Shown piece by piece: positions 1-64,000 of a stretch of DNA of 64,000 nucleotides. The position numbers were made by a program, and so were the translations under genes. How positions within the stretch are numbered: position 1 is the stretch's first letter; each line of letters starts with the position of its first letter. Source of the stretch: Paenibacillus herberti (GTDB lineage Bacteria; Bacillota; Bacilli; Paenibacillales; Paenibacillaceae); assembly GCF_002233675.1 (NCBI RefSeq), contig NZ_NMUQ01000002.1:1216121-1280120 (forward strand), given 5' to 3'. The notes under the pieces are model-generated. The model worked only from the letters and a program-made list of their open reading frames with translations. It was not told where the DNA came from and did no database searches.

Positions 1-3000
1 CCTAAATATGTGTCGATCATGGACGCGAGCGCAGACCGGACAACGGTAACGGATACGACTTATGTGCATAACGGATATGACAGCTGGTATATAAAAAATG
101 GTGGTTTTGGAGCTACCCCTCCGATGGTTGAAACCCCCGATTATAATCATGTTCAAATTTCCAATGGAGGCAACACGTTAACCTTCTATGGCTATACCTC
201 ACCTGCTTATAAGGATTTCATGCTGACGCAAGGAAGCCCTTCAGGCAAAAAAATCATCACCTTCGACATGGATGAATCCAAAGTGGATTACCACAGCATG
301 GAAGGCGGCGGTTTTCTATTTAATACGGAGATCGACGGCAACGGAAAATTAAGCGGTTATTCGATTTTATATGTTCAAGGTGCTGTCAAAGTATATAAAA
401 TCGATGGTGTGGACGCAACCGCACTACATAATGAGACGGGAAGAGCTTTGAGTTCCATGCCAGGCGTTACCCAAATCGGAAATTTCTCGAAAGGGGCATC
501 CACTCACCACAGCATTAAAGTCGTCGCAACGGATACGACGTTGAACATGTGGGATAATGGTGACCAAATCATTCGAAATTTAACCCTTCCGGATGTTTAC
601 GGGAATGAATTCGGTCCGATCGTTAGCCATATAGGCCATGGCTGCGGGATTATCTCGATTTTTGCATTTGATAATATGAAGTTGTTTTCGACTTCGAGCA
701 AGCCATTGGATGTAGCCGCGGATAAGATCAATTGGGGAACGTCGCCGCTGCGTTATATCGTGAACATTAACGATGACCCTCGCGGAGAATTAGACGGGGG
801 AACGAATCAATCCAAACTGACGGAGTCGTTCGATAGGAGCGGCGCACAATATATTGGAGTAACCAGCGCCACGTATGAGAGCATCGACCAAACGTTTATC
901 GACGGCATTATAAACGGCGGTCAACATGTTAATTCCAATAAGTCCAGCACGGATATCATTCAAGAAATTGCTGATCGAATCGCGAACCAACTCATTTCAG
1001 ATTATAAAGATGGTATTCTAGCCATTGAAAAGGCAGAGGACAAAACCGATATCCGGTATCAGCCCGGAGAAACGAAAAACTCGGTGAAAAACAATCTTAC
1101 GCTACAACAAGACGATGGCGTAACCACCGTCTGGTCCTCTGACCAGCCGTCGGTCATCGCGCCAGATGGAACCGTGAAGAGGCCGGTAATCGCTCAATCG
1201 GGAACTTATGTAACCTTGACGGCAACTATCACCAAAGACGGACTTACAAGCGAGAAGACATTTACGGTTTATGTGAAAGCAGCTGACCCAGCTCCTTTAG
1301 GCGATTTGTCGGCTGTTGCAGGCAATCAGCAATTGACATTAAAGTTCCCTGCTTTAACAGGGGCAACGAGTATCGTTGTTGAACAATCTACTGATGGAAC
1401 AAACTTTACTCCGGTTAGCCCGGTGGAGACGCTGGATGCTGCTTCAACAAGTGCAACCTTAACCGGATTAACGAACGGCGAAACCTACTATTTCCGACTG
1501 AACGTCGGATCGGGTCCATATGCGGGTCTGTCCAATGTGGTCGATGCCTCGCCTTCAAAATCGTTGACCACTTTGTCGGCCGTTGCAGGCAGTCAGCAAG
1601 TGACATTGAATTTCCCTGCTCTAACGGGGGCAACGAGCATCGTTGTTGAACAGTCTACCGATGGAACCAACTTTACTCCGGTTAGCCCGGTGGAGATGCT
1701 GGATGCTGCTTCAACAAGTGCAACCTTAACCGGATTAACGAACGGCGAAACCTACTCTTTCCGATTGAACGTGGGATCAGGTTCATATGCAGGCGTGTCC
1801 AATGTGGTCGATGCCTCGCCTTCGGAACCAATCACCACTTTGTCGGCCGTTGCAGGCATTGAACAAGTGACATTGAATTTCCCTGTTTTGACGGGGGCAA
1901 CGAGCATTATTGTAGAACAATCTACGGATGGAACTACCTTTAGACCGGTTAGCCCATTGGAGACGCTGGATGCTGCTGCAATAAGTGCAACGTTAGCGGG
2001 TTTATCGAGTAACGAAACCTACTATTTCCGATTAAACGTGGAATCGGGTCCATATGCAGGCATGTCCAATGTAGTTACTATCAAACCAAACGCGCCTGCT
2101 GAAGTCCCACCTGTAGAAGTTCCACCTACAGGAAATACGGATGTTGTACAACAGCCTGCACCTACAATGAAACCGGAAGTCATTGTTTCGGACCAAGCGA
2201 ACGGTGGCAAGGTCGTTCAGGAGATCATTACGAAGCTCGTCGGAAACAACTTGAAAGTGTCAGGGGAAATAATATCAGCAAACGGCCAAAAGCTGAATCT
2301 GCCGAATATTGTGATGAACCAAGACGGCAGCTTTACGCTTCCGCAACTCCCATCTGGCGAATATACCTTGTCGCTGAACGTGTTTGCGCCTAACGGAGAG
2401 AAGCTGGCGGGTCCTGCCGGTAAGCTAACTGTTGATAGCAATGGAAAGGCAAAGTTAGCGGTTGATCTGGTCGATCCATATGGTACTATTCTCGATAAGG
2501 TGACAAATCAGCCTGTTGCAGGAGTAAATATGCAATTGTATTGGGCGGATACGGAACTGAATCGTTCCAAAGGCAGAGTGCCGGGAACGCTTGTTCAACT
2601 TCCTGAGCTTCCGGATTTTGCGCCGAACAAAAATCACAACCCACAGATTAGCTCAACCAGCGGTCAATACGGCTGGATGGTTTACGCAGATGGTGATTAC
2701 TACTTTACAGGTGAGAAGAATGGTTACATTATTTTTGACAGTCGTGCCGATAAGCGTGAAGAGCGTTTTGGGGATGACAGCTTTATTAAAGACGGCCTCA
2801 TCCATGTCGGAGACACGATCGTGGAATTCAGTTTCTCTACAAAGCCGAAAGTGAAGGCAACAGGCGATCATAGTGCTTACATGGTTGGATATCCAGATGA
2901 TACTTTCCAAGCGGATCGAGGAATTATCCGGTCGGAGATGGCTGCAATCTTGTCCCGTTTGTATACATCTGCAGCGGACTCTAACAAAGTATCGTATTCG

Positions 3001-3462
3001 GATGTAAGTGCAAAACATTGGGCTGCGAATGCGATCACGACTGCATCCAACAATGAATGGATGGTCGGATTCAGCGACAAGACTTTCAAGCCGAAGAAAC
3101 AAATCACTCGGGCGGAATTCGCGCAGATCCTCATGAATGTGTACCAATGGGACACCGCACAGGGGAGCACATATACGGACGTAGCTGGACACTGGGCTGA
3201 AAAAGCCATCGCAACGGCCCAGAAGCAAGGTATGCTGTTGGATTTTACGGAGAAGAACTTCAATCCGAATCAATCCATTACGAGATTAGAGGTCATTAGA
3301 ATCCTTAATGGGCTGCTGGATCGTAAACCTTGGGATATCAAGGTTGGACCGGAATGGACCGATATTCCGGAAGATCACAGCAATTATGTAGACATCATGG
3401 AAGCTTCGATTCCGCATTCGTTCGAGCAGCTTGAAACTGGAATTGAAAATTGGAAGGAATAG
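1..3462 (+). CDS. SLH-domain cell-surface protein with Fn3-like repeats (5' partial)
   Basis: The frame is open to the window edge, so the gene starts upstream; GTG at 10 is only the first internal candidate. In order the protein has a LamG/concanavalin-like region (about residues 70-225), an Ig-like module of the atrophied bacterial type (about 350-430), three tandem Fn3-like repeats of 89 residues, a linker rich in Pro and Val, a carboxypeptidase-regulatory-like region, and three SLH motifs (about 945-1110). SLH motifs usually bind pyruvylated secondary cell-wall polymer, so the protein is expected on the envelope, perhaps as a surface enzyme or adhesin whose catalytic part lies upstream. 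No catalytic domain is visible in the part seen. A terminator follows at 3547. Confidence 0.85.
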   Translation, partial: PKYVSIMDASADRTTVTDTTYVHNGYDSWYIKNGGFGATPPMVETPDYNHVQISNGGNTLTFYGYTSPAYKDFMLTQGSPSGKKIITFDMDESKVDYHSMEGGGFLFNTEIDGNGKLSGYSILYVQGAVKVYKIDGVDATALHNETGRALSSMPGVTQIGNFSKGASTHHSIKVVATDTTLNMWDNGDQIIRNLTLPDVYGNEFGPIVSHIGHGCGIISIFAFDNMKLFSTSSKPLDVAADKINWGTSPLRYIVNINDDPRGELDGGTNQSKLTESFDRSGAQYIGVTSATYESIDQTFIDGIINGGQHVNSNKSSTDIIQEIADRIANQLISDYKDGILAIEKAEDKTDIRYQPGETKNSVKNNLTLQQDDGVTTVWSSDQPSVIAPDGTVKRPVIAQSGTYVTLTATITKDGLTSEKTFTVYVKAADPAPLGDLSAVAGNQQLTLKFPALTGATSIVVEQSTDGTNFTPVSPVETLDAASTSATLTGLTNGETYYFRLNVGSGPYAGLSNVVDASPSKSLTTLSAVAGSQQVTLNFPALTGATSIVVEQSTDGTNFTPVSPVEMLDAASTSATLTGLTNGETYSFRLNVGSGSYAGVSNVVDASPSEPITTLSAVAGIEQVTLNFPVLTGATSIIVEQSTDGTTFRPVSPLETLDAAAISATLAGLSSNETYYFRLNVESGPYAGMSNVVTIKPNAPAEVPPVEVPPTGNTDVVQQPAPTMKPEVIVSDQANGGKVVQEIITKLVGNNLKVSGEIISANGQKLNLPNIVMNQDGSFTLPQLPSGEYTLSLNVFAPNGEKLAGPAGKLTVDSNGKAKLAVDLVDPYGTILDKVTNQPVAGVNMQLYWADTELNRSKGRVPGTLVQLPELPDFAPNKNHNPQISSTSGQYGWMVYADGDYYFTGEKNGYIIFDSRADKREERFGDDSFIKDGLIHVGDTIVEFSFSTKPKVKATGDHSAYMVGYPDDTFQADRGIIRSEMAAILSRLYTSAADSNKVSYSDVSAKHWAANAITTASNNEWMVGFSDKTFKPKKQITRAEFAQILMNVYQWDTAQGSTYTDVAGHWAEKAIATAQKQGMLLDFTEKNFNPNQSITRLEVIRILNGLLDRKPWDIKVGPEWTDIPEDHSNYVDIMEASIPHSFEQLETGIENWKE
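1306..2085 (+). repeat. Three tandem 267-bp repeats encoding Fn3-like modules
   Basis: Units begin near 1306, 1573 and 1840, a period of exactly 267 bp or 89 codons. Units 1 and 2 are very similar even at synonymous positions; unit 3 is more diverged. Recent duplication or gene conversion is likely, and copy number may vary between strains. Confidence 0.85.
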
Positions 3463-3546
3463 TGGTGGCAGCGAGCTGTGGCTTTTAATAGTCACGGTTC
3501 GCCTCTATACTACCTAAAGCCCGCTCTGTAAGCGGAGCAGAGTGCC

Positions 3547-3590
3547 GAGAAACCCGCGTCTTTTTTCAAGACGGTAGGGTTTCTCTTTTT
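3547..3590 (+). terminator. Rho-independent terminator after the SLH gene
   Basis: GAGAAACCC pairs with GGGTTTCTC, with partly paired GTCTT/AAGAC inside, followed by TTTTT. It lies 84 bp past the stop codon. Confidence 0.8.
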
Positions 3591-3604
3591 ATTCAGACCA
3601 AAAT

Positions 3605-3648
3605 GAAGAGGGCTAAGGAGGATTATTCCTCTTTAGCCCTCTTCTCGT
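3605..3648 (-). terminator. Terminator of the ssuBCA-cysK operon
   Basis: A long stem (GAAGAGGGCTA with AGGAGGA, paired to TCCTCTTTAGCCCTCTTC) around a TTAT loop, about 100 bp past the cysK stop. The minus-strand exit is ATTTTG; the stem could also work for the plus strand. Confidence 0.7.
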
Positions 3649-3750
3649 TGAGAAACGCCATCTTCTTCATTATCTGCACGGCTGCAGTCGTTCTATATGC
3701 TCCCTTTTTCCTCTTAGCGTGTAACTTGCGCAACCTGTCTCACCAAATAC

Positions 3751-4674
3751 CTAGAAAAAGATCCCCATACTCAAGTAGCGTTCGCCCGTATCCGGGGCGA
3801 TGCACAGCACCCGTTTGCCCGGGCCGAGACGGCGGGCTTCCTGAAGTGCCGCCCAGACGGTGGCGCCGGCGGACGGGCCGACGAGGATGCCTTCGCGGGA
3901 AGCGAGATTGCGCGTCGTTTGCACGGCGTCTTCGTCCTCCACCTGCACGATCTCATCGTAAACGTTCGTATTCAGAATCGCGGGCACGAATCCGGGGCTG
4001 GTGCCGACGAGCTTGTGGGGACCAGGCTCTCCGCCAGAGAGGACTGGCGAGCCCTTAGGTTCGACGACGAGAATGCGGATACCCGGCAGCTTCTCCTTCA
4101 GGACTTCGCCGGTTCCGGTAATCGTGCCGCCCGTTCCCGAGGAGGCGACAAAGGCGTCGAGACGGCCATCCATCTGCTCGATAATCTCGAGAGCTGTTGT
4201 CGTGCGGTGAATGTCCGGGTTTGCCGGGTTCTCGAATTGCTGCGGGATGAAGCTGTTCGGAATTTGTGCGTTTAGCTCCTGCGCTTTGCGAATCGCGCCA
4301 GGCATGCGCTCCGCTGCCGGAGTCAGCACGACTTCCGCGCCGTAAGCCTTCAGCAGGTTGATACGCTCTTTGGTCATGTTATCCGGCATGATCAGAATTG
4401 CCTTGTAACCTTTGGCTGCTGCATTCATCGCGAGGCCGATGCCGGTATTGCCGCTCGTGGGCTCAATAATCGTTGCGCCTGGCTGCAGCCGACCGTCTAG
4501 CTCGGCCTGAGCAATCAGGTTATAAGCGGCACGGTCTTTTACACTGCCACTCGGATTAAACATTTCAAGCTTGATGTACACCTCGGCATCGTTCGGGCCG
4601 ACGAGACGATTAATGCGGACCGCCGGGGTGTCGCCAATCAATTCGATTACGCTGTTCACTATTTTTTTGCTCAT
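3751..4674 (-). CDS. cysK: Cysteine synthase A (O-acetylserine sulfhydrylase)
   Basis: PLP-dependent beta-replacement enzyme making cysteine from O-acetylserine and sulfide in the cytoplasm. The PLP lysine is K46 in the motif PSGSVKDRAA, the substrate loop is TSGNTGIG (about residues 69-76), and the phosphate-binding glycine loop is SGTGGTITG. At 307 residues it has the usual length. It begins 15 bp after ssuA, so it is the last gene of a sulfonate uptake operon: sulfite released from sulfonates would be reduced elsewhere and fixed here. Cystathionine beta-synthase-like or O-phosphoserine enzymes share the fold, so substrate choice is inferred. Confidence 0.9.
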   Translation of the reverse strand: MSKKIVNSVIELIGDTPAVRINRLVGPNDAEVYIKLEMFNPSGSVKDRAAYNLIAQAELDGRLQPGATIIEPTSGNTGIGLAMNAAAKGYKAILIMPDNMTKERINLLKAYGAEVVLTPAAERMPGAIRKAQELNAQIPNSFIPQQFENPANPDIHRTTTALEIIEQMDGRLDAFVASSGTGGTITGTGEVLKEKLPGIRILVVEPKGSPVLSGGEPGPHKLVGTSPGFVPAILNTNVYDEIVQVEDEDAVQTTRNLASREGILVGPSAGATVWAALQEARRLGPGKRVLCIAPDTGERYLSMGIFF

Positions 4675-4689
4675 TGCCTTGGGTGCTCC

Positions 4690-5739
4690 CTATTTCTCTG
4701 ACTTAACTTCTTCAAGCATCGACAAGTCGACGAATTCGCTCAGGTCAAGGGTATCGACCGTAATATCTTTAATATAACCCGCTTCGATGGACACCTTCGC
4801 CATTTCTTCGATTGCTTCCTTACTGACATCGGAAGTGATGTGGCAGCGGGCCAGAGCAGCCTTAATCAGCTCGACGTCCATCGCTTTGCCCGTCAGCTCT
4901 TTCAGCTGGTTGTTAATCGAGGCATAGGCTTCGTCTGGAGATTTCTCAATGAAGTCGATGGCTTGAAGGTTAGCCTTAATCGCGGCTTTGACCAGATCGC
5001 GATGCTCTTTAATAAATTTATCACTCGCGACCATGATCGACAGCGGATAGTCGCCGTTATTTGGAGGAATCTTGTTCCAGTCGACGAGGATGGAGCCAAT
5101 GCCCTCTTGCTCCATTTGAGTCCCCCACGGCTCTGGAATAAGAGTCGCGTCGATCTCCTTCTGGCGCATCGCAATAAGCGTGTCGGCAGGCGCGCGAGCG
5201 ATGATCTGTACGCCCGTGGAATCGTCCGTTACTTTAAGGCCGGCCTGCTGGAGCAGCAGGCGTAGGGAGATTTCGTTTGTGCTTCCCTTGGTTGGAATCG
5301 CGACTGTTTTGCCAACGAGGTCTTTCACATCGGTGATTCCCGAATCCTTGCCTACGACGAGCACGGCGCCGCCGTTATTGGAGCCGGAGACGACGCGGAA
5401 GTTTTTCGATTTCACGTATTGGTTCGTGGACGGACCGGGACCGACTGTACCGAGGTCGATCTCTCCTGTAGCCAATGCGGTGGAAAATTCGGAGCCGTTA
5501 TCAAACGAAAGCACTTCGATTTTCACGTTGTCTCCAAACTCTTTCTGGAAGTAGCCTTTATCAAGCGCGACATAACTCGGTGCATGTGTAATGTTTTTGA
5601 ACACGCCGAGACGGACGGTGATCGCTTTGGAGGATGATCCTTCGGATCCGCTCGGAGCCTCACTGTTTTTGCCGCCACAGGCGGTCAGTACCGTCATGGT
5701 CAGGACCACGGAAACAAGAGTGGTGATCAGCTTTTTCAT
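4690..5739 (-). CDS. ssuA: Aliphatic sulfonate/taurine-type ABC substrate-binding lipoprotein
   Basis: The N terminus has a hydrophobic signal and an LTAC lipobox (Cys about 21), then an acidic/Ser-rich linker, so it is anchored outside the membrane. The mature part is an NMT1/SsuA-type periplasmic-binding fold (RLGVFKNITHAPSYVAL at the start; EPWGTQM near residue 215). It delivers sulfonates or a similar small anion to the permease and ATPase encoded just upstream. Nitrate, taurine and thiamine-precursor binders share this fold; cysK and the repeats near 7365 favour a sulfur source. Confidence 0.82.
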   Translation of the reverse strand: MKKLITTLVSVVLTMTVLTACGGKNSEAPSGSEGSSSKAITVRLGVFKNITHAPSYVALDKGYFQKEFGDNVKIEVLSFDNGSEFSTALATGEIDLGTVGPGPSTNQYVKSKNFRVVSGSNNGGAVLVVGKDSGITDVKDLVGKTVAIPTKGSTNEISLRLLLQQAGLKVTDDSTGVQIIARAPADTLIAMRQKEIDATLIPEPWGTQMEQEGIGSILVDWNKIPPNNGDYPLSIMVASDKFIKEHRDLVKAAIKANLQAIDFIEKSPDEAYASINNQLKELTGKAMDVELIKAALARCHITSDVSKEAIEEMAKVSIEAGYIKDITVDTLDLSEFVDLSMLEEVKSEK

Positions 5740-5766
5740 CTACTATACCTCTTTCGTAAGTTGAAT

Positions 5767-6534
5767 TTATTTCTTAACACCGGCTAAGCCATAACGGACA
5801 AGAATTTTTTCCTCAAGCTTCTTGAAGCAGAAGTGGTCGGAGATCGTTCCGAGAATGCCGATGATGAAAACGACCGACAAGATGAGCGCTGTATCGCCAA
5901 GATCGCGACCGGCCTGCAGGTTCTGGCCAAGCCCGACGCCTCGGGCAATTAGCTCACCGGCGACAAGCGCGCGCCAAGCGAACGCCCACGCCACCCGTAC
6001 CCCGGTGATCAGATGAGGGAATGATGCGGGAACCATGATTTGAAAAAACATGCGAAATCCCGTACCGGTTCCGAGCGTCTGAGCTGCTTTAGTATAAATA
6101 GGAGGGATGTTGATAATACCTGTTCGGCTTGACATTGCCATCGTCCAGGTAGCTCCCAGCGCGGTAATGAAAATAACCGAAGTGTCGCTGAGGCCGAACC
6201 AGATGATTGCGAACGGGAGCCAAGCGATGCTTGGCACCGTCTGCAAGGCGACGACGAGAAAGCCGAGCGTTTCGTCCAGCCACCGATAGCGGGCGAACAA
6301 GAAGCCGAGCACCGTGCCAATGAAGATCGAGATGACAAACGCGGTTAGCAGCCGCTTCATGCTTTGGTAGGTCGCTTCGAGCAGGTTACCGTCAACGAAT
6401 CCATAGTACAGCGTCTCAAAAGTCTGAAGCGCCGAAGGAAACTTCCAGGAAGGCCAGCCGATCAGTCTATATGCCGCTTCCCATGCCAGGATCAGAATCG
6501 CCAGGAACAGCGTCCTTCTTAAGGCTGTACTCAT
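5767..6534 (-). CDS. ssuC: ABC transporter permease, sulfonate type
   Basis: A 255-residue inner-membrane permease with about six TM segments, the first beginning at residue 8. The EAA-type cytoplasmic loop is near AQTLGTGTGFRMFFQIMVP. The start at 6534 is supported by an AAGGAGG sequence just upstream, inside the end of ssuB, so ssuB and ssuC overlap by 68 bp. It works with SsuA and SsuB. Confidence 0.85.
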   Translation of the reverse strand: MSTALRRTLFLAILILAWEAAYRLIGWPSWKFPSALQTFETLYYGFVDGNLLEATYQSMKRLLTAFVISIFIGTVLGFLFARYRWLDETLGFLVVALQTVPSIAWLPFAIIWFGLSDTSVIFITALGATWTMAMSSRTGIINIPPIYTKAAQTLGTGTGFRMFFQIMVPASFPHLITGVRVAWAFAWRALVAGELIARGVGLGQNLQAGRDLGDTALILSVVFIIGILGTISDHFCFKKLEEKILVRYGLAGVKK

Positions 6535-7309
6535 CGCCCATTTCCTCCTTGATGACTTTATCGATCTCGTCCCGCAGGCACTCCATAATGCTATTCTCTA
6601 CATGATGAAGCAAAGAGTCCGCCTTGTGACGGGGCCTTGCGGCTTGAACCTTGAATTCCTTTTTGATCGCTCCCGGGCGAGTCGACATGACGACGACGCG
6701 ATCGGAGAGCATGACCGCTTCGCGGATGTTATGAGTAACGAACAAAATGGTTTTCTTCGTGCGCAGCCAGATGTCCTCGAGCTCGCGGTGTAAAATCAGC
6801 CGGGTCTGTTCGTCCAGAGCAGCGAAGGGTTCATCCATCAGCAAAATGTCAGGATCCATTGCCAGCGCACGCGCGATGGCAGCACGTTGTCGCATACCGC
6901 CGGACAACTCATGTGGATACCGATCGACGAACTTGCTAAGGTGCACGGATCGGATCTGCTCCATCGCGAGCTCCGTCCGCTCCTTTTTGCCGATGCCTTT
7001 CTGCTTAAGTCCAAAGGCGACGTTCTCCAGAACGGTCAGCCATGGGAAAAGAGCATGCTCCTGAAATACGACAACGCGGTCCGGCCCGGGTCCTTTTACC
7101 TGCTTCCCTGCAACCTCGACCGAACCCGTCGCTGTTTCGAGTCCCGCGACCAGGTTCATCAGGGTGGACTTTCCGCATCCTGAAGGGCCAAGCAAAGACA
7201 CGAATTCGCCTTTGCCGATTGTTAAACTGACATCGTCCAAGGCCGTAAACAGCTCGCTCTGACCCCGGGATTGGAATTGTTTCGTGACATTCCGGATTTC
7301 TATCAACAC
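6467..7309 (-). CDS. ssuB: ABC transporter ATP-binding protein, sulfonate type
   Basis: Nucleotide-binding subunit with Walker A (GPSGCGKST, about residues 41-49), Q-loop, signature LSGGMRQR and Walker B ILLMDEP followed by the D-loop. The start is GTG with AGGGGG upstream. At 280 residues it is longer than most SsuB proteins; the last 20 or so residues are Gly/Asp/Ser-rich and read through the ssuC ribosome binding site and first codons. That suggests an older stop was lost and the frame now runs on. First gene of the operon. Confidence 0.86.
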   Translation of the reverse strand: MLIEIRNVTKQFQSRGQSELFTALDDVSLTIGKGEFVSLLGPSGCGKSTLMNLVAGLETATGSVEVAGKQVKGPGPDRVVVFQEHALFPWLTVLENVAFGLKQKGIGKKERTELAMEQIRSVHLSKFVDRYPHELSGGMRQRAAIARALAMDPDILLMDEPFAALDEQTRLILHRELEDIWLRTKKTILFVTHNIREAVMLSDRVVVMSTRPGAIKKEFKVQAARPRHKADSLLHHVENSIMECLRDEIDKVIKEEMGDEYSLKKDAVPGDSDPGMGSGI

Positions 7310-7364
7310 GGCACCCCCTATTGTTCAATGTCAATTATATAACGAATATAATCTCTATTTATCT

Positions 7365-7396
7365 TATCGGAATTAATAATTAAATTCTATCGGAAT
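7365..7396 (-). promoter_or_regulatory. Two TATCGGAAT direct repeats and likely promoter of ssuBCA-cysK
   Basis: TATCGGAAT occurs at 7365-7373 and 7388-7396, 23 bp apart (minus strand ATTCCGATA). The downstream copy overlaps a weak -35 (TTCCGA) placed 16 bp from TATATT on the minus strand. Position and ATTCC-type core suit an Rrf2/CymR-like sulfur repressor, but that is inference; no regulator gene is present in the window. Confidence 0.4.
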
Positions 7397-7561
7397 AGCC
7401 AATGATGTCAACGGAAATTTGTGTGTTATTGTCCCGATTGGGATTTGTTTACCTTAGGGTCGCTTTTTTTGCTGGCTTGGATTGCGGTGCGGTGATAGAC
7501 GCAGGTTGGACTGGCTTTAAAGTACCGCTCAATTCTGATAAGATGTACATATATTATAAAG

Positions 7562-7584
7562 TTATTACTGTAATAAGGTATTAC
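7562..7584 (+). promoter_or_regulatory. Overlapping palindromes before the first MazE/Doc module
   Basis: TTATTAC-T-GTAATAA (7562-7576) overlaps GTAATA-AGG-TATTAC (7570-7584). The sites sit between an AT-rich promoter-like stretch (TATTATAAA near 7551) and the GGAGG at 7609. This is where a type II antitoxin normally autoregulates. Confidence 0.55.
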
Positions 7585-7621
7585 TTTATTCATGACGATC
7601 ATACTATAGGAGGAACCTCGA

Positions 7622-7915
7622 ATGAATGGTGTGATTAAAGTGACAAATGATAAACCGAATGTGACCCGATATTCCCGAAAAGTAGGGAGAATGGGCAATA
7701 GTTTGGGAGTCAGCTTGCCCAAAGGCTTGGCAACCAAGCTCGATATTTCGCAAGGTGATGAAATTGAATTTATTGAAAATGACCGTGGGGAAGTAATCGT
7801 AAAGAAAGCTCGGCAAAACAAACTTCCTGAACATGTTCGTCCTGAAGTTCTTGAAGCTTTTTTTGATGTATTTGAAGAGGATGAAGGGATTCTTGAAGAC
7901 CTGAGGAACCGATGA
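7622..7915 (+). CDS. MazE/AbrB-type antitoxin
   Basis: A 97-residue protein with a swapped-hairpin AbrB/MazE DNA-binding domain (about residues 18-58; motif GRMGNSLGVSLPK) and an acidic, probably disordered C terminus that would wrap the toxin. GGAGG precedes the ATG. It is one base away from the Doc toxin gene, so the two are translationally coupled. It is expected to neutralise Doc and repress the promoter through the palindromes upstream. The classical Doc partner is Phd, so the MazE-type pairing is a variant, and it is repeated at 33374. Confidence 0.82.
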   Translation: MNGVIKVTNDKPNVTRYSRKVGRMGNSLGVSLPKGLATKLDISQGDEIEFIENDRGEVIVKKARQNKLPEHVRPEVLEAFFDVFEEDEGILEDLRNR

Positions 7916-7916
7916 G

Positions 7917-8324
7917 ATGACGCTCTTTTTGACCAAAGAGGAAGTCGTCTCAGCCCACTATTTCATGATGAAAAAAATGAATGATATGAAGCAGTCAGGC
8001 GTCAAGGATCACGGCTTGCTGGAATCTGCTGTTCATAGGCCTGGGCAAAGTATCTTCGGAGAAGATGCTTACGCAACCATATTTGATAAGGCTGCAGCAT
8101 TGCTGGAATCTCTGGTGAAAAACCATTGTTTTCACAATGGCAATAAGCGAACGGCGTATCTCGTTTCTAAATCCTTTTTGATTCTAAATGGATATCATCT
8201 GCACATGGAACGTGAATATGCAGTTGAGTTTGTCGTAGATATTGCAGTAGGAGTACACTCGTTTGAAGCGATCGTGCATATTTTAAAAGAACATTCGGTA
8301 CCCGTGGACAGTAAAAGAAGATGA
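7917..8324 (+). CDS. doc: Doc-family (Fic fold) toxin
   Basis: A 135-residue death-on-curing protein with the Fic/Doc motif HCFHNGNKR (residues 70-78). Doc proteins phosphorylate EF-Tu with ATP and halt translation; the target here is inferred from the family. The conserved N-terminal substrate region GLLESAV is present. The ATG follows the antitoxin stop after one base. The stop codon lies in the stem of the terminator at 8320, so the pair forms one short transcript. Confidence 0.85.
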   Translation: MTLFLTKEEVVSAHYFMMKKMNDMKQSGVKDHGLLESAVHRPGQSIFGEDAYATIFDKAAALLESLVKNHCFHNGNKRTAYLVSKSFLILNGYHLHMEREYAVEFVVDIAVGVHSFEAIVHILKEHSVPVDSKRR

Positions 8325-8357
8325 CTTCTGTGAATTCAGGAAGTCATCTTTTATTTG
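8320..8357 (+). terminator. Terminator of the first toxin-antitoxin operon
   Basis: GATGACTTC pairs with GAAGTCATC, followed by TTTTATTTG. Confidence 0.85.
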
Positions 8358-8381
8358 TTTAAGCCAGACCCGCCTTTAAAT

Positions 8382-8719
8382 TTAATTCCGATGAAATTGC
8401 CCACTAATGAATTTTTCTCCCCACTGGCACAGTTGATCCAAAACTGATTTAAGCGATTCTCCACTTTCAGTCAATTCATAAACGACTTTCGGTGGAACTT
8501 CATTGTAGACGGTCCTGAAAATAATGACGTCATCTTCCAATTCTCTAAGCTGCTGCGTTAACACTTTTTGCGTAATACGGGCATTGCTTTTTTTAGCTCA
8601 TTCGTTCGTTTGGACCCGTAGGCCAAGTGGCATAAGATCAGTGTTTTCCACTTCCCGCCGAGTACATCGAGAGTAGCTTCTGCAGGGATATTGTATCTGT
8701 TTTTCGGCTGTAATTCCAT
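8382..8719 (-). pseudogene. HxlR-family regulator, one-base frameshift
   Basis: From ATG at 8719 the minus strand encodes a typical HxlR winged-helix start (MELQPKNRYNIPAEAT, then LGGKWKTLILCHLAYGSKRT) as far as KKAMP. The frame then runs into a stop at about 8559. The rest of the family fold (LTQQLRELEDD through the C terminus) continues in another frame to 8382. A single missing G after ATGCCC near 8580 would restore one frame of about 112 residues. HxlR proteins sense quinones or aldehydes and often sit divergent to an oxidoreductase, as here. A sequencing error cannot be excluded. Confidence 0.8.
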
Positions 8720-8892
8720 GAATCAACCTCCTGTCGATGGACGAAGTCACATCAAAAACACAGGTACTTTTTGGTGCCTATATCACCATTTGGTGCTAAT
8801 GGCACAATAAAGTGCGTTCTTCTCTATTGTTATTATATGGAACATACTCTCTACATACCAGTAATTCAAACCTAAATGTGGAGGGAAACAAA

Positions 8893-9358
8893 ATGACACA
8901 ACGCTTATTGATCGCCGGAGGATACGGTATTGTCGGCAGCGCACCAATGACGGTAGGCGATTCGGAGAGTTTCATTGGCCGGGCACTTATTCGGGAAAGC
9001 GGAAAATGGGCCTGGATCGAAGCCAATACGAGCCCTAGGCATGTCGAGTTGACCGACGGATCTATTTTGGAAGGTCTCCCCATGGGGCTGCTTGATGTAC
9101 CAAGCTTAGCGGCAGCTACTGGCGCGCCGAATATCCGGTTTGATTTTATAGTGGGGGAATCCATCGGGATTCGTGCTGGGTATGTGGCATCCCAGGATCT
9201 TTATATTGAAATGGAAGGCGTATTGCAATCGGGTCAGCCGTCCAAGCGGCAATGCTCCTGCAGAGGGCGGAATACAACTTCCTGAGATGCTGGTGCCGGT
9301 GGATGCAGCTATCGCGCGTCTGGAGCAGTTCGGTGTACGGGTTTTTGACCAGGCATGA
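8893..9358 (+). pseudogene. NAD(P)-binding (saccharopine dehydrogenase-like) protein, internally deleted and frameshifted
   Basis: ATG at 8893 follows GTGGAGGG. The first 17 residues are a Rossmann dinucleotide loop (LLIAGGYGIVGS), but the text then jumps to a C-terminal-type region, so most of the NAD domain is missing. Near 9240 the frame shifts: the natural ending (PEMLVPVDAAIARLEQFG) is in a different frame and stops at 9358. Both a deletion and a frameshift point to real decay. Likely partner of the HxlR gene. Confidence 0.6.
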
Positions 9359-9399
9359 ACGTACAGTTCTAATTAAACTAAGGAAGCGGGGAAAAGAAG

Positions 9400-9567
9400 A
9401 TGAAAGTATTAGTCGTGGTAAGCCATCCGAGAATTAATTCGTTAACGTTTGCGATTACCAGATGTGTGAAGCGGTTAGGTTCCAATGCTTTTTCATTTGT
9501 AATAGAAAATGCTGTAATGTTCGTATTTTACGAATATTATATTAGAAAATTCTCAAATAGTTCGTAA
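9400..9567 (+). pseudogene. Stub of a flavodoxin-like NAD(P)H:quinone oxidoreductase
   Basis: ATG at 9400 after AAGGAAGCGGGG starts with MKVLVVVSHPRINSLTFAIT, the typical first strand and FMN loop of this family. After about 28 codons the sequence becomes AT-rich and unrelated and stops at 9567, inside what is now the upstream region of the purine permease. About 85 percent of the gene is missing. Confidence 0.6.
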
Positions 9568-9593
9568 TTTTAATTAAAAATCACGTAAATTCG

Positions 9594-9622
9594 TTGACAT
9601 CCCATCCGGAATTGAGTATTCT
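9594..9622 (+). promoter_or_regulatory. Promoter of the purine permease leader
   Basis: TTGACA (9594-9599), a 17-bp spacer, and TATTCT (9617-9622) predict a transcript start near 9629. TTCGT/ACGAA motifs at 9520-9536 and 9560-9565 resemble PurR-box halves, but their spacing is not the usual one, so PurR control is only a possibility. Confidence 0.6.
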
Positions 9623-9637
9623 AACCAAGGAAACGAA

Positions 9638-9745
9638 CATCTCATATATATCCTCAACAATCTGGTTTGAGGGTCTTTAGTAGGAGCCTAACAATCCTAG
9701 CTTTGAGTATGGGCGCGTGTACTTTAGCGCATCCTATACTATGTT
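9638..9745 (+). ncRNA. Purine-riboswitch-like leader, non-canonical core
   Basis: The leader folds as a three-way junction with the geometry of a purine riboswitch: short P1 (CTCA 9641-9644 with TGAG 9704-9707), P2 CCTCAA/TTGAGG around CAATCTGGT (9652-9672), P3 TAGGA/TCCTA around GCCTAACAA (9681-9699). The loops recall the kissing loops of the class, but J2/3 reads GTCTTTAG instead of the usual GTYTCTAC, and J3/1 also differs. A second hairpin follows (9707-9740). It lies before a purine-type permease. It may be an altered-specificity variant or a decayed aptamer. Confidence 0.45.
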
Positions 9746-9777
9746 TAGGATTATTTTATTTTCGGAGGATGTAGCGA

Positions 9778-11087
9778 ATGGAAACATTGTTTAAACTCAA
9801 AGAAAGAAACACTACAATTAGGACGGAAATTCTGGCTGGCATTACTACGTTTTTTACGATGGTATATATCGTCATTGTGAATCCCGGTGTGCTTAGCGAA
9901 GCTGGAATGGATTTTAACGGCGTGTTTGTAGCAACGGTACTAGCAAGTATGATTGCAACATTAATTATGGGACTTGCTTCGAATTATCCGATAGCCATAG
10001 CGCCTGGAATGGGGCTTAATGCTTACTTTGCTTTTAGTGTTGTAGGTGGCGAAGGGATTTCGTGGCAGACGGCGCTCGGAGCCGTTTTTGTTGCAGGAAT
10101 AATATTCGTGTTATTATCTTTAACTTCATTTCGATATATGCTGTTGGATGCAATTCCTTCAAGCTTAAAGCATGCAATTACGGTAGGTATTTAGGTATTG
10201 GATTGTTCATCACATTTATTGGACTGCAGAGCTCCGGAATCATCGTGGACTCTCCCGCAACATTGCTTACGTTAGGTTCGCTTTCTGCACCTATGACGCT
10301 GCTCACTATCATCGGACTTATTGTGTCGCTTGTGCTCATGTCCTATCGAGTAAAGGGCTACCTATTCATCGGGATGCTTGTTGCGGCGGTCATTGCAGCA
10401 TTCATGGGATTGCTGAATTTGCCCGAAAAGTTCATGTCGATGCCAACCGGACTTTCGGCGACTGCGTTTCAAATGGATATTGGCGGTGTTTTCTCAAATG
10501 GGCTTTATGCCGTAATCTTCACTTTCCTGCTCATTACGTTATTCGATACGACTGGGACCATGCTTGGAGTTGCTGAGCAAGCGGGATTGACGACCAAGGA
10601 TGGAAAGTTCCCTCGTTCGCGTGGAGCGTTGCTTGCGGATGCTGTAGGGACAACAGCAGGTGCAGTTCTGGGAACAAGCCCAACGTCGGCGTATATTGAA
10701 TCCAGTGCCGGTGTTGCAGTAGGCGGCAGAACTGGGCTGACAGCAGTGACGGTAAGTGTGCTTCTTGGGCTAACGTTATTTTTCTCGCCAATTGTAGCCG
10801 TGCTTGCTGCTGTTCCAGCCATTACAGCACCTTCGTTGATCATAGTCGGATTCTTAATGATTAGTGTCGTATCCAAAATTGACTGGAGCGACTTTGAGGT
10901 TGTATTCCCTGCGTTCTTGATTATCGTGCTTATGCCTTTGACTTATAGCATTGCTACAGGGATTGGCGTTGGTTTCATTGCGTACCCGATCCTAAAAGCT
11001 GTGAAGGGCAAGTGGCGTGAGGTTCATCCGATTTTCTACTTGTTCGCTGTGTTATTTTTTGTTCAGCTTGTGTTCTTCGCTCATTAA
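9778..11087 (+). pseudogene. pbuG: NCS2/AzgA-type purine permease broken by an 8-bp tandem duplication
   Basis: GGAGG precedes ATG 9778. The product resembles hypoxanthine/guanine permeases of the PbuG type (TM1 [12 protein letters not shown], then the motif GMGLNAYF). After 139 codons a stop appears because TAGGTATT is present twice (10184-10191 and 10192-10199). Taking out one copy gives an uninterrupted permease of about 434 codons that runs through GTSPTSAYIESSAGV to 11087. Nothing else in the gene looks damaged. The lesion is recent or reversible by slippage, so the gene may be switchable rather than dead. Confidence 0.85.
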
Positions 11088-11100
11088 AAAGGTTGAACAT

Positions 11101-11136
11101 AAAAACCCCAGTCCGCATACGGGCTGGGGTTTTTGA
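11101..11136 (+). terminator. Terminator after the purine permease
   Basis: AAAACCCCAG pairs with CTGGGGTTTT, with inner CCG/CGG, followed by a T run. Confidence 0.9.
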
Positions 11137-11255
11137 TGTATGGAGGTGCGGACAGTTTGATTATTTTGATTTTTCTGAATTCAAAAGGGTGAATAGTTCC
11201 AGTTTATGCTATGGTATTCCTTGGTGAATGTCATAACTATAGGGGCTGCATAAAA

Positions 11256-11903
11256 ATGATAGGGGATACCACAGAAAAAGAGCGGACGATATTTGATCAT
11301 ACTGGGAATTCAATCAAGACAGAAGATCGAGAGATTCGTATTCTTGCCAAGTATGAGGCGCCATTGGTTGTCGTACTAGGAAATGTGCTTAGCGATGAGG
11401 AATGCGATGAGCTAATAAAACATTCTAGGGAACAATTGCAACGTTCAAAAGTAGGTGGAGATCATGCAGTCAATCCGATTAGAACGAGCAGTGGGGTTTT
11501 CTGTGAGCAGAATGAGACGGTAGTAAGAATCGAGAAGCGATTCTCTCAAATTATGAATATTCCAATCGAGCACGGTGACGGCTTGCAAGTTCTGATGTAT
11601 ACCCCTGGTCAAGAGTATCAACCTCATCATGATTTCTTTGCAGAAACGAGTCGAGCAAGTGCTAACAATCGAATTAGTACGCTCGTGATGTACTTGAATG
11701 ATGTAGAGGAAGGCGGGAAAACGACATTCCCCATGCTTAATATCTCCGTTATTCCTAACAAAGGCATGGCTGTTTACTTTGAATATTTTTACAACAATCA
11801 AGAATTAAACGATTTTACTCTACACGCAGGTACACCAGTGATCAAAGGAGAAAAGTGGATTGCAACGATGTGGATGAGAAGACAAGCCCTTCGCTTACCC
11901 TAG
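11256..11903 (+). CDS. Prolyl 4-hydroxylase-like 2-oxoglutarate/Fe(II) oxygenase
   Basis: A 215-residue double-stranded beta-helix enzyme. Iron ligands are H124 and D126 (HHDFF) and H190; K200 in GEKWIATMW should bind the 2-oxoglutarate C5 carboxylate. Bacterial relatives in Bacillus hydroxylate proline residues in proteins or peptides. I chose ATG 11256 because the conserved region starts soon after it; an in-frame start at 11211 is possible. It stands alone between a terminator and a broken amidohydrolase, so its substrate cannot be told from context. Likely cytoplasmic, as no signal peptide is seen. Confidence 0.85.
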   Translation: MIGDTTEKERTIFDHTGNSIKTEDREIRILAKYEAPLVVVLGNVLSDEECDELIKHSREQLQRSKVGGDHAVNPIRTSSGVFCEQNETVVRIEKRFSQIMNIPIEHGDGLQVLMYTPGQEYQPHHDFFAETSRASANNRISTLVMYLNDVEEGGKTTFPMLNISVIPNKGMAVYFEYFYNNQELNDFTLHAGTPVIKGEKWIATMWMRRQALRLP

Positions 11904-12002
11904 ATGTGGCGAGTTGTTCATCTGTAACGGAAGCGAAGTCATGCTCTTTCCTCGGCTATAGACAACCGTATCTAGTTCCCAATAGCCGAACGTGGTACAG
12001 TT

Positions 12003-12776
12003 GTGGATTTCCTGTGGAAGCTTGCTGATCGGATTGCCAATAGGGAAGCGGCCGCGTGTCTCTACTGGTTTTTGACGGTTACCATTATGCTGAAGGACGC
12101 GATGCGTAGCGGCGCTACCTTCGTTGGCGGCGTTGATCCGGCTACCGTTGACGAGAACATCGAAAAATCACTGCAAACGATCATGGAAATTGCCGTTGAA
12201 GCCAACGCGGGTATTGATGTACATATTCACGATCGCGATCATCTCGGTATTTTTACCATGAGAAGACTCGCCGATCTGACGGAGGAAACGGGCTGGCAAG
12301 GAAGAGTGACGGTCAGCCATGCCTTCGGTTTTGCAGGAGCCCCTGCGGGTTCTGCGGCCGAGCTTGCAGAGCGGTTCGCCGCACTTGGTATTACGGTTAC
12401 ATCCACCGTTCCGCTCGGCGGTCTTATTATGCCTATTCCTATGCTGCATGAAAAAGGAGTTAAAGTTGAGCTCGGGCATGACAGCATTACAGACCATTGG
12501 TCACCGCTTGGTAACGGTGATATTTTGGAGAAGGTAGGACGTTTAGCGGAAGTGTACCGTTGCATTGATGAATTATCCTTGGCTCAATCGCTCGGTTTTA
12601 TTACAGGCGGCCAAACGCCGCTGAATCGAGCAGGGCAGAGAGAATGGCCTGCCGTCGGCGATGAAGCCAGTGTCGTTTTCGTGCATGCAAGCTGTTCTGC
12701 GGAAGCAGTGGCGAGAAGATCGAAGCGGCAAGCCGTTATGTATAAAGGAAACATCGTTTCGGGCACGCTAAGTTAA
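12003..12776 (+). pseudogene. Cytosine-deaminase-like amidohydrolase, N-terminally truncated
   Basis: The reading frame covers the C-terminal two thirds of a cyclic deaminase: a metal-ligand region HIHDRDHLG, SHAFGF, and the catalytic-Asp segment GHDSITDHW. The N-terminal part with the HxH motif that starts the TIM barrel is missing, and the first 28 residues look only partly related. No good ribosome binding site precedes GTG 12003. Family members deaminate cytosine-like or related heterocycles. Without the HxH ligands activity is unlikely. A terminator follows at 12791. Confidence 0.7.
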
Positions 12777-12790
12777 TAGATGGGTACGGG

Positions 12791-12817
12791 AAAGAGGCCA
12801 ATAACGGTCTCTTTTTT
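12791..12817 (+). terminator. Terminator after the amidohydrolase remnant
   Basis: AAAGAGGCC pairs with GGTCTCTTT around AATAAC, followed by TTTTT. Confidence 0.8.
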
Positions 12818-12939
12818 CCATTCAAACGATATACATGATAGTTGTTGCGGATCGGTTTAGGAAAAAGCCTGAACATCTGTTATAATAAGAGGATGAAGTC
12901 AGTGGAGATATTGGCTAAGAAGAGGAAGGATGCGACGAC

Positions 12940-13164
12940 ATGAATGCATTCGAAGACTGGAACCAAAAAGTAAAAAAGACCTTTAACGCTACAAGTACGG
13001 AAGATGTTTTAACGGTTACGGAAGCAGGTAATTTGTTAGGCCTTTCTAAAGACCAGATGAAATCCTTTGCAGATAAGAGCAATCTCACCAAAGTGCCGAT
13101 CATGAGAAGTGTCCATAGGTACCTCTTATTGAAAAGTGAGATAGATGAGCTAGTAAAGAAATAA
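12940..13164 (+). CDS. Small excisionase/MerR-like helix-turn-helix protein
   Basis: A 74-residue protein with AGAGGAAGG upstream. Residues 23-45 (LTVTEAGNLLGLSKDQMKSFAD) fit a winged excisionase-type helix-turn-helix, followed by a hydrophobic strand and a short basic end. I do not recognise the family. It has its own terminator at 13186, so it is a single-gene unit. No integrase is in the window, so an excisionase role is not supported; a small regulator is more likely. Confidence 0.5.
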   Translation: MNAFEDWNQKVKKTFNATSTEDVLTVTEAGNLLGLSKDQMKSFADKSNLTKVPIMRSVHRYLLLKSEIDELVKK

Positions 13165-13185
13165 GCACAAGTCACCTTCAGAGCG

Positions 13186-13208
13186 AACACCAATGAGGTG
13201 TTTTTTTT
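13186..13208 (+). terminator. Terminator after the small HTH gene
   Basis: AACACC pairs with GGTGTT around AATGA, then eight Ts. Confidence 0.75.
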
Positions 13209-13238
13209 ATTGTGGGGGCTTGCTCCATCAAACCTGTC

Positions 13239-13269
13239 AGAGAGTACCGCATAGGGTGCTCTCTTTTTT
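13239..13269 (+). terminator. Second terminator-like hairpin
   Basis: AGAGAGTACC pairs with GGTGCTCTCT (one mismatch) around GCATA, then TTTTTT. No gene ends here on the plus strand, so it may be a remnant of a lost gene. Confidence 0.6.
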
Positions 13270-13623
13270 GTATGTAGGAAACCCAGTAAACTCCCCGTTG
13301 CTAATACCATGGATTGGAAATATAATATTTTCCAATTGAAGTAAAAAAGAAGGTGGATGCTTACCGAGATAAACCTTAATCCATACAATAAGGGATTAGT
13401 GTAATAATAAGGAAACGTCAATATTGAACAAACCTAGAACGGTAGCTCAATATATCAAAAGAAGGCTGTCGATACAAATGGACCGGCAGCCTTCTCAATT
13501 ATCTAGGTATATAAAGACTTATAACTTTTTACAATCAAATGCAAAGCGCGGTAGGGGCTAGCGGCATTAAACTCCCTCGGTACGATTTAGTTTTCTCACG
13601 AATGCTCGCTTATTCGCAGGATT
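13270..13623. other. Intergenic stretch without a recognisable gene
   Basis: Contains a hairpin (GAAGGCTG 13461-13468 with CAGCCTTC 13487-13494) that would end minus-strand transcription at TTTTG. Otherwise AT-rich sequence next to the IS110 remnant. No convincing reading frame. Confidence 0.5.
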
Positions 13624-14043
13624 TCACCCTTGCCAGAAATGCAGAAAGATAGAGTAGTAGCCGTTCTTGACCATGTCCGCAATGACGAGCGCGTCCTTTT
13701 TGTCGCTCTTGGATGGCGTATTGTCGCGGTTTTCCTTATTCTTTTTCACCAGATGAGGGTTAACGAGAACAACTTCAAACTGATGATTTGCGAGCCAGTT
13801 AGAGAGATTATGCCAGTAATGACCGGTTGGTTCCATGCCCACAATGGCTGCAGTTAGGGTATGAGTCGCTTGGAGCGATTGGATCCAGCGAATAAGGTTT
13901 TGAAAGCCTTCTTCGTCATTCGAGAAGGATAGGGGATGACCAAGCGCGATCCCCCGAAAGTTAGCCGTACGTGCCACATGGGTTTGTTGAGCGATATCGA
14001 TGCCGACGATCAATGAGTTGATTTTGTTTATCCTGCGCTTCAA
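13624..14043 (-). pseudogene. IS110-family transposase, N-terminal fragment
   Basis: About 130 residues match the DEDD catalytic N-terminal domain of IS110 transposases: VGIDIA with the first acidic residue, GMEPTGHYW, and SDKKDA near the end. Full-length members have about 400 residues and a C-terminal Tnp_20 domain, which is absent. The last dozen residues are unrelated. The element is dead. IS110 elements lack clear terminal repeats, so the boundaries cannot be set. Confidence 0.8.
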
Positions 14044-14310
14044 ACTTCATAGTAGAGCGTCCTCCTGGATGATGGGATTTTAAGGGCTATGACCCGTTGC
14101 GTACTCCCATCGTACCGAGGCGCTTTTCTTTTTTCAAAGACGAAATTAATCCATCTACAGGAATGCTAACGGGCAGTTTAACACAATTCCAAAAAAGGAA
14201 TTGATTAATTTCCCAAGAATATTTAAGGTGAAATATCCAATCTTTGGAGGAATGAAATGACTGCGATGCTGTGTCTAAAATTTAAAAATTATATTATGGG
14301 AGTTGTTTAG

Positions 14311-15159
14311 ATGAGAATAATAAAAATGATTGACAACTACAATGAGATGTGTGACATGACAAAAATTCAGGGCAAATTTAACGCTTATAAGTGTTATACT
14401 GAGAAATATCCAGATTTATATGACGGTATTTTTAAGTATTTTTATATGACTGATATTAGCAATTTGCAATCAATGATAGAACAGTGTGACTTTAATTCTT
14501 GTCTTGCGAAAGCGAAAGAAAATATAAATAACGGTATTGTTGATAAGATTGTCAATACAGTGAATAAAACCATTAAATTGTTGAATTATCATGGTGATTT
14601 TGATTTATACATTGGGCTTGACCTAGGTATGCACGGAGGCGTTGCACTTCCGGTTAATCACGGAAACCCCTATGCTTACATTGGAATTGACCGAAATATA
14701 AGTGAATCAAACGTCGAGTCATTAATTCCGCATGAACTAAATCATATGGTGCGCGGTGCTATTTTACAAAACATAGATATGTTTGACTTCACCGAACGGG
14801 TAATATCGGAAGGTTTGGGCACTTATTGTCCTGTCGCTTTCAGATATGGCAGCTGTGATTTTGACTTAACTATTGAGATAGTGGCGGAAGTAATGGGATT
14901 GCCAATAAATAAAACAATGGAACTCATGAATAATAAAAATTTGTTAGAAAAGGCGGTTGTAAACGAATTTGGGACACCCTTGACCGCAGAGAAAATGAGT
15001 CAGTTTTTTATGTGGAGTGGTGATGATGCTACCGAATATCCTTTAAGCGGATATTTCATTGGTATGTATATAATTCACGATTTAATCACCAAAGGGTACA
15101 CAATCTGTGAATTAACTGCAATGTCATCACAGGTTATTTATCAAAATTATACAAAATAA
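14311..15159 (+). CDS. Zinc metallopeptidase-like protein (DUF2268-like gluzincin)
   Basis: A 282-residue soluble protein with the zinc motif HELNH (residues 141-145) and a likely third ligand, E167 in ISEGLG. The layout (mixed helical N terminus, HExxH, then EG) resembles the DUF2268 group of predicted Zn-dependent proteases. No signal peptide. Codon usage is clearly more AT-rich than its neighbours and it sits between two transposase remnants, both signs of horizontal transfer. GGGAG precedes the start. The substrate is unknown. Confidence 0.72.
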   Translation: MRIIKMIDNYNEMCDMTKIQGKFNAYKCYTEKYPDLYDGIFKYFYMTDISNLQSMIEQCDFNSCLAKAKENINNGIVDKIVNTVNKTIKLLNYHGDFDLYIGLDLGMHGGVALPVNHGNPYAYIGIDRNISESNVESLIPHELNHMVRGAILQNIDMFDFTERVISEGLGTYCPVAFRYGSCDFDLTIEIVAEVMGLPINKTMELMNNKNLLEKAVVNEFGTPLTAEKMSQFFMWSGDDATEYPLSGYFIGMYIIHDLITKGYTICELTAMSSQVIYQNYTK

Positions 15160-15168
15160 GCGTTATCC

Positions 15169-15722
15169 TTATTCACCTTTGTTCCCAACAATAAAGGCTG
15201 TGTTTTCTAGCGATTCGCACACCGGACCATCGTGCTTAGAACCAACCGTCTCGGTGACTTGAAGGGGTTGCATCGTTTGAGCCTGCAAGGCTACATGCAA
15301 CTTTACCGCAGCACGTTCTCCGTGGTAAGGTGCCCATGGCAAGCGTGTTTTTCCCACCGTCATGGTCGTAGAGTCGATCAGCAGCAATTCTTTAGGAAAG
15401 CCAGTTTCCGCCGTGTTTCTCGGTTGCATTTGCGGACGATGAGGTGAAAGATTTCCTTAAATACCGCAAACGGTACATCAGCTGCTTTGCCGGAAAAAGA
15501 AGAGTAGTGCACGGGGCACAAACCGCTGCTGGCCGCATGATCCGCTCCAAAACGATAGCTGGACCATTCTTCACTGGCTGCAACACTCCAATACAAGAAC
15601 AAATCATAGACCGATAATTTCCGGGCGTTGTCCACATAGCCGACAGCTTGGACCACAAGCTCGACTTCATCGGGTGTCAATACAGTTTGAAGGATAGATG
15701 GAATCAGGGTAGACTTTTTCAT
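15169..15722 (-). pseudogene. IS4-type transposase, frameshifted and truncated
   Basis: MKKSTLIPS at 15722 begins an IS4-like transposase N terminus. The frame breaks near 15400, and the catalytic DDE segment with its first Asp (LLLIDSTTMTV) continues in another frame, ending at 15169 without the C-terminal half. Two separate defects make it non-functional. Confidence 0.72.
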
Positions 15723-15723
15723 G

Positions 15724-15787
15724 GAGTCGCCACCTTTAGGTTGTTTGTAGGGGTACAAACATTTTACCGAGTTGGCGACTCTTTTTC
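15724..15787 (+). terminator. Hairpin guarding the IS4 transposase start
   Basis: GAGTCGCCA (15724-15732) pairs with TGGCGACTC (15773-15781), followed by TTTTT; an inner TTTGTA/TACAAA stem is also present. Such structures at IS ends can block read-through transcription or sequester the transposase start. Confidence 0.6.
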
Positions 15788-15915
15788 TACCATTTAGTGG
15801 TTAATCAACAGGCCTGTTACAGACGCTGCTAAGGGATCTTACGATCCTGAAACTCGCGTCTCGGTGGAACGATGAAGCCAGATTATCTGCGATTAGGCGA
15901 AGGAGAAGAAGTAAT

Positions 15916-16455
15916 ATGTGGCTTGAAACGGACCGTCTTATCATACGGGAGTTCACACATGAGGACACTGCTTCCGTTCATCAATACGCCTCGGATATCG
16001 AAGTGACCAAACACACGATTTGGGGGCCGAATACGGAAGAAGAGACCCGTGAATTCATTGAGCGAGTAGTCGAAACGCAGGGGCAACAACCACGTGTAGA
16101 CTATGAACTAGCAGTAGTGTTGAAAGTCAGCCATGAACTAATCGGAGGCTGCGGCCTCCATACTTCAGACCCGCGGCAAGCTGAAATCGGTTATTGCTTC
16201 AATCCTACATTTTGGCGAAAAGGATATGCATCAGAGGCCGTAGGGGCTCTGGTTCAATTCGGATTCGGAGAGCTTGGCTTACACCGCACCTATGCGAGAT
16301 GCCGTCCTGAAAACACGGGCTCTGCGAAAGTCATGGAACGCATCGGCATGAAATATGAGGGCCATTTGCGTGGGCATATGTGGTACAAAGGGGTATGGCA
16401 TGATTCTTTACAGTATTCGATCTTGGAAGATGATTATGCTGGAGGGCGATTATGA
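15916..16455 (+). CDS. GNAT N-acetyltransferase, RimJ/RimL type
   Basis: A 179-residue acetyl-CoA-dependent N-acetyltransferase. The first strand LETDRLIIREF is typical of the RimJ/RimL group, and the pyrophosphate-binding loop is RKGYASEA (about residues 100-107), followed by NTGSAKVMERIGM. Members acetylate ribosomal-protein N termini or small amines such as antibiotics; the substrate is not predictable. GAAGGAGAAG precedes the start. The stop overlaps the next GNAT gene by 4 bp (ATGA). Confidence 0.87.
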   Translation: MWLETDRLIIREFTHEDTASVHQYASDIEVTKHTIWGPNTEEETREFIERVVETQGQQPRVDYELAVVLKVSHELIGGCGLHTSDPRQAEIGYCFNPTFWRKGYASEAVGALVQFGFGELGLHRTYARCRPENTGSAKVMERIGMKYEGHLRGHMWYKGVWHDSLQYSILEDDYAGGRL

Positions 16456-16907
16456 ACATTAGAAGGGCCACAGAGAAGGATATCGAAACACTGATCTTGA
16501 TGCGATGGGAATTTACTTTTGAGCATCAACCAGAAGTAAACGGTGATTTCGAGGTTTTTGCAACGGAGTGCCGTGCGTTTCTTGAACAAGCTATGCGGGG
16601 CGAACGCTGGTATATTTGGGTTGCAGATATAGATGGAATCGTCGCATCCCATATGTACATCCAATTAATCGATAAAGTGCCGCGGCCAGGACGAATTACA
16701 TATCCATTTGCCTATATGACGAACGTCTACACCGATCCTGGATATCGGTCACAAGGCATCGGCAGCCAACTGCTTAAGGCTATTCAGAAGTGGTCAGAGG
16801 AGAATAAGTTTGAATTTATTATCGTATGGCCTAGTGATGAGGGCAGGGAATTCTATGCTCGGAATGGATATAGGCTATGTGTCGATCCGATGGAGCTTCA
16901 CTTGTGA
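16452..16907 (+). CDS. GNAT N-acetyltransferase
   Basis: A 151-residue GNAT protein from a different branch than its neighbour. The acetyl-CoA loop is RSQGIGSQL (about residues 101-109) and the C terminus has the usual FYARNGYR strand-helix. It is coupled to the upstream gene by ATGA, so the two are made together. Substrate unknown. Confidence 0.87.
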   Translation: MNIRRATEKDIETLILMRWEFTFEHQPEVNGDFEVFATECRAFLEQAMRGERWYIWVADIDGIVASHMYIQLIDKVPRPGRITYPFAYMTNVYTDPGYRSQGIGSQLLKAIQKWSEENKFEFIIVWPSDEGREFYARNGYRLCVDPMELHL

Positions 16908-16948
16908 GAGAAAAACCTCAAGCGATTAAGCGAAATCAAGATGTTATC

Positions 16949-17258
16949 ATGGCATTTTCGAAGCCACAAATGAAGGAATTGTTGTCTATATATGGATTAT
17001 CGTTCGAATACGAGCAAGATGAAGATGGCCGTTACTCTGGGTCAATTGAACAAATTGATGATATTGTAGCAGACGCCGAGACGCTTGAAAAACTCAAATA
17101 TGAACTATCAAGGCACTTGATTGAATATGCAATTGACTATGAAGATAATTATGCTCGTTACTATAAATAGTCCCAATCGCCATAATCATGCGCCGTATAT
17201 TCTACGTGTGTTATTGGAAGAAGACATTGATTCGGTAGCAAATATGCTACATGCCTAG
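16949..17258 (+). pseudogene. Small HicB-like protein with a one-base frameshift
   Basis: ATG 16949 begins a 73-codon frame (KPQMKELLSIYGLSFEYE, then an acidic beta-alpha region) ending at TAG 17168-17170. The +1 frame continues with no stop for 29 more codons (SPNRHNHAPYILRVLLEEDI to HA) ending at 17258, and reads like the natural C terminus. One extra T near 17168 explains this. The fold of the first part resembles HicB/YefM-like antitoxin domains, but I cannot name the family. Confidence 0.5.
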
Positions 17259-17334
17259 TTGGAGTGACTTGGAAAGTTTCTTACGACGCAATTGAAAGTA
17301 GATAAAGAGTACTTCAATTCGAAGAAGTAGGGTC

Positions 17335-17373
17335 AGAAAACCCACAACCGATTACGGTTGTGGGTTTTCTTAA
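17335..17373 (+). terminator. Strong bidirectional terminator
   Basis: AGAAAACCCACAACCG pairs perfectly with CGGTTGTGGGTTTTCT around ATTA. It serves the GNAT operon on the plus strand and the 17403 gene on the minus strand. Confidence 0.9.
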
Positions 17374-17402
17374 ATCTGCAAATAGACTATAGAATGACCT
17401 CT

Positions 17403-17906
17403 CTATTTGTCGTCAATGAGGAAACTTCCACTTTCAAAAACTGTCATGATCGGCCCAGTCGTGGTGATATTTGTGACATTTGTAAAAACACCGCCGACGT
17501 TTTCAAGTGTAAACGAGAGTTTAAACGTCACTCCGTTCGCTACACCTGTGAGTACAACATCAGCCCGGTTAATTGTAAATACTTGGGACGGGGTCTCGAA
17601 ATCAAATCGGCCGCCAGGAGCAAGGATCGAGCCAATAGGCGGCATCCCCGTTCTCCCTGTAACAGAAGTAAGTGTAAAGGTAATTTTAGCAGTTTGGTTG
17701 ATTACCAAGACGCCTAGTGTAGAACCAAGAAGCGGCGGGCATGGCTTGCACGGCTTGCACCGACTCGAAGACCTGCACGGCTTGCATTTCTTGCATGGCT
17801 TGCGCGACTTGAGCGGCTTTAACAATTTGGGCGGCTTTGTGTTCATACTTTTCTTCGGAGCCCATTTAGCTCTCTTGGTTCCACTCTTATAACTACCAAT
17901 TTCCAC
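17403..17906 (-). CDS. Cys/Lys/Pro-rich protein with beta-type C-terminal domain, unknown function
   Basis: A 167-residue protein. Residues 1-60 are basic and of low complexity, with repeated KPCKxCKPC-type clusters (seven cysteines within about 20 residues). The rest is a cysteine-free, Thr/Val/Gly-rich region predicted as beta-sandwich. No signal peptide. Such Cys-dense tails in spore formers can serve disulfide cross-linking of spore-coat or appendage proteins; a spore-surface role is a guess from composition alone. A leaderless stretch of about 90 bp separates it from the esterase gene upstream on the same strand. Confidence 0.5.
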   Translation of the reverse strand: MEIGSYKSGTKRAKWAPKKSMNTKPPKLLKPLKSRKPCKKCKPCRSSSRCKPCKPCPPLLGSTLGVLVINQTAKITFTLTSVTGRTGMPPIGSILAPGGRFDFETPSQVFTINRADVVLTGVANGVTFKLSFTLENVGGVFTNVTNITTTGPIMTVFESGSFLIDDK

Positions 17907-17991
17907 TAACCGATCATCAATTTTTACATCGCTCCTTAATGTGTGATTTGCAAAGCAGACAGTATTGAATAAGACCGACCTCTGAAGTCTC

Positions 17992-18660
17992 TCAAATCAA
18001 TTGATCAGCATAAGTAGACCTACGAGGAGTAAGAAAAGGAAACAAACCTCTGGCGATAACTTGATGACCGCGGTTGTTGGGATGGATAGGGAAGAAGCCG
18101 TTTAGCGCGTCTTCAATGACGCCATTTTGATAGCCATAGATCAGATTTTGCTGCCTGCCTTCGAACCAGCTATGAACCGGAGCGGTCACGGCGCCGAACC
18201 GTCTAGCGACTAGATTTGTGGTGGAGTTCAGCTGCTGAATACCGGCAACGGCAATAGGACTGTTAGGAAAAGGATTGTACTGAGTGCAGCAAACGATTCT
18301 TGCACGGCTGTTCGCTCTAATATAGCTCAGAATGGCACCTAAATTTTGTGAATACTCCGCCAGGATCGGCACCAGATCGATTGGCTGCTGGTTCCTGTAG
18401 GCCTCCAGAGCATAGTTAGCTACATCAATGCCTCCGATCCATACGGTGATGACTTCGGCTTGCCGAATCAAATTTCTGCCTGGTCCCTCGATGGCCCTCA
18501 GCAAATCCGAGCTGCTCCAACCGGACCTAGCAATTACAGCGCCTCTCGTTGGATAACGGCGAGCATTTAAAGCGGCTGTAGATAATTGGGGATAGGCTCT
18601 TGCCCGTGAAGATGCGCTTTCCCCGAAAGTTATGGAATCGCCCAGAGCTACATAAAGCAT
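17992..18660 (-). CDS. SGNH/GDSL-type esterase
   Basis: A 222-residue hydrolase with the nucleophile block ALGDSITFG at the N terminus (block I), the GGIDV block and the C-terminal DxxH-like end PIHPNNRGH. I place the start at ATG 18660, which has GGGAGAG upstream; a GTG 12 bp earlier is less likely. There is no signal peptide, so it acts in the cytoplasm or the spore. It may deacylate spore or envelope glycans or lipids, given the neighbour, but the substrate is unknown. Confidence 0.82.
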   Translation of the reverse strand: MLYVALGDSITFGESASSRARAYPQLSTAALNARRYPTRGAVIARSGWSSSDLLRAIEGPGRNLIRQAEVITVWIGGIDVANYALEAYRNQQPIDLVPILAEYSQNLGAILSYIRANSRARIVCCTQYNPFPNSPIAVAGIQQLNSTTNLVARRFGAVTAPVHSWFEGRQQNLIYGYQNGVIEDALNGFFPIHPNNRGHQVIARGLFPFLTPRRSTYADQLI

Positions 18661-18777
18661 GATCACAATCACTCTCCCAGTCTCGTTTTTTCGTCTTTGT
18701 CGTATACTATTCCGTCTCGTAGAAGTCGTGTGGACACTTTGGATGAAATTTCGAGTGAGAGAGTTTTAGAGTTTGAT

Positions 18778-18829
18778 AAAAATAAAAAAGAGCGGGCACA
18801 TAGTCATCTTCATGACCACGTACCAGCCC
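18778..18829 (-). terminator. Terminator of the mannoside operon
   Basis: On the minus strand GGTACGTGGTCAT pairs with ATGACTATGTGCC (several G-U pairs) around GAAG, followed by CTCTTTTTTATTTT. It is 40 bp past the GH38 stop. Confidence 0.75.
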
Positions 18830-18869
18830 TTTAAAATCTGCGCCAAGTTCTTGCGTCAAGCTCTTGTTC

Positions 18870-21317
18870 CTACTTCAAACGCCAACTCAAAATTCCTGCA
18901 TTCATACTGCGGCATGACGTCAAAGCAGCTTCAGGTGTATTCAATGACTCTCCCCAAGCGACAAGATAACGGAATTCATAAAATCCGCCCAAGGTGGCGG
19001 GGAAGTTCGTTTCCCAGTAGTTGTTCATCGCCCAAGCATACAGATGGCCAGGATCCTGCTGAAGCTTCGCATCTCCATTCAGCAGGCGGAAGCCATGCTT
19101 CAACGAGCCGAGCTGAATGAGCGGTGTATCCGGCATAGCAATCGCGACGCCGTTAGCGGCGGATACATAAGCCGCGCCTTCACCCAAGCAGTAATAATCA
19201 GCCAAGCTGCCTGGCAATTGGTCTTTGCGAGGGCGCGTCAAGGCTTCCATTTTATCAATCCACAGTTCCTCGGTCTCGCTCATAACCGGACTTCCAAATG
19301 GAAGTGAGATATACAAATTCTCAGGCTCCCAAACGCTATCCTTATGCATACGAACGGCCACATCTACACGTGGTTGGTTGGCATAAACCGTCACGAGCAA
19401 GGAGTAGTGGGAGCAGCCTGCTACCTCATAGGTGAGCTGGACCGTGGCAAATACATCCCCTTGGGAGAGGATCTCCCCTTTGGTCAGCATGCCTACAGAA
19501 GTAACCGCTCCGGGACCTTTACGATTACGTCCCATTTTGCGCCGCGCATCATACATTTCCATAACAGTAGATGCGTGGGTTACATCATACACCGGTGTAA
19601 AGGCATTATGATTGCGGTCCGAGCGCAGCATATCCTTATTTGTGCGTTTGTCGATCCAAGTGGTAATACCTTCTCCTACGGCCCATTCAATTTTCACAAA
19701 AGGTGTATCAATATAGGTAGATGTCACCCGGAACGATTGCTCGTCGCTCGTTACATCCACATCCATCATGCCGTCCGTTGCGACATAGTCATTTTGAAAC
19801 GCAGTTCTGACGGCATCCGACTTAACCGGCTGAATAGTAACGATTCTTTCTTCCCCTGCCTGCAGGGTGATAGGAAGGGTGACGATAACGCCGCGCATAA
19901 CTCGGCTTAGCTGAGCTACATATAGTTCTCCGCTGTCTGCGTCGCGGACTTCAAACCCGTCTTTGATGAGATCGTAATGCCAGCCTTCCATAATGAGCTG
20001 AGCGATACCTTCTTGAACATATTCGAAAGGATTGGACAGCTTAAACTTCATCGGCCGGTTGGGAGCGAGAAGTGCGTCTCCTTTATGCTCAAGAATGTCG
20101 TACAACGCGCGATGAGCCGCCGTGCTGGCATTGGCTGAAAAAGCTTCTTTGCGCAAGCCTAACTCCTGGACAAAGGGATTCCAAGGTTCGATAACCGATG
20201 AATGGTACCCCCAAGTATGCTCAGCAAACAGCGTCAGCTGATACTCCATATCTTCAAGCGCAGCCTGAGAAACGACCTCACCGTTAGGGTCCAATCTGGT
20301 TACCTTTTGGTACACACGCTGAGCTTCGCGATACACCTGGACATGCTTCGGTGTTGAGCCGACGCCATCTGTCCACCAGTCCGGCCAATCGCCGCGATGC
20401 ACGGGAATATCTTCAGGATGCTCCGCAGCATGCTCGCGGACTACCTGGAAGAAGTCCTCCAGCGTAGCCGGTACGATCTTAACTCGGTCGCCGTGGTTTT
20501 CGTTCCATTTTTGCGCAAATTCCATGATTGCCGTATTCGGAGCTCCGTTGTCTGTTGGCAAGCCGGAGAACATCGTCGGAGCAAAGTTAAACGCATATCC
20601 ATCCTGCTCCATGCGATCGATGTAACGGTGAATCCGGGCTTCTGCGATTTCAAAAGTAACCCCGCGGCTCGTATCGAATTCATCTCGAATCATGTAAGAG
20701 CCGCCGAGGCCTGGGATCAATCCCAGATCGTTGCCGAACATATAGTGCTCGCCGTTCCAGGTCAGCAGTCTTTCTCCACTCGGCATTTCCCACCAGAAAG
20801 GCTGTTGTTTCTTCCACAGCGGATACATGGAATGATGCGTATGAATGCAGGTGATTAAGTTTTGAACTCCCGCATCGAGCAGCACTTGGCCATATCCCCA
20901 GCTGAATCCCGTAATATCGGCGGTCATGGCAGAAGTCACTGGAGCCCCAATGGATTCCCCATAGCGGCGAACGCGCCCAATCATTGATTCCAGCAGCTCT
21001 TTGCCGACCAACTCGGTCATGTTGAGATAGGTGCCGGACAATCCGATATCACCGCGGCGAACCGCTTCTTCGAATTCGTTTTTCTCTTGCTCGCTTGCTT
21101 TTTTCAGGAAAGTTTCGATTGGCCAGAACGTTTCGCATACCCACTTGAAGCCCGTCCAGTCGGGGCGGTTGCCGGATCTGATTTCACGTAAAATATGGAG
21201 TACTTGCCGGATATAATCGACATGGTATTGCTGTATTTTCTCTTGGCGTTCGGTATAGCCGATATCGGTATGGGAATGATGGATCGCATAAATCGTCCAT
21301 GGTTTTTTCGTTGCCAT
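18870..21317 (-). CDS. GH38-family alpha-mannosidase-like glycosidase
   Basis: An 815-residue cytoplasmic protein. It opens with the GH38 metal-site motif HHSHTDIGYT (H and D are zinc ligands) and has the catalytic segment SAMTADITGFSWGYGQ near residue 135, where the Asp is the expected nucleophile. The C-terminal half is beta-rich as in the family. AAAGGAGAG precedes the start. Last gene of a three-gene operon with a ROK kinase and a ManA-like isomerase, so it probably releases mannose from imported or internal mannosides. It is shorter than classical GH38 enzymes (about 1000 residues). Confidence 0.82.
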   Translation of the reverse strand: MATKKPWTIYAIHHSHTDIGYTERQEKIQQYHVDYIRQVLHILREIRSGNRPDWTGFKWVCETFWPIETFLKKASEQEKNEFEEAVRRGDIGLSGTYLNMTELVGKELLESMIGRVRRYGESIGAPVTSAMTADITGFSWGYGQVLLDAGVQNLITCIHTHHSMYPLWKKQQPFWWEMPSGERLLTWNGEHYMFGNDLGLIPGLGGSYMIRDEFDTSRGVTFEIAEARIHRYIDRMEQDGYAFNFAPTMFSGLPTDNGAPNTAIMEFAQKWNENHGDRVKIVPATLEDFFQVVREHAAEHPEDIPVHRGDWPDWWTDGVGSTPKHVQVYREAQRVYQKVTRLDPNGEVVSQAALEDMEYQLTLFAEHTWGYHSSVIEPWNPFVQELGLRKEAFSANASTAAHRALYDILEHKGDALLAPNRPMKFKLSNPFEYVQEGIAQLIMEGWHYDLIKDGFEVRDADSGELYVAQLSRVMRGVIVTLPITLQAGEERIVTIQPVKSDAVRTAFQNDYVATDGMMDVDVTSDEQSFRVTSTYIDTPFVKIEWAVGEGITTWIDKRTNKDMLRSDRNHNAFTPVYDVTHASTVMEMYDARRKMGRNRKGPGAVTSVGMLTKGEILSQGDVFATVQLTYEVAGCSHYSLLVTVYANQPRVDVAVRMHKDSVWEPENLYISLPFGSPVMSETEELWIDKMEALTRPRKDQLPGSLADYYCLGEGAAYVSAANGVAIAMPDTPLIQLGSLKHGFRLLNGDAKLQQDPGHLYAWAMNNYWETNFPATLGGFYEFRYLVAWGESLNTPEAALTSCRSMNAGILSWRLK

Positions 21318-21378
21318 TTATAATCTCTCCTTTGCGATATGCGTAGCAGGGCAGCAGCGGACGATAGTCGTCCGACAG

Positions 21379-22302
21379 TTATTTTTCGAACAGTCGCGAG
21401 ATGCCTTTGAAGGTGTGCTCAAGCATGTTTTCGGATGTGTGAATCACAATAGTCGGTGAGTTTATGCCATCTTGAAGGGCTTTGCCAAATAAGTCATAAC
21501 TTTTTGAAATTTGCCCTCCAAGCACGATGAGACTTGGTTTATATAGCTGGATATAGGGAGTGAGCATATCGGCCAGACGTTTACCGAATTCCAGGAAAAC
21601 TTCTCTGCCAGGGGCGTTGCCGAGCCTCGCTGATTCAGCGAGTTCTTTTACATCCATTCCCGGATGGAGGGCTCCTAAGTCCTCTGCCAGTTGAAGCAGC
21701 CCTCTTCTGGAAAAAGCATCATCGATAAGGCCACCCCGATACGGTTGATCGTATAACCAGCCATTCTCAGGAATGCCTGGGACATGCCCGCTAACTTGCG
21801 CTTGATCGATAAAGGCAGAGCCGAGTCCGGTGCCCAAAGTTAAGGCGATAAAGCGATCCCGAGGAAAGTCGAGACTTACGCCTAGCGCAAACAGTCTGGC
21901 ATCATTTTCAAAACGGATTTCAGACCGCTGCAGCTGTACCGCCCATTCTTCTTCCTCTTTTTGCAACCGTTCGTAGAGAGCTTCTCTTATATTCATTCCG
22001 TAAAGGGATTCGAACTTACCCAGTCCCTGCACATAACAAATCCCTTGTTCGTAGTCGAATGGACCGGGAAAGGCCAAGCCAATCTGCCAATGGTAATTCA
22101 GCCCACTCCCTGTAACCTGTGAAGGATAGAGTTGGTATCGGGATTTGAGAATATGCATAAATTGAGCGAGAATTGTACCCTCATCCTGATCGGCAAGAGC
22201 GGGAAAGACCTCCTGGCTCCACGCAAGGGGGAGGCCGTTTTCCACGATGCAGGTTTTGATGAAAGTTCCACCCACATCAAGCGCGATGACGATATTAGCC
22301 AT
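21379..22302 (-). CDS. ROK-family sugar kinase, probably mannose/fructose type
   Basis: A 307-residue kinase of the ROK fold: ATP motif DVGGTFIK at residues 9-16, sugar and base site FENDAR, and the second phosphate motif LGTGLGSAF. The usual ROK zinc cluster (CxCGxxGC) is not visible, which is unusual. The start overlaps the isomerase stop by 8 bp, so the two are translationally coupled. It likely phosphorylates the mannose released by the GH38 enzyme. Confidence 0.82.
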   Translation of the reverse strand: MANIVIALDVGGTFIKTCIVENGLPLAWSQEVFPALADQDEGTILAQFMHILKSRYQLYPSQVTGSGLNYHWQIGLAFPGPFDYEQGICYVQGLGKFESLYGMNIREALYERLQKEEEEWAVQLQRSEIRFENDARLFALGVSLDFPRDRFIALTLGTGLGSAFIDQAQVSGHVPGIPENGWLYDQPYRGGLIDDAFSRRGLLQLAEDLGALHPGMDVKELAESARLGNAPGREVFLEFGKRLADMLTPYIQLYKPSLIVLGGQISKSYDLFGKALQDGINSPTIVIHTSENMLEHTFKGISRLFEK

Positions 22303-24136
22303 CCAGGAGACTCACATCCCAAGTAGGGGACACTCCGGCTTTGATGAGTTTACACGGTTTTTTGCCGAGATTAATGATTTTGTATTCCCCGAAGCTAGCA
22401 GGCAAAATGTAGGATTCAGCGTACCTGAATTCCACATACACGGATTCATCCGCACAGGAAACGATCCGAACCAGCTCTCCCTCTACGAGATTGTACATGA
22501 CCATTTCGTTCCCGGTATTATCCTGCCATGTATCTTGCAAATGCAGTCGGCGAACATAGAACAACAAGTCATCACGCTGGCCTAAAAGATACTCCTCATT
22601 ATCCCCTTGGGACTTAAGCAGGGTAGGAGTTGGGATTAGATTGTTTTCGACCCACTCCGTTTTTTTGTAGAAGTCGATATTTTCGAAGGCATGATCGATA
22701 TTGATCGGACGCGGTTTACCATCCATGCCTTTGCGGAGATAGTCGTATATTTTAAAGGTGAACCACCAGGTGGTCGACGAAATCTCTAGCACTAAGTTGC
22801 CTCTGCCCGATGCATGAACAGTTCCTGTCGGAATAAGAAAGAGATCGCCTTTCTCGGCCGTATAGCTATTCACATAGTCCGTGAACGGAATAGGAACGCC
22901 GGTTTCTTGAGCGGTTTGCACCGCGTCAAGGAGTCCGTCCTTGGTGCATGAATCCGTCAGGCCCAAGTAGACGGTGGCGTCGCCTTCTTTTTCCATAATG
23001 TAGTAGGATTCTTGCTGTGCCATGAACTCGTTGAACTCGTTGCGAATATACTCCTGCTGCGGATGAACCTGGAGGGACAGGTTGCTGCCTTCAATCGTAT
23101 CGAGATAATCAAAGCGGATCGGGAAGTAGTCGCCGAATAGCTCCACCAGCCGTTCTCCGAGAATATGATGGTGCTCATAATGCATGACGGTGAGAAAAGG
23201 AAGCTCAAGCTGCGTGCCCTCATAGTCCACAATGATGGAGTTTTCCGGAGCGATAGGCTCGAAGCCCCATGCACAGTTCGCCCAATCCGCCGGTAAATCC
23301 GCAAACTCCTTGAGGAACTGGCCGCCCCATACGCCGGGAGCAAAAAATGGCTTTACGCGCATTGGTGCTTGGGCAATGGCTGCGATCATTTGGCGCAGGG
23401 AATGAGTTGTCGTGAGAACCGGAGCCTTCGGCTGATTCATATCAATGTAATAATGAATAGAATCCAGGACGTTTTTGCGATAAGTTTCGAAGATAGGCCA
23501 TTCGACAAACAGGGATATTTTATATTTCTCCACATCATCCCTGTTCCAGTTGAACCCGAAGTTCAGCAGATGTTGTTTATGCTCCATCTGTTGGTATTCG
23601 CGGGAAACATCCAAGAAATAGGTGATATCAAATTTCTCGTCGCCAAGCCAGTAAGCGCCTGGGCCGAAGGTGATAAGAATCGTTGCTGTGCCTGTATCAG
23701 AAGCGGGTAGCGCTTCTTGCATTTTCGTCAGGAGGGCTGAAGCCTCCTGTTTGGCCTCGGGCCGAAAGTAATCTTCAATCGTTCCATTGGTAAAATATCC
23801 GAATGCACGGTTATCCGTAATATTGGAATTGAAGTGATGGCGCAGCTCTTCACTCGTTTTTAAGAAGCTGCTGGTCGCTGCGACAACGACGCGATGGCCT
23901 CTTTTCTCAAGCGCTTCTACGGTTGTTTGGAGAACGGGTTGGAAATGGGCCCCATGAGTGCCGTCAAAGGCAATATGGAGCAACTCGCGCTCATCGGCCA
24001 ATTGAATGATTGGAGCTAAAATTGGATCGAATCCTTGCTGCAAGCCTGGCTCGGCAAAAGGAGCCTGTGAACCAGGCTGGATCGGTTGCTGGATGCGAAC
24101 GGGATTCACCGGTCTTTTCTGAAACATTGGAGTCAA
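22295..24136 (-). CDS. P-loop-like domain fused to class I mannose-6-phosphate isomerase
   Basis: A 613-residue protein. The C-terminal part (about residues 250-613) is a type I phosphomannose isomerase: QVHPQQEY with the metal-binding His and PTGTVHASGRGNLVLEIS. The N-terminal 230 residues resemble a uridine-kinase-like P-loop domain (LLHIAFDGTHGAHFQPV), but the phosphate loop has no Lys, so it is probably not an active kinase. It should turn mannose-6-phosphate into fructose-6-phosphate. First gene of the operon; GGAG precedes the start. The fused N-terminal domain is of unknown role. Confidence 0.75.
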   Translation of the reverse strand: MTPMFQKRPVNPVRIQQPIQPGSQAPFAEPGLQQGFDPILAPIIQLADERELLHIAFDGTHGAHFQPVLQTTVEALEKRGHRVVVAATSSFLKTSEELRHHFNSNITDNRAFGYFTNGTIEDYFRPEAKQEASALLTKMQEALPASDTGTATILITFGPGAYWLGDEKFDITYFLDVSREYQQMEHKQHLLNFGFNWNRDDVEKYKISLFVEWPIFETYRKNVLDSIHYYIDMNQPKAPVLTTTHSLRQMIAAIAQAPMRVKPFFAPGVWGGQFLKEFADLPADWANCAWGFEPIAPENSIIVDYEGTQLELPFLTVMHYEHHHILGERLVELFGDYFPIRFDYLDTIEGSNLSLQVHPQQEYIRNEFNEFMAQQESYYIMEKEGDATVYLGLTDSCTKDGLLDAVQTAQETGVPIPFTDYVNSYTAEKGDLFLIPTGTVHASGRGNLVLEISSTTWWFTFKIYDYLRKGMDGKPRPINIDHAFENIDFYKKTEWVENNLIPTPTLLKSQGDNEEYLLGQRDDLLFYVRRLHLQDTWQDNTGNEMVMYNLVEGELVRIVSCADESVYVEFRYAESYILPASFGEYKIINLGKKPCKLIKAGVSPTWDVSLLDG

Positions 24137-24165
24137 CTCCTATACATTGAATAGCTTCATTGTAA

Positions 24166-24180
24166 GAAGTTTGCGACTTC
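24166..24180 (-). promoter_or_regulatory. Short inverted repeat before the mannoside operon
   Basis: GAAGT-TTGCG-ACTTC lies 30-44 bp upstream of the isomerase start, just beside a TACAAT -10-like sequence (minus strand). It is a possible regulator site, for example for the AraC protein encoded next door. Confidence 0.3.
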
Positions 24181-24263
24181 AAATCTTTAGAAATAGGCTC
24201 CTTATTTTTGTACAATTCGGACATGAGGTTAAGGGGGAGGAGAGAGAAGACATTTTTGGGCCG

Positions 24264-25172
24264 TTAGGCTTGCGGCTTATTTTGCCTTCCATCCGAGAAT
24301 TGGGATTTGCGGAATTTTGCAGGAGCAACACCGAGCATCTTGGTAAACACACGGGTAAAATAATGAACGGAATCAAAACCCGCACGTTTGGCAATATCCT
24401 TGATGGCGATGTCGCTGTTAAGCAGCCATTGTTTGGCCCTTTGAACTCTTTGTTCCTGAACATAATGGACAAATGTTTGGCCGAGCTGATCGTGAAAAAG
24501 CCTCGATAAATGCCTTGAAGAAATATTGAGCTCTTGAGCGACCTGCTCGATTCTCAAAGGAGAGGACAAATTGTCGTTGATATAAAGCTTCGACCGCTTC
24601 AGCAAGCGATGCCCCTCGGTATCTTCGTTCAAGGAATCTGCACTGGAATCAGGTGAGGAAGAGAATCCGTGCAGAAAAGAAAGAAACAAGGAAAGTGCAA
24701 GATGCTGCACCATATCCTTGGAGGCGGGTTGTTTGCCCTCCATCAGGCCGAAAATCGTCTGCCAGATCGGAGCGGATATGGCGGCGTCTTTGGGCTCGGC
24801 AATGATTTTCCCGCGCTGGATCAAGCTTCGGAAGCTCCTCGAATAAGCTTCGGAAGTTTGCGACTCATCGATTTCAAACGCAACAAAGAACAATTTGAGC
24901 CCTTGTTCACTGCGAATTTGATGCCATATGCCCGGCCTTGAGCAAAATAAAGTGCCGTCCTCCAGAGGATAGTCGATCTCGTTGTCCGTGTACTCCCCGC
25001 TGCCTTCTAACACATAACAGATTTCGAAGAAGGAATGCCGATGCACAGAGTTGTTGAAGTGAAGAGGCATGAACCCCCAATAATGAATTCGGAAGCTAAT
25101 ATTTTCCCCGGCAAGCTGAGACAAATGTTGATTGAGCAAAGCGTTTGCTCTGCGGAAGTCTAGATCCGGCAT
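24264..25172 (-). CDS. AraC-family regulator of the mannoside operon
   Basis: About 302 residues: N-terminal cupin sugar sensor (HFNNSVHRHSFFEICYVLEG) and a C-terminal double helix-turn-helix (about residues 195-295) ending with the second-helix signature GFDSVHYFTRVFTKMLGVAP. I choose ATG 25172, which has GGAGG 8 bp upstream; that GGAGG overlaps an earlier ATG at 25187. It reads towards the isomerase-kinase-mannosidase operon and is its likely activator. Confidence 0.85.
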   Translation of the reverse strand: MPDLDFRRANALLNQHLSQLAGENISFRIHYWGFMPLHFNNSVHRHSFFEICYVLEGSGEYTDNEIDYPLEDGTLFCSRPGIWHQIRSEQGLKLFFVAFEIDESQTSEAYSRSFRSLIQRGKIIAEPKDAAISAPIWQTIFGLMEGKQPASKDMVQHLALSLFLSFLHGFSSSPDSSADSLNEDTEGHRLLKRSKLYINDNLSSPLRIEQVAQELNISSRHLSRLFHDQLGQTFVHYVQEQRVQRAKQWLLNSDIAIKDIAKRAGFDSVHYFTRVFTKMLGVAPAKFRKSQFSDGRQNKPQA

Positions 25173-25938
25173 GATTAATTCCTCCATATGGACTTGAGAT
25201 CGGCGATTCTAATGGAGACGAACTCATCCTCGGCGGTCGTATGAAATGGCGACGACTTACACCAGCCTGTAAAGCGAGCTGTTCTACCGTCAAAGGCTCC
25301 GCAATATGCAAATGGATGAAATCCAGGATGGCGGAAAAATTCAAACGCCCCGGCTTGAGAGGGCAATTCCTGGTCTTTGACTCTGTGGAATCCTCTTGCT
25401 TCAAAAGGCGTGCGATCCGCACCGTCAACTGCATCAGGCCAGCGATCAAGCTCGCTTGAAAGCCCGGTGGCTGTTCATGATATTCCCGGTGCATTTGATG
25501 AAACAGCCCTCCAAGCTCCATATTTCGATCAACGAGTGTCAGATGGGACCCGGGAGCGCCTTTAAACAAGGAGAAAGAATCACCATCATCGCCGAAGCGC
25601 GATAGCCATTGTTGAAGCTCGTCCACAAATTCTGACCGGATGCACAGATTATAAACAAGGAGTTTATTTTTGTTGGACGGGCCGCTTGGGCGGAAAAGAT
25701 GTGAAGTGCCGACTGGCAAAATGTACAGACAGCCTTTGTTTGTTTTTGCGACTCGGTCGCCTACATAGTGAAAACCTTCGCCCGACATGACGTATGCCAT
25801 CTCCAGAAATTCATGGTCATGCTCTCTGAGTTCGAAGCCTTCCTCCCAGCAATTCATATACAGGGGGAAACCGCTATGAAAATGCTCTGAGTCGACATAG
25901 TGATCGATCCGCGTTTTAGGGGTGGCACTATTCACCAT
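25096..25938 (-). pseudogene. AraC-family regulator with truncated DNA-binding domain
   Basis: From ATG 25938 the protein has an intact cupin sensor (FELREHDHEFLEMAYVMSGEG) and the first helix-turn-helix as far as LALQAGVSRRHFIR. The sequence then becomes unrelated, and the frame runs over the start of the next AraC gene. The second helix-turn-helix, needed for operator recognition, is missing. A deletion between two adjacent AraC genes is the simplest explanation. It is divergent from the GH78 gene, which it may once have controlled. Confidence 0.7.
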
Positions 25939-26020
25939 GCTTTTTGTCACTTCTCTCGGCTTTGTCTTCTGTCCGCCTATTATACAATCAGCTTTAGAAG
26001 ACGGAAAGGGGCCAGCTAAT

Positions 26021-28120
26021 ATGGAACAGAGTGTACAGAAACGAGCAGCAACCTGGATTTGGTATCCCGGTGATTTTGAGATCCGCCTGCTTGAAAAAAT
26101 ATCTGTAAAACGTCGGGCGCGCGACGTTATGTATCCAACCACATGGCGGATCGATCGTCAATATTCAAACATCAAATTCCGCTATACGTACGATTTGCCG
26201 CAGGAGGAACAGATTGCGATCGCCGCGGAAGGTGTGTTCTCTCTTTATCTTGATGGACGAGACAATAATCGCTCGGGCGACTCCACGATAACACTCCCAG
26301 CAGGACGCCACGAAATAATCGTGAGTGTATTTAATGATGTCGAGGCTCCGGCCCTGTTCATCGATGGGGTAAACATCAGGTCTGATTCGGCCTGGGAAGT
26401 GACCTCCTATCAGAACGATTGGCTAACCCCCGGTTCCTGGACATTCGATTCAGCGGATAATCGGCCATCTCAGTTTCGTCTGGCCGTTACTCCGCAGGAG
26501 CCTGCTTTACAGGAAGTTCGGGACGGTCACATTTTGCTGGACTTTGGCCGGGAAACGTTCGGTTTTCTGCGTTTTCACGGGCTCGCGGGGTCGGGAGATG
26601 TGACCGTATTTTATGGCGAGTCCTTAGCTGAAGCGCTATCCCCGGATGATTGCATGCTTCTGGATCGCTTCTCTGTGGCTAAGGCGGCTGAGCGGGCAGA
26701 GGCTGACATTTATACGCTGGATGAAGGCAAGGCATTCCGCTATGTATGGATTCACGCTGATCCTGGCGTTCGCTGGGAGCATGTTTCGATGCTGTATGAA
26801 TATGTGCCGCTCGATTATCGCAGCTCTTTCCAATGCTCGGACCCGAAGCTGAATGAAATTTACGAAATGTCGCTTTATACGCTTCATTTGAACACGAGGG
26901 AGTTTTTCATCGACGGGATTAAGCGGGATCGTTGGGTTTGGTCGGGTGACGCGTACCAGTCGTTTCTGATGAACTACTACAGCTTTTTCGATTTGGATGT
27001 GACGCGTCGGACGCTTGTTGCTCTGAGGGGCAAGGACCCCCTCACGATGCATTTCAATACAATCCTGGATTACTCCTTTTATTGGTTCATATCCCTCTAT
27101 GATTATTATCTGTATAGCGGCGATTTTGCATTCATTCGGCAGTATTATGACCGCGCTGTGAGCTTGATGGAGTTCTGTTTGAAACAGCGGAATTCAGAGG
27201 GGCTGGTGGAAGGCAGGCCGCAGGATTGGGTGTTCGTGGACTGGGCGGACCTGACCAATACAGGCGCCGTCAGCACCGAACAGATTTTGCTCGTTAGAAG
27301 CTTGGAAGCGATGAGCCTATTCGCCTCGCTGCTTGATGATGAAAAGGCCGCTGCCTCTTATAAAAAGCTGGCGGAAGAGATCAAAGCAACAACGATGGGG
27401 CTGTTCTGGGATGAGGAGAGGGGCGGCTTGCTGCATCACCGGGTTGACGGCGAGACAAAGCCGATGCTGACGAAACATGCGAGCATGTTCGCGATGACTT
27501 TTGGTTATCTTTCGCAGGAACAGCGGGAGAGCGTCATCCACAACGTAATGTTGAACCCTGATGTGCCGCGCATACGGACGCCGTATATGCGATTCCATGA
27601 GCTGGCAGTGCTTTGCGAAAGCGGGGAGCATGACTATGTTCGCAGGGAGATGCTCTCTTACTGGGGCGGTATGATTGAGCTTGGCGCGACCTCGTTCTGG
27701 GAAGAGTATGACCCGTCGCTGGCAGACGACGCACATTACGGTATGTATGGGATGCCATTTGGCAAAAGCCTGTGCCATGCCTGGGGGGCTAGCCCGATTT
27801 ATTTGATCGGCAAGTATTTCCTCGGCGTCACCCCGGCTGCGCCTGGCTACGAGTTATACCGAATCACGCCGAATCTCGGCGGGCTAACACATATGAACGG
27901 CACGGTGCCGATTGGTGAAGGTCAGGTCACTCTAGAGATGGATTCCTCCTCAATTCGTGTGGAAAGCACATCGGGGACTGGTATTCTGACGTTTACGAGC
28001 GAAGAGCCACCGGCGTGCAGCGAAGGCGAAGTCCGGAATATCGGCGGGAGCTCTTATGAGGTCACGATCGAAGCGGGGAAGAAGTATCGGGTTGATTATC
28101 GGGCGGTTCTTAGGGGATAA
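26021..28120 (+). CDS. GH78-family alpha-L-rhamnosidase
   Basis: About 699 residues with an N-terminal beta-sandwich (about 1-260), an (alpha/alpha)6 catalytic barrel (about 270-620; IDGIKRDRWVWSGDAYQS holds the general-acid region) and a C-terminal beta domain. It removes terminal L-rhamnose from plant glycosides or pectin side chains. I start at ATG 26021 with GAAAGGGG upstream; the open frame begins earlier at 25922 but that part overlaps the divergent AraC start and looks non-coding. No signal peptide, so it acts on imported glycosides. Confidence 0.85.
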   Translation: MEQSVQKRAATWIWYPGDFEIRLLEKISVKRRARDVMYPTTWRIDRQYSNIKFRYTYDLPQEEQIAIAAEGVFSLYLDGRDNNRSGDSTITLPAGRHEIIVSVFNDVEAPALFIDGVNIRSDSAWEVTSYQNDWLTPGSWTFDSADNRPSQFRLAVTPQEPALQEVRDGHILLDFGRETFGFLRFHGLAGSGDVTVFYGESLAEALSPDDCMLLDRFSVAKAAERAEADIYTLDEGKAFRYVWIHADPGVRWEHVSMLYEYVPLDYRSSFQCSDPKLNEIYEMSLYTLHLNTREFFIDGIKRDRWVWSGDAYQSFLMNYYSFFDLDVTRRTLVALRGKDPLTMHFNTILDYSFYWFISLYDYYLYSGDFAFIRQYYDRAVSLMEFCLKQRNSEGLVEGRPQDWVFVDWADLTNTGAVSTEQILLVRSLEAMSLFASLLDDEKAAASYKKLAEEIKATTMGLFWDEERGGLLHHRVDGETKPMLTKHASMFAMTFGYLSQEQRESVIHNVMLNPDVPRIRTPYMRFHELAVLCESGEHDYVRREMLSYWGGMIELGATSFWEEYDPSLADDAHYGMYGMPFGKSLCHAWGASPIYLIGKYFLGVTPAAPGYELYRITPNLGGLTHMNGTVPIGEGQVTLEMDSSSIRVESTSGTGILTFTSEEPPACSEGEVRNIGGSSYEVTIEAGKKYRVDYRAVLRG

Positions 28121-28156
28121 TTTCAAAATTGGAAATTACTTATTTTAACTATTTCA

Positions 28157-28185
28157 TTGTGGTAAAGGCCAATTAGTCGTATAAT
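28157..28185 (+). promoter_or_regulatory. Promoter of the repeat-containing RNA
   Basis: TTGTGG (28157-28162), a 17-bp spacer and a perfect TATAAT (28180-28185). Predicted transcript start near 28192. Confidence 0.7.
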
Positions 28186-28240
28186 AGGTATTGTAAATTA
28201 AAGGATCCCTCATAGGGATCGCCGAACAGCGGCGCTTCGG

Positions 28241-28281
28241 TACGCCCCGGGGGCGTCTCACAAATTCCTTGTATACCCAAC
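28241..28281 (+). repeat. 41-nt repeat element, copy 1
   Basis: 40 of 41 positions match copy 2 at 28377. Starts with a GC hairpin and ends in TTGTATACCCAAC. Weaker similarity extends some 15 nt on each side. Confidence 0.9.
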
Positions 28282-28376
28282 TTTCTTGCCGTGAACGAAT
28301 TTATTCTTTGCTTTACAGATATACTAAATACATGTCATCTGTTTAGTGCAGATGAGCTGTGCACAGGCGGGCTCAG

Positions 28377-28417
28377 TACGCTCCGGGGGCGTCTCACAAA
28401 TTCCTTGTATACCCAAC
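28377..28417 (+). repeat. 41-nt repeat element, copy 2
   Basis: Matches copy 1 except C to T at its sixth base, which keeps a G-U pair in the hairpin. Confidence 0.9.
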
Positions 28418-28443
28418 CTTTTCCGCCTAATTACAAGACCGAG

Positions 28444-28474
28444 GGCTCTGATGTTTATCATCAGAGCCTTTTTA
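28444..28474 (+). terminator. Terminator between the RNA and the nuclease-like gene
   Basis: A perfect 10-bp stem, GGCTCTGATG with CATCAGAGCC, around TTTAT, followed by TTTTT. It ends 23 bp before the next ATG, so most transcripts should stop here and only read-through would express the gene. Confidence 0.9.
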
Positions 28475-28496
28475 TTGCCAAGGAGCAACCTTAAAA

Positions 28497-29231
28497 ATGT
28501 CTAGATTAGACCTCCCCGGATTGCTTGCTTTGACCTCTAAAGCGAATATAGCACAGATCGAATTGAGTACACTTCAAGAACTATACTACAAGTGTTTGTA
28601 TCCATACACCTTTGTATTCAAGCTAGACAACGGTGACGAGTTGAAATTGAAATTCGATCGCGATAAGTTCTGTCACTTGATTGGTCTAGACAAAGTACCT
28701 AAAGCCTTACTAGCTTCCAAATCAAGAGGGTGGACTTCCCGACGTGTCAGCAACTATAAGGGTGTACGCGGATGGGATGGTATTTTGGATGGGTCCATTA
28801 ATATTGCTCACATTAATGCCTTGGCGGCTCGAGTCAGAAACGGTTTAGGGGAATCAGAGCGGAAACTTGTTAATTTCTACTATCTTCCTACACTATTAAA
28901 GGTCGGGAATTTGGTGATACGTTATCTAAATCCTCAACCAGGATCCAGGGTTACAAGTGAGTTATTCATTTATGACACGCATGACAACTTGTATTTACAA
29001 TTAGGACTTCGGAAAGACTCGAATAATTACGATAAGTGGTATTATCCGGAGACATTCATTATAAACACTGCTAACCCAGGCAACTCAAATCCTAGGGCTG
29101 CTGGGAATCCCGTTCATCGTGTGGTTAAAAGAACTGTATTACAACGATTTAATTATGGTTTATATAGACCTAAATCACGAATTCTACGCGTTCCCAACTC
29201 TAAGCGGAAAAACAGACGAGTAAAGAATTAA
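28497..29231 (+). CDS. PBECR4-like putative RNase toxin
   Basis: A 244-residue basic protein. Residues 25-65 (YPYTFVFKLDNGDELKLKF, then FCHLIGLDK) and the later HINALAARVRNG and ERKLVNFYYLP segments resemble the PBECR4 group, proposed nucleases of the barnase/EndoU/colicin-E5-D/RelE superfamily. The N terminus is helical and the last 20 residues are strongly basic. AAGGAG precedes the ATG; own terminator at 29249. Placed directly after a repeat RNA and terminator, it is a good toxin candidate. No antitoxin protein gene is next to it. The family call rests on recall of motifs, not a search. Confidence 0.55.
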   Translation: MSRLDLPGLLALTSKANIAQIELSTLQELYYKCLYPYTFVFKLDNGDELKLKFDRDKFCHLIGLDKVPKALLASKSRGWTSRRVSNYKGVRGWDGILDGSINIAHINALAARVRNGLGESERKLVNFYYLPTLLKVGNLVIRYLNPQPGSRVTSELFIYDTHDNLYLQLGLRKDSNNYDKWYYPETFIINTANPGNSNPRAAGNPVHRVVKRTVLQRFNYGLYRPKSRILRVPNSKRKNRRVKN

Positions 29232-29248
29232 ATACATATAAAATAGCT

Positions 29249-29276
29249 AAAGACGAGGCTCTTTCCTCGTCTTTTT
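29249..29276 (+). terminator. Terminator after the nuclease-like gene
   Basis: AAAGACGAGG pairs with CCTCGTCTTT around CTCTTT, then Ts. Confidence 0.85.
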
Positions 29277-29316
29277 GTGTTGATTATTCAAGGCGTGGGA
29301 GTATACTTCCCTTTAA

Positions 29317-29745
29317 TCATTTCGAAGTAATAGTTGCTACCTTTTTAATATTATCCCAATCTACAGTTCCTCCTACAGCCTCAGCGACAACCCGAGTATT
29401 TACTAAGAACTTATTTTCTAATGAATCATGGAACGGAGATTGAGTTAGCGGGACTATTTTTTCGTTTATAGTGACTGTTGAAACACCCATGGTCAAAACG
29501 ATTTTAATATCTGCACCTTCAGCTATGACGATTTTCTTTTTTGGATACCATTGCACCGTCATTCCAAGGTTTTCAAATAACTCCCGGAATGGAATCATTG
29601 TATTACCGTTCACGACGAGTGCAGTATCCTTTAATGTTGTTCCATCAATAACCACTGTTCCAACTACACGTTTTTGCTCACCGTACGCCAATGATCCAGG
29701 GATGAGAAGGAGAGCGAGAATAACGATTAACCATATTTTTTTCAT
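29317..29745 (-). CDS. Secreted copper-amine-oxidase-like stalk-domain protein
   Basis: A 142-residue exported protein with a signal peptide (about 1-21, ending SLAYG) and one copper amine oxidase N-terminal-like domain (PF07833 type): VVNGNTMIPFRELFENLGMTVQW and VNTRVVAEAVGGTVDWD. Such stalk domains are common, often multicopy, in Paenibacillus and serve as wall-associated spacers, with no enzyme activity of their own. AGGGGGAA precedes the start. Confidence 0.8.
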   Translation of the reverse strand: MKKIWLIVILALLLIPGSLAYGEQKRVVGTVVIDGTTLKDTALVVNGNTMIPFRELFENLGMTVQWYPKKKIVIAEGADIKIVLTMGVSTVTINEKIVPLTQSPFHDSLENKFLVNTRVVAEAVGGTVDWDNIKKVATITSK

Positions 29746-30179
29746 TTTTCATTCCCCCTAATCTAATATTGCATAAAATTCGTATTACCATATATCCAGA
29801 AATTAACACAAATAGGGTTGCGTTAAACACTACGGTTAAAGCGCTCCTAAGTGGTGGTAAAACGGGGGAAAACCTTCCTTTTGGCCGTATCAGACAGCTT
29901 ATTGTCCCATTCGATTGTTCTAAGAAAACGGAAGTAATTGTAAGATGAGTATGGGGTAATCCGAGTTCTTTATTCAATAATATACGGTTGACTTTACATA
30001 CATAAACCACGATTCAGAGCACTGCAATGAATTAAATTCACATCCAGAATTGAATCCCCAACCCTGCACACATCAGACCTCACCAACTGGACAGGAATAG
30101 AACAATTATAGTCCTTTTTTAGCTTTACCACGGTACATAAATATGAGTTAATGAGTTGGCGAAGAAGCGGAGGTAGATC
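29746..30179. other. Intergenic stretch, no gene seen
   Basis: It must hold the divergent promoters of the stalk-domain gene and the ABC exporter. No frame with a ribosome binding site, no repeat and no clear operator was seen. GGAGG for the exporter lies at 30169-30173. Confidence 0.5.
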
Positions 30180-32372
30180 ATGTCATTTATTGATAAGTTA
30201 CCCAACAGCATAGAGCTTCAGCTAACAGAAAAACCTCTGTTCCACGCCGCAGCGGACTTGATGAAGGACGGACAATTTGGCGAGCAGTGGTTAGTATTAA
30301 CGGAAAAAGAAGCCTCCATATGGGGCGCTGACGGTGAACAAGTAACAAAGCTTTCGATTGCGGAAATAACCGATGCTCGCGTTGTGGGCGGGGTAGGCGG
30401 CGGTTCGCTGCTTGCCGATACGAAGAATGGCCCAGTGATCTTGATCCGGTATACGGCATCGCTGACTTCGGTGTTCGGTCATGCCTCCAAGCTAATTGGA
30501 GCTTTGGCCAAAGGAGAGGAGCTGCCGACGGCTTCGGAGAAGGATTTCCCAAGACTTTGTCCGAAATGCCGCACTCCTTTGCCGGAGGATTCGCAGGCTT
30601 GCCCAATTTGCAAAAGAAACGGCAGAGTAATGCTGCGGATGCTTAGTTATACCAAGCCCTACCGAAAGCAAATGGTTGTGGCAGCAATCATGCTGATTTT
30701 TACAACCTTGATTGAACTGATCCCGCCATTTTTGACCAAAAAGCTCGTGGATGATGTGCTGACGCCAAAGGATCTCGGCTCCGCCCTCCTCTGGATTGTA
30801 ATTGGCCTTGCTGTGACTTCGGTGGTGCTAACGCTCATGCAAACTGTGCGGGGATTAATCGGTGTATGGATTGGTTCCAAGCTGATGGGCGATCTTCGCC
30901 GCGATGTTTATCACTCCTTGATGAAGCTGTCGTTATCCTTTTTTGATCGAAGGCAATCCTCGCAATTCATCGGGCGGGTCAACAGCGACTCCGAGGCGAT
31001 GCGGCAGTTCATGACGGACGGTGTCATCTGGGTTTCCGGTGAAACGTTAAGGGTCGTTGCGATTTTCATCATCATGTTCAGTCTCGATTGGAAATTAACG
31101 TTGCTCGCTATGTTGCCTATGCCAATTATGATTATTGTGTCCTCCGTGTTGTGGCCGAAGATCGGCAAGCTCTGGTACCAACAGTGGAGATCCATCTTCA
31201 AGCTGAATTCCATCGTAGGCGATTCACTCCAAGGAATACGTGTCGTCAAAGCGTTTGGCCAGGAATCAACGGAAATTTCCCGCTACACATCGGCGAATAA
31301 GGAATTAGTCCGGCATAACATCAAAATTGAAGGAGTTTGGCAGGGGATATTCCCGATTTTCGGTCTAGTTGCTGGCGCCGGCACTTTGTTAATTTGGTAT
31401 TATGGCGGCAAGCAGGTCATTAATAGTGATATGTCCATCGGTACGCTGATTGCGATGATCACTTACCTTGGCATGCTGCTTGGTCCTCTGCAATGGGTGA
31501 GCCAAATGATCAACTGGGCATCTCATGCAATCTCAGCTGCGGACCGTGTGTTTGAGATTATGGATACACCGGCTGATGTGCCAGACACAACCAATCCGGC
31601 TCAGATTGGCCGCGTGAAGGGCGATGTCGAATTTAAGCAGGTCACGTATGGATACGAGAAGCATCACCCGGTTCTCAAAAATGTAGATTTAAAAGTAGCT
31701 GCAGGTGAGATGATCGGCCTGGTCGGACATTCAGGCGCAGGGAAATCAACTTTCATCAACATGATCTGCCGGTTTTATGACAGCGATGAAGGTACGATTA
31801 CGATTGACGGCACGGATATTCGCAATATTAGTCAGATGGATCTGCGCCAGCAGATCGGAGTTGTGCTTCAAGAGACATTCCTTTTTGACGGTACAATTGC
31901 CGAAAATATCGCCTATTCCAAGCCGGATGCAACGGAAATAGAGATTATGCGTGCTGCGAAAATCGCCAACGCCCATGATTTCATCGTTCAATTGCCTGAC
32001 GGTTACGATACGAGGGTTGGCGAGCGGGGACATAAGCTGTCCGGCGGCGAGAAGCAAAGGGTATCTATTGCTCGGGCAATCATCCACGATCCGCGGATTT
32101 TGATTTTAGACGAAGCGACAGCATCAGTAGATACCGTTACAGAACGGCTCATTCAAGAGGCGATCTCGCGTCTGGTCAAAGGAAGAACAACGTTTGCGAT
32201 CGCTCACCGACTGTCGACTTTGCGTAATGCGGACCGGCTTGTTGTGCTGGATCACGGCAAAATTGTGGAAGTAGGCACGCATGAAGAGCTGCTCCAAGCA
32301 GAGGGCGCGTATTTTAAACTGGTGGAGGCTCAAAGGGAGTTGTCCAAAATAAAAGGGGTGGAAAGCGCATGA
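30180..32372 (+). CDS. ABC exporter with N-terminal zinc-ribbon domain (DUF1854-associated)
   Basis: A 730-residue half-transporter. Residues 1-120 form an extra N-terminal domain; C127, C130, C141 and C144 form a zinc ribbon; six TM segments span about 160-450; the ATPase (about 480-720) has Walker A GHSGAGKST, LSGGEKQR and Walker B ILILDEA. This architecture plus the following DUF1854 gene is the pair often labelled cyanophycin-metabolism-associated ABC transporter. Nothing for cyanophycin synthesis is in the window, so the cargo is open. Confidence 0.82.
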   Translation: MSFIDKLPNSIELQLTEKPLFHAAADLMKDGQFGEQWLVLTEKEASIWGADGEQVTKLSIAEITDARVVGGVGGGSLLADTKNGPVILIRYTASLTSVFGHASKLIGALAKGEELPTASEKDFPRLCPKCRTPLPEDSQACPICKRNGRVMLRMLSYTKPYRKQMVVAAIMLIFTTLIELIPPFLTKKLVDDVLTPKDLGSALLWIVIGLAVTSVVLTLMQTVRGLIGVWIGSKLMGDLRRDVYHSLMKLSLSFFDRRQSSQFIGRVNSDSEAMRQFMTDGVIWVSGETLRVVAIFIIMFSLDWKLTLLAMLPMPIMIIVSSVLWPKIGKLWYQQWRSIFKLNSIVGDSLQGIRVVKAFGQESTEISRYTSANKELVRHNIKIEGVWQGIFPIFGLVAGAGTLLIWYYGGKQVINSDMSIGTLIAMITYLGMLLGPLQWVSQMINWASHAISAADRVFEIMDTPADVPDTTNPAQIGRVKGDVEFKQVTYGYEKHHPVLKNVDLKVAAGEMIGLVGHSGAGKSTFINMICRFYDSDEGTITIDGTDIRNISQMDLRQQIGVVLQETFLFDGTIAENIAYSKPDATEIEIMRAAKIANAHDFIVQLPDGYDTRVGERGHKLSGGEKQRVSIARAIIHDPRILILDEATASVDTVTERLIQEAISRLVKGRTTFAIAHRLSTLRNADRLVVLDHGKIVEVGTHEELLQAEGAYFKLVEAQRELSKIKGVESA

Positions 32373-32905
32373 GTGAAGTAGAAGTCATCACTCTTGAACA
32401 ACCGAGCGTGAAGGACCCTTTTGAAATCAACATGCTTGAGCCGGATAAAGTCTCCTTCAGCCGCAGTCAAGGCGGAGTGTTTCAAGGAATAATTGAAGGT
32501 CAGGCTTACGAGGAAATTGTGCTGTTTCGTGTCTTCCCTTTTCAATATACAACACAGTTCATATCGGTCCGAAACCCCAAAAACGAGGAAATCGGTGTCA
32601 TCCGCGATATTGCCCAGTTGGATGAGGAAAGCCGAGTAGAAATAGACAAAGAGCTGCAGTTGCGCTATTTCCTCCCGCTAGTGGAGCAGATCAATTCGGT
32701 TAAGAACAAAGCCGACCTGTGGATTTGGGAGCTGCAAACGAATCTTGGGCCGACCCGCATCATCATGAGGAACCTGCATGAATTCATGCAATTTCCAAGT
32801 GAGAACCGGATTATCCTAACCGATATCAACGGGAAAAGATGCGAAATCCGCGATTATCAGGCTTTGGACAGCAACAGCCGGAGCCAGTTGAAGGACGTAT
32901 TATAA
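32369..32905 (+). CDS. DUF1854 protein, partner of the ABC exporter
   Basis: A 178-residue soluble protein whose ATGA overlaps the exporter stop by 4 bp. It has the DUF1854 pattern: FPFQYTTQFISVRNPKNEEIG, then ELQLRYFLPLVEQI and a C-terminal strand region ending ILTDINGKRCEIRDY. Function unknown; always found with this transporter type, so it is likely a regulatory or substrate-handling partner. Its stop codon lies in the first copy of a 13-bp triplicate. Confidence 0.8.
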   Translation: MSEVEVITLEQPSVKDPFEINMLEPDKVSFSRSQGGVFQGIIEGQAYEEIVLFRVFPFQYTTQFISVRNPKNEEIGVIRDIAQLDEESRVEIDKELQLRYFLPLVEQINSVKNKADLWIWELQTNLGPTRIIMRNLHEFMQFPSENRIILTDINGKRCEIRDYQALDSNSRSQLKDVL

Positions 32906-32929
32906 GGACGTATTATAAGGACGTATTAT
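32891..32929 (+). repeat. Three tandem copies of AAGGACGTATTAT
   Basis: A 13-bp unit repeated exactly three times at 32891, 32904 and 32917. The first copy encodes the end and stop of DUF1854. A slippage product; extra copies do not change the protein because the stop is in copy 1. Confidence 0.95.
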
Positions 32930-32938
32930 AGGGGAAAA

Positions 32939-32972
32939 GAAACCGACACCGGGTTGAGGTGTCGGTTTTTTA
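32939..32972 (+). terminator. Terminator after DUF1854, shared with the converging Doc gene
   Basis: AAACCGACACC pairs with GGTGTCGGTTT around GGGTTGA, then TTTT. Confidence 0.88.
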
Positions 32973-33377
32973 TGTTTCGGTTATGGTCGCACAATGGTTT
33001 TGAATGATAAGAACCAGTTCTTGAAAATTGTACTTGTGGATCACCATATCCACCGTAAAGTCCTCGGCTTGTTTTGCATCCATTTTGAAATGCCATCCAT
33101 TCAAACGCAGGAAAATGACAAGAGCTGTAAAAGCAGTCCGTTTGTTTGCATTAAAAAAAGAGTGATTTTGGCCAATTGATTCAAATAATGCGGCTGCTTT
33201 TTCAAAAATGGTAGGATAAGCATCGTTTCCAAAGGCTGAGGACTGCGCTCGAACAACAGCGGATTCAAGTAAACCGGGCTCTTTTACTCCCACATGTTCA
33301 CCTGGACTGTAGCGCTGGATCATAGCGAGATTGATTGCTATCACTTCCTGTGTCGTTAAAAATCGGATCTGTTTCAT
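32970..33377 (-). CDS. doc: Doc-family toxin, second module
   Basis: A 135-residue Doc/Fic protein with HSFFNANKR at residues 72-80, the canonical Doc motif. Its N-terminal region (PGLLESAVVRAQSSAFG) aligns with the first Doc of the window, but the two differ at many positions, so they are not a recent copy. It overlaps the antitoxin by 4 bp (ATGA). Expected to phosphorylate EF-Tu. Confidence 0.87.
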   Translation of the reverse strand: MKQIRFLTTQEVIAINLAMIQRYSPGEHVGVKEPGLLESAVVRAQSSAFGNDAYPTIFEKAAALFESIGQNHSFFNANKRTAFTALVIFLRLNGWHFKMDAKQAEDFTVDMVIHKYNFQELVLIIQNHCATITET

Positions 33378-33637
33378 CTATCCTTAAGACCTCGTAGCGT
33401 ATCGTCGTACTCACCTATAACATCTACAAGAGAGTCCATAAAATCATCGCCTATTCCATTAGGTAGCGTTACCTTTACTGATTTTTTGATGATAATTTCT
33501 CCGCTAGCCTGATTTACATCTATACTAACCGTGTCGCCTTGCTGGAGTCCAAGTTGTTTCAAAGCATCAGTCATGGTCAATCCCAAGCTATTTCCGAACT
33601 TCGTCACCTTTCGTTCCATATCAATCATCCTATTCAT
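33374..33637 (-). CDS. MazE/AbrB-type antitoxin, second module
   Basis: About 87 residues: a MazE-like DNA-binding domain (KVTKFGNSLGLTMTDALKQLG) and an acidic C-terminal tail (GEYDDTLRGLKDR). Start at ATG 33637 because AAGGAG lies 11 bp upstream; an in-frame GTG at 33649 would overlap that site. It should repress its own promoter at the palindrome 33653-33680. Confidence 0.8.
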   Translation of the reverse strand: MNRMIDMERKVTKFGNSLGLTMTDALKQLGLQQGDTVSIDVNQASGEIIIKKSVKVTLPNGIGDDFMDSLVDVIGEYDDTLRGLKDR

Positions 33638-33652
33638 TAGGTAAGTCACTCC

Positions 33653-33680
33653 TTGTTATAATATTCAACTGTTATAACAA
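33653..33680 (-). promoter_or_regulatory. Palindromic operator of the second toxin-antitoxin module
   Basis: TTGTTATAA and TTATAACAA form a perfect 9-bp inverted repeat around TATTCAACTG, starting 16 bp upstream of the antitoxin ATG. TATAAC/TATAAT within it can act as the -10 element, so antitoxin binding would block transcription. Confidence 0.65.
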
Positions 33681-33697
33681 TTATACATGTTCTTATT

Positions 33698-33734
33698 CAA
33701 AAATAGCTAGAAGACCCCCAAAGGGACTTCTAGC
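33698..33734 (-). terminator. Terminator after a gene fragment
   Basis: GCTAGAAG pairs with CTTCTAGC, with inner CCC/GGG, and TTTTT on the minus strand. Confidence 0.6.
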
Positions 33735-33750
33735 CAGGGCTAATTCGAAT

Positions 33751-33864
33751 TTAGTTCGAGCTAAGTTTAACTCCGTCCGCAACAGCCCAAGTTCCAACCG
33801 GCGCTACTTCAAACTCAACACCTGCGGCAATTTCCGGTGAGAAATAGAAATCGAACTTGGCATA
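33751..33864 (-). pseudogene. C-terminal fragment of an unknown gene
   Basis: A 37-codon minus-strand frame (YAKFDFYFSPEIAAGVEFEV, then APVGTWAVADGVKLSSN) ends at TAA 33751 and is followed by a terminator. It reads like the end of a real protein, but it has no start codon and the upstream codons are Arg-rich and non-coding. The rest of the gene is missing. Not recognised. Confidence 0.35.
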
Positions 33865-34016
33865 GCTAATTCCCCGCCTCCTTCGCAGTTTTATTGTTAG
33901 GTTAATACACCCGCAATCGTTCAGATCGGAGAACAGTTCATGCAGCGTTTATGGTACCATGAAGCAGATTCGGAAAAAAGATTAACGAATAGAAAAAGGG
34001 AAGGAAGCTGAAGTTA

Positions 34017-34451
34017 ATGCCTAATGGATCGCATTCGGTAGAAATCGCTGTTCCCCTTCAAACAGTATGGGCATTTATCAAGGATGCCAACAATTGGGAG
34101 CCTTTGGTGCCCGGCTACATCGAGCATGAAATTTTGAATAATCAAGAGTCCACCTGGACGTTCAAGGGAGATTTGGGATTCACCAAGAAGGTCATTAAGC
34201 TTCAGATTGTGATGAAAGAGCCCGTTGAGCCGACGAGAGTCTCGTTTGATCTGACTGGCATCTCAGACGCAGTTGAGGGTGAAGGGTATTTTGAAGCGGA
34301 AGCTCTTAGCAATCATTCTACAAAACTAACCGGTTATCTGGAAATCAGCGGCAAAGGATTCATGGCTGTGATGATGAACAGCGTAATGAAGGATTTCGTG
34401 CCGAAAATGGTCGAGGAGCTGACTGACGCTGTGTCGGAAAAGCTTAAATAA
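34017..34451 (+). CDS. CoxG/SRPBCC-fold protein
   Basis: A 144-residue START/SRPBCC-fold protein close to the CoxG group (IAVPLQTVWAFIKDANNWEPLVPGY at the N terminus, ISGKGFMAVMMNSVMKDFVPKMVEEL at the C terminus). Such proteins bind hydrophobic ligands or membranes. No CO dehydrogenase genes are near, so the CoxG name does not imply that role. GGAAGGAAG precedes the start; terminator at 34465. Confidence 0.78.
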   Translation: MPNGSHSVEIAVPLQTVWAFIKDANNWEPLVPGYIEHEILNNQESTWTFKGDLGFTKKVIKLQIVMKEPVEPTRVSFDLTGISDAVEGEGYFEAEALSNHSTKLTGYLEISGKGFMAVMMNSVMKDFVPKMVEELTDAVSEKLK

Positions 34452-34464
34452 ACGTGGATAAATA

Positions 34465-34492
34465 AAAACGGCCTTTAACGGGGCCGTTTTTT
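34465..34492 (+). terminator. Terminator after the CoxG-like gene
   Basis: AAACGGCC pairs with GGCCGTTT around TTTAACGG, then TTTT. Confidence 0.85.
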
Positions 34493-34604
34493 GATATTGC
34501 ATTCAACACGAATTTCTTCATCCCTTCAAGGGAATCCGCTATACTATAAAAATGGATATTATTGCTATGTGATCCGAAATTATTCGGACAGAAGAGGTGA
34601 TCGG

Positions 34605-35855
34605 ATGACCGCATTGTCAATACGTGGATTGGCTTGCCATGTTGAGCATACAACATTGTTTCCGGCTGTGAATATAGAAGCGGCCCCGGGTGAGGTTTTG
34701 GCTATTTATTCAACGATGAATGTGCGGCATGTGCTGATGGCGATGTTGGCCGGTAGCATGCCGATTCATCAAGGAGAGATCCGGATTGGCGAGTACGCCC
34801 CGTCAGACAGTAAGCGGGACTCTCGTCTAATCGGCTTCATGAGGCTCGATGAAGGATTATACGAGCGGCTTACGGTGAAAGAGAATTTTTCTTTTTATCG
34901 CGATATATATGGTTCAAGTGTTGCGCTTGAAGAGGTTCTCCGCATGCTGAAATTGGATCAAAAAGCGAATCACAAATTAGTAAAGCTTACTTCATCGGAG
35001 AAGCGAAGAGTCCAGTACGGAAGGCTGCTGCTGCAAAATTCGGAGCTGTTGGTGTTCGAAGAGCCGGATCAGAATGTAGATATTGAAACGAAGCTTGTTT
35101 TTCACGGGTTAGTACGCTCTCTGTCGGCAAAAGACAAAATGGTGCTCATTCTTACGGGTAGTATGGAGACAGCTTTGAGCACGACAAGCCGGGTATGCCG
35201 ACTGGACGAAAAGGGGCTTCATGTGTTTGATATTCAGGAGAAATCCGAGCGTGATGCCGAGCCGTTGAACGGATTCAGTGCCGGGAGAACATCCCTTGAG
35301 CTGGATAGGGAGCGAACAATATCAGACATACATAATTTGGGAATTAGTGAAATGGAGGTAGGACTCTCTCAGCAAACTATTGCCCAGGAAATAGTTCATG
35401 CTGCCGCCGATGAGCCTGCTGCTTCGCTGAACGTGGACAATGCATCGACGTCTGCACCGAATCGGTCCGAGACGGAGGAGTCGAATATTGGCGAAGAATC
35501 GGTATTCGGGTCGTTTCGGTTCGAGAAAATTCCTACTCGGGTTAACGATAAAATTATTTTGTTCAATCCGCCTGAGATCGATTATATCGAGAGCAGCGAG
35601 GGACAATCCAACCTTTATGTAAATGGAGAAATGTACGCGTCTACTTTTAAGATCAACGAGCTTGAGGTAAGACTGCAAAGCTGCGGCTTTTTCCGCTGCC
35701 ATCGTTCCTATCTGGTTAATCTCCAAAAAGTCAAAGAGGTCATCACCTATACACGTAATAGCTACAGTCTTGTGTTGGATGACCAATCCAGGACTCATGT
35801 GCCCCTTTCGAAAACAAAAATGGCTGAACTCAAAGAAATGATGGGGCTTAAATAG
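34605..35855 (+). CDS. Degenerate ABC-ATPase domain fused to a LytTR DNA-binding domain
   Basis: About 416 residues from ATG 34605, which has AGAGGTG upstream. Residues 1-210 follow the ABC ATPase order, but the Walker A position reads IYSTMNVRHVLMAML (no GxxGxGK), the signature is LTSSEKRR and the Walker B-like strand is LLVFEEPD. It is probably not an ATPase. A charged linker leads to a C-terminal LytTR domain (about 315-416: IDYIESSEGQSNLYV, FFRCHRSYLVNL). LytTR domains bind direct repeats about 21 bp apart; such repeats occur just downstream, before the ABC-2 exporter. Confidence 0.8.
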   Translation: MTALSIRGLACHVEHTTLFPAVNIEAAPGEVLAIYSTMNVRHVLMAMLAGSMPIHQGEIRIGEYAPSDSKRDSRLIGFMRLDEGLYERLTVKENFSFYRDIYGSSVALEEVLRMLKLDQKANHKLVKLTSSEKRRVQYGRLLLQNSELLVFEEPDQNVDIETKLVFHGLVRSLSAKDKMVLILTGSMETALSTTSRVCRLDEKGLHVFDIQEKSERDAEPLNGFSAGRTSLELDRERTISDIHNLGISEMEVGLSQQTIAQEIVHAAADEPAASLNVDNASTSAPNRSETEESNIGEESVFGSFRFEKIPTRVNDKIILFNPPEIDYIESSEGQSNLYVNGEMYASTFKINELEVRLQSCGFFRCHRSYLVNLQKVKEVITYTRNSYSLVLDDQSRTHVPLSKTKMAELKEMMGLK

Positions 35856-35858
35856 CTC

Positions 35859-35919
35859 CATTCACCCTCTGTTATGCTGCATTCATCCTCTTCCTTGCTC
35901 CTTTCATGGTATATATAAT
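35859..35919 (+). promoter_or_regulatory. LytTR-type direct repeats and promoter of the ABC-2 exporter
   Basis: CATTCACCCTCT (35859-35870) and CATTCATCCTCT (35880-35891) are 21 bp apart start to start, two helical turns. They abut a poor -35 (TTCCTT 35891-35896), 17 bp from a perfect TATAAT (35914-35919). A third copy, CTTCCACCCTCT, lies at 35930. This is the geometry of a LytTR-activated promoter. Confidence 0.6.
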
Positions 35920-35985
35920 GCAGGGATTCCTTCCACCCTCTACACTTGGGGTATCAAGCAAGCGAACAAGAGAGGTGGACGGACA

Positions 35986-36834
35986 ATGACGAATATAATG
36001 GAGATTACGTCTCTGGCAAAAACCTTTGACGGGACGGCTGCACTTAAAGACGTTTCATTCTCGGTGCGCAAAGGAGAGATTTTCGGATTTCTTGGGCCGA
36101 GCGGGTCGGGAAAAACGACAACGATTAAAATTTTGACTGGCCAGTTGAAGCCAACTTCCGGAGATATCTATATATTCGGAACAAGCGCAGATAAGCTTCA
36201 AGGAGAGAAGTATCGCAAACGTTTCGGTATCGTAACGGATAATACGGCTCTTTATAGCCGACTTTCCGTTAGAGAAAACCTGAAGTTGTACTGCGATCTG
36301 TACGATATACCGGTTGGGCGAATTGATGAAGTTTTAGCGCTGGTTAATCTCTCTGGAGAGGGTGGCAAGGCGGTATCCAAGTTATCCAAAGGCATGGTGC
36401 AACGCATTACGCTGGCTCGGGCTTTCCTGCATGAGCCGGAGCTGCTGTTCCTGGATGAACCGACTTCAGCTCTCGATCCAGTTAATACGAAGCATATTTA
36501 CGAGGCGCTGAATGGATTCAAAGAACGTGGTACTACGATCTTCCTAACGACGCATGACATGAGCGAAGCAGAAACGCTCTGTGACCGAGTTGCCTTTCTC
36601 AATCATGGACAGATTCAACTGCTCGACTCGCCGCAAAAGCTTCGTGCCCGCCATAGTAATGGACGTCTGACGGTAAAGCTGACGGACGGTACAACAGTGG
36701 ATATTGACAACGGCAAGGGGGGCGCACAGGAGCTTTATCAATATATGAGCAGCGATCGAGTGCAATCCGTGCATTCCAATGAACCGACACTCGGAGATAT
36801 TTTTGTCGAAGTTACAGGGAGGAGTCTGGTATGA
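35986..36834 (+). CDS. ABC-2 exporter ATP-binding protein
   Basis: A 282-residue ATPase with Walker A GPSGSGKTT (about residues 36-44), signature LSKGMVQR, Walker B LLFLDEP and H-loop TTHDMSEAE. It overlaps the permease gene by 4 bp. With the permease it forms a simple exporter of the antibiotic/peptide or Nat type. Control by the LytTR fusion protein encoded upstream is likely. Confidence 0.87.
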   Translation: MTNIMEITSLAKTFDGTAALKDVSFSVRKGEIFGFLGPSGSGKTTTIKILTGQLKPTSGDIYIFGTSADKLQGEKYRKRFGIVTDNTALYSRLSVRENLKLYCDLYDIPVGRIDEVLALVNLSGEGGKAVSKLSKGMVQRITLARAFLHEPELLFLDEPTSALDPVNTKHIYEALNGFKERGTTIFLTTHDMSEAETLCDRVAFLNHGQIQLLDSPQKLRARHSNGRLTVKLTDGTTVDIDNGKGGAQELYQYMSSDRVQSVHSNEPTLGDIFVEVTGRSLV

Positions 36835-37541
36835 CATTTTCTACGAAGAGAGTAACTGCGATTTTCGTTAAGGATTTCAAAGATATGTCACGCAATATGT
36901 TTGTTTCCGCGACGCTGGTCCTGCCGCTGCTTATGGCGATTATTTACAGCCGAACGGGCACCTTATCCATCGATATGATCTACCTGATTATTAATATGAC
37001 CTTTAGCTTTGTCGGGGCATTTATACAATCCAGCCTAATTGCTGAAGAAAAAGAGAAAAATACACTTCGCGGGCTCATGCTCTCCCCAGCTAGCACGTTG
37101 GAAATTTTCTTTGGCAAAAGTCTGTTGAGCCTCATAGTCACTCTGGTTTTAACGGCGGGCAGCATACTTCTATTGGGCTACAGCCCAGCTAATGTTCCCG
37201 TTATAAGCGTGGCTTTGGTGCTGTCGGCGGTATTTTACGTTGGACTAGGTACGCTCATCGGGCTAATCACAAAGTCGGTTATGGAAGCGTCCGTTGCGAT
37301 CCTTCCCGCAGTGGGTGTGTTTACATTCGGCTCGTTGCTTACGCTCTTATTTGATAAATATCCGTTTTTAAAAGTGGCGGAGTATTTGCCGAACCTGCAG
37401 CTTATTGAACTGGCGAGTGCCGTAGAAAGGGGCGAAAGCTGGGGGGAAGGTTGGCCGAAGCTGCTTGTTATTTTCGCTTGGATAGTCGCAGTTTATCTTG
37501 TGACGACGTATGTCTACAAAAAGCGCAGAATGGACGATTAA
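36831..37541 (+). CDS. ABC-2 type permease
   Basis: A 236-residue membrane protein with six predicted TM segments; the motif EEKEKNTLRGLMLSPAS after TM2 is typical of ABC-2 permeases. It pairs with the ATPase above. The exported compound is unknown. Confidence 0.85.
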   Translation: MTFSTKRVTAIFVKDFKDMSRNMFVSATLVLPLLMAIIYSRTGTLSIDMIYLIINMTFSFVGAFIQSSLIAEEKEKNTLRGLMLSPASTLEIFFGKSLLSLIVTLVLTAGSILLLGYSPANVPVISVALVLSAVFYVGLGTLIGLITKSVMEASVAILPAVGVFTFGSLLTLLFDKYPFLKVAEYLPNLQLIELASAVERGESWGEGWPKLLVIFAWIVAVYLVTTYVYKKRRMDD

Positions 37542-37559
37542 GACCAATTATAGAAAGAG

Positions 37560-37606
37560 GGCTCATGGTCCCGCGCTTCTGGCGGTTGACCGTGAGCTTT
37601 TTTTTG
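37560..37606 (+). terminator. Terminator of the LytTR-ABC operon
   Basis: GGCTCATGGTC pairs with GACCGTGAGCT (G-U tolerated), followed by eight Ts. Confidence 0.8.
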
Positions 37607-37615
37607 CAGTGCCCC

Positions 37616-37647
37616 TTGACTCTGACGTACACGTAAGACTTTATAAT
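37616..37647 (+). promoter_or_regulatory. Long-spacer promoter of the MerR gene
   Basis: TTGACT (37616-37621) and TATAAT (37642-37647) are 20 bp apart. Overlong spacing is the hallmark of promoters controlled by MerR-family proteins, consistent with autoregulation. Confidence 0.6.
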
Positions 37648-37671
37648 GGAAAAGTCAGGAGGGAATGGGCG

Positions 37672-38333
37672 ATGTATAGAATTGGCGAGTTGGCCAAACA
37701 AACGAATTTATCGATCCGAACGTTAAGGTACTACGATGAAATCGGGTTGCTCAAGCCCGCGAAAGTAGCCGAATCCGGGTACCGATACTACTCAAACGAA
37801 GAAATTAGGCGACTCCAGCATATAACAGCTCTGAAGGAGCTCGGTTTTACGTTGTCGGCCATTAAAGGCATGCTCGGTTCCGGTCCGAAGCTTGCTGCGC
37901 CTCAGTGGGAGTCTTATTTAGAGCTAACTGTCGGCAATCCGCAACGAGCGGGCGAGACTTGATGAGATGGAAAAGCTGCTGTTTAACGCTCGTTAACCTA
38001 CCGGATATTGGCGAGGACGATGAACGAAACTTAGTCTGGGTGAAGCTGATCCGTCAAGTAAGAGAGCAGCTTCACGAACCGCCGGATTCTCCGGCTTCGC
38101 AACAGCTTGCTGTGCATTTGATAGATGTATCAATGGAATGGTTCGGCCAGGATGAGCAGCTCATCGAGAAATACTGGGGAAAGATTCGTTCCGAGGAAGG
38201 TGAAGAGCTTAAGGTGTACGGGATGGACGCTCAGGTGATGGAGTACATGGACCGAATCGTGGATTGGTACCTGCAGCATTCAGAGGAGGGGACGAACGGT
38301 GGAGGCGAAAGCGCAGAAGAAACCGATAAGTGA
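37672..38333 (+). pseudogene. MerR-family regulator with at least two frameshifts
   Basis: AGGAGG precedes ATG 37672. The helix-turn-helix is intact (IGELAKQTNLSIRTLRYYDE, ESGYRYYSNEEIRRL), running to about ESYLEL near 37925. The coiled-coil region (IRNERARLDEMEKLLFNAR) is in a second frame, and the C-terminal effector part (DIGEDDERNLVWVKLIRQV to 38333) in a third. Removing small indels would give a MerR protein of about 215 residues. It precedes an SMR gene, a common drug-sensing pair. Confidence 0.72.
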
Positions 38334-38526
38334 AGCGAGAGCATGGTGTTATGTCATTATTGGAGGTATCCTCGAAATTATTTGGGCGAGTGGATTCAAG
38401 TATGAATCGATAAATGGAGCCATCGTTCTGGGCATGATCTTTTTCAAGGAGCCAAGAAGCTTGTTTAGGGTCGCCTGCATTGTCGGCATTATCTTTGCTG
38501 TGATGGGGTTGAAGCTGACTTCCTAG
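38299..38526 (+). pseudogene. SMR-family multidrug efflux subunit with internal deletion
   Basis: A 75-codon frame. It starts like an SMR protein (CYVIIGGILEIIWASGFKYE, including the essential Glu of TM1) and ends like one (MGLKLTS), but the middle segment of about 35-40 residues, covering TM2 and most of TM3, is missing. SMR proteins have about 105 residues and four TM helices. The start GTG 38299 overlaps the MerR end. Export activity is unlikely. Confidence 0.65.
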
Positions 38527-38630
38527 CTGTTCGTGGGAAGGCTTACCGTCGTTCGCTGCTCATGGAAAAGTCGCTGGCCAAGTGGAGGCTGGTGGCTTTT
38601 TTTACATTTTATAGACAAAACCAATCCCTG

Positions 38631-38664
38631 TAAGTATTATATGTATTATATAAAATAATACTTA
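38631..38664 (+). promoter_or_regulatory. Palindromic operator of the GntR gene
   Basis: TAAGTATTAT and ATAATACTTA form a perfect 10-bp inverted repeat with a 14-bp spacer, 24 bp before the GntR start. AT-rich palindromes of this kind are typical for YtrA-type GntR repressors. Confidence 0.6.
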
Positions 38665-38687
38665 ATGAATAATAAGGAGAGAATGCC

Positions 38688-39116
38688 ATGATCATCACGC
38701 TCGATCCCGACAGCAGCACTCCGTTCTACGAACAGCTGCGCAATCAGATCGTGCTCGGCATCGCTACGGGCCAGCTGGAGCCTGGGGAGAAGCTGCCGAC
38801 GGTGCGCCAACTGGCTGAGGAGCTTAGTATGAACCCGATGACGGTCAACAAGGCATACGCCCTAATGAAGCAGGAGGGCTTTATTGCCATAGATCGGCGA
38901 CATGGCGCCAAGGTTAAACCGCAGCTGAAAGCATCCCAAGAGCGCAAAGAGTTGCCGCCCCGCCTGGAACAGGAGCTGCAGCTGTTGATTGCTGAAGCCT
39001 CCATCCATGGCATGGATAGGGAGGGCTTCCAGGAGGCCTGTGGGCGGATATTCGCCCGGATGGCGGGGGGAATCGATCAGGATACAGATTCCACTGAGCA
39101 TCAGACAGACGGGTAA
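38688..39116 (+). CDS. YtrA-subfamily GntR transcriptional regulator
   Basis: A 142-residue protein with an N-terminal winged helix (TPFYEQLRNQIVLGIATG, then KLPTVRQLAEELSMNPMTV) and a short helical C terminus, the YtrA layout. AAGGAGAG precedes the start. These repressors usually control adjacent ABC or membrane-protein genes and their own promoter, here via the palindrome 38631-38664. The next gene, 145 bp downstream, is a membrane protein. Confidence 0.85.
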   Translation: MIITLDPDSSTPFYEQLRNQIVLGIATGQLEPGEKLPTVRQLAEELSMNPMTVNKAYALMKQEGFIAIDRRHGAKVKPQLKASQERKELPPRLEQELQLLIAEASIHGMDREGFQEACGRIFARMAGGIDQDTDSTEHQTDG

Positions 39117-39261
39117 GCCGAGACGCAGCCCAGACCATTTGTTTTTCGCTGCTGCCCATACCAGTTCTGGTCCCCGCTCCAATTTGTCTGTCACTGCCTG
39201 CACCGGTTCCGACTAGCGACAGCTTAAGCTAAATTTAACGCGCGATGAGAGGGGCCTTCCA

Positions 39262-40677
39262 ATGATCGGTCTTCATATTGTTTTTGCTATTACGGTCCTT
39301 ATCCTGTACTCGGCCTTTCTAATGGTTTATATCCCCCAAGCCAGCTATCGCAGCGGCATGCTGTTTGCAGTCAAGCTGCCGCCGGACGCGATGGGGCATC
39401 CAGAAATTAAATCTGTGCAGGATCGCTTCCGCAAGGAAACGCGCCAGGTTTCACTTTGGACGGCAGCTGCACTGCTCCCGTATGTTCTGCTTTTTCCCTG
39501 GATGGGATTTCAGGTTGTTTATTTCATGGCTTGGATGGCCGGGTTCACTATTGTCATGGTACGGCCTTTTCAGGAAGCTTTCCGCAGAACGCTGGAGCTC
39601 AAGCGCAGGGAAGATTGGTTCGTCGGTCCTCGCAAGCGGGTGATGCAAGTTGATCTGCGGGCAGCCAGAAGGAAAAACGAGCGCTCGCTTTCACCCTGGC
39701 TGTTCCTGATTCCGCTTAGCTTGGGAGCTGGGCTGATTCTTGTAGCGGGACTGGAACTGATTCCGGGAAGCCGTGATTCAGCCCTTCTGCCACTTGCAAG
39801 CATGGGGTTAATTTTGACTCTGGTCATGCTTGGATTGGCGCTGATGTTTCGTCGCATGAAGGCTGAGGTGTACAGCGCGGACAGCGAGGTGAATTTGCTG
39901 CTGAATCAGGCACGGCGGCGCAGTTTATCGTGGATGTGGCTGCTGCTGGCGATCCTAGAGAACGGGCATGTTTTGCTTTTACTGTTAGCTTTTTCAGGGA
40001 GTAACGAGGGGCTGCAGACGGTTTGGTTCTATAGTTCGTTGGCGTTCGCGCTTGTGCCGACCTTGTTGATTTACCGGACTTTCCGCAGTATTCGCAAGCT
40101 GGAGGAGGATGTTTTGACCAGTGATGGAGGGGCGGTTTACAGCGATGACGATGAATACTGGGCTAACGGCTTTACTTATCACAATCCGCAGGACAGCCGA
40201 ATTATGGTTCCCAAGCGCTTTGGGATTGGGGCAACTTTCAATACAGCGACACCGGTCGGGAAGTCGCTTTACTGGGGTGCCCTGGGCTTGGCTGGAGCGG
40301 TAATGCTGTCTGTCTGCGCCTTGATGCTGATATCGGAGTTTGTATCGCCGTCGATGGAGATTGCGGAACAGCGTCGGGTTCATATTTCCTACCCAATGTA
40401 TTCCATGAGCTTTAATGTTGTGGATGTGCAGGAGCTTACGCTTGTGGACGGAATACCTAGCGGATCCAAGCGGAGCGGGGAAGCGACAGATAAGGTGCTG
40501 CGGGGGAGTTTTAGCCTGGACGGCCTCGGCAAGTCCAATCTGTACGTATACAAGAATAACCCGCCTTATATCCGCGTGAAGCTCAAGGAGCGATTCGTGT
40601 TTTTTAATGAAAGAGATCGCGTAAGTACGGAGGAGCTGTTCCGGCAGCTTCAATCTGTGGTGGTTAATCAAAAATAA
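39262..40677 (+). CDS. Multispanning membrane protein with DUF5808-like segment
   Basis: A 471-residue protein with about eight TM segments (first at residues 3-25). Between TM6 and TM7, DEYWANGFTYHNPQDSRIMV and RFGIGATFN fit the DUF5808 signature. The C terminus is a soluble PH-like beta domain. Such proteins are often encoded after YtrA-type GntR regulators; their function is unknown, possibly in cell-envelope stress. GAGAGGGG precedes the start; terminator at 40771. Confidence 0.7.
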   Translation: MIGLHIVFAITVLILYSAFLMVYIPQASYRSGMLFAVKLPPDAMGHPEIKSVQDRFRKETRQVSLWTAAALLPYVLLFPWMGFQVVYFMAWMAGFTIVMVRPFQEAFRRTLELKRREDWFVGPRKRVMQVDLRAARRKNERSLSPWLFLIPLSLGAGLILVAGLELIPGSRDSALLPLASMGLILTLVMLGLALMFRRMKAEVYSADSEVNLLLNQARRRSLSWMWLLLAILENGHVLLLLLAFSGSNEGLQTVWFYSSLAFALVPTLLIYRTFRSIRKLEEDVLTSDGGAVYSDDDEYWANGFTYHNPQDSRIMVPKRFGIGATFNTATPVGKSLYWGALGLAGAVMLSVCALMLISEFVSPSMEIAEQRRVHISYPMYSMSFNVVDVQELTLVDGIPSGSKRSGEATDKVLRGSFSLDGLGKSNLYVYKNNPPYIRVKLKERFVFFNERDRVSTEELFRQLQSVVVNQK

Positions 40678-40770
40678 TGATCGGACCGCGAAATCCCCTA
40701 AATGTCGTTTTCATCCGGGGGTTGTGGTTGATTGAGATCCATGGAGATTTCGTTGCGTTTTCCGCCTCTC

Positions 40771-40801
40771 GTCACTTCCTATTTGGAAGTGGCTTTTTTT
40801 A
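40771..40801 (+). terminator. Terminator after the DUF5808-like gene
   Basis: CACTTCC pairs with GGAAGTG around TATTT, then seven Ts. Confidence 0.8.
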
Positions 40802-40831
40802 TCTGAAAATTCCGCTGTCCCCGCAGTGAAG

Positions 40832-40898
40832 GGCCGCAATGATTCCGAAATCGCATAGAAATGCGGTTTTGAGTAGACATTGCGGCCTATTTCCGCAA
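40832..40898 (+). promoter_or_regulatory. Nested inverted repeats with ComA-box-like halves
   Basis: GGCCGCAATG (40832-40841) and CATTGCGGCC (40878-40887) form a perfect 10-bp inverted repeat enclosing CGCAT-AGAA-ATGCG. The right arm overlaps TTGCGG-N7-CCGCAA (40880-40898), a palindrome with the half-sites of the ComA box (known spacing N4). It lies about 160 bp upstream of the 41062 gene. Confidence 0.45.
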
Positions 40899-41061
40899 TC
40901 GGTTTGTGGGAAAACGAAGCATGGTTTTCGGTGTGAAATGGAAAAAAGTCGCTTATGATTAGTTCATGGGAAACACGAGAGACGCAAAGCCGGCAAGCGA
41001 GGCGGCGGGCAAGCAAGCATTAACTAAATCAACGGCAGGAGACGGAAAGGGAGGAAACGGC

Positions 41062-42216
41062 ATGCTGGGGTTTTCATTCGGAAGCGGACTTACGCTGGTA
41101 CATCTGGAGCCGAGTTCACCAAGGCTGTTCGCAGCGGCGGATCATCTGGAGTGCCGATATGTACGGGCTTACTTCAGGGAGCAAGGAACAGCCGCGGCGC
41201 AGTACATACAGGTCAACCTGGCAGGCATGTACGAGACGGCGGAGGACCTGATCGCACTTGGCAACGAGGCCATCGCCTTCCACGTAGAGCCGACCTCCTA
41301 CCGTCTATGCCAGGAGCTGAGCGGAGTAATCAAGCAGCTGGATGGGGGCATGCGAATCTTCTGGTTCGGTGATTGGGCCGCGAGTTTACCTGAGAGAGAG
41401 CTGCCCGAGACAGTGGAGAGCCTAGTGCGTCGGCAGCCGGAACGAATGCTGCACCGCTTGGTGGAGCCGGATGTGCAGGGTAGTGAGGGCGGTTCGGACA
41501 GGGGTCGGGATGAACTAGATTTGATCCCGAGCATCTGGGAGGAAGCCGCTTCGTCGCGACAGGCTCCGCTGCTGGCCGTGAAGCTGGCCGATCGCCTTGG
41601 CCGCGGCATGGGAGCGTATGGCGGACGGCGCACCCACTCGCCGCAACGTCTGCGACGGGATCTGGAGCTGGCTGTAGCAGCATCGCGGCAGCTGCGCCCG
41701 GAGCTCAAGCTGCAAGGCTTCCATGAAGCGACAGAGGAGGCTGCCCGCTGGAACAAAATCGTCGGCGTGCTGGAGTCATGCCGCGAACGGGCCGCGTGGA
41801 GCATCGATTTACCGATGGAGCGCTGGCTTCGGGGAGACGCACTGGGGTTGGCGGAGGTCGGAGCTTGCGAGCTTGGTCTCGAACTGCCGGTCAGCCTCAA
41901 ATCCGGACAGCCCATCGCTGCGGAGATCATGCAGCAGCTGAGGCAAATCCGCGAAGTTAACCCAGACATTCGATTTCGGATCATCCTGCAGCCATCGGCG
42001 GAGGACACCGAATCGGGCGCTCGCTCAACTGCGATATTGCTGCAGGAATGTCTCGACAACGGGTTGATTGGGCCCTCCGCGATCCATGTGAAGCTGGACG
42101 CAGCAGACGGTCCGCTAGCTCGGACCGTACTCCCAGCATCATTGGAGGAGCTGGCACGGGAACGACTCGGCTCGGAATCCGAGGGTGCGCTAATCAATGG
42201 TTTCTGGCCTTTATGA
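41062..42216 (+). CDS. Protein resembling the cobalamin-binding part of radical SAM enzymes, no Fe-S motif
   Basis: About 384 residues from ATG 41062 with AAAGGGAGG upstream (open frame from 40966). The N terminus (about residues 60-130: GNEAIAFHVEPTSYRLCQEL, then IFWFGDWAAS) resembles the B12-binding Rossmann region of B12-dependent radical SAM proteins. The usual CxxxCxxC cluster motif is absent; the remaining half is helical with a barrel-like strand pattern (ELGLELPVSLKSG). It may be a catalytically dead partner or a decayed maturase. GC-rich. Start of a cluster with SagB-like and M50 genes. Confidence 0.45.
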   Translation: MLGFSFGSGLTLVHLEPSSPRLFAAADHLECRYVRAYFREQGTAAAQYIQVNLAGMYETAEDLIALGNEAIAFHVEPTSYRLCQELSGVIKQLDGGMRIFWFGDWAASLPERELPETVESLVRRQPERMLHRLVEPDVQGSEGGSDRGRDELDLIPSIWEEAASSRQAPLLAVKLADRLGRGMGAYGGRRTHSPQRLRRDLELAVAASRQLRPELKLQGFHEATEEAARWNKIVGVLESCRERAAWSIDLPMERWLRGDALGLAEVGACELGLELPVSLKSGQPIAAEIMQQLRQIREVNPDIRFRIILQPSAEDTESGARSTAILLQECLDNGLIGPSAIHVKLDAADGPLARTVLPASLEELARERLGSESEGALINGFWPL

Positions 42217-42375
42217 CCGGGCATTATCCACCGCATGTTTTTGGAAGAGGAGCGAAGCATATCGGCTTTAACGCCGAGAACTGTAATACAGCGACGCTTC
42301 ATCGTTTGGGCGAGCATTCCGCCTTAAACAGCGCTGTCTTTTTCGAAAATAACCAACTAAATAGGGAAAAAAACA

Positions 42376-42810
42376 ATGAATTTGATGAGCCTGTTTTTTA
42401 TGACCAGGATGGCAAATGGGTATTATGCGCTCACGAATCTCGGCATGAGCCTGCTCGATCTGCTGCCGCTCGTTAAGCTCGATGGTTACTGGATACTCAG
42501 CCACGGATTAGGCATTGCGAACCTGCGTACAAAGGCGTTCCGCGCCGTGTTTCAGCTGCTGCGCTTTCCTGGTGCTCGGCTGGCGGAAGCGACGCGTCCG
42601 GTTAACCACCGAGAACGCTCGATTTTGCTCAGCTATGGTCTGGCGGCGGTCCTGTTCACTCCCTGCTTCTGGTTATAGGGTGTGATGAAGGTACAAGAAC
42701 GGCTTTACAACATGATCGGGTGGATGAGCTTCCTGATTGTCGTCGTTATTGCCGGAATGATGCTCTACCATATGATGAAGTTTATTTCTTCGATGAGAAA
42801 GCCGGCTTAA
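42376..42810 (+). pseudogene. M50-type peptide zinc metalloprotease, C-terminal remnant with in-frame stop
   Basis: The frame starting NLMSLFFMTRMANGYYALTN contains the second M50 motif LLPLVKLDGYW (Asp ligand), as in YydH-type peptide-processing proteases. TAG at 42676-42678 interrupts it; the same frame continues through a final TM segment (MIGWMSFLIVVVIAGMMLYH) to TAA 42808. The N-terminal HExxH half is missing. The stretch 42217-42375 before it has an open frame of protein-like text (GHYPPHVFGRGAKHIGFNAE) I cannot place. Confidence 0.65.
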
Positions 42811-42843
42811 TCGGCCTATATTACAGACAAGGCGGGATTCAAA

Positions 42844-43059
42844 ATGGGATTGGAAGCCAAACATTTGATCAAGCGATACGGAGATAACACAGTGCTGCAC
42901 GGCATCTCGCTGGAGGCGGGAACCGGCAAAGCGACGACGATCCGCTCGATTCTCGGAATGGTCGATTATGACTCCGGCGCGGTGACGTGGAATGGACGTC
43001 CGATTACCGAGAATCGCCCTAGCATCGGCTATTTGCCGGAGGAGCGCGGCAGGAGCTAA
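42844..43059 (+). pseudogene. ABC ATPase remnant
   Basis: A 71-codon frame: it opens like an exporter ATPase (LEAKHLIKRYGDNTVLHGIS), then about 15 residues including most of Walker A are deleted (AGTGKATTIRSILGM), then continues to YLPEERG and stops. All downstream motifs are gone. An ABC gene after an M50 gene is the order of yydH-yydI, so this was probably the export or self-protection ATPase of a peptide cluster. Confidence 0.65.
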
Positions 43060-43147
43060 CAGTAGTCCGCATCCATTTCCATGATGTCAGTCAACAGGTT
43101 CATCCGGTCCGCGCGGCCGGAAATCCATCCCTTAAGGGCGTGATTCC

Positions 43148-43960
43148 ATGCAATCCAAGTTTATCGACTGGCGTGCCGATGTCCATGCCGAGGAGGATCG
43201 GCTCTCGCTGACGTACCCCCTCAATTCAAGCCATTATCCTCAGTTAGACGTACTGACCCGTTCCCGGATGAAAATGCTGCGCAAACTGTTCGCGCAAATG
43301 AGCGCGCCAGTAACACCTGCCAAGCGTTATTATGCCGCGCCGCGCTACAAGCTTCCGGGTGGCGGAGCCGAAGAACCGGGGCTTTTCGGTCCAGCCGCCG
43401 GGGAGCCGAGCCAAACGAGCTCAGCGAGTGGGCTGAGTGCTCATCCGGCAGTGAAGGAGTTGCTGGGTCGTCTGCGGGAAACGCAGCCCCAGTCGCAGTC
43501 GTTTGCGGACTCCGGGCCGCTGGAGGAGCTGGGCGGAGCAGCGTTGGATTCGCCGGAGCTGTATGTACTTTCGCGCAGTGGGGCAACAGGGGGCCTGGAG
43601 CTGCTCTATTTTCACCCGCATGGAGATTGCTTGCAATCGCTCGGTCCCATCGAGGAGGAGCGCAGCTCTGCGCTATTCGATCCCTCCGTTGCTCCTGCGC
43701 CCCTGGAGGGAGCGATGTTCATCGCCGCCAACCTGCGCCGCACGCTGCAACTGTTCGGAGAGCGTGGTTATCGGCTTAGCTTGCTGGAGGGTGGACGCCT
43801 TACGGAGCGGTTGGCTGCTTGCGCACCGGGAACAGGTTGCCGCCTGCAGCCGTTGCTCGGCTTCTATGACAACCGGGTGCATGAGCTGCTGGGATTGGAC
43901 GGCCATTATGAGGTTGTACTTTCCTGCCTAATGATGCATAAGGAGGCTGAATCGAGATGA
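43148..43960 (+). CDS. SagB-like nitroreductase-fold oxidoreductase
   Basis: A 270-residue protein. The last 150 residues match the SagB/ThcOx nitroreductase order: SPELYVLSRSGATGGLELLY, APLEGAMFIAANLRRT, ERGYRLSLLEGG, then a glycine-rich loop and NRVHELLGLDGHYEVVLSCL. SagB enzymes use FMN to oxidise azolines to azoles in peptide natural products. The N-terminal 120 residues are unusual and Pro/Ser-rich. The ribosome binding site is weak. It overlaps the DUF4177 gene by 4 bp. Activity is uncertain since neighbouring cluster genes are broken. Confidence 0.6.
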   Translation: MQSKFIDWRADVHAEEDRLSLTYPLNSSHYPQLDVLTRSRMKMLRKLFAQMSAPVTPAKRYYAAPRYKLPGGGAEEPGLFGPAAGEPSQTSSASGLSAHPAVKELLGRLRETQPQSQSFADSGPLEELGGAALDSPELYVLSRSGATGGLELLYFHPHGDCLQSLGPIEEERSSALFDPSVAPAPLEGAMFIAANLRRTLQLFGERGYRLSLLEGGRLTERLAACAPGTGCRLQPLLGFYDNRVHELLGLDGHYEVVLSCLMMHKEAESR

Positions 43961-44154
43961 GCTATGAATATAAATTTGTCAAAGTTGAACTGAAGGGCGT
44001 TTTTGAGAGCAAACCGAAGCAGGACTATCGGGAAATCGTCCGCGAGCATGCCGGAGAGAACTGGAAACTATTCCAGATTTTCGCGCCTGGTACGCATGGC
44101 TACGGTACTGCCACTTGGTTCGAGCTTATTTTTGAACGTGCGGTACGGGGCTGA
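43957..44154 (+). CDS. DUF4177 protein
   Basis: A 65-residue protein matching DUF4177 (YEYKFVKVELKGVFESKPKQ, REHAGENWKLFQIFAPGTHG, FELIFE). Function unknown. It starts in the overlap ATGA with the SagB-like gene, so the two are co-translated; AAGGAGG lies upstream. Similar small proteins accompany SagB-like genes in some peptide clusters, but I cannot confirm this here. Confidence 0.75.
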   Translation: MSYEYKFVKVELKGVFESKPKQDYREIVREHAGENWKLFQIFAPGTHGYGTATWFELIFERAVRG

Positions 44155-44596
44155 TCGTCCTCAGGGGGAGCGGCCGGCGCCCGCTCTCTCTGAAGCGTTA
44201 CCTCTCACAATCTCCCATACCTCCTCCATGCCTCTTTATGTGCAGCTTCGCGACCAACTTCGTAGTCTCATTCGCAGTGGTGCACTGCAGCCGAACTTTC
44301 ATCTACCGTCTCTGCGGGATTTGTCCCGTCAGCTCAGTTGCAGCCTCATAACCGTGAGGAGAGTCTATCTGGATTTGGAACGTGAAGGACTGCTCTCTAT
44401 TCAAAAAGGGATTGGGACTTTTGTCCGGTCTGATGACACAGGCCAATCCGCTCGTCGCTCCTGGTCTCGTGCACTCGTTTATGAAGCTTTCCGCAGCGCT
44501 GTTGGCACTGGAATAAGGCATGGCATGGCGCCGGAGGAAATGGAAGAGGTGTTGCGAGAGCTGCTGGCTTCCATTCCCGATAAAGAAGATGCCTAA
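44138..44596 (+). CDS. GntR-family regulator
   Basis: A short GntR protein: TSSMPLYVQLRDQLRSLIRS, then LPSLRDLSRQLSCSLITVRR and a short C terminus, YtrA-like layout. The start is uncertain: GTG 44138 overlaps the DUF4177 end, and ATG 44228 would remove part of the first helix. Probably the local regulator of the cluster upstream. Terminator at 44633. Confidence 0.7.
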   Translation: MRYGADRPQGERPAPALSEALPLTISHTSSMPLYVQLRDQLRSLIRSGALQPNFHLPSLRDLSRQLSCSLITVRRVYLDLEREGLLSIQKGIGTFVRSDDTGQSARRSWSRALVYEAFRSAVGTGIRHGMAPEEMEEVLRELLASIPDKEDA

Positions 44597-44632
44597 CTCT
44601 TTCATCCTGTGGGGATGAGAGGATGACGTCTA

Positions 44633-44679
44633 AAAGACTTGTTCTTTTATCCTATGAGGATGACAGAGCAGGTCTTTTT
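44633..44679 (+). terminator. Terminator of the SagB-DUF4177-GntR operon
   Basis: AGACTTGTTC pairs with GAGCAGGTCT, followed by Ts. Confidence 0.75.
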
Positions 44680-44811
44680 GCACTAATATGTCCTCCATAC
44701 CTAGAAGGAAATGGTTAATGACCCATGGAATATGTCATAGGACATTATTCATATGGGGCAGCAGGCGGGCAGACAAATATGGGGCATATGAATCAGAACA
44801 GGGGGGATACC

Positions 44812-45729
44812 ATGGCAGGGTTGGCGGAGCGATTGGGACAAGAGATGAGAGAGAGTCTGGCGGCATACTTCGTACTGCCGAGGTTACAGGAGATGGCGCA
44901 GGCTTGCCTGGAGGAGAAGCTGCAGGAATCGCTGCTTTTTGGCAAAATGACCGTACTTCACTACCGGATGTTCGCTGGTGAGGATGAGCGGATCTATCGT
45001 GCAGCGGCAGCGGTAGAACTGATGGTCCTCAGCCTTGATATGATCGATGATGTGCAGGACAAGGATAATAAGTCGGTCGTGTGGAATGGGTACGCACCGG
45101 AAATTACGCTTAACTTGGCGCTCGGCATGCTGATGATTGCACAGCGGCTATTGCTGGAAGGCGGATTTGATCCGGAACGCGCTCGGCAATCGGCCCGGCT
45201 GCTGAGCATGCAGGTGCTCACCGCTGTGCATGGCCAGACGCTGGACTTGCTCAATGAAATTCCCGATGAAGAAGCGTATCTCGACATGGTGAGCCAAAAG
45301 TCGGCTGCCTTGCTCGTATGCGCGTGTATGATCGGCACGATGCTAGCCACCGGCGAATGGATGGAGCAGGTGCGCGGCTACGCGGAGCAGCTCGGCATTG
45401 CGGCTCAGATCAAGAACGATATTCGTGATCTGGCTAATTGGGACAACAAAAATGATTTTCTGAATCGCAAGCGCACATTGCCCACGCTGTTTCTACTGCA
45501 GGCGGTAACCGACGAGGACCGCTGGATTCTGGACTACTTCGAAGGACGGCTGACGATGGAGGATGTCCTCCATCGTCGGGATGAGCTCGAAGCAATCATG
45601 GAGAAGACGGGTACGATGCTCTATTCATCCGTGCGGATGAGGACGCATTATTATCGTTTTCTTGACCTGCTTGGCGAGTTGAACCTGGATGTCGGCTGGC
45701 AGGAAGAAATGCTGGCGCTGGCTGAATAG
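44812..45729 (+). CDS. comQ: ComQ, isoprenyl transferase modifying the ComX pheromone
   Basis: About 305 residues of the polyprenyl synthase fold. The aspartate-rich motif is DMIDDVQDKDN (about residues 75-85); the second motif is changed to KNDIRDL. ComQ attaches a farnesyl or geranyl group to the Trp of ComX. Identity rests on the next genes being comX, comP and comA. Start at ATG 44812 with AGGGGGG upstream. It ends 230 bp before comX, which has its own promoter. Confidence 0.87.
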   Translation: MAGLAERLGQEMRESLAAYFVLPRLQEMAQACLEEKLQESLLFGKMTVLHYRMFAGEDERIYRAAAAVELMVLSLDMIDDVQDKDNKSVVWNGYAPEITLNLALGMLMIAQRLLLEGGFDPERARQSARLLSMQVLTAVHGQTLDLLNEIPDEEAYLDMVSQKSAALLVCACMIGTMLATGEWMEQVRGYAEQLGIAAQIKNDIRDLANWDNKNDFLNRKRTLPTLFLLQAVTDEDRWILDYFEGRLTMEDVLHRRDELEAIMEKTGTMLYSSVRMRTHYYRFLDLLGELNLDVGWQEEMLALAE

Positions 45730-45821
45730 ACGTAGGGGGCAGTGCAGTTAGTAGGTTAACTCAGTTGGGCCAACGCTGGTCGCCAACCAAGGCGTCCGCT
45801 GGCGGCGGCCCGCTATCACCC

Positions 45822-45848
45822 CCGCAACACACCGCAATCAGCACGCAA
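45822..45848 (+). promoter_or_regulatory. Three ComA-box-like half-sites upstream of comX
   Basis: CCGCAA at 45822-45827 and 45832-45837 and ACGCAA at 45843-45848 are spaced 10 and 11 bp, one helical turn each, all on the same strand. They lie 60-95 bp upstream of the predicted start. ComA sites in Bacillus use the half-site CCGCAA, usually as an inverted pair, so these may bind this ComA in tandem. Confidence 0.45.
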
Positions 45849-45881
45849 TGATGTTTGTGGGAACTACTGGAATGCTTTTCG

Positions 45882-45910
45882 TTTTCGTCACGCACACTCC
45901 TTGTTATAGT
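45882..45910 (+). promoter_or_regulatory. Promoter of comXPA
   Basis: TTTTCG (45882-45887), 17-bp spacer, TATAGT (45905-45910). Weak -35, consistent with an activated promoter. Confidence 0.45.
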
Positions 45911-45959
45911 GGAATTAAGAGATGACAACGCTCTTAAACACGAATCGGAGGGATATACA

Positions 45960-46139
45960 ATGTTGAAGGAAATGATTCAGGCTATGGTGAAAGATCCAGG
46001 TTCTCTGTTGCGCGCTCAAGGTGGACAACTTCAACTGGCAGGACTTAGCGACGTGGAGCAAAGAGCGTTTGTCGACGTGGTGAGCAAGCGAGAAAGTGGA
46101 AGTGAGCCGCGCCTTTTTCAGGAGAATGTCTGGATGTAA
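45960..46139 (+). CDS. comX: ComX pheromone precursor
   Basis: A 59-residue peptide with GGAGGG upstream, lying between comQ and comP. The N-terminal part (MLKEMIQAMVKDPGSLLRAQ) is the usual amphipathic leader and the tail is SEPRLFQENVWM. The single Trp (W58) is the predicted prenylation site; in Bacillus subtilis 168 ComX the Trp is third from the end, here it is second. Mature pheromone would be a short C-terminal peptide including W58. No separate cleavage enzyme is encoded. Confidence 0.87.
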   Translation: MLKEMIQAMVKDPGSLLRAQGGQLQLAGLSDVEQRAFVDVVSKRESGSEPRLFQENVWM

Positions 46140-46158
46140 ATTTTAACCGGGAGAAAGG

Positions 46159-48543
46159 GTGGGTCAGCTGCGCAAGGTAATCGGGTTCACCCTTTGTATC
46201 TTTCTAGCCGTGTTGTATCTGATTCGTAGTATTGCCATGTACCCCCTCACGGGAGTAGAAGCACATCCGGTTCAGGGGAATCAATATCGGGTTGATGCGG
46301 TAGATCCGGGATACTGGGCGGAAGGAAAGCTGCAGCCAGGTGATCTGCTCGTCGAGGTCAACGGAAAGTCTCCGAGCGAATCCTATGTGCTTCGAACCTT
46401 TGAATATTTGGAAATGGCATCCTCCGTTAAAATTATCCGGGAGAGCGCAGGAGAGTCACGGGAGCTGTCCTTTGATATTCCTAGCGATCTTACACGCAAT
46501 GAACTGGTTTTCCGTTTAATATTGCCAAGTCTCTCTATGCTGGTCTTTGCATCCTTTGCTTTTTTTGTTTACCTTCGTAAAAAAGAAGATCCGGCAGCTA
46601 TATATCTCATTCTGTTTTTTCTCAGCATAGGACTTGCCTATCTGAGCTCCTTCTCCTCGGGAAAAGGAGATCTGGTTGGCAGGACCATCATGACAATTTC
46701 TTTTGCTGCTGTCCCGCTGACATTCTTGCTGTTTCTCAATCGCTACTTGGCGAGATACGGAAAAAGTTTTGCTTCCCGCAAGGTCATGACCGTCATGTGG
46801 GGTGGCTTTGTGCTGAATCTCCTGCTTCAGGTAGTGGAAGTTTTCCAATTCATCGGAATAAAGCCGAAAATTCTAATGGCTTACTTTGCAATCAGCAACC
46901 TATATATTCTCTATAAGCTAATTCGTATGTATATCACGAACAGGCAAGCTGATCTCAAATCTTTGTTCAAGTTTACGTTGCTCGGCCACTTGGTCGGTTT
47001 TCTGCCGTTTTTGTTATTGTTCGGGGTGCCGAGTTTGTTCGGCGTGCCTCTTATTTCGCCAGAAGTAGCGGCCATATTCCTGCTGGGGCTGCCCTTGGTT
47101 TACCTGTACATGTTCACGACCCAGCGTCTATTCGATATCGACTTTTTCCTCAGCCGTTTTTCTTATTACACGATGCTTGCGTTTGTCCCGACACTGATTA
47201 TTACTGGGCTGGCTGTCCTCATCATGAGCCAGAACCAGCTGTCTTGGGTGAACTGGGTACAGCTATTTCTGATCGTTTATTTGCTGATCACTGTATTTCT
47301 GTTCGGCAAGGAGTTTCTGGACTATCGGCTGCGGCCGAAGTGGAGCAAAGACTTGAATAATTTTCAAGGCAGCCTCGACCGCTTCTCTTCGCGCATCTCC
47401 CGGGTCATGAAGCAGGCCGACCTAGAGCGGGTGCTGGAACAGGAAATACGCACGATCCTTCCCATTCGGGATGTGAAGTTTTTCAGCTATGAGCCTGATA
47501 CCACTGTAACGAAGCGAGCGGTTGAAAAGTCTGGTCAGGCAGCATCGGCCCCGATTCCGGAAAATGAGCAGGTCACTGCGCGGGCAGTACGGGAGCTGTC
47601 GGAGAGCGGGCGCAAGCTAGCTGTCGGAGTTGCCGTTGTGCTTCCGAGAGGGCTTGCCGTCGTAATCGGACAAAAAAGGTCGACCTATCATATTCTATGG
47701 GTAGGCGATAAGACCAACCGAACCCAGTTTAATCTCGATGAGCTGAGTTGGCTCAAGACACTGGCTAACTACAGTGCAATCGTTTATGAGAATCTATATT
47801 TAATTGAGAATCTGATCGGCGACCTGGAGGCGGAAATGTCAAAGCGGCAGGGCACACCGACCTGGGTGCTGCGGATGATTTTCCAACTGGCGGAAAGCGA
47901 GCGACGCAAGCTGGCATCGGATCTGCATGATTCCGCTTTGCAGGATCAACTGATTTGGTACCGTAAGCTGGAGGCCGCCATACTTGACCATGAGCTTTCG
48001 GAGGAGCTGCGCAGCGACTTGACGGACATCCGGGAGGGGCTGCTGGACGTCATTCATCAAATCCGAGAAACTTGCAACGAGCTGAGACCGCCGTTGCTTA
48101 CGGAGATGGGGCTTGTCGAATCACTGCGCAGCTTGTTCGAACAACAGCAGATTCGGGCGAACTACTCCATTGAGTTCGAGGCCGGACCGCTGACAGAAGC
48201 ACTGAGTGACGAGGCGACGCTGACGCTGTTCCGCATCGTGCAGGAGCTGCTGGTGAACGCCGGTAAACATGCCAAAGCGTCGCGTATTTGGATCGAGCTG
48301 GGGCAGGAGAACGGCATCCGCCTGCGGTATAAGGACGATGGAATCGGGCTCGCGCAGGAGAAGCTGAGCGATTCTTACCAGCATATGGGCTTGTCGGGCA
48401 TCAAGGAGAGGGTACGCAGCCTTGCTGGCAAGATCCGGTTCTTCTCAGAACCGGGCGAAGGGCTTGAAGTTGACATCTGGCTGCCGGAGAAGACGGCAGT
48501 GAGTGAAGGAGAAGATGGGCATGATTCGAATCTTGCTGGTTGA
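46159..48543 (+). CDS. comP: ComP, membrane histidine kinase sensing ComX
   Basis: A 794-residue kinase starting at GTG 46159 (GGGAG upstream). TM1 (about 5-25), an extracytoplasmic PDZ-like domain (about 30-110: PGYWAEGKLQPGDLLVEVNG), then about seven TM segments to residue 395, a GAF-like linker, a HisKA_3 dimerisation domain with the phospho-His in ESERRKLASDLHDSAL (about residue 589) and an HATPase with DDGIGLAQEK and MGLSGIKERV. It overlaps comA. Confidence 0.88.
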   Translation: MGQLRKVIGFTLCIFLAVLYLIRSIAMYPLTGVEAHPVQGNQYRVDAVDPGYWAEGKLQPGDLLVEVNGKSPSESYVLRTFEYLEMASSVKIIRESAGESRELSFDIPSDLTRNELVFRLILPSLSMLVFASFAFFVYLRKKEDPAAIYLILFFLSIGLAYLSSFSSGKGDLVGRTIMTISFAAVPLTFLLFLNRYLARYGKSFASRKVMTVMWGGFVLNLLLQVVEVFQFIGIKPKILMAYFAISNLYILYKLIRMYITNRQADLKSLFKFTLLGHLVGFLPFLLLFGVPSLFGVPLISPEVAAIFLLGLPLVYLYMFTTQRLFDIDFFLSRFSYYTMLAFVPTLIITGLAVLIMSQNQLSWVNWVQLFLIVYLLITVFLFGKEFLDYRLRPKWSKDLNNFQGSLDRFSSRISRVMKQADLERVLEQEIRTILPIRDVKFFSYEPDTTVTKRAVEKSGQAASAPIPENEQVTARAVRELSESGRKLAVGVAVVLPRGLAVVIGQKRSTYHILWVGDKTNRTQFNLDELSWLKTLANYSAIVYENLYLIENLIGDLEAEMSKRQGTPTWVLRMIFQLAESERRKLASDLHDSALQDQLIWYRKLEAAILDHELSEELRSDLTDIREGLLDVIHQIRETCNELRPPLLTEMGLVESLRSLFEQQQIRANYSIEFEAGPLTEALSDEATLTLFRIVQELLVNAGKHAKASRIWIELGQENGIRLRYKDDGIGLAQEKLSDSYQHMGLSGIKERVRSLAGKIRFFSEPGEGLEVDIWLPEKTAVSEGEDGHDSNLAG

Positions 48544-49180
48544 CGACCACCCTTCCGTGGGCGAAGGAACCAAAACGATGATTGAGCAGGACCCCGAGAT
48601 GAATGTGACGGTTCTTTATTCGGCGATGGAGGCACTGGAGCTGGTCAAAACGGAAACATTCGACGTTATGCTGTTCGATCTGAACATGCCAATCATCAGC
48701 GGTTTGGAACTGACCAAGCGACTGATGGCCACAGGACCGGAATACCGGATTCTGATTTACACCGGTTATGAGATCAGCCCGAACTTCAATTTGCTGATTG
48801 AGTCGGGCGTTAGCGGTTTTGTGAGCAAAACGGCTTCCCGTGAGCAGCTACTGACTTCAATACGCTGTGTTTTGCGAGATGAGGCGGTTGTTCCGGTATC
48901 GCTGCTGCGCCAGCTTCGGCGCCGCGATATTCGGCTGAATCAGGATCGCGAGGAGAAGGCGCTCGAAGAGGTCAGCATCAACGAGCGTGAGCAGGAGATT
49001 CTGCAGGAAGTCGCCAGCGGCAGCAGCAATAAGGATATTGCGAGCAAGCTGCTTATGAGCCAGCGCACCGTAGAATACAACCTTACGCGCATTTTTGAGA
49101 AGCTGGGTGTGCGCTCGCGATCGGAGGCAATTGTAGAGGCGAAGCGGCTTGGAATCCTCTCGGTGAGCCAGTTTAGATAA
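48521..49180 (+). CDS. comA: ComA, LuxR/NarL-type response regulator
   Basis: About 219 residues: receiver domain (LLVDDHPSVGEG; phospho-Asp in VMLFDLNMP, about residue 53; Lys in FVSKTAS) and a C-terminal LuxR helix-turn-helix (about 150-215; INEREQEILQEVASGSSNKD). ATG 48521 has AAGGAG 9 bp upstream and overlaps the end of comP. It should activate quorum targets, including possibly comX and the 41062 cluster through CCGCAA-type sites. Confidence 0.88.
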   Translation: MIRILLVDDHPSVGEGTKTMIEQDPEMNVTVLYSAMEALELVKTETFDVMLFDLNMPIISGLELTKRLMATGPEYRILIYTGYEISPNFNLLIESGVSGFVSKTASREQLLTSIRCVLRDEAVVPVSLLRQLRRRDIRLNQDREEKALEEVSINEREQEILQEVASGSSNKDIASKLLMSQRTVEYNLTRIFEKLGVRSRSEAIVEAKRLGILSVSQFR

Positions 49181-49207
49181 AAAAATGAAAAAAATTTAGC
49201 CGATACT

Positions 49208-49318
49208 TTGCGATTGCATGCTCGGCGTGATACAATAATGGAATCGTATAGGAGACACCAGTCGCCTAGGAGAAAGGGCCCGCGATGCTGCTCTTATCCG
49301 CAGGCGGCTTTTCTTTTG
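49208..49318 (+). promoter_or_regulatory. cspA promoter and structured leader
   Basis: TTGCGA (49208-49213), 17 bp, TACAAT (49231-49236). The leader of about 107 nt contains GTCGCCT pairing with AGGCGGC (ending TTTTCTTTTG at 49318), which may act as an attenuator or cold-responsive structure, as in other csp mRNAs. Confidence 0.6.
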
Positions 49319-49350
49319 TTTACGTGCACTCAATAAAGGAGGAATGACCC

Positions 49351-49554
49351 ATGCAACAAGGTACAGTAAAATGGTTCAACGCAGAAAAAGGTTTTGGCTT
49401 TATCGAGGTTGAAGGCGGCGAAGACGTATTCGTACACTTCAGCGCGATTCAAAGCGAAGGCTTCCGTACGCTGGACGAAGGTCAACGCGTTGAGTTCAAC
49501 GTCGTTGCCGGCAACCGCGGCCCACAAGCCGAGAACGTTGTTAAGATCTACTAA
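49351..49554 (+). CDS. cspA: Cold-shock protein, CspA family
   Basis: A 67-residue single cold-shock domain with RNP1 KGFGFIEV and RNP2 VFVHFSAI; binds single-stranded nucleic acid and melts mRNA structure at low temperature. GGAGGAATG precedes the start. A terminator follows directly, separating it from the YdjO-like gene. Confidence 0.95.
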
Positions 49555-49559
49555 TCAAA

Positions 49560-49586
49560 GCGCCCTGCTATGCAGGGCCTTTTTTG
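49560..49586 (+). terminator. Terminator between cspA and ydjO
   Basis: GCCCTGC pairs with GCAGGGC around TAT, then TTTTTT. It ends 29 bp before the ydjO start, so ydjO needs read-through or its own promoter. Confidence 0.88.
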
Positions 49587-49614
49587 GCACTTTGAACAGG
49601 AGGCGAAGCATACG

Positions 49615-49851
49615 ATGTATTACTCCCGCAAGAAACCTCAGGCAGAGTTGCCTACCGAGATCACCGAGATCTGGTCATGCGTAAGCGAGGACTGCAATGG
49701 ATGGATGCGCAAAAACTTCGCTCTGGACGAAGTGCCGGTGTGCTTCCTCTGTCAGTCGCCGATGGAGCATTCCACTCGGGAGCTTCCCGTACTTCATGAG
49801 TACGGAACTTCAGCACAAGCGCTTAAGAAGTCGGCCTCGGGCAACGAATAA
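49615..49851 (+). CDS. ydjO: Cold-inducible YdjO-like zinc-ribbon protein
   Basis: A 78-residue protein with C..C pairs (SCVSEDCNGW and PVCFLCQSPM) expected to bind one zinc. It matches the cold-inducible YdjO family, which is commonly encoded next to csp genes in Bacillaceae and Paenibacillaceae. CAGGAGG precedes the start. Function unknown. Confidence 0.82.
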   Translation: MYYSRKKPQAELPTEITEIWSCVSEDCNGWMRKNFALDEVPVCFLCQSPMEHSTRELPVLHEYGTSAQALKKSASGNE

Positions 49852-49921
49852 GCAGGACTGCTGAAGCCAGCTGCCAGCAAAATTCGCGCAGAGCTTGTAT
49901 TACCGGTTCCCGGCATACAAT

Positions 49922-49996
49922 GGAGCAGCAGAGGGTACCCTTTCTGCTCCGAGCATACTGTCAGACAGCCTCCTTTGGGAGGCTGTCTTTTTGTTT
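49922..49996 (+). terminator. Hairpin pair ending the csp region
   Basis: A near-palindrome GGAGCAG...CTGCTCC (49922-49950) is followed by a strong terminator AGACAGCCTCC-TTTG-GGAGGCTGTCT with TTTTT (49963-49996). Confidence 0.8.
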
Positions 49997-50179
49997 AGCA
50001 TGTAATGTGTTTAGCATGTAACTGGGCGGTATGACGTTTCGCTAACGAAGTCCATGAGCCGTATTCCACGAAACTCGACCTAAACCCTTCTAAATCCTCC
50101 TAAACCCTCGAACGTACAAATAGCTTACCTCATTTTCTATTAGAGTAATCGTGCTCTATACCCGTGCATTTATACGAAA

Positions 50180-50383
50180 GACTATTTGCTTTGGCCGTCG
50201 GAGCCGCAATCGAGCGTTTCAAGTAACTAAGACTACTTGCTTTGCGCGTTGGGGCCGCAATCGAGCGTTTCAAGTAACAAGGATTACTTGCTTTGGCCGT
50301 CGGAGCCGCATTCGAGCATTTCAAGTAAATTGGACTACTTGCAATGGCCGTCGGTGTCGCATCCGAGCGTTACAAGTAACTTG
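50180..50383 (+). repeat. Four tandem 51-bp repeats
   Basis: Units start at 50180, 50231, 50282 and 50333 with no spacer. Each begins GACTACTTG or similar and ends CAAGTAA, so every junction forms a CAAGTA/TACTTG hairpin. The first two copies share GCCGCAATCGAGCG; the last is most diverged. Since 51 is a multiple of 3, open frames exist on both strands, but none has a ribosome binding site or known product; I take the array as non-coding. Confidence 0.9.
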
Positions 50384-50560
50384 GAGGAGAAACAAGGGGT
50401 TCCTACGCGACCACCATACCCAGGCGAGACTCAGAGGCGCAGCTTGACCGCTCATACATAAGAGAAACTCGTCGCACGGCAGTTCAACTAATCATGCTAG
50501 TCCATTCATACACAAGCAAAGCTCAGCCACTTCACTCACTTCGGCTTGGGATATGCATCA

Positions 50561-50576
50561 AGTTAATCGCTTAACC
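50561..50576 (+). promoter_or_regulatory. LacI-type operator 1
   Basis: AGTTAATCGCTTAACC fits the palindrome GTTAANCGNTTAAC with the central CG typical of LacI-family operators. 86 bp upstream of operator 2; the promoter lies between them. Confidence 0.55.
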
Positions 50577-50615
50577 TAAATTGGACAAAATATAGAAAAA
50601 TATGCCGATAATAGC

Positions 50616-50662
50616 TTGTAAAAAGAGGAAAATGGGATTATAGTCTAGTTAAACGTATAACT
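50616..50662 (+). promoter_or_regulatory. Promoter and LacI-type operator 2 of the sugar operon
   Basis: TTGTAA (50616-50621), 17 bp, TATAGT (50639-50644), predicted start near 50651. Operator AGTTAAACGTATAACT (50647-50662) covers the start site, so repressor binding would block initiation; two sites 86 bp apart could loop. Confidence 0.6.
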
Positions 50663-50676
50663 AACGAGGAGCACTA

Positions 50677-51702
50677 ATGAAAAAACCTACGATCAAAGAC
50701 GTAGCCAAGGCGGCGGGCGTCTCCGCAGCAGCTGTATCCTACGCATTGAACGGCCGAACCGACAAGGTATCTGGCGAAACGATGGAACGCATTATGGAAG
50801 TTATTGAATCCATCAATTACATTCCGGATTTCTCGGCGAGAAGTCTGGCGAAGAACCAATCCAAGCTGATCGGCATAGTCATTCCGCAGACAGAATCGCA
50901 TAAACAACTCATTCTTGAAAACCCTTTCTACAGTGAAATTATTAGTGGAATTGAAGGCAAACTGCGGGAGCATGGATATCATCTGCTGCTCTCGGGAGTC
51001 AATCAGGGCGAAAGTTATCTGGATCTGTCCGTGCAGCGGAATTTGGACGGAGCCATCCTGATGGGAATTTACCCGGAGCCGTTTTATGACGGCTTCAAGA
51101 AGATCAACATTCCGATTGTACTGATCGACAGCTACATTAATGACAGCTATTTCAAGCGGATCGGTATCGATGATGAATATGGCGGTTATCTCGCCACTCG
51201 CCATCTTATCAACCAAGGCCATTCCAACATCGGCCTCATCACCGGCGCGATTCGCAAGGACGGCGTCGTGGAGAAGCGTTTTCTCGGTTATAAACGGGCG
51301 ATGCGGGAAGCCAACCTCTTTTACAATCCGGACTATGTGTTTGAGGAATCCATGAGCTACGAGCACGGACTGGCGGCCGGCAAGCTGATCGCGGATAAGT
51401 ATCCGGAGATTACCGCTATTTTCGCCACGAGTGATCTGGTCGCTTTCGGAACGATGAGAAGTCTAATGAGCGAAGGAAAAAGGGTGCCGGAGGACATATC
51501 GGTAATCGGCTTTGATGATATCTCGATGTCGAAGATGTTCATCCCGCCGCTGACGACGATCCGCCAAAGCATTACGGAAAAAGGTGCGATCGCTGCCGAC
51601 AGTCTCATCCAAATGATTCAAGGACGTACCGAGCTGGATGAAAAGGAAATTTTGCTGCCGCTTGAGGTTGTGGAGCGGGGAACGGTCAAGTTTAAGTCAT
51701 AA
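50677..51702 (+). CDS. LacI-family repressor of the cycloalternan operon
   Basis: A 341-residue LacI/GalR protein: helix-turn-helix TIKDVAKAAGVSAAAVSYAL, hinge helix and periplasmic-binding-like sensor (IGIVIPQ to LTTIRQS). GAGGAG precedes the start. It is the first gene of the operon and likely autoregulates via the two GTTAANCGNTTAAC operators. The inducer is probably an imported gluco-oligosaccharide. Confidence 0.87.
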   Translation: MKKPTIKDVAKAAGVSAAAVSYALNGRTDKVSGETMERIMEVIESINYIPDFSARSLAKNQSKLIGIVIPQTESHKQLILENPFYSEIISGIEGKLREHGYHLLLSGVNQGESYLDLSVQRNLDGAILMGIYPEPFYDGFKKINIPIVLIDSYINDSYFKRIGIDDEYGGYLATRHLINQGHSNIGLITGAIRKDGVVEKRFLGYKRAMREANLFYNPDYVFEESMSYEHGLAAGKLIADKYPEITAIFATSDLVAFGTMRSLMSEGKRVPEDISVIGFDDISMSKMFIPPLTTIRQSITEKGAIAADSLIQMIQGRTELDEKEILLPLEVVERGTVKFKS

Positions 51703-51729
51703 CCGTGAAGACAGGAGAAGGAGAACGCC

Positions 51730-52614
51730 ATGGTAGGACAAAAGAGACTGTCAAAAGCTGTTGTCATCCTCGGTTTTTTGTTTCCCAGCTTGGCTGGGCT
51801 GCTGTTGTTCCAACTGATCCCAATGCTGTCCTCGGCAGTGATCAGCTTTACGGATTGGGATCTGCTGACAAAGGCCCGGTTCGTTGGGCTTGATAATTAT
51901 CGTGAAGCTTTACAAGATGAGCAAACGCTTACATCGATGCTGAACATCTTAAAATACATCGCTGGGTACCTTCCGTCGGTGTTAGCGCTGGGCTTGCTGT
52001 TCGCGGTGCTGCTGAATCGAAAGTTAAGAGGGGTACAATTTTACCGAATCGCCATCTTCATCCCCGTAATCACCTCTTGGGTAGCGGTCTCGATCATCTG
52101 GCGCTGGCTGCTCAACGGCCAGAGTGGACTCGTCAATTACGTGCTCTCACTGGTCGGCGTCCAAGGGCCGGTATGGCTGCAGGACTTCTTCTGGGCAATG
52201 CCGGCGATCATCGCAGTGAGCGTGTGGAAAGATCTCGGCTACGTGACGATCATTCTACTGGCGGGTCTGCAGGATATATCCGACGACTACTACGAGGCGG
52301 CGACGATTGACGGAGCGGGCGGTTTCCAGAAATTCTGGCGCGTAACGCTGCCGCTGCTGACGCCGAGTCTGTTTTTCGTACTCGTCATCTCGCTAATTAA
52401 CGGCTTCCAACTGTTCGACCAGGTGTTGGTGATGACCAATGGCGGGCCGGCTGGCAGTACGAGCACGCTTGTGCAGCAGATTTACGAGAATGCTTTCCAA
52501 AGTTACAAAATGGGCTTCGCTTCCGCACAGTCATGGATTCTGTTTGTCATTATCCTCATCGTAACGATTATCCAGCAACAGCTGCAAAAGAGGTGGGTGA
52601 CTTATGACCGATAA
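51730..52614 (+). CDS. ABC sugar importer permease, MalF type
   Basis: A 294-residue permease with six TM segments and the EAA loop DDYYEAATIDGAGGFQKFWR. AGGAGAAGGAG precedes the start, 27 bp after the repressor. Pairs with the next permease, overlapping it by 11 bp. No ATPase gene is in this operon; as in many Bacillota, a shared MsmX-type ATPase encoded elsewhere would energise it. Confidence 0.88.
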   Translation: MVGQKRLSKAVVILGFLFPSLAGLLLFQLIPMLSSAVISFTDWDLLTKARFVGLDNYREALQDEQTLTSMLNILKYIAGYLPSVLALGLLFAVLLNRKLRGVQFYRIAIFIPVITSWVAVSIIWRWLLNGQSGLVNYVLSLVGVQGPVWLQDFFWAMPAIIAVSVWKDLGYVTIILLAGLQDISDDYYEAATIDGAGGFQKFWRVTLPLLTPSLFFVLVISLINGFQLFDQVLVMTNGGPAGSTSTLVQQIYENAFQSYKMGFASAQSWILFVIILIVTIIQQQLQKRWVTYDR

Positions 52615-53434
52615 GTTCGCCGTTTTCAAAAACCTGCTGTCCCATCTCATTCTCATCCTAGCTGCTATTGTTCTGGTTTTCCCTTTCATCTGGATGCTCT
52701 CGGGGTCGTTCAAAGACAGCCTCGAAGTCGTCAGGATGCCGCCCAATCTCATCCCAGAAACATTTCTCTTCAGCAATTATGTGGAAATTACGAAGTATTT
52801 CCCGATTTACCGGTTCCTCGGCAATAGCGTGTTTGTGGCGATTGTTACAACGCTTGCGCAGATGGCGGCTTGTGCGATGGGCGCGTTTGTTTTTGCCAAA
52901 ATTCAGTTCCGTGGCAGGGAGACGCTGTTCGGTCTCTACCTGATCACCATGATGATCCCGATGCAAGTAACGCTGACGCCGCTTTTCATCGTGTTCCAAA
53001 AGCTAAACCTGATCAACACGTATCCGGGCCTGATCCTGCCGGGAATATTCAGCGCTTACGGCACCTTCCTGCTCCGGCAGCACATGATGACCATTCCCGA
53101 CCCGCTCATCGAGGCGGCGAGAATGGATGGAGCTTCTTATGCGAGGGTGTTCGCCCAAATTATTATTCCGCTTAGCAAGCCGGCGCTGGCAACGCTGTCC
53201 ATCTTTGCCTTCATGGCTTCATGGAATAACTTCCTTTGGCCGCTCATCGCGACGAGCGATAAGGAGCTGATGACGCTGCCGATCGGGCTCAGCAAGCTGA
53301 CCGGTAGATGGGCTACGGAGTGGAATATTTTGATGGCCGGCAATGTAATTAGCTTCGTTCCTATTTTCATCGTGTTCCTGTTCGCGTCCCGGTATTTCAT
53401 TAAGGGAATGACGATGAGCGGCGTTAAAGGCTGA
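52604..53434 (+). CDS. ABC sugar importer permease, MalG type
   Basis: A 276-residue permease with six TM segments and EAA loop DPLIEAARMDGASYARVFAQ. Forms the heterodimeric channel with the MalF-type subunit. Confidence 0.88.
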   Translation: MTDKFAVFKNLLSHLILILAAIVLVFPFIWMLSGSFKDSLEVVRMPPNLIPETFLFSNYVEITKYFPIYRFLGNSVFVAIVTTLAQMAACAMGAFVFAKIQFRGRETLFGLYLITMMIPMQVTLTPLFIVFQKLNLINTYPGLILPGIFSAYGTFLLRQHMMTIPDPLIEAARMDGASYARVFAQIIIPLSKPALATLSIFAFMASWNNFLWPLIATSDKELMTLPIGLSKLTGRWATEWNILMAGNVISFVPIFIVFLFASRYFIKGMTMSGVKG

Positions 53435-53506
53435 GCAAACTGGGCTTGAACGCTCACGACAGGCTTTCTTCATATAAAAATTTAAAGAGAAGAGAGGCTT
53501 TACAAC

Positions 53507-54871
53507 ATGACAGTGAAACGTAAGGGATGGGTCGCAATACTAGGTATGACTGTTGCTCTTGCAGCGAGCGGCTGCGGTTCGAACACATCAAACACGGACA
53601 ATGGGGCTTCTAATTCTAATTCTAATTCCAATGCTGCAAACAACTCCAGTACGTCACCAGCGCCAAGCGGGAAAACGAGTGAGCCGGTAACGATCAAATT
53701 CATGCAGTACACCGCAAGCGGCTCGCAGGAAGAAACACTCCAAGAAATGGTCAAAGCATTCGAGACCGCGAATCCCGACATTAAGGTGAAGCTGGACATC
53801 GTGGATTACAACAACTATTACACGAAGCTTAACACGCAGCTCGCATCAGGAGATGCGCCGGATGTTTTTGAGGTTGGGTACGAGAATTTCGTCTCTTATG
53901 CCGCGAAGAACACGCTGAAGGACTTAACGCCGATCATCGCGGAGGACACTTCCTTCAAGCCCGAAATTTACAAAGGCCTGGCCTATGACTCATTCAAATA
54001 CGACGGCAAGCAGTACGGTGTTGTAGAGTCTTTCTCTGATGTGGTGCTGTTTTACAACAAGGATCTTTTCGACCAGAAGCAAGTAGCTTATCCTACAGCG
54101 GACTGGACATGGAAAGAAGAGCTTGAAGCAGCGCAGAAGCTGACGGATGCCAAAGCGGGCGTGTGGGGAACGTACTCTCCGATTCAGTTCTATGAATTTT
54201 ACAAAACGGTTGCGCAAAATGGCGGAGGCATCTGGGGTGATGACGGCAAGCCGACGGTCAACAGCAAGCAAAACATTGAAGCCTTCCAATGGATGCTTGA
54301 TAAAGGGGGCAAATACAAAGTATCACCGCCACTCAACGATGATACGTTCAACCAGCCTGATGCGGATTTGAATGCCTTTAAATCGGGCAAAGTTGCGATG
54401 CTGCGCGCCGGAATCTGGAACTTTGGCCGCTTCGCGGACGCTTCGTTCAAATGGGATATTGCCCTGGAGCCAGGCAACACGAACAAAGCCCATCACTTTT
54501 TCGCAGACGGACTCGTTGTAGCCGGCAAATCGAAAAATGCTGAAGCGGCTTGGAAGTTCATTAAATTCATGTCCTCTGATCCTGCGGTTGTAAGCAAACG
54601 GATTGAAAAAGGCTGGAGCGTGCCTGCTGTATCCGACGAGAAGGTTATGGACGCTTACTTCAAGCAGACGCCTCCGGAATCCAAAAAAGTGGTCATGGAT
54701 GCGCTCGAGACTCTCGTGCTGACACCAGTTGGGCCGATTCCGGACAAATGGAGCGATCTGACGAAAGCGATCGGGGATGAACTGGAAAAAGCGAAGCTGA
54801 AACCGAATTATACGGCAGAGCAAGCTTTGAACGAAGCGCAAAAGCAAGTTGAAAAACTGATGGAGAAATAA
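53507..54871 (+). CDS. Oligosaccharide-binding lipoprotein of the ABC importer
   Basis: A 454-residue solute-binding protein: signal peptide with lipobox AASGC (Cys about 23), a Ser/Asn-rich linker, then the family 1 sugar-binding fold (VTIKFMQYTASGSQEETLQE; WKFIKFMSSDP near the end). Expected ligand is a gluco-oligosaccharide such as cycloalternan or isomaltose-type products, from the genes downstream. The last 51 bp are duplicated just after the stop. Confidence 0.87.
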   Translation: MTVKRKGWVAILGMTVALAASGCGSNTSNTDNGASNSNSNSNAANNSSTSPAPSGKTSEPVTIKFMQYTASGSQEETLQEMVKAFETANPDIKVKLDIVDYNNYYTKLNTQLASGDAPDVFEVGYENFVSYAAKNTLKDLTPIIAEDTSFKPEIYKGLAYDSFKYDGKQYGVVESFSDVVLFYNKDLFDQKQVAYPTADWTWKEELEAAQKLTDAKAGVWGTYSPIQFYEFYKTVAQNGGGIWGDDGKPTVNSKQNIEAFQWMLDKGGKYKVSPPLNDDTFNQPDADLNAFKSGKVAMLRAGIWNFGRFADASFKWDIALEPGNTNKAHHFFADGLVVAGKSKNAEAAWKFIKFMSSDPAVVSKRIEKGWSVPAVSDEKVMDAYFKQTPPESKKVVMDALETLVLTPVGPIPDKWSDLTKAIGDELEKAKLKPNYTAEQALNEAQKQVEKLMEK

Positions 54872-54930
54872 TGGAATCGCAAGCTTTGAACGAAGCACGG
54901 AAGCAAGTTGAAGGGCTGATAGAAAAATAA
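54821..54930 (+). repeat. Diverged tandem duplication of the lipoprotein gene 3' end
   Basis: 54821-54871 (end of the lipoprotein gene) is repeated at 54880-54930, 59 bp away, with several substitutions. The second copy makes a 19-codon frame whose ATG overlaps the first stop (TAATG) and which ends with the same kind of helix (SQALNEARKQVEGLIEK). Probably not functional. Confidence 0.8.
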
Positions 54931-54954
54931 AAGCAAGTTGGCTTAGTTAGGCGG

Positions 54955-54986
54955 AAGGGGCATGAACGTGGTGCCCCTTTTCTTTT
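54955..54986 (+). terminator. Terminator after the binding-protein gene
   Basis: AAGGGGCA pairs with TGCCCCTT, then TTCTTTT. It would reduce expression of the glycosidase genes relative to the binding protein. Confidence 0.82.
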
Positions 54987-55028
54987 ACCGAAATGCAGCA
55001 AGAATTAGGATAGGGTGGAGGAATAAGG

Positions 55029-58000
55029 ATGGAAAGCAAGGGGAATGAGGTGCCGGCAGTCAGCGGCAACGGGGGGATCGCTGCTCTTGTAGCGGGGCAT
55101 GAAGGTATGAAGGAGATGGTGTTTTTAAGTCGGTTACATATGCAGCGGGGGGAGCCTCAGCTAGCTTTGTCGCTGCTGCGGCGCCTAATGGAACAGGTCG
55201 AGGGAGATTCCGGGACCAGCCTGACCGATGCGGCGCTTGCACTTTGGGCATGGGGAGAATATGTCAAAAGTAGTGACCGGGACTTTGATGTCGCATCAGG
55301 ACAAACGTTTGCAGCGGACGTAGTTGGCCGGATCGAGCAGCAGTGGCAGCAGCCGCAGCCTCATTGGCTGCAGGGAGGTTCGAGGCAGCAGGAGCGGGGA
55401 TCAAGGCAGCAGGGATCAAGCGGCATCTATTTGAGCCATCTGGCTCTGTATTACGCTGCAATTCAGTCTGCTCCCCCTCATAGTGCGGAGGAAACTGGCA
55501 TCAAGCTGCTCAAGTCAATCCGCGAACTCGTATTCGAGCGGTTCATCAAGGATGGCCGAGTTGTGAGCGAGCTGGGTGATACGGCGATCCATGGCGATAT
55601 CATCGCGGCGGCGATTCCTTTTGGCATGCTGGGGATCGAAGATCGGATTCTCATTGAAGCGCTCTACAAACTTGAAGAAACATTGGTGGGCAAAGGGGTT
55701 CGTCTGAAGCCAAGCGACACTTGGCTTGGGGGTTGCGAACGCCCTGATCTGACTTGTCTGCTGGCATGGTATTACGCCAATAAAGGCGACCTGGCCCGGG
55801 CCAAAGAATTGCTTGGGCATGTGGAAGGGTTGCGGGAGGAGCAGGGCCGTCTCTACGAGGTGGATTTGGCGACGGCAAGAGAGCCGCTGATGCGCGACTA
55901 CTGGCTGGCCCAAAACGGTGAGCAATCCCCTGCGAGTTCATGGAGCGAGATACTGCTTGAGCTGGCCCTTGGCGCACTTGCAGGGGGCGGTGCAACTGGC
56001 GGCGCAGGTGGCCAGGAAGGCATCATGCTTGTGCATACACCGACCGGTTACGACGACCCTTACGTGACGATGCCATGTGAGCGATTCCCTCGCCATCCCG
56101 AAGAAGGGGAGGTCGTTCTGGTCCGCGTGCTGGCGCAGCCTTTTCAAGCGAGTCAGTCTGTGACTGTGCTGGCTGAGGTGAACGGAATCGCCGCCGCAGA
56201 GCCGGTGCCAGCTGTGATGAGGACGGCGCCTGACGGCGAAAAAGTATGGGAGGCGCGCCTGGGGCCTTACCTCTCCCGTGACGAGGTAAGCTATTCCTTT
56301 GCGCTGCAAAGCGGGGAGCGGTCGGCCGCGACCCCGGCTTACCGCTTTAACGTTAGGTCATGGACGGCGCTGGAGCGCGTCCATGCATTTTATGCGGCGG
56401 CGGACGGTGGATTCGCCGCCCTGTTGTTTGCTCCCCCTGTCATCGGGGAGCAAGGGGATGCCGGCGGCGCAGCGCAGCCGGCACTGATCTTCCGCGCCGA
56501 TGCCAGCGGCGCGGTGAAGATGACGTTCGCCGCAGCCGGCGCGAACGTCATTGGCGAGCCGCTGCAAAGCGCGGCTCTGCAGCTTGGTGCGGGGCGCCTC
56601 GAAGTATCGGCGCCCGGGGGCAAGCTGGCGCTGGGGCTACGCAGCGCCGACAGCACCGTGTTGGCGGAAAGCTTTTCCGCCAACGGCAAAGCAGCGATCG
56701 AGATCCTCACGGATCGATCGGGCACCGTTCACAAGCTGCGCCTGAATTTGCGGGCGCAGCCGGCGCATCGCTGGTTCGGCATGGGCGAACGCTTTTCTCA
56801 TTATGATTACTCGGGCCAGGAAGTGGACCAGTATGTATACAACCAGTACAGGGATCAGGGGCTCAAGACGTATATGCCGGTGCCATTTGCCGTCAGCTCG
56901 GGCGGGTACTCCATCTTCCTGGATTCTCCTTTGTACTCCACATTCCGTTTCCACACCCGTTTGTCCGGTTTAGTCGAAATGGAAGCGGATCTGTCTCCCG
57001 AGTCGCAGCAGCTGACGGCCTGTTTCTTGGTGGGGGAGCCGCTGGAAATGGTGCGCGGTTTTGCCTCCTTAGCCGGATTGCCGGTGCTGCCGCCAAAATG
57101 GTCGTTCGGGCCGTGGATGTCCAGCAACAACTGGGATTCGCAGGCTGAAGTCATGAAACAGGCCGAGCTGACGGCTGCCTATGAGATTCCATCTACTGTG
57201 CTCGTCATTGAGCAGTGGAGTGATGAGGCGACGTTTTACATCTTCAATGATGCGCAATATGAGGTGAAAGACGGTAGCGAAGCTCTGAGTTACGACGACT
57301 TCAACTTCCCAGAGTGGGGACGCTGGCCGGACCCGAAAGGAATGGTCGCAGATCTGCATGCGCAGGGGCTCAAGGTGCTGTTATGGCAAATTCCGATCCA
57401 CAAATGCATGTACGGAGTGGCGCATGGCCAGCGCGATCAGGATGAGCGGACGCTGCTTGAGAAGGGGTACAACGTCGCCAATGCGGATGGAACACCGTTC
57501 ACGCTGCCCTACAACTGGTTTAAAGACAGCCATATTATCGACTTCACGAACCCGGAGGCAAGAGAGTGGTGGTTCGATAAGCGGAAATACTTGGCAAATG
57601 AGATCGGGGTGGACGGCTTCAAAACCGACGGCGGCGAGTTTGTATTCGGCCACGATCTGAAGTTCCATGACGGCTCCACAGGACGCGAAATGCGCAATCT
57701 TTATCCTAACTTATATGCAGGCAGCTACTATGATTTCGTCCAGGAGTACTCCCCGCAAGGCGGCATCACGTTCAGCCGGGCAGGGTATACGGGAGCTCAG
57801 AAGTATCCGATGCACTGGGCGGGCGACGAGCGCTCAACGTTTGGGGCGTTCCGCTCTTCCATCATTGCTGGACTGTCCAGCGGCATGTCTGGCATTCCGT
57901 TCTGGGGTTGGGATCTCGGAGGTTTCCATGGGGACATTCCAACAGCGGAGCTGTTCGTGCGCTCGGCTCAGATGGCGGCATTTTGCCCGGTCATGCAGTA

Positions 58001-58844
58001 CCATGCCGAGACGAAGGGTGAGTTCAATCAAGACCGCACACCTTGGAACATCGCAGAACGGACGGGCGAACCTCGGGTCATCCAATGGTACAAAAAATTC
58101 GCAGATTTGCGGATGAATCTCCTGCCTTATATCTATGACCAGGCGATTCGCGCCAGCCGTACCGGCCAGCCGATGATGCGCGCGATGCATATGCAGTTCC
58201 CTGCTGATCCCAATTGCACGGAGTTGATCAGCCAGTACATGTTCGGTGAAAGTTTGCTTGTTGCGCCGGTTACCGAAGAAGGGCATACCGTCAAAGAGGT
58301 TTACTTGCCGGAGGGCAGCTGGCTGTCGTTGTTCGGCGGTGACGAGGTGCAAGGCCCGAAACTGCTGAAGGTGCGCGCAGATTTGGATGAGATCCCGGTG
58401 TATATCCGGCAGAACAGCATGTTTGCGCTTGATTTGGCGGATGATTATGCACTAACGGGCCATGTCGGCAGCAAAGTGGATGGGTATAAACATCTCTGTT
58501 TCCGCTTATATGTCACAACAGAGCTTCAAGATACTTTTGAGGATGATCTCGGTAATGTTGTGACAGTGTCGGCATCCAGAGTGGGAACCCGGCTTGAGCT
58601 TTCTTGGCAGGGAAACCTGCAGCAGGACGTGACTTTCCTGATCCACCAACAGGACTGGGACTCGCATTGGGACGCGGACTTGCATTTGAACTCGCACAAA
58701 GCGGCATCCCTGGTATCCGATAGCGGCCAGTGGACGCAGGTTCAAGATGTAACAAGTCTTCGTCCGGGCAGTTATGCTAAAGTCGGAAAAGAGCTGTTCC
58801 TTGCGGCCGGCAGCCGGCCGGGAAGCCTAATTATTGGGAGGTGA
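55029..58844 (+). CDS. Intracellular GH31 glycosidase with N-terminal helical module
   Basis: A 1271-residue protein without a signal peptide. Residues 1-300 are a helical module reminiscent of (alpha/alpha)6 barrels (GDTAIHGDIIAAAIPFGMLG); a beta-sandwich region follows (about 330-450). The GH31 catalytic part runs from about 560: nucleophile in DGFKTDGGEF, acid/base in WAGDERSTFGAF. The Ala-rich stretch 56400-56750 has very high GC. In context it probably hydrolyses imported cycloalternan or branched oligosaccharides; alpha-xylosidase or alpha-glucosidase activity is possible. GGAGG precedes the start. Confidence 0.78.
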   Translation: MESKGNEVPAVSGNGGIAALVAGHEGMKEMVFLSRLHMQRGEPQLALSLLRRLMEQVEGDSGTSLTDAALALWAWGEYVKSSDRDFDVASGQTFAADVVGRIEQQWQQPQPHWLQGGSRQQERGSRQQGSSGIYLSHLALYYAAIQSAPPHSAEETGIKLLKSIRELVFERFIKDGRVVSELGDTAIHGDIIAAAIPFGMLGIEDRILIEALYKLEETLVGKGVRLKPSDTWLGGCERPDLTCLLAWYYANKGDLARAKELLGHVEGLREEQGRLYEVDLATAREPLMRDYWLAQNGEQSPASSWSEILLELALGALAGGGATGGAGGQEGIMLVHTPTGYDDPYVTMPCERFPRHPEEGEVVLVRVLAQPFQASQSVTVLAEVNGIAAAEPVPAVMRTAPDGEKVWEARLGPYLSRDEVSYSFALQSGERSAATPAYRFNVRSWTALERVHAFYAAADGGFAALLFAPPVIGEQGDAGGAAQPALIFRADASGAVKMTFAAAGANVIGEPLQSAALQLGAGRLEVSAPGGKLALGLRSADSTVLAESFSANGKAAIEILTDRSGTVHKLRLNLRAQPAHRWFGMGERFSHYDYSGQEVDQYVYNQYRDQGLKTYMPVPFAVSSGGYSIFLDSPLYSTFRFHTRLSGLVEMEADLSPESQQLTACFLVGEPLEMVRGFASLAGLPVLPPKWSFGPWMSSNNWDSQAEVMKQAELTAAYEIPSTVLVIEQWSDEATFYIFNDAQYEVKDGSEALSYDDFNFPEWGRWPDPKGMVADLHAQGLKVLLWQIPIHKCMYGVAHGQRDQDERTLLEKGYNVANADGTPFTLPYNWFKDSHIIDFTNPEAREWWFDKRKYLANEIGVDGFKTDGGEFVFGHDLKFHDGSTGREMRNLYPNLYAGSYYDFVQEYSPQGGITFSRAGYTGAQKYPMHWAGDERSTFGAFRSSIIAGLSSGMSGIPFWGWDLGGFHGDIPTAELFVRSAQMAAFCPVMQYHAETKGEFNQDRTPWNIAERTGEPRVIQWYKKFADLRMNLLPYIYDQAIRASRTGQPMMRAMHMQFPADPNCTELISQYMFGESLLVAPVTEEGHTVKEVYLPEGSWLSLFGGDEVQGPKLLKVRADLDEIPVYIRQNSMFALDLADDYALTGHVGSKVDGYKHLCFRLYVTTELQDTFEDDLGNVVTVSASRVGTRLELSWQGNLQQDVTFLIHQQDWDSHWDADLHLNSHKAASLVSDSGQWTQVQDVTSLRPGSYAKVGKELFLAAGSRPGSLIIGR

Positions 58845-58884
58845 CGCCTTGCGGAATGCTCCGCGAATGGCAGAAATGGGCCTG

Positions 58885-59010
58885 CACTAGCTCGGCTACT
58901 AGTTAGCCCGCCAGCTCTAGCTCATCTGCTCGCTAGCTCATCTGCCCGCTAGCTCGTCTAATAGCAGCTCGTATGCTCATGAGCTCGCCCGCTAGCAAGC
59001 AGGCCCGCTT
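58885..59010 (+). repeat. Degenerate 16-bp repeats before the secreted GH31 gene
   Basis: GCTAGCTCATCTGCTC-like units recur (GCTAGCTCATCTGCCC, GCTAGCTCGTCTAATA and weaker copies), rich in GCTAGC palindromes. No gene. They lie between the two GH31 genes, about 75-200 bp upstream of the second; effect unknown. Confidence 0.6.
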
Positions 59011-59083
59011 CCTATTCCATTCGCAGGGTGATAAATGCATTCACAACACTCGTAAACGATGAAGTCCATTCGAGAGGAGCTTA

Positions 59084-62000
59084 ATGATGAACGTTAAGAA
59101 AATGCGTCTGCCGTTGAAAATAACGTTGGCCTGGCTGCTTGTGTTTTTCCTGATGGTACCGAACATTTATGCGATTGATGGGGTTTACCATTCTCCATTC
59201 GGCACGGACGATCTGTATGAAATTCAAGCGACTGAGCGCAGCCCCAGAGATCCGGTAGCGGGTGATGCGGTATTCGTCAAAATCACGACTTGGCCGATCG
59301 AGTCTGGTCAGTCGGTATGGCTGACATGGACGAAAAACGGCGTCAGTCAGCCCAATATCGGAGCCGCCTACAAATACAACAATGGAAACAACACCTACTG
59401 GGAAGCGAGCTTGGGGACCTTTGCAAAAGGCGATGTGATCGCCTATACGGTTCGCGCTAATAAGGACGGAGCGAATGAGAAGACGAGCGATCCGTTCACA
59501 TTCACGGTTACGGGCTGGGAATCCGTCAGCAGCATAAGCTCAGTTACGAACAACACGAACCGGGTTGTGCTGAACGCGGTGCCGAACACAGGGAGCATGA
59601 CGCCGAAAATTAATCTGTCCTTCACGGCGGATGATGTTTTCCGCGTCCAGGTGTCTCCGACAGGAACGGGGTCGCTGACCGGAGGTTTGAGCAACTATAC
59701 GCTTACCGACAGCTCTACCGCTGCCTGGATTTCCACTTCCAAGCTGAAAATCAAGGTGGACAAAAATCCGTTCCGCCTGAGTGTTTATAAGCCGGATGGG
59801 ACGACGCTCATTGCGCGTCAGTACGACAGTACAGTCAACCGGAATTTGTCCTGGCTGACCAATGGAAGCAGCATTATCACCAAGATGGCGGACCATTTCA
59901 CCTCTCCGGCATCGGAAGAATTTTTCGGCTTCGGGGAGCGTTACAACAACTTCCGCAAGCGGGGCACGGACGTTGATACTTATGTATTTAACCAGTACAA
60001 AAATCAAAATGACCGTACTTATATGCCTATTCCGTTCATGCTGAATAGCAGCGGTTACGGTATTTTCGTAAACTCGACCTACTATTCCAAATTCCGCTTG
60101 GCGACAGAACGCCCTGACATGTATAGCTTTACGGCGGATACGGGCGGCAGCGCGAACTCAACGCTTGATTATTACTTCATCTATGGCAATGACCTCAAGG
60201 GTGTTGTCAGCAACTACACGGGTATTACCGGCAAACCTGCAGCGATTCCAAAATGGGCGCTCGGCCTGTGGATGTCGGCCAATGAATGGGATCGGCAGTC
60301 TGAAGTAGCATCCGCGATCAGCACAGCGAATGCGAACAATATTCCAGCGACCGCCATCGTGTTGGAGCAATGGAGCGACGAGAATACGTTCTACATGTTC
60401 AATGATGCGCAGTACTCGGCGAAGCCGGGGGGTAGCACGCATGCTTATTCCGACTTTATTTTCCCAGCCGCCGGGCGTTGGCCAAACCCTAAACAGATGG
60501 CTGATAATGTGCATAACAACGGGATGAAGCTGGTGCTCTGGCAGGTGCCGATTCAAAAATGGACCGCTGCTACCCATCAGCAAAAAGCGAACGACGAAGC
60601 GTATATGATCGCGCAAAATTACGCTGTGGGCGACGGAAGCGGCGGCCAATACCGTATTCCGGCTGGACAATGGTTCGAGAACAGCCTATTGCTCGACTTC
60701 ACAAATGCAGCCGCTAAAAACTGGTGGATGTCCAAGCGTGCCTACTTGTTCGATGGCATCGGCATCGACGGCTTCAAAACCGATGGCGGCGAAATGGTAT
60801 GGGGACGCGGGAACACGTTTGCCAACGGCAAAAAAGGCGATGAAATGCGCAATCAATACCCTAACGAATACGTTAAGGCCTACAACGATTACGCTCGTTC
60901 CAAAAAGAGCGATGCGGTTAGCTTCAGCCGCTCTGGAACTCAGGGGGCCCAAGGGAATCAAATCTTCTGGTCCGGCGATCAGGAGTCAACGTTTGGCGCA
61001 TTCCAACAAGCTCTGAACGCAGGGTTGACGGCGGGAATGTCCGGCGTTCCTTTCTGGAGCTGGGATTTGGCTGGCTTCACAGGTACTTATCCATCGGCTG
61101 AGCTGTTTAAGCGCTCAACGGCGATGTCGGCCTTTACGCCGATCATGCAGTTCCACTCCGAGTCTAACGGCAGCTCCGGCATCAATGAGGAGCGCTCGCC
61201 TTGGAACGCGCAAGCCCGTACCGGCGACAACACGATTATGGGTCATTTTGCGAAATATACGAACACCAGGATGAACCTGCTTCCATACTTGTACACCGAG
61301 GCCAAGGGATCCAGTGATACGGGTGTTCCGATGATGCGCGCCATGGCGCTCGAATATCCCGCTGACAGCAACACCTATGGCCTGAACCAGCAGTATATGC
61401 TCGGCGGCAATCTGCTTGTAGCTCCGGTCATGAATCAAGGGGAAACGAGCAAAAGCGTCTATCTCCCACAAGGAGACTGGATTGATTTTTGGTATGGAGC
61501 CCAGCGTCCAGGCGGCCGCACGATCAATTATAATGCCGGAATTGATGATTTACCCGTATTTGTAAAAGCAGGCAGCATCCTCCCGATGAACTTGAACGGC
61601 CAATATCAACTTGGCGGCACGATCGGCAACAGCTTGACTACGTACAACAATCTGACGTTCCGAGTCTATCCGCTTGGCACGACTACTTACGATTGGAACG
61701 ATGATATCGGAGGCTCGGTCAAAACGATTACTTCAACGGAGCAGTTTGCAGCCAATAAAGTGACGGTAAGCGTTCCTGCTATCAACTCTACAAAAACGCT
61801 GCAGGTGTACACAACCAAGCCTGCCTCAGTGACGCTTGGCGGAACGGCAATGACCGCACATAACACGCTTACTGCACTGACGGGAGCCCCTAGCGGTTGG
61901 TTCTACGATACGGTCCAAAAGCTGACCTATGTGAAGCTTGCAGCTAGCGCTTCGGCGCAAAGCGTCGTGCTGGATGGAGTCAACAAAGCGGAGTATGAGG

Positions 62001-62368
62001 CTGAGTTCGGCACTTTATCCGGAGTAACTACCAACTCTAATCATGCCGGATTTACGGGTACCGGTTTTGTGGACGGATTCGAGACGTCAGGAGAATCGGT
62101 TAGCTTTGACGTGAGTGTAAAATCAGCGGGAACCTACGCTCTGAAGGTCCGTTATACGGCCGGAACGAGCGCGGCTACGCGAGCTATTTACGCCAACAAC
62201 GTCAAAGTTACCGACCTGGCTCTGCCAAAAACGACGGACTGGGGAACTTGGAGTACGGCAACGTTGAATGTCACGCTCAATGCCGGACTCAACACGGTCA
62301 GAGTCAATTATGACGGCAGCAATGCTGCCGGAATTAACCTGGACAATATCTCCGTGGTCGAGCAGTAG
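59084..62368 (+). CDS. ctsY: Secreted GH31 enzyme, 3-alpha-isomaltosyltransferase-like
   Basis: A 1094-residue exported enzyme: signal peptide (about 1-32, ending NIYA), an N-terminal beta domain, the GH31 barrel (nucleophile in DGFKTDGGEM, acid/base in WSGDQESTFGAF) and a C-terminal CBM35-like module (YEAEFGTLSGV to INLDNISVVEQ). Length and order fit CtsY, which transfers isomaltosyl units to form cyclic tetrasaccharide and is encoded before ctsZ in cycloalternan producers. GGAGC precedes the start. Confidence 0.75.
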   Translation: MMNVKKMRLPLKITLAWLLVFFLMVPNIYAIDGVYHSPFGTDDLYEIQATERSPRDPVAGDAVFVKITTWPIESGQSVWLTWTKNGVSQPNIGAAYKYNNGNNTYWEASLGTFAKGDVIAYTVRANKDGANEKTSDPFTFTVTGWESVSSISSVTNNTNRVVLNAVPNTGSMTPKINLSFTADDVFRVQVSPTGTGSLTGGLSNYTLTDSSTAAWISTSKLKIKVDKNPFRLSVYKPDGTTLIARQYDSTVNRNLSWLTNGSSIITKMADHFTSPASEEFFGFGERYNNFRKRGTDVDTYVFNQYKNQNDRTYMPIPFMLNSSGYGIFVNSTYYSKFRLATERPDMYSFTADTGGSANSTLDYYFIYGNDLKGVVSNYTGITGKPAAIPKWALGLWMSANEWDRQSEVASAISTANANNIPATAIVLEQWSDENTFYMFNDAQYSAKPGGSTHAYSDFIFPAAGRWPNPKQMADNVHNNGMKLVLWQVPIQKWTAATHQQKANDEAYMIAQNYAVGDGSGGQYRIPAGQWFENSLLLDFTNAAAKNWWMSKRAYLFDGIGIDGFKTDGGEMVWGRGNTFANGKKGDEMRNQYPNEYVKAYNDYARSKKSDAVSFSRSGTQGAQGNQIFWSGDQESTFGAFQQALNAGLTAGMSGVPFWSWDLAGFTGTYPSAELFKRSTAMSAFTPIMQFHSESNGSSGINEERSPWNAQARTGDNTIMGHFAKYTNTRMNLLPYLYTEAKGSSDTGVPMMRAMALEYPADSNTYGLNQQYMLGGNLLVAPVMNQGETSKSVYLPQGDWIDFWYGAQRPGGRTINYNAGIDDLPVFVKAGSILPMNLNGQYQLGGTIGNSLTTYNNLTFRVYPLGTTTYDWNDDIGGSVKTITSTEQFAANKVTVSVPAINSTKTLQVYTTKPASVTLGGTAMTAHNTLTALTGAPSGWFYDTVQKLTYVKLAASASAQSVVLDGVNKAEYEAEFGTLSGVTTNSNHAGFTGTGFVDGFETSGESVSFDVSVKSAGTYALKVRYTAGTSAATRAIYANNVKVTDLALPKTTDWGTWSTATLNVTLNAGLNTVRVNYDGSNAAGINLDNISVVEQ

Positions 62369-62385
62369 TCTTTCTAAATCTAGAT

Positions 62386-62447
62386 GGCAGCCGGCGAGGA
62401 CGCTTCTTATAAGGCCTCTTTTGCCGCTTCGCACGGCTGCCTTTTTT
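62386..62447 (+). terminator. Terminator between the two secreted GH31 genes
   Basis: GGCAGCCG (62386-62393) pairs with CGGCTGCC (62434-62441), then TTTTTT. The loop is long, so it may be leaky. Confidence 0.7.
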
Positions 62448-62477
62448 CACTCATTTGAAAGGTAAGGTGGCACTGAA

Positions 62478-64000
62478 ATGAGTCCATGGAGTCATAAAAT
62501 ACCACGGTTATTCATTGTTGTTACAGCAAGCGCATTGATCGTATCTTCCGTGGCCGTGCTGCCAGCGCCGGCTGTTCATGCCGCCGTAACTTCTCTTGGT
62601 AATATGCTGACGTCTGCCGTCAACGGAGATACTCTTACTCTGACGGTAGACAATGGAGCAGAGCCAGGAGACGATATTTTGGTCGTGCAAGCCGTTCAGA
62701 ACGGTATTTTGAAGGTTGATTATCGTCCAAACGGAGTTGCATCCAGCCCAGACACGCCGATGCTAGATCCGAACAAAACCTGGGCGGCCATCGGAGCTAC
62801 GATCAATACGACATCCAATCCGATGACGATTACGACCCCAGCGATGAAAATTGAAATCTCGAAGTCGCCCGTGCGCATGACCGTCAAAAAGCCGGATGGA
62901 ACGACTCTTCTGTCGGAGCCTTCCAGCGGCGGTGTGTACTCGGACGGCCTGCGGTTCGTCCACTCTCCCGCTGACAATATGTATGGCATCCGCAGCTTTA
63001 ACGCTTTTGACGGTGGAGGTGATCTGCTGCGCAACAGCTCCAACCATGCTGCCCATGCCGGGGAACAAGGTGATTCAGGAGGCCCGCTGATCTGGAGCAC
63101 AGCCGGATACGGCGTTCTTGTGGACAGCGACGGCGGATACCCGTATACGGAAGAGGGAACCGGCAAGCTGGAGTTTTATTACGGAGGGACGCCCGTAGAA
63201 GGGCGCCGCTATACGAAACAAGATGTAGAGTATTACATCATGCTCGGAACGCCCAAGGAAGTTATGTCCGGCGTGGCGGAAATTACGGGCAAACCGCCTA
63301 TGCTGCCGAAATGGGCGCTTGGGTTCATGAATTTTGAATGGGACACAAATCAAACCGAAACGACGACCAATGTGGACCTTTATCGCGCCAAAAACATTCC
63401 TATCGACGGCTACGCGATCGATTATGACTGGAAAAAGTACGGAGAGAACAATTACGGCGAGTTCGCTTGGAACACAGCTAATTTCCCTTCCGCTTCTACG
63501 ACCGCCTTGAAAACGGCGATGACCGCCAAAGGCATCAAGATGATCGGAATTACGAAGCCGCGTATCGTGACAAAAGACGCTTCAGGCAACGCTACCGTGC
63601 AGGGCACGGATGCAGCCAACGGGGGTTACTTTTACCCGGGTCATAACGAATATCAGGACTATTTTATTCCCGTAAACGTACGCAGTATCGATCCTTACAA
63701 CGCCGCGCAGCGCACCTGGTTCTGGAACCAATCCAAAGATGCGTTCGACAAAGGGATTGTCGGATGGTGGAACGACGAGACGGACAAAGTATCCTCTGGA
63801 TCGGCTTCCTACTGGTTCGGTAATTTCACGACGGCGCATATGTCCCAAGCACTGTATGAGGGGCAGCGGGCTTATACTTCAGGCAACCAGCGTGTGTGGC
63901 AGACGGCCCGTACGTTCTACCCTGGAGCGCAGCGATTCGCTACGACTCTCTGGTCAGGCGATATTGGGATTCAGTACAACAAGGGAGAGCGCCTCGACTG
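62478..64000 (+). CDS. ctsZ: Secreted GH31 enzyme, 6-alpha-glucosyltransferase-like (3' partial)
   Basis: The first 507 codons are in the window. A signal peptide (ending about PAVHA, residue 35) is followed by a beta domain (about 40-250) and the GH31 barrel (GKPPMLPKWALGFMNFEW; nucleophile region GWWNDETD). CtsZ of cycloalternan producers has about 1284 residues and makes the alpha-1,6-glucosyl-capped substrates that CtsY cyclises. The order Y then Z matches. AGGTAAGGTGG lies upstream of ATG 62478. Assignment relies on context as much as sequence. Confidence 0.7.
   Translation, partial: MSPWSHKIPRLFIVVTASALIVSSVAVLPAPAVHAAVTSLGNMLTSAVNGDTLTLTVDNGAEPGDDILVVQAVQNGILKVDYRPNGVASSPDTPMLDPNKTWAAIGATINTTSNPMTITTPAMKIEISKSPVRMTVKKPDGTTLLSEPSSGGVYSDGLRFVHSPADNMYGIRSFNAFDGGGDLLRNSSNHAAHAGEQGDSGGPLIWSTAGYGVLVDSDGGYPYTEEGTGKLEFYYGGTPVEGRRYTKQDVEYYIMLGTPKEVMSGVAEITGKPPMLPKWALGFMNFEWDTNQTETTTNVDLYRAKNIPIDGYAIDYDWKKYGENNYGEFAWNTANFPSASTTALKTAMTAKGIKMIGITKPRIVTKDASGNATVQGTDAANGGYFYPGHNEYQDYFIPVNVRSIDPYNAAQRTWFWNQSKDAFDKGIVGWWNDETDKVSSGSASYWFGNFTTAHMSQALYEGQRAYTSGNQRVWQTARTFYPGAQRFATTLWSGDIGIQYNKGERLD

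Follow-up and report, generated by a model that had tools for sequence, protein, structure and literature searches.

A pseudoknotted RNA conserved upstream of PBECR4-family genes probably restrains a predicted toxin and has copies in phages

As summarized in Table 1, the ORF of a PBECR4-family protein in Paenibacillus herberti was found to follow a 12-bp terminator, two RNA units, and, furthest upstream, a promoter-like site. The whole stretch of DNA analyzed, 64,000 nucleotides of contig NZ_NMUQ01000002.1, is called the window here. Comparison with relatives suggests that a conserved knotted RNA probably keeps the predicted toxin in check, and the presence of toxin-less copies of the RNA in phages suggests an unrecognized family of RNA-controlled anti-virus toxins. 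I consider it likely that the locus is a type III-like RNA antitoxin/toxin module, and a probable anti-phage module, in which the toxin belongs to a different family and the RNA to several classes. The initial annotation of this DNA had described a repeat RNA, a terminator, and a nuclease gene as a possible type III-like system. What it observed was confirmed. Its interpretation was borne out for the RNA units, the terminator, the PBECR4 protein, and the type III-like order, while tandem copies turned out not to be obligatory.

Table 1. Positions of the features of the PBECR4 locus (window coordinates)
Feature	Position	Strand	Basis
Promoter-like site TTGTGG-17-TATAAT	28157..28185	+	-10 element 6/6, -35 element 3/6
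5′ hairpin of unit 1 (GATCCC/GGGATC)	28204..28220	+	Sequence; stem in hairpin listing (minus-strand row)
RNA unit 1	28227..28293	+	Model R2, E 1.2e-10 (unit in the model's seed); covariation
5′ hairpin of unit 2	28335..28355	+	Sequence; stem in hairpin listing (minus-strand row)
RNA unit 2	28364..28431	+	Model R2, E 1.1e-11 (unit in the seed); repeat; covariation
Rho-independent terminator at the RNA/gene boundary	28442..28473	+	12-bp stem, T5
Ribosome-binding site AAGGAG	28480..28485	+	Sequence
PBECR4-family protein, 244 aa, predicted RNase toxin	28497..29231	+	PF18813, E 1.2e-13; H60 and T186 as predicted active site
Bidirectional terminator 3′ of the gene	29249..29274	.	Terminator scan

The two copies of the repeat (28237-28284 and 28373-28420) have a period of 136 nt and are 94% identical over 48 nt. 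A single base (C/T) separates the 41-nt element at 28241 from that at 28377. It changes a C-G pair to a U-G pair in the inner stem, so that the pairing is kept, as had been noticed at first. Each element makes up the core of an RNA unit, about 67 nt long, with its own preceding hairpin, and hairpins of like form can be seen by eye before the units of relatives. In unit 1, the outer stem P1 pairs 28229-28233 with 28288-28292, and the inner stem P2 pairs 28242-28246 with 28252-28256 around the loop 28247-28251, with a bulged U28241 and a further pair 28240-28257. In unit 2, P1 is formed by AGGCGG (28365-28370) and CCGCCT (28423-28428). The terminator had been described as a perfect 10-bp hairpin. 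The terminator is real, but its stem (28442-28470) has 12 bp with one G-U pair and overlaps the T5 stretch at 28469-28473. A simple terminator scan did not report it; its sequence, CTCTGATG...CATCAGAG, was found again in many relatives. Similarly, the description of the promoter as near-consensus is right for the -10 element (TATAAT, 28180-28185) and generous for the -35 element, TTGTGG (28157-28162), which lies 17 nt upstream. A simple promoter scan that requires 4/6 at -35 did not report the site, and its score is equalled by 10% of mononucleotide shuffles of the window's sequence. Over 32 loci, the mean of the best promoter score is 12.4, compared with 10.7 in mononucleotide shuffles.

The product of the ORF scores 52.3 bits against PF18813 (PBECR4), above the cut-off of 27, in agreement with the initial assignment, and all 24 homologues in alignment A9 match the same family. 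In the 24 rows of A9, H60 is invariant, and every row has a Thr or Ser in the T186 column, the latter judged by eye. Thus, the pair of a His and a C-terminal Thr/Ser, described for PBECR domains in general in the part of the source consulted (PMC5512222), is present in A9. A profile search against solved structures gave no match at E up to 10, so that the fold and the RNase activity are predictions which rest on Pfam; at the level of sequence, the early remark that the protein is not ToxN-like also stands. The window protein had no match in NCBIfam or PADLOC, where two members of A9 gave weak, unrelated matches, and only one weak match in PHROGs, to a family of unknown function. It was absent from phages, where a relative gave one weak match (E 0.03), and no near relatives were found in viral contigs. 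The literature search found no paper on PBECR4 and none on this system; subscription papers were outside its scope, and novelty is not proven.

A type II toxin-antitoxin system was also considered for this ORF and is unlikely, as, by eye, none of the adjacent ORFs of at least 70 aa resembles an antitoxin partner. Some 4 kb from the module, the window has a Fic/DOC gene (PF02661, E 1.5e-14; 32970-33649, minus strand) with a MazE-like ORF, below the Pfam cut-off, just upstream, which may be a second, type II-like pair.

Is this arrangement common? Homologues were found in 19 of 295 genomes of the family, 19 of 296 of the order, and 4 of 398 of the phylum, as well as at eight loci in genome contigs and in eight plasmid records, with overlap between these sets. 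Relatives on plasmids and on chromosomes of the Paenibacillus group and Bacillaceae keep the order and have one to three units. As read from the sequences, there are two units in the window, L003, L005, L007-L014, L020, L047, and L052, three in L051, and one in L002, L004, L006, L015, L030, L031, and L053. The order of promoter, RNA, terminator, and gene proposed at the outset recurs in relatives. A terminator lies within 150 nt upstream of the start codon at 30 of 32 loci, compared with 9 of 87 control ORFs from the window and the loci, and the two loci missed by the scan (L037 and L053) have terminator-like hairpins by eye. This count leaves out the fragments L016, L019, L039, and L040 and the duplicates L017, L020, and L056, and it keeps the near-identical L007-L009/L052 and L010-L014; many of the counted rows are thus near-identical and not independent. 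With the terminator removed, 41 upstream regions have a mean z of -1.8 relative to shuffles, 32 of them below -1 and three above 0.

The distribution is patchy even among close relatives, with PBECR4 in one of eight genomes of the genus. The congener G007 has no match to window positions 25233-29868, and in the congener G005 a gap of 378 nt, not 2150, separates the match that ends at window position 27944 from the one that starts at 30094. The module thus looks to have been acquired or lost as a block, and the plasmid homologues would fit a mobile life. Two plasmids deserve a remark. The 7.9-kb plasmid of L057 (NC_015392.1), labelled Salmonella Dublin, carries PBECR4, MobV, and rep; its origin looks Gram-positive, and an Rfam Bacillus-plasmid RNA (1121-1174, minus strand) lies on the opposite strand, further upstream than the RNA slot. 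In the Brevibacillus plasmid pAZOBL1 (L055), an RNA ligase family gene (2281-3123, plus strand) lies directly 3′ of PBECR4.

The 284-nt RNA of the window is more stable than all of 200 dinucleotide shuffles (z -5.2). Its minimum-energy fold joins one unit to the other, and the structure of each unit is drawn from the comparison with relatives. In a sequence-only alignment of 23 units (A4, with L006 and L040 left out), both-sided changes were found in all six pairs of P1, and 93.5% of the cells are paired, compared with 75.1% after shuffling and 29-63% when the strands are slid. In a second alignment of 16 units (A5), 9 of the 12 pairs of P1 and P2 together have changed on both sides, and the covariation score was reached by 0 of 500 shuffles. 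The count of standard pair types, on the other hand, is no higher than in shuffles (441/500 for A4 and 303/500 for A5). RNAalifold on the sequence-only alignment predicted P1 alone; P2 and the pseudoknot come from separate tests. For the pseudoknot, each hairpin loop was paired with its own linker downstream and then with swapped linkers, which gave 317 vs 260 (sd 10; 0/2000) and, for 18 representatives, 203 vs 166 (sd 7.5; 0/5000), figures that are not strict probabilities because the loops were cut by eye and the units are related. Clear pseudoknots are UCCGCA/UGCGGA in L010 and CCGUG/CACGG in L005, and the pair CCGGU/ACCGG of the phage phi18-2 corresponds to CUGGU/ACCAG in L097. In the window itself, the pseudoknot is a weak one (GGG/CCC). 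Judged from these comparisons, the window unit is a real structured RNA with an outer stem, an inner stem, and a pseudoknot, and the covariation and the recurrence rule out a chance repeat. No Rfam family matched the window RNA at the gathering score, with chance-level matches only at a relaxed threshold, and the RNA slot of 17 relatives had no Rfam match.

A covariance model, R2, which the initial annotation had proposed as a check, was built on A5. At E below 1e-3, it found units in 20 of the 39 sources examined, the held-out L010-L014 among them. R2 missed the other 19 (L006, which was weak, L016, L017-L019, L021, L035, L037-L039, L042, L043, L051, and L053-L058). At the missed full-length homologues, the RNA was judged by eye from the terminator, the promoter, and the folding.

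In the 295 family genomes, R2 had 32 matches in 18 genomes, 27 of them at PBECR4 loci and five elsewhere. Three of the five are solitary RNAs in G054, G242, and G247, genomes without PBECR4 by the homologue search, and two of these have a terminator by eye. The remaining two (G241 and contig 7 of G190) lie in phage regions before a phrog_6883 gene; the neighbours are a helicase, a helicase loader, and a primase in G241 and a DNA polymerase in G190. The RNA is also present where the PBECR4 gene is truncated or missing (L038, L068, L070, L227, and L240). Both L038 and L040 have the RNA ahead of a truncated gene, with three of six P1 pairs broken in L040 (= L092), and L070 has an altered pseudoknot strand. 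In Cytobacillus oceanisediminis (L047), a degenerate extra unit (3338-3403, plus strand; R2 E 0.00097) with a terminator lies downstream of PBECR4.

The phage copies extend beyond the two phage regions of G241 and G190. The exact 32-nt element of the window is found in no viral contig. A 27-nt pattern with two ambiguous positions hit two phage contigs, a broader pattern seven additional ones, and blastn gave a match in the Bacillus phage phi18-2 (E 3e-4) and a weak one (E 0.1) in a B. paralicheniformis plasmid that has a phage terminase gene. The R2 match is strong for the G241 copy (3.5e-11), whose core is identical to that of host units, moderate for L090, L094, and L095 (5e-6 to 8e-5), and weak for the phi18-2-type units (E 0.007 to 0.2); the unit of L118 was recognized by eye only. 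Among phage loci with relatives of phrog_6883, an R2 unit occupies the slot at 3 of 27; two of the three are the contigs of the 27-nt pattern, and the third agrees with the G190 copy in sequence. Over 1065 nt, L118 shares 86% identity with L120, yet by eye the two have changed on each side of P2 and of the pseudoknot without loss of pairing. In the genome G190, a PBECR4 system coexists with a phage copy whose subtype looks similar by eye. The position of the unit is fixed in two phage groups, before phrog_6883 in one and after a tRNA-like stretch in the other, the Bacillus phages having the unit in this other context without PBECR4 behind. It is proposed, by analogy with the pseudo-ToxI of phage phiTE, that such toxin-less units may serve as decoy antitoxins.

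The tRNA-like stretch (GCGGTGGCGGAATAGGTAGACGC...) precedes the phi18-2-type units in L097-L104; ARAGORN predicted no tRNA in 11 phage loci, this stretch included. In L118-L144, the stretch of about 300 nt before position 1501, 5′ of phrog_6883, is strongly divergent between phages by eye. This region resembles structured RNA in several phages and may be a hot spot for counter-defence RNAs.

Before more distant PBECR4 genes, this place is taken by other RNAs. A class-wide search with PF18813 gave 21 matches in 18 of 378 genomes, five of the 21 in ORFs over 1000 aa. The stand-alone genes L158, L164, and L165 of genus g60 have the Rfam RNA Bacilli-1 directly upstream (E 1.5e-18 to 1.1e-10). Across 147 genomes of this genus, Bacilli-1 has 19 matches in 18 genomes and PF18813 has matches in 58. 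A PBECR4 match begins 124-132 nt downstream of Bacilli-1 on the same strand in 12 of the 19 cases, with internal stop codons in two of the 12 (G1171 and G1199). Six of the other seven are solitary and have a terminator, adjoining genes that resemble argH or argG by eye (L166, L169-L172, and L174, from several species), and one is ambiguous. Distant PBECR4 genes also occur in viral contigs behind Bacilli-1: the core pattern of this RNA was found in 32 viral contigs, many of them near-identical or from one genome, and PBECR4 follows in 29; L227 and L240 are without it, and L226 has too little sequence left. Another Rfam RNA, drum, lies directly upstream of PBECR4 in L196, L198, and L199, and its only three matches in 22 chosen PBECR4-bearing genomes are these three. 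The window RNA reaches the gathering score of neither model. Both Bacilli-1 and drum have been published as motifs of unknown function. A terminator was found at 9 of 11 more distant stand-alone PBECR4 genes (L162 being doubtful) and at three of seven further ones, not at the other four (L208 and L210-L212). In L158, which has Bacilli-1 on the 5′ side, a skipping-rope RNA (RF02924, E 1.4e-11; 2011-2091, plus strand) lies directly 3′ of PBECR4. Counting the RNA of the window, that of L018/L021/L057 (by eye), Bacilli-1, and drum, the slot before this protein family is taken by at least four RNA classes.

The gene order, the repeated pseudoknotted RNA, the terminator, the RNAs without a gene, the patchy distribution, and the phage copies are together best fitted by an RNA antitoxin. 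In the proposed mechanism, one promoter would drive a structured RNA of one to three units, in each of which the outer stem would close an inner hairpin whose loop forms the pseudoknot with the downstream linker. The terminator would stop most transcripts, and read-through would yield a small amount of PBECR4 protein. I infer that the RNA units bind and silence the RNase directly, and that phage infection or loss of the element would end the RNA supply. The freed RNase would then cut cellular RNA, perhaps tRNA, and growth would halt. Phages with toxin-less units might use these as decoy antitoxins. A wider reading, toward which I lean only slightly, is that the stand-alone PBECR4 genes and the four or more RNA classes make up one large superfamily of RNA-antitoxin defence, in which Bacilli-1 and drum would be antitoxins and phages would have acquired the RNAs as decoys on repeated occasions, the inner stem and the pseudoknot changing together in an arms race.

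Could the RNA instead be a leader of the gene that it precedes? A riboswitch, too, can consist of tandem structured domains with a terminator and a gene behind them, and the terminator sequence is conserved. On this reading, tandem aptamers and the terminator would control the transcription of PBECR4, as a riboswitch or a protein-binding attenuator, with no role in trans. The existence of units with no PBECR4 behind them (the solitary chromosomal RNAs, those before phrog_6883, those of Bacillus phages, and the solitary Bacilli-1) and the presence of several different RNA classes before one protein family make this improbable. It is very improbable, in my estimation, that the nuclease uses the RNA as a working cofactor, guide, or sensor, the two forming an RNP effector that is activated through the RNA. 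The concerted change of P2 and the pseudoknot between L118 and L120 would fit a change of specificity, and solitary RNAs could act on other targets; however, no variable guide-like segment was noticed in an informal look, the RNAs outlast truncation of the gene, and the gene order equals that of type III systems.

The phage units call for a separate judgment. They may be elements with another role in the phage, such as processing, replication, or structures of a tRNA cluster, which resemble the host units by descent and counter no toxin, and their fixed place in two phage groups agrees with this. Yet the core of the G241 copy equals that of host units, and in G190 a PBECR4 system and a phage unit of like subtype (by eye) are found together. 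Moreover, presence at 3 of 27 phrog_6883 loci, by the model, means that the unit is not a required phage element. I regard another phage role as rather unlikely. If the preferred reading, an RNA antitoxin and its phage decoys, is true, a new toxin family and several classes of RNA antitoxin would stand beside the three type III families described in the part of PMC5086642 consulted, two Rfam RNA families (Bacilli-1 and drum) would gain a role, and the stand-alone PBECR4 proteins would gain a testable function. The natural RNA decoys of phages would be ready reagents for tests of RNA-based counter-defence.

How do these loci compare with known systems? According to the sections of PMC5086642 consulted, which define type III toxin-antitoxin systems and the families ToxIN, CptIN, and TenpIN, the likeness lies in a repeated pseudoknotted RNA upstream, a Rho-independent terminator, a gene for a predicted RNase toxin, a distribution over plasmids and chromosomes, and phage-borne copies of the RNA. 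Type III systems have a single promoter ahead of RNA and toxin, a place taken here by the promoter-like site with its perfect -10 element, and their toxin processes the RNA and is neutralized by it. The terminator between RNA and toxin is found here well above the controls. The pseudoknot is established by comparison, within the limits of the swap test given above, and is weak in the window copies. Tandem repeats are present in the window and many relatives, and seven loci have one unit. The toxin differs, being PBECR4 by Pfam with a predicted BECR fold and no sequence match to solved chains, so that homology to ToxN would have to be structural, which is possible. The RNA also differs in its unit spacing of 86-166 nt, its outer stem and separate 5′ hairpin, the frequent occurrence of one unit alone, and the existence of several classes. 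The module works like a type III system; membership is not claimed, because tandem repeats are not universal, homology to ToxN is a possibility, and neutralization is a proposal.

The PBECR domains of polyvalent proteins (PMC5512222, whose consulted text does not name PBECR4) are likewise predicted BECR RNases with a His and a C-terminal Thr/Ser. As far as that text goes, they are mostly parts of large phage or conjugative proteins, whereas the genes here are stand-alone, of about 200-250 codons, and lie behind an RNA. Bacilli-1 (RF02931) and drum (RF02958) occupy the same slot upstream of PBECR4 genes and are RNA classes separate from the window RNA. The closest parallel for the phage copies is the pseudo-ToxI of phage phiTE, reported in the portion of PMC3475682 consulted to suppress abortive infection mediated by ToxIN. 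It too is an intergenic, phage-borne, antitoxin-like RNA without a toxin, while the copies described here are complete units, occur in several phage groups, and are proposed decoys.
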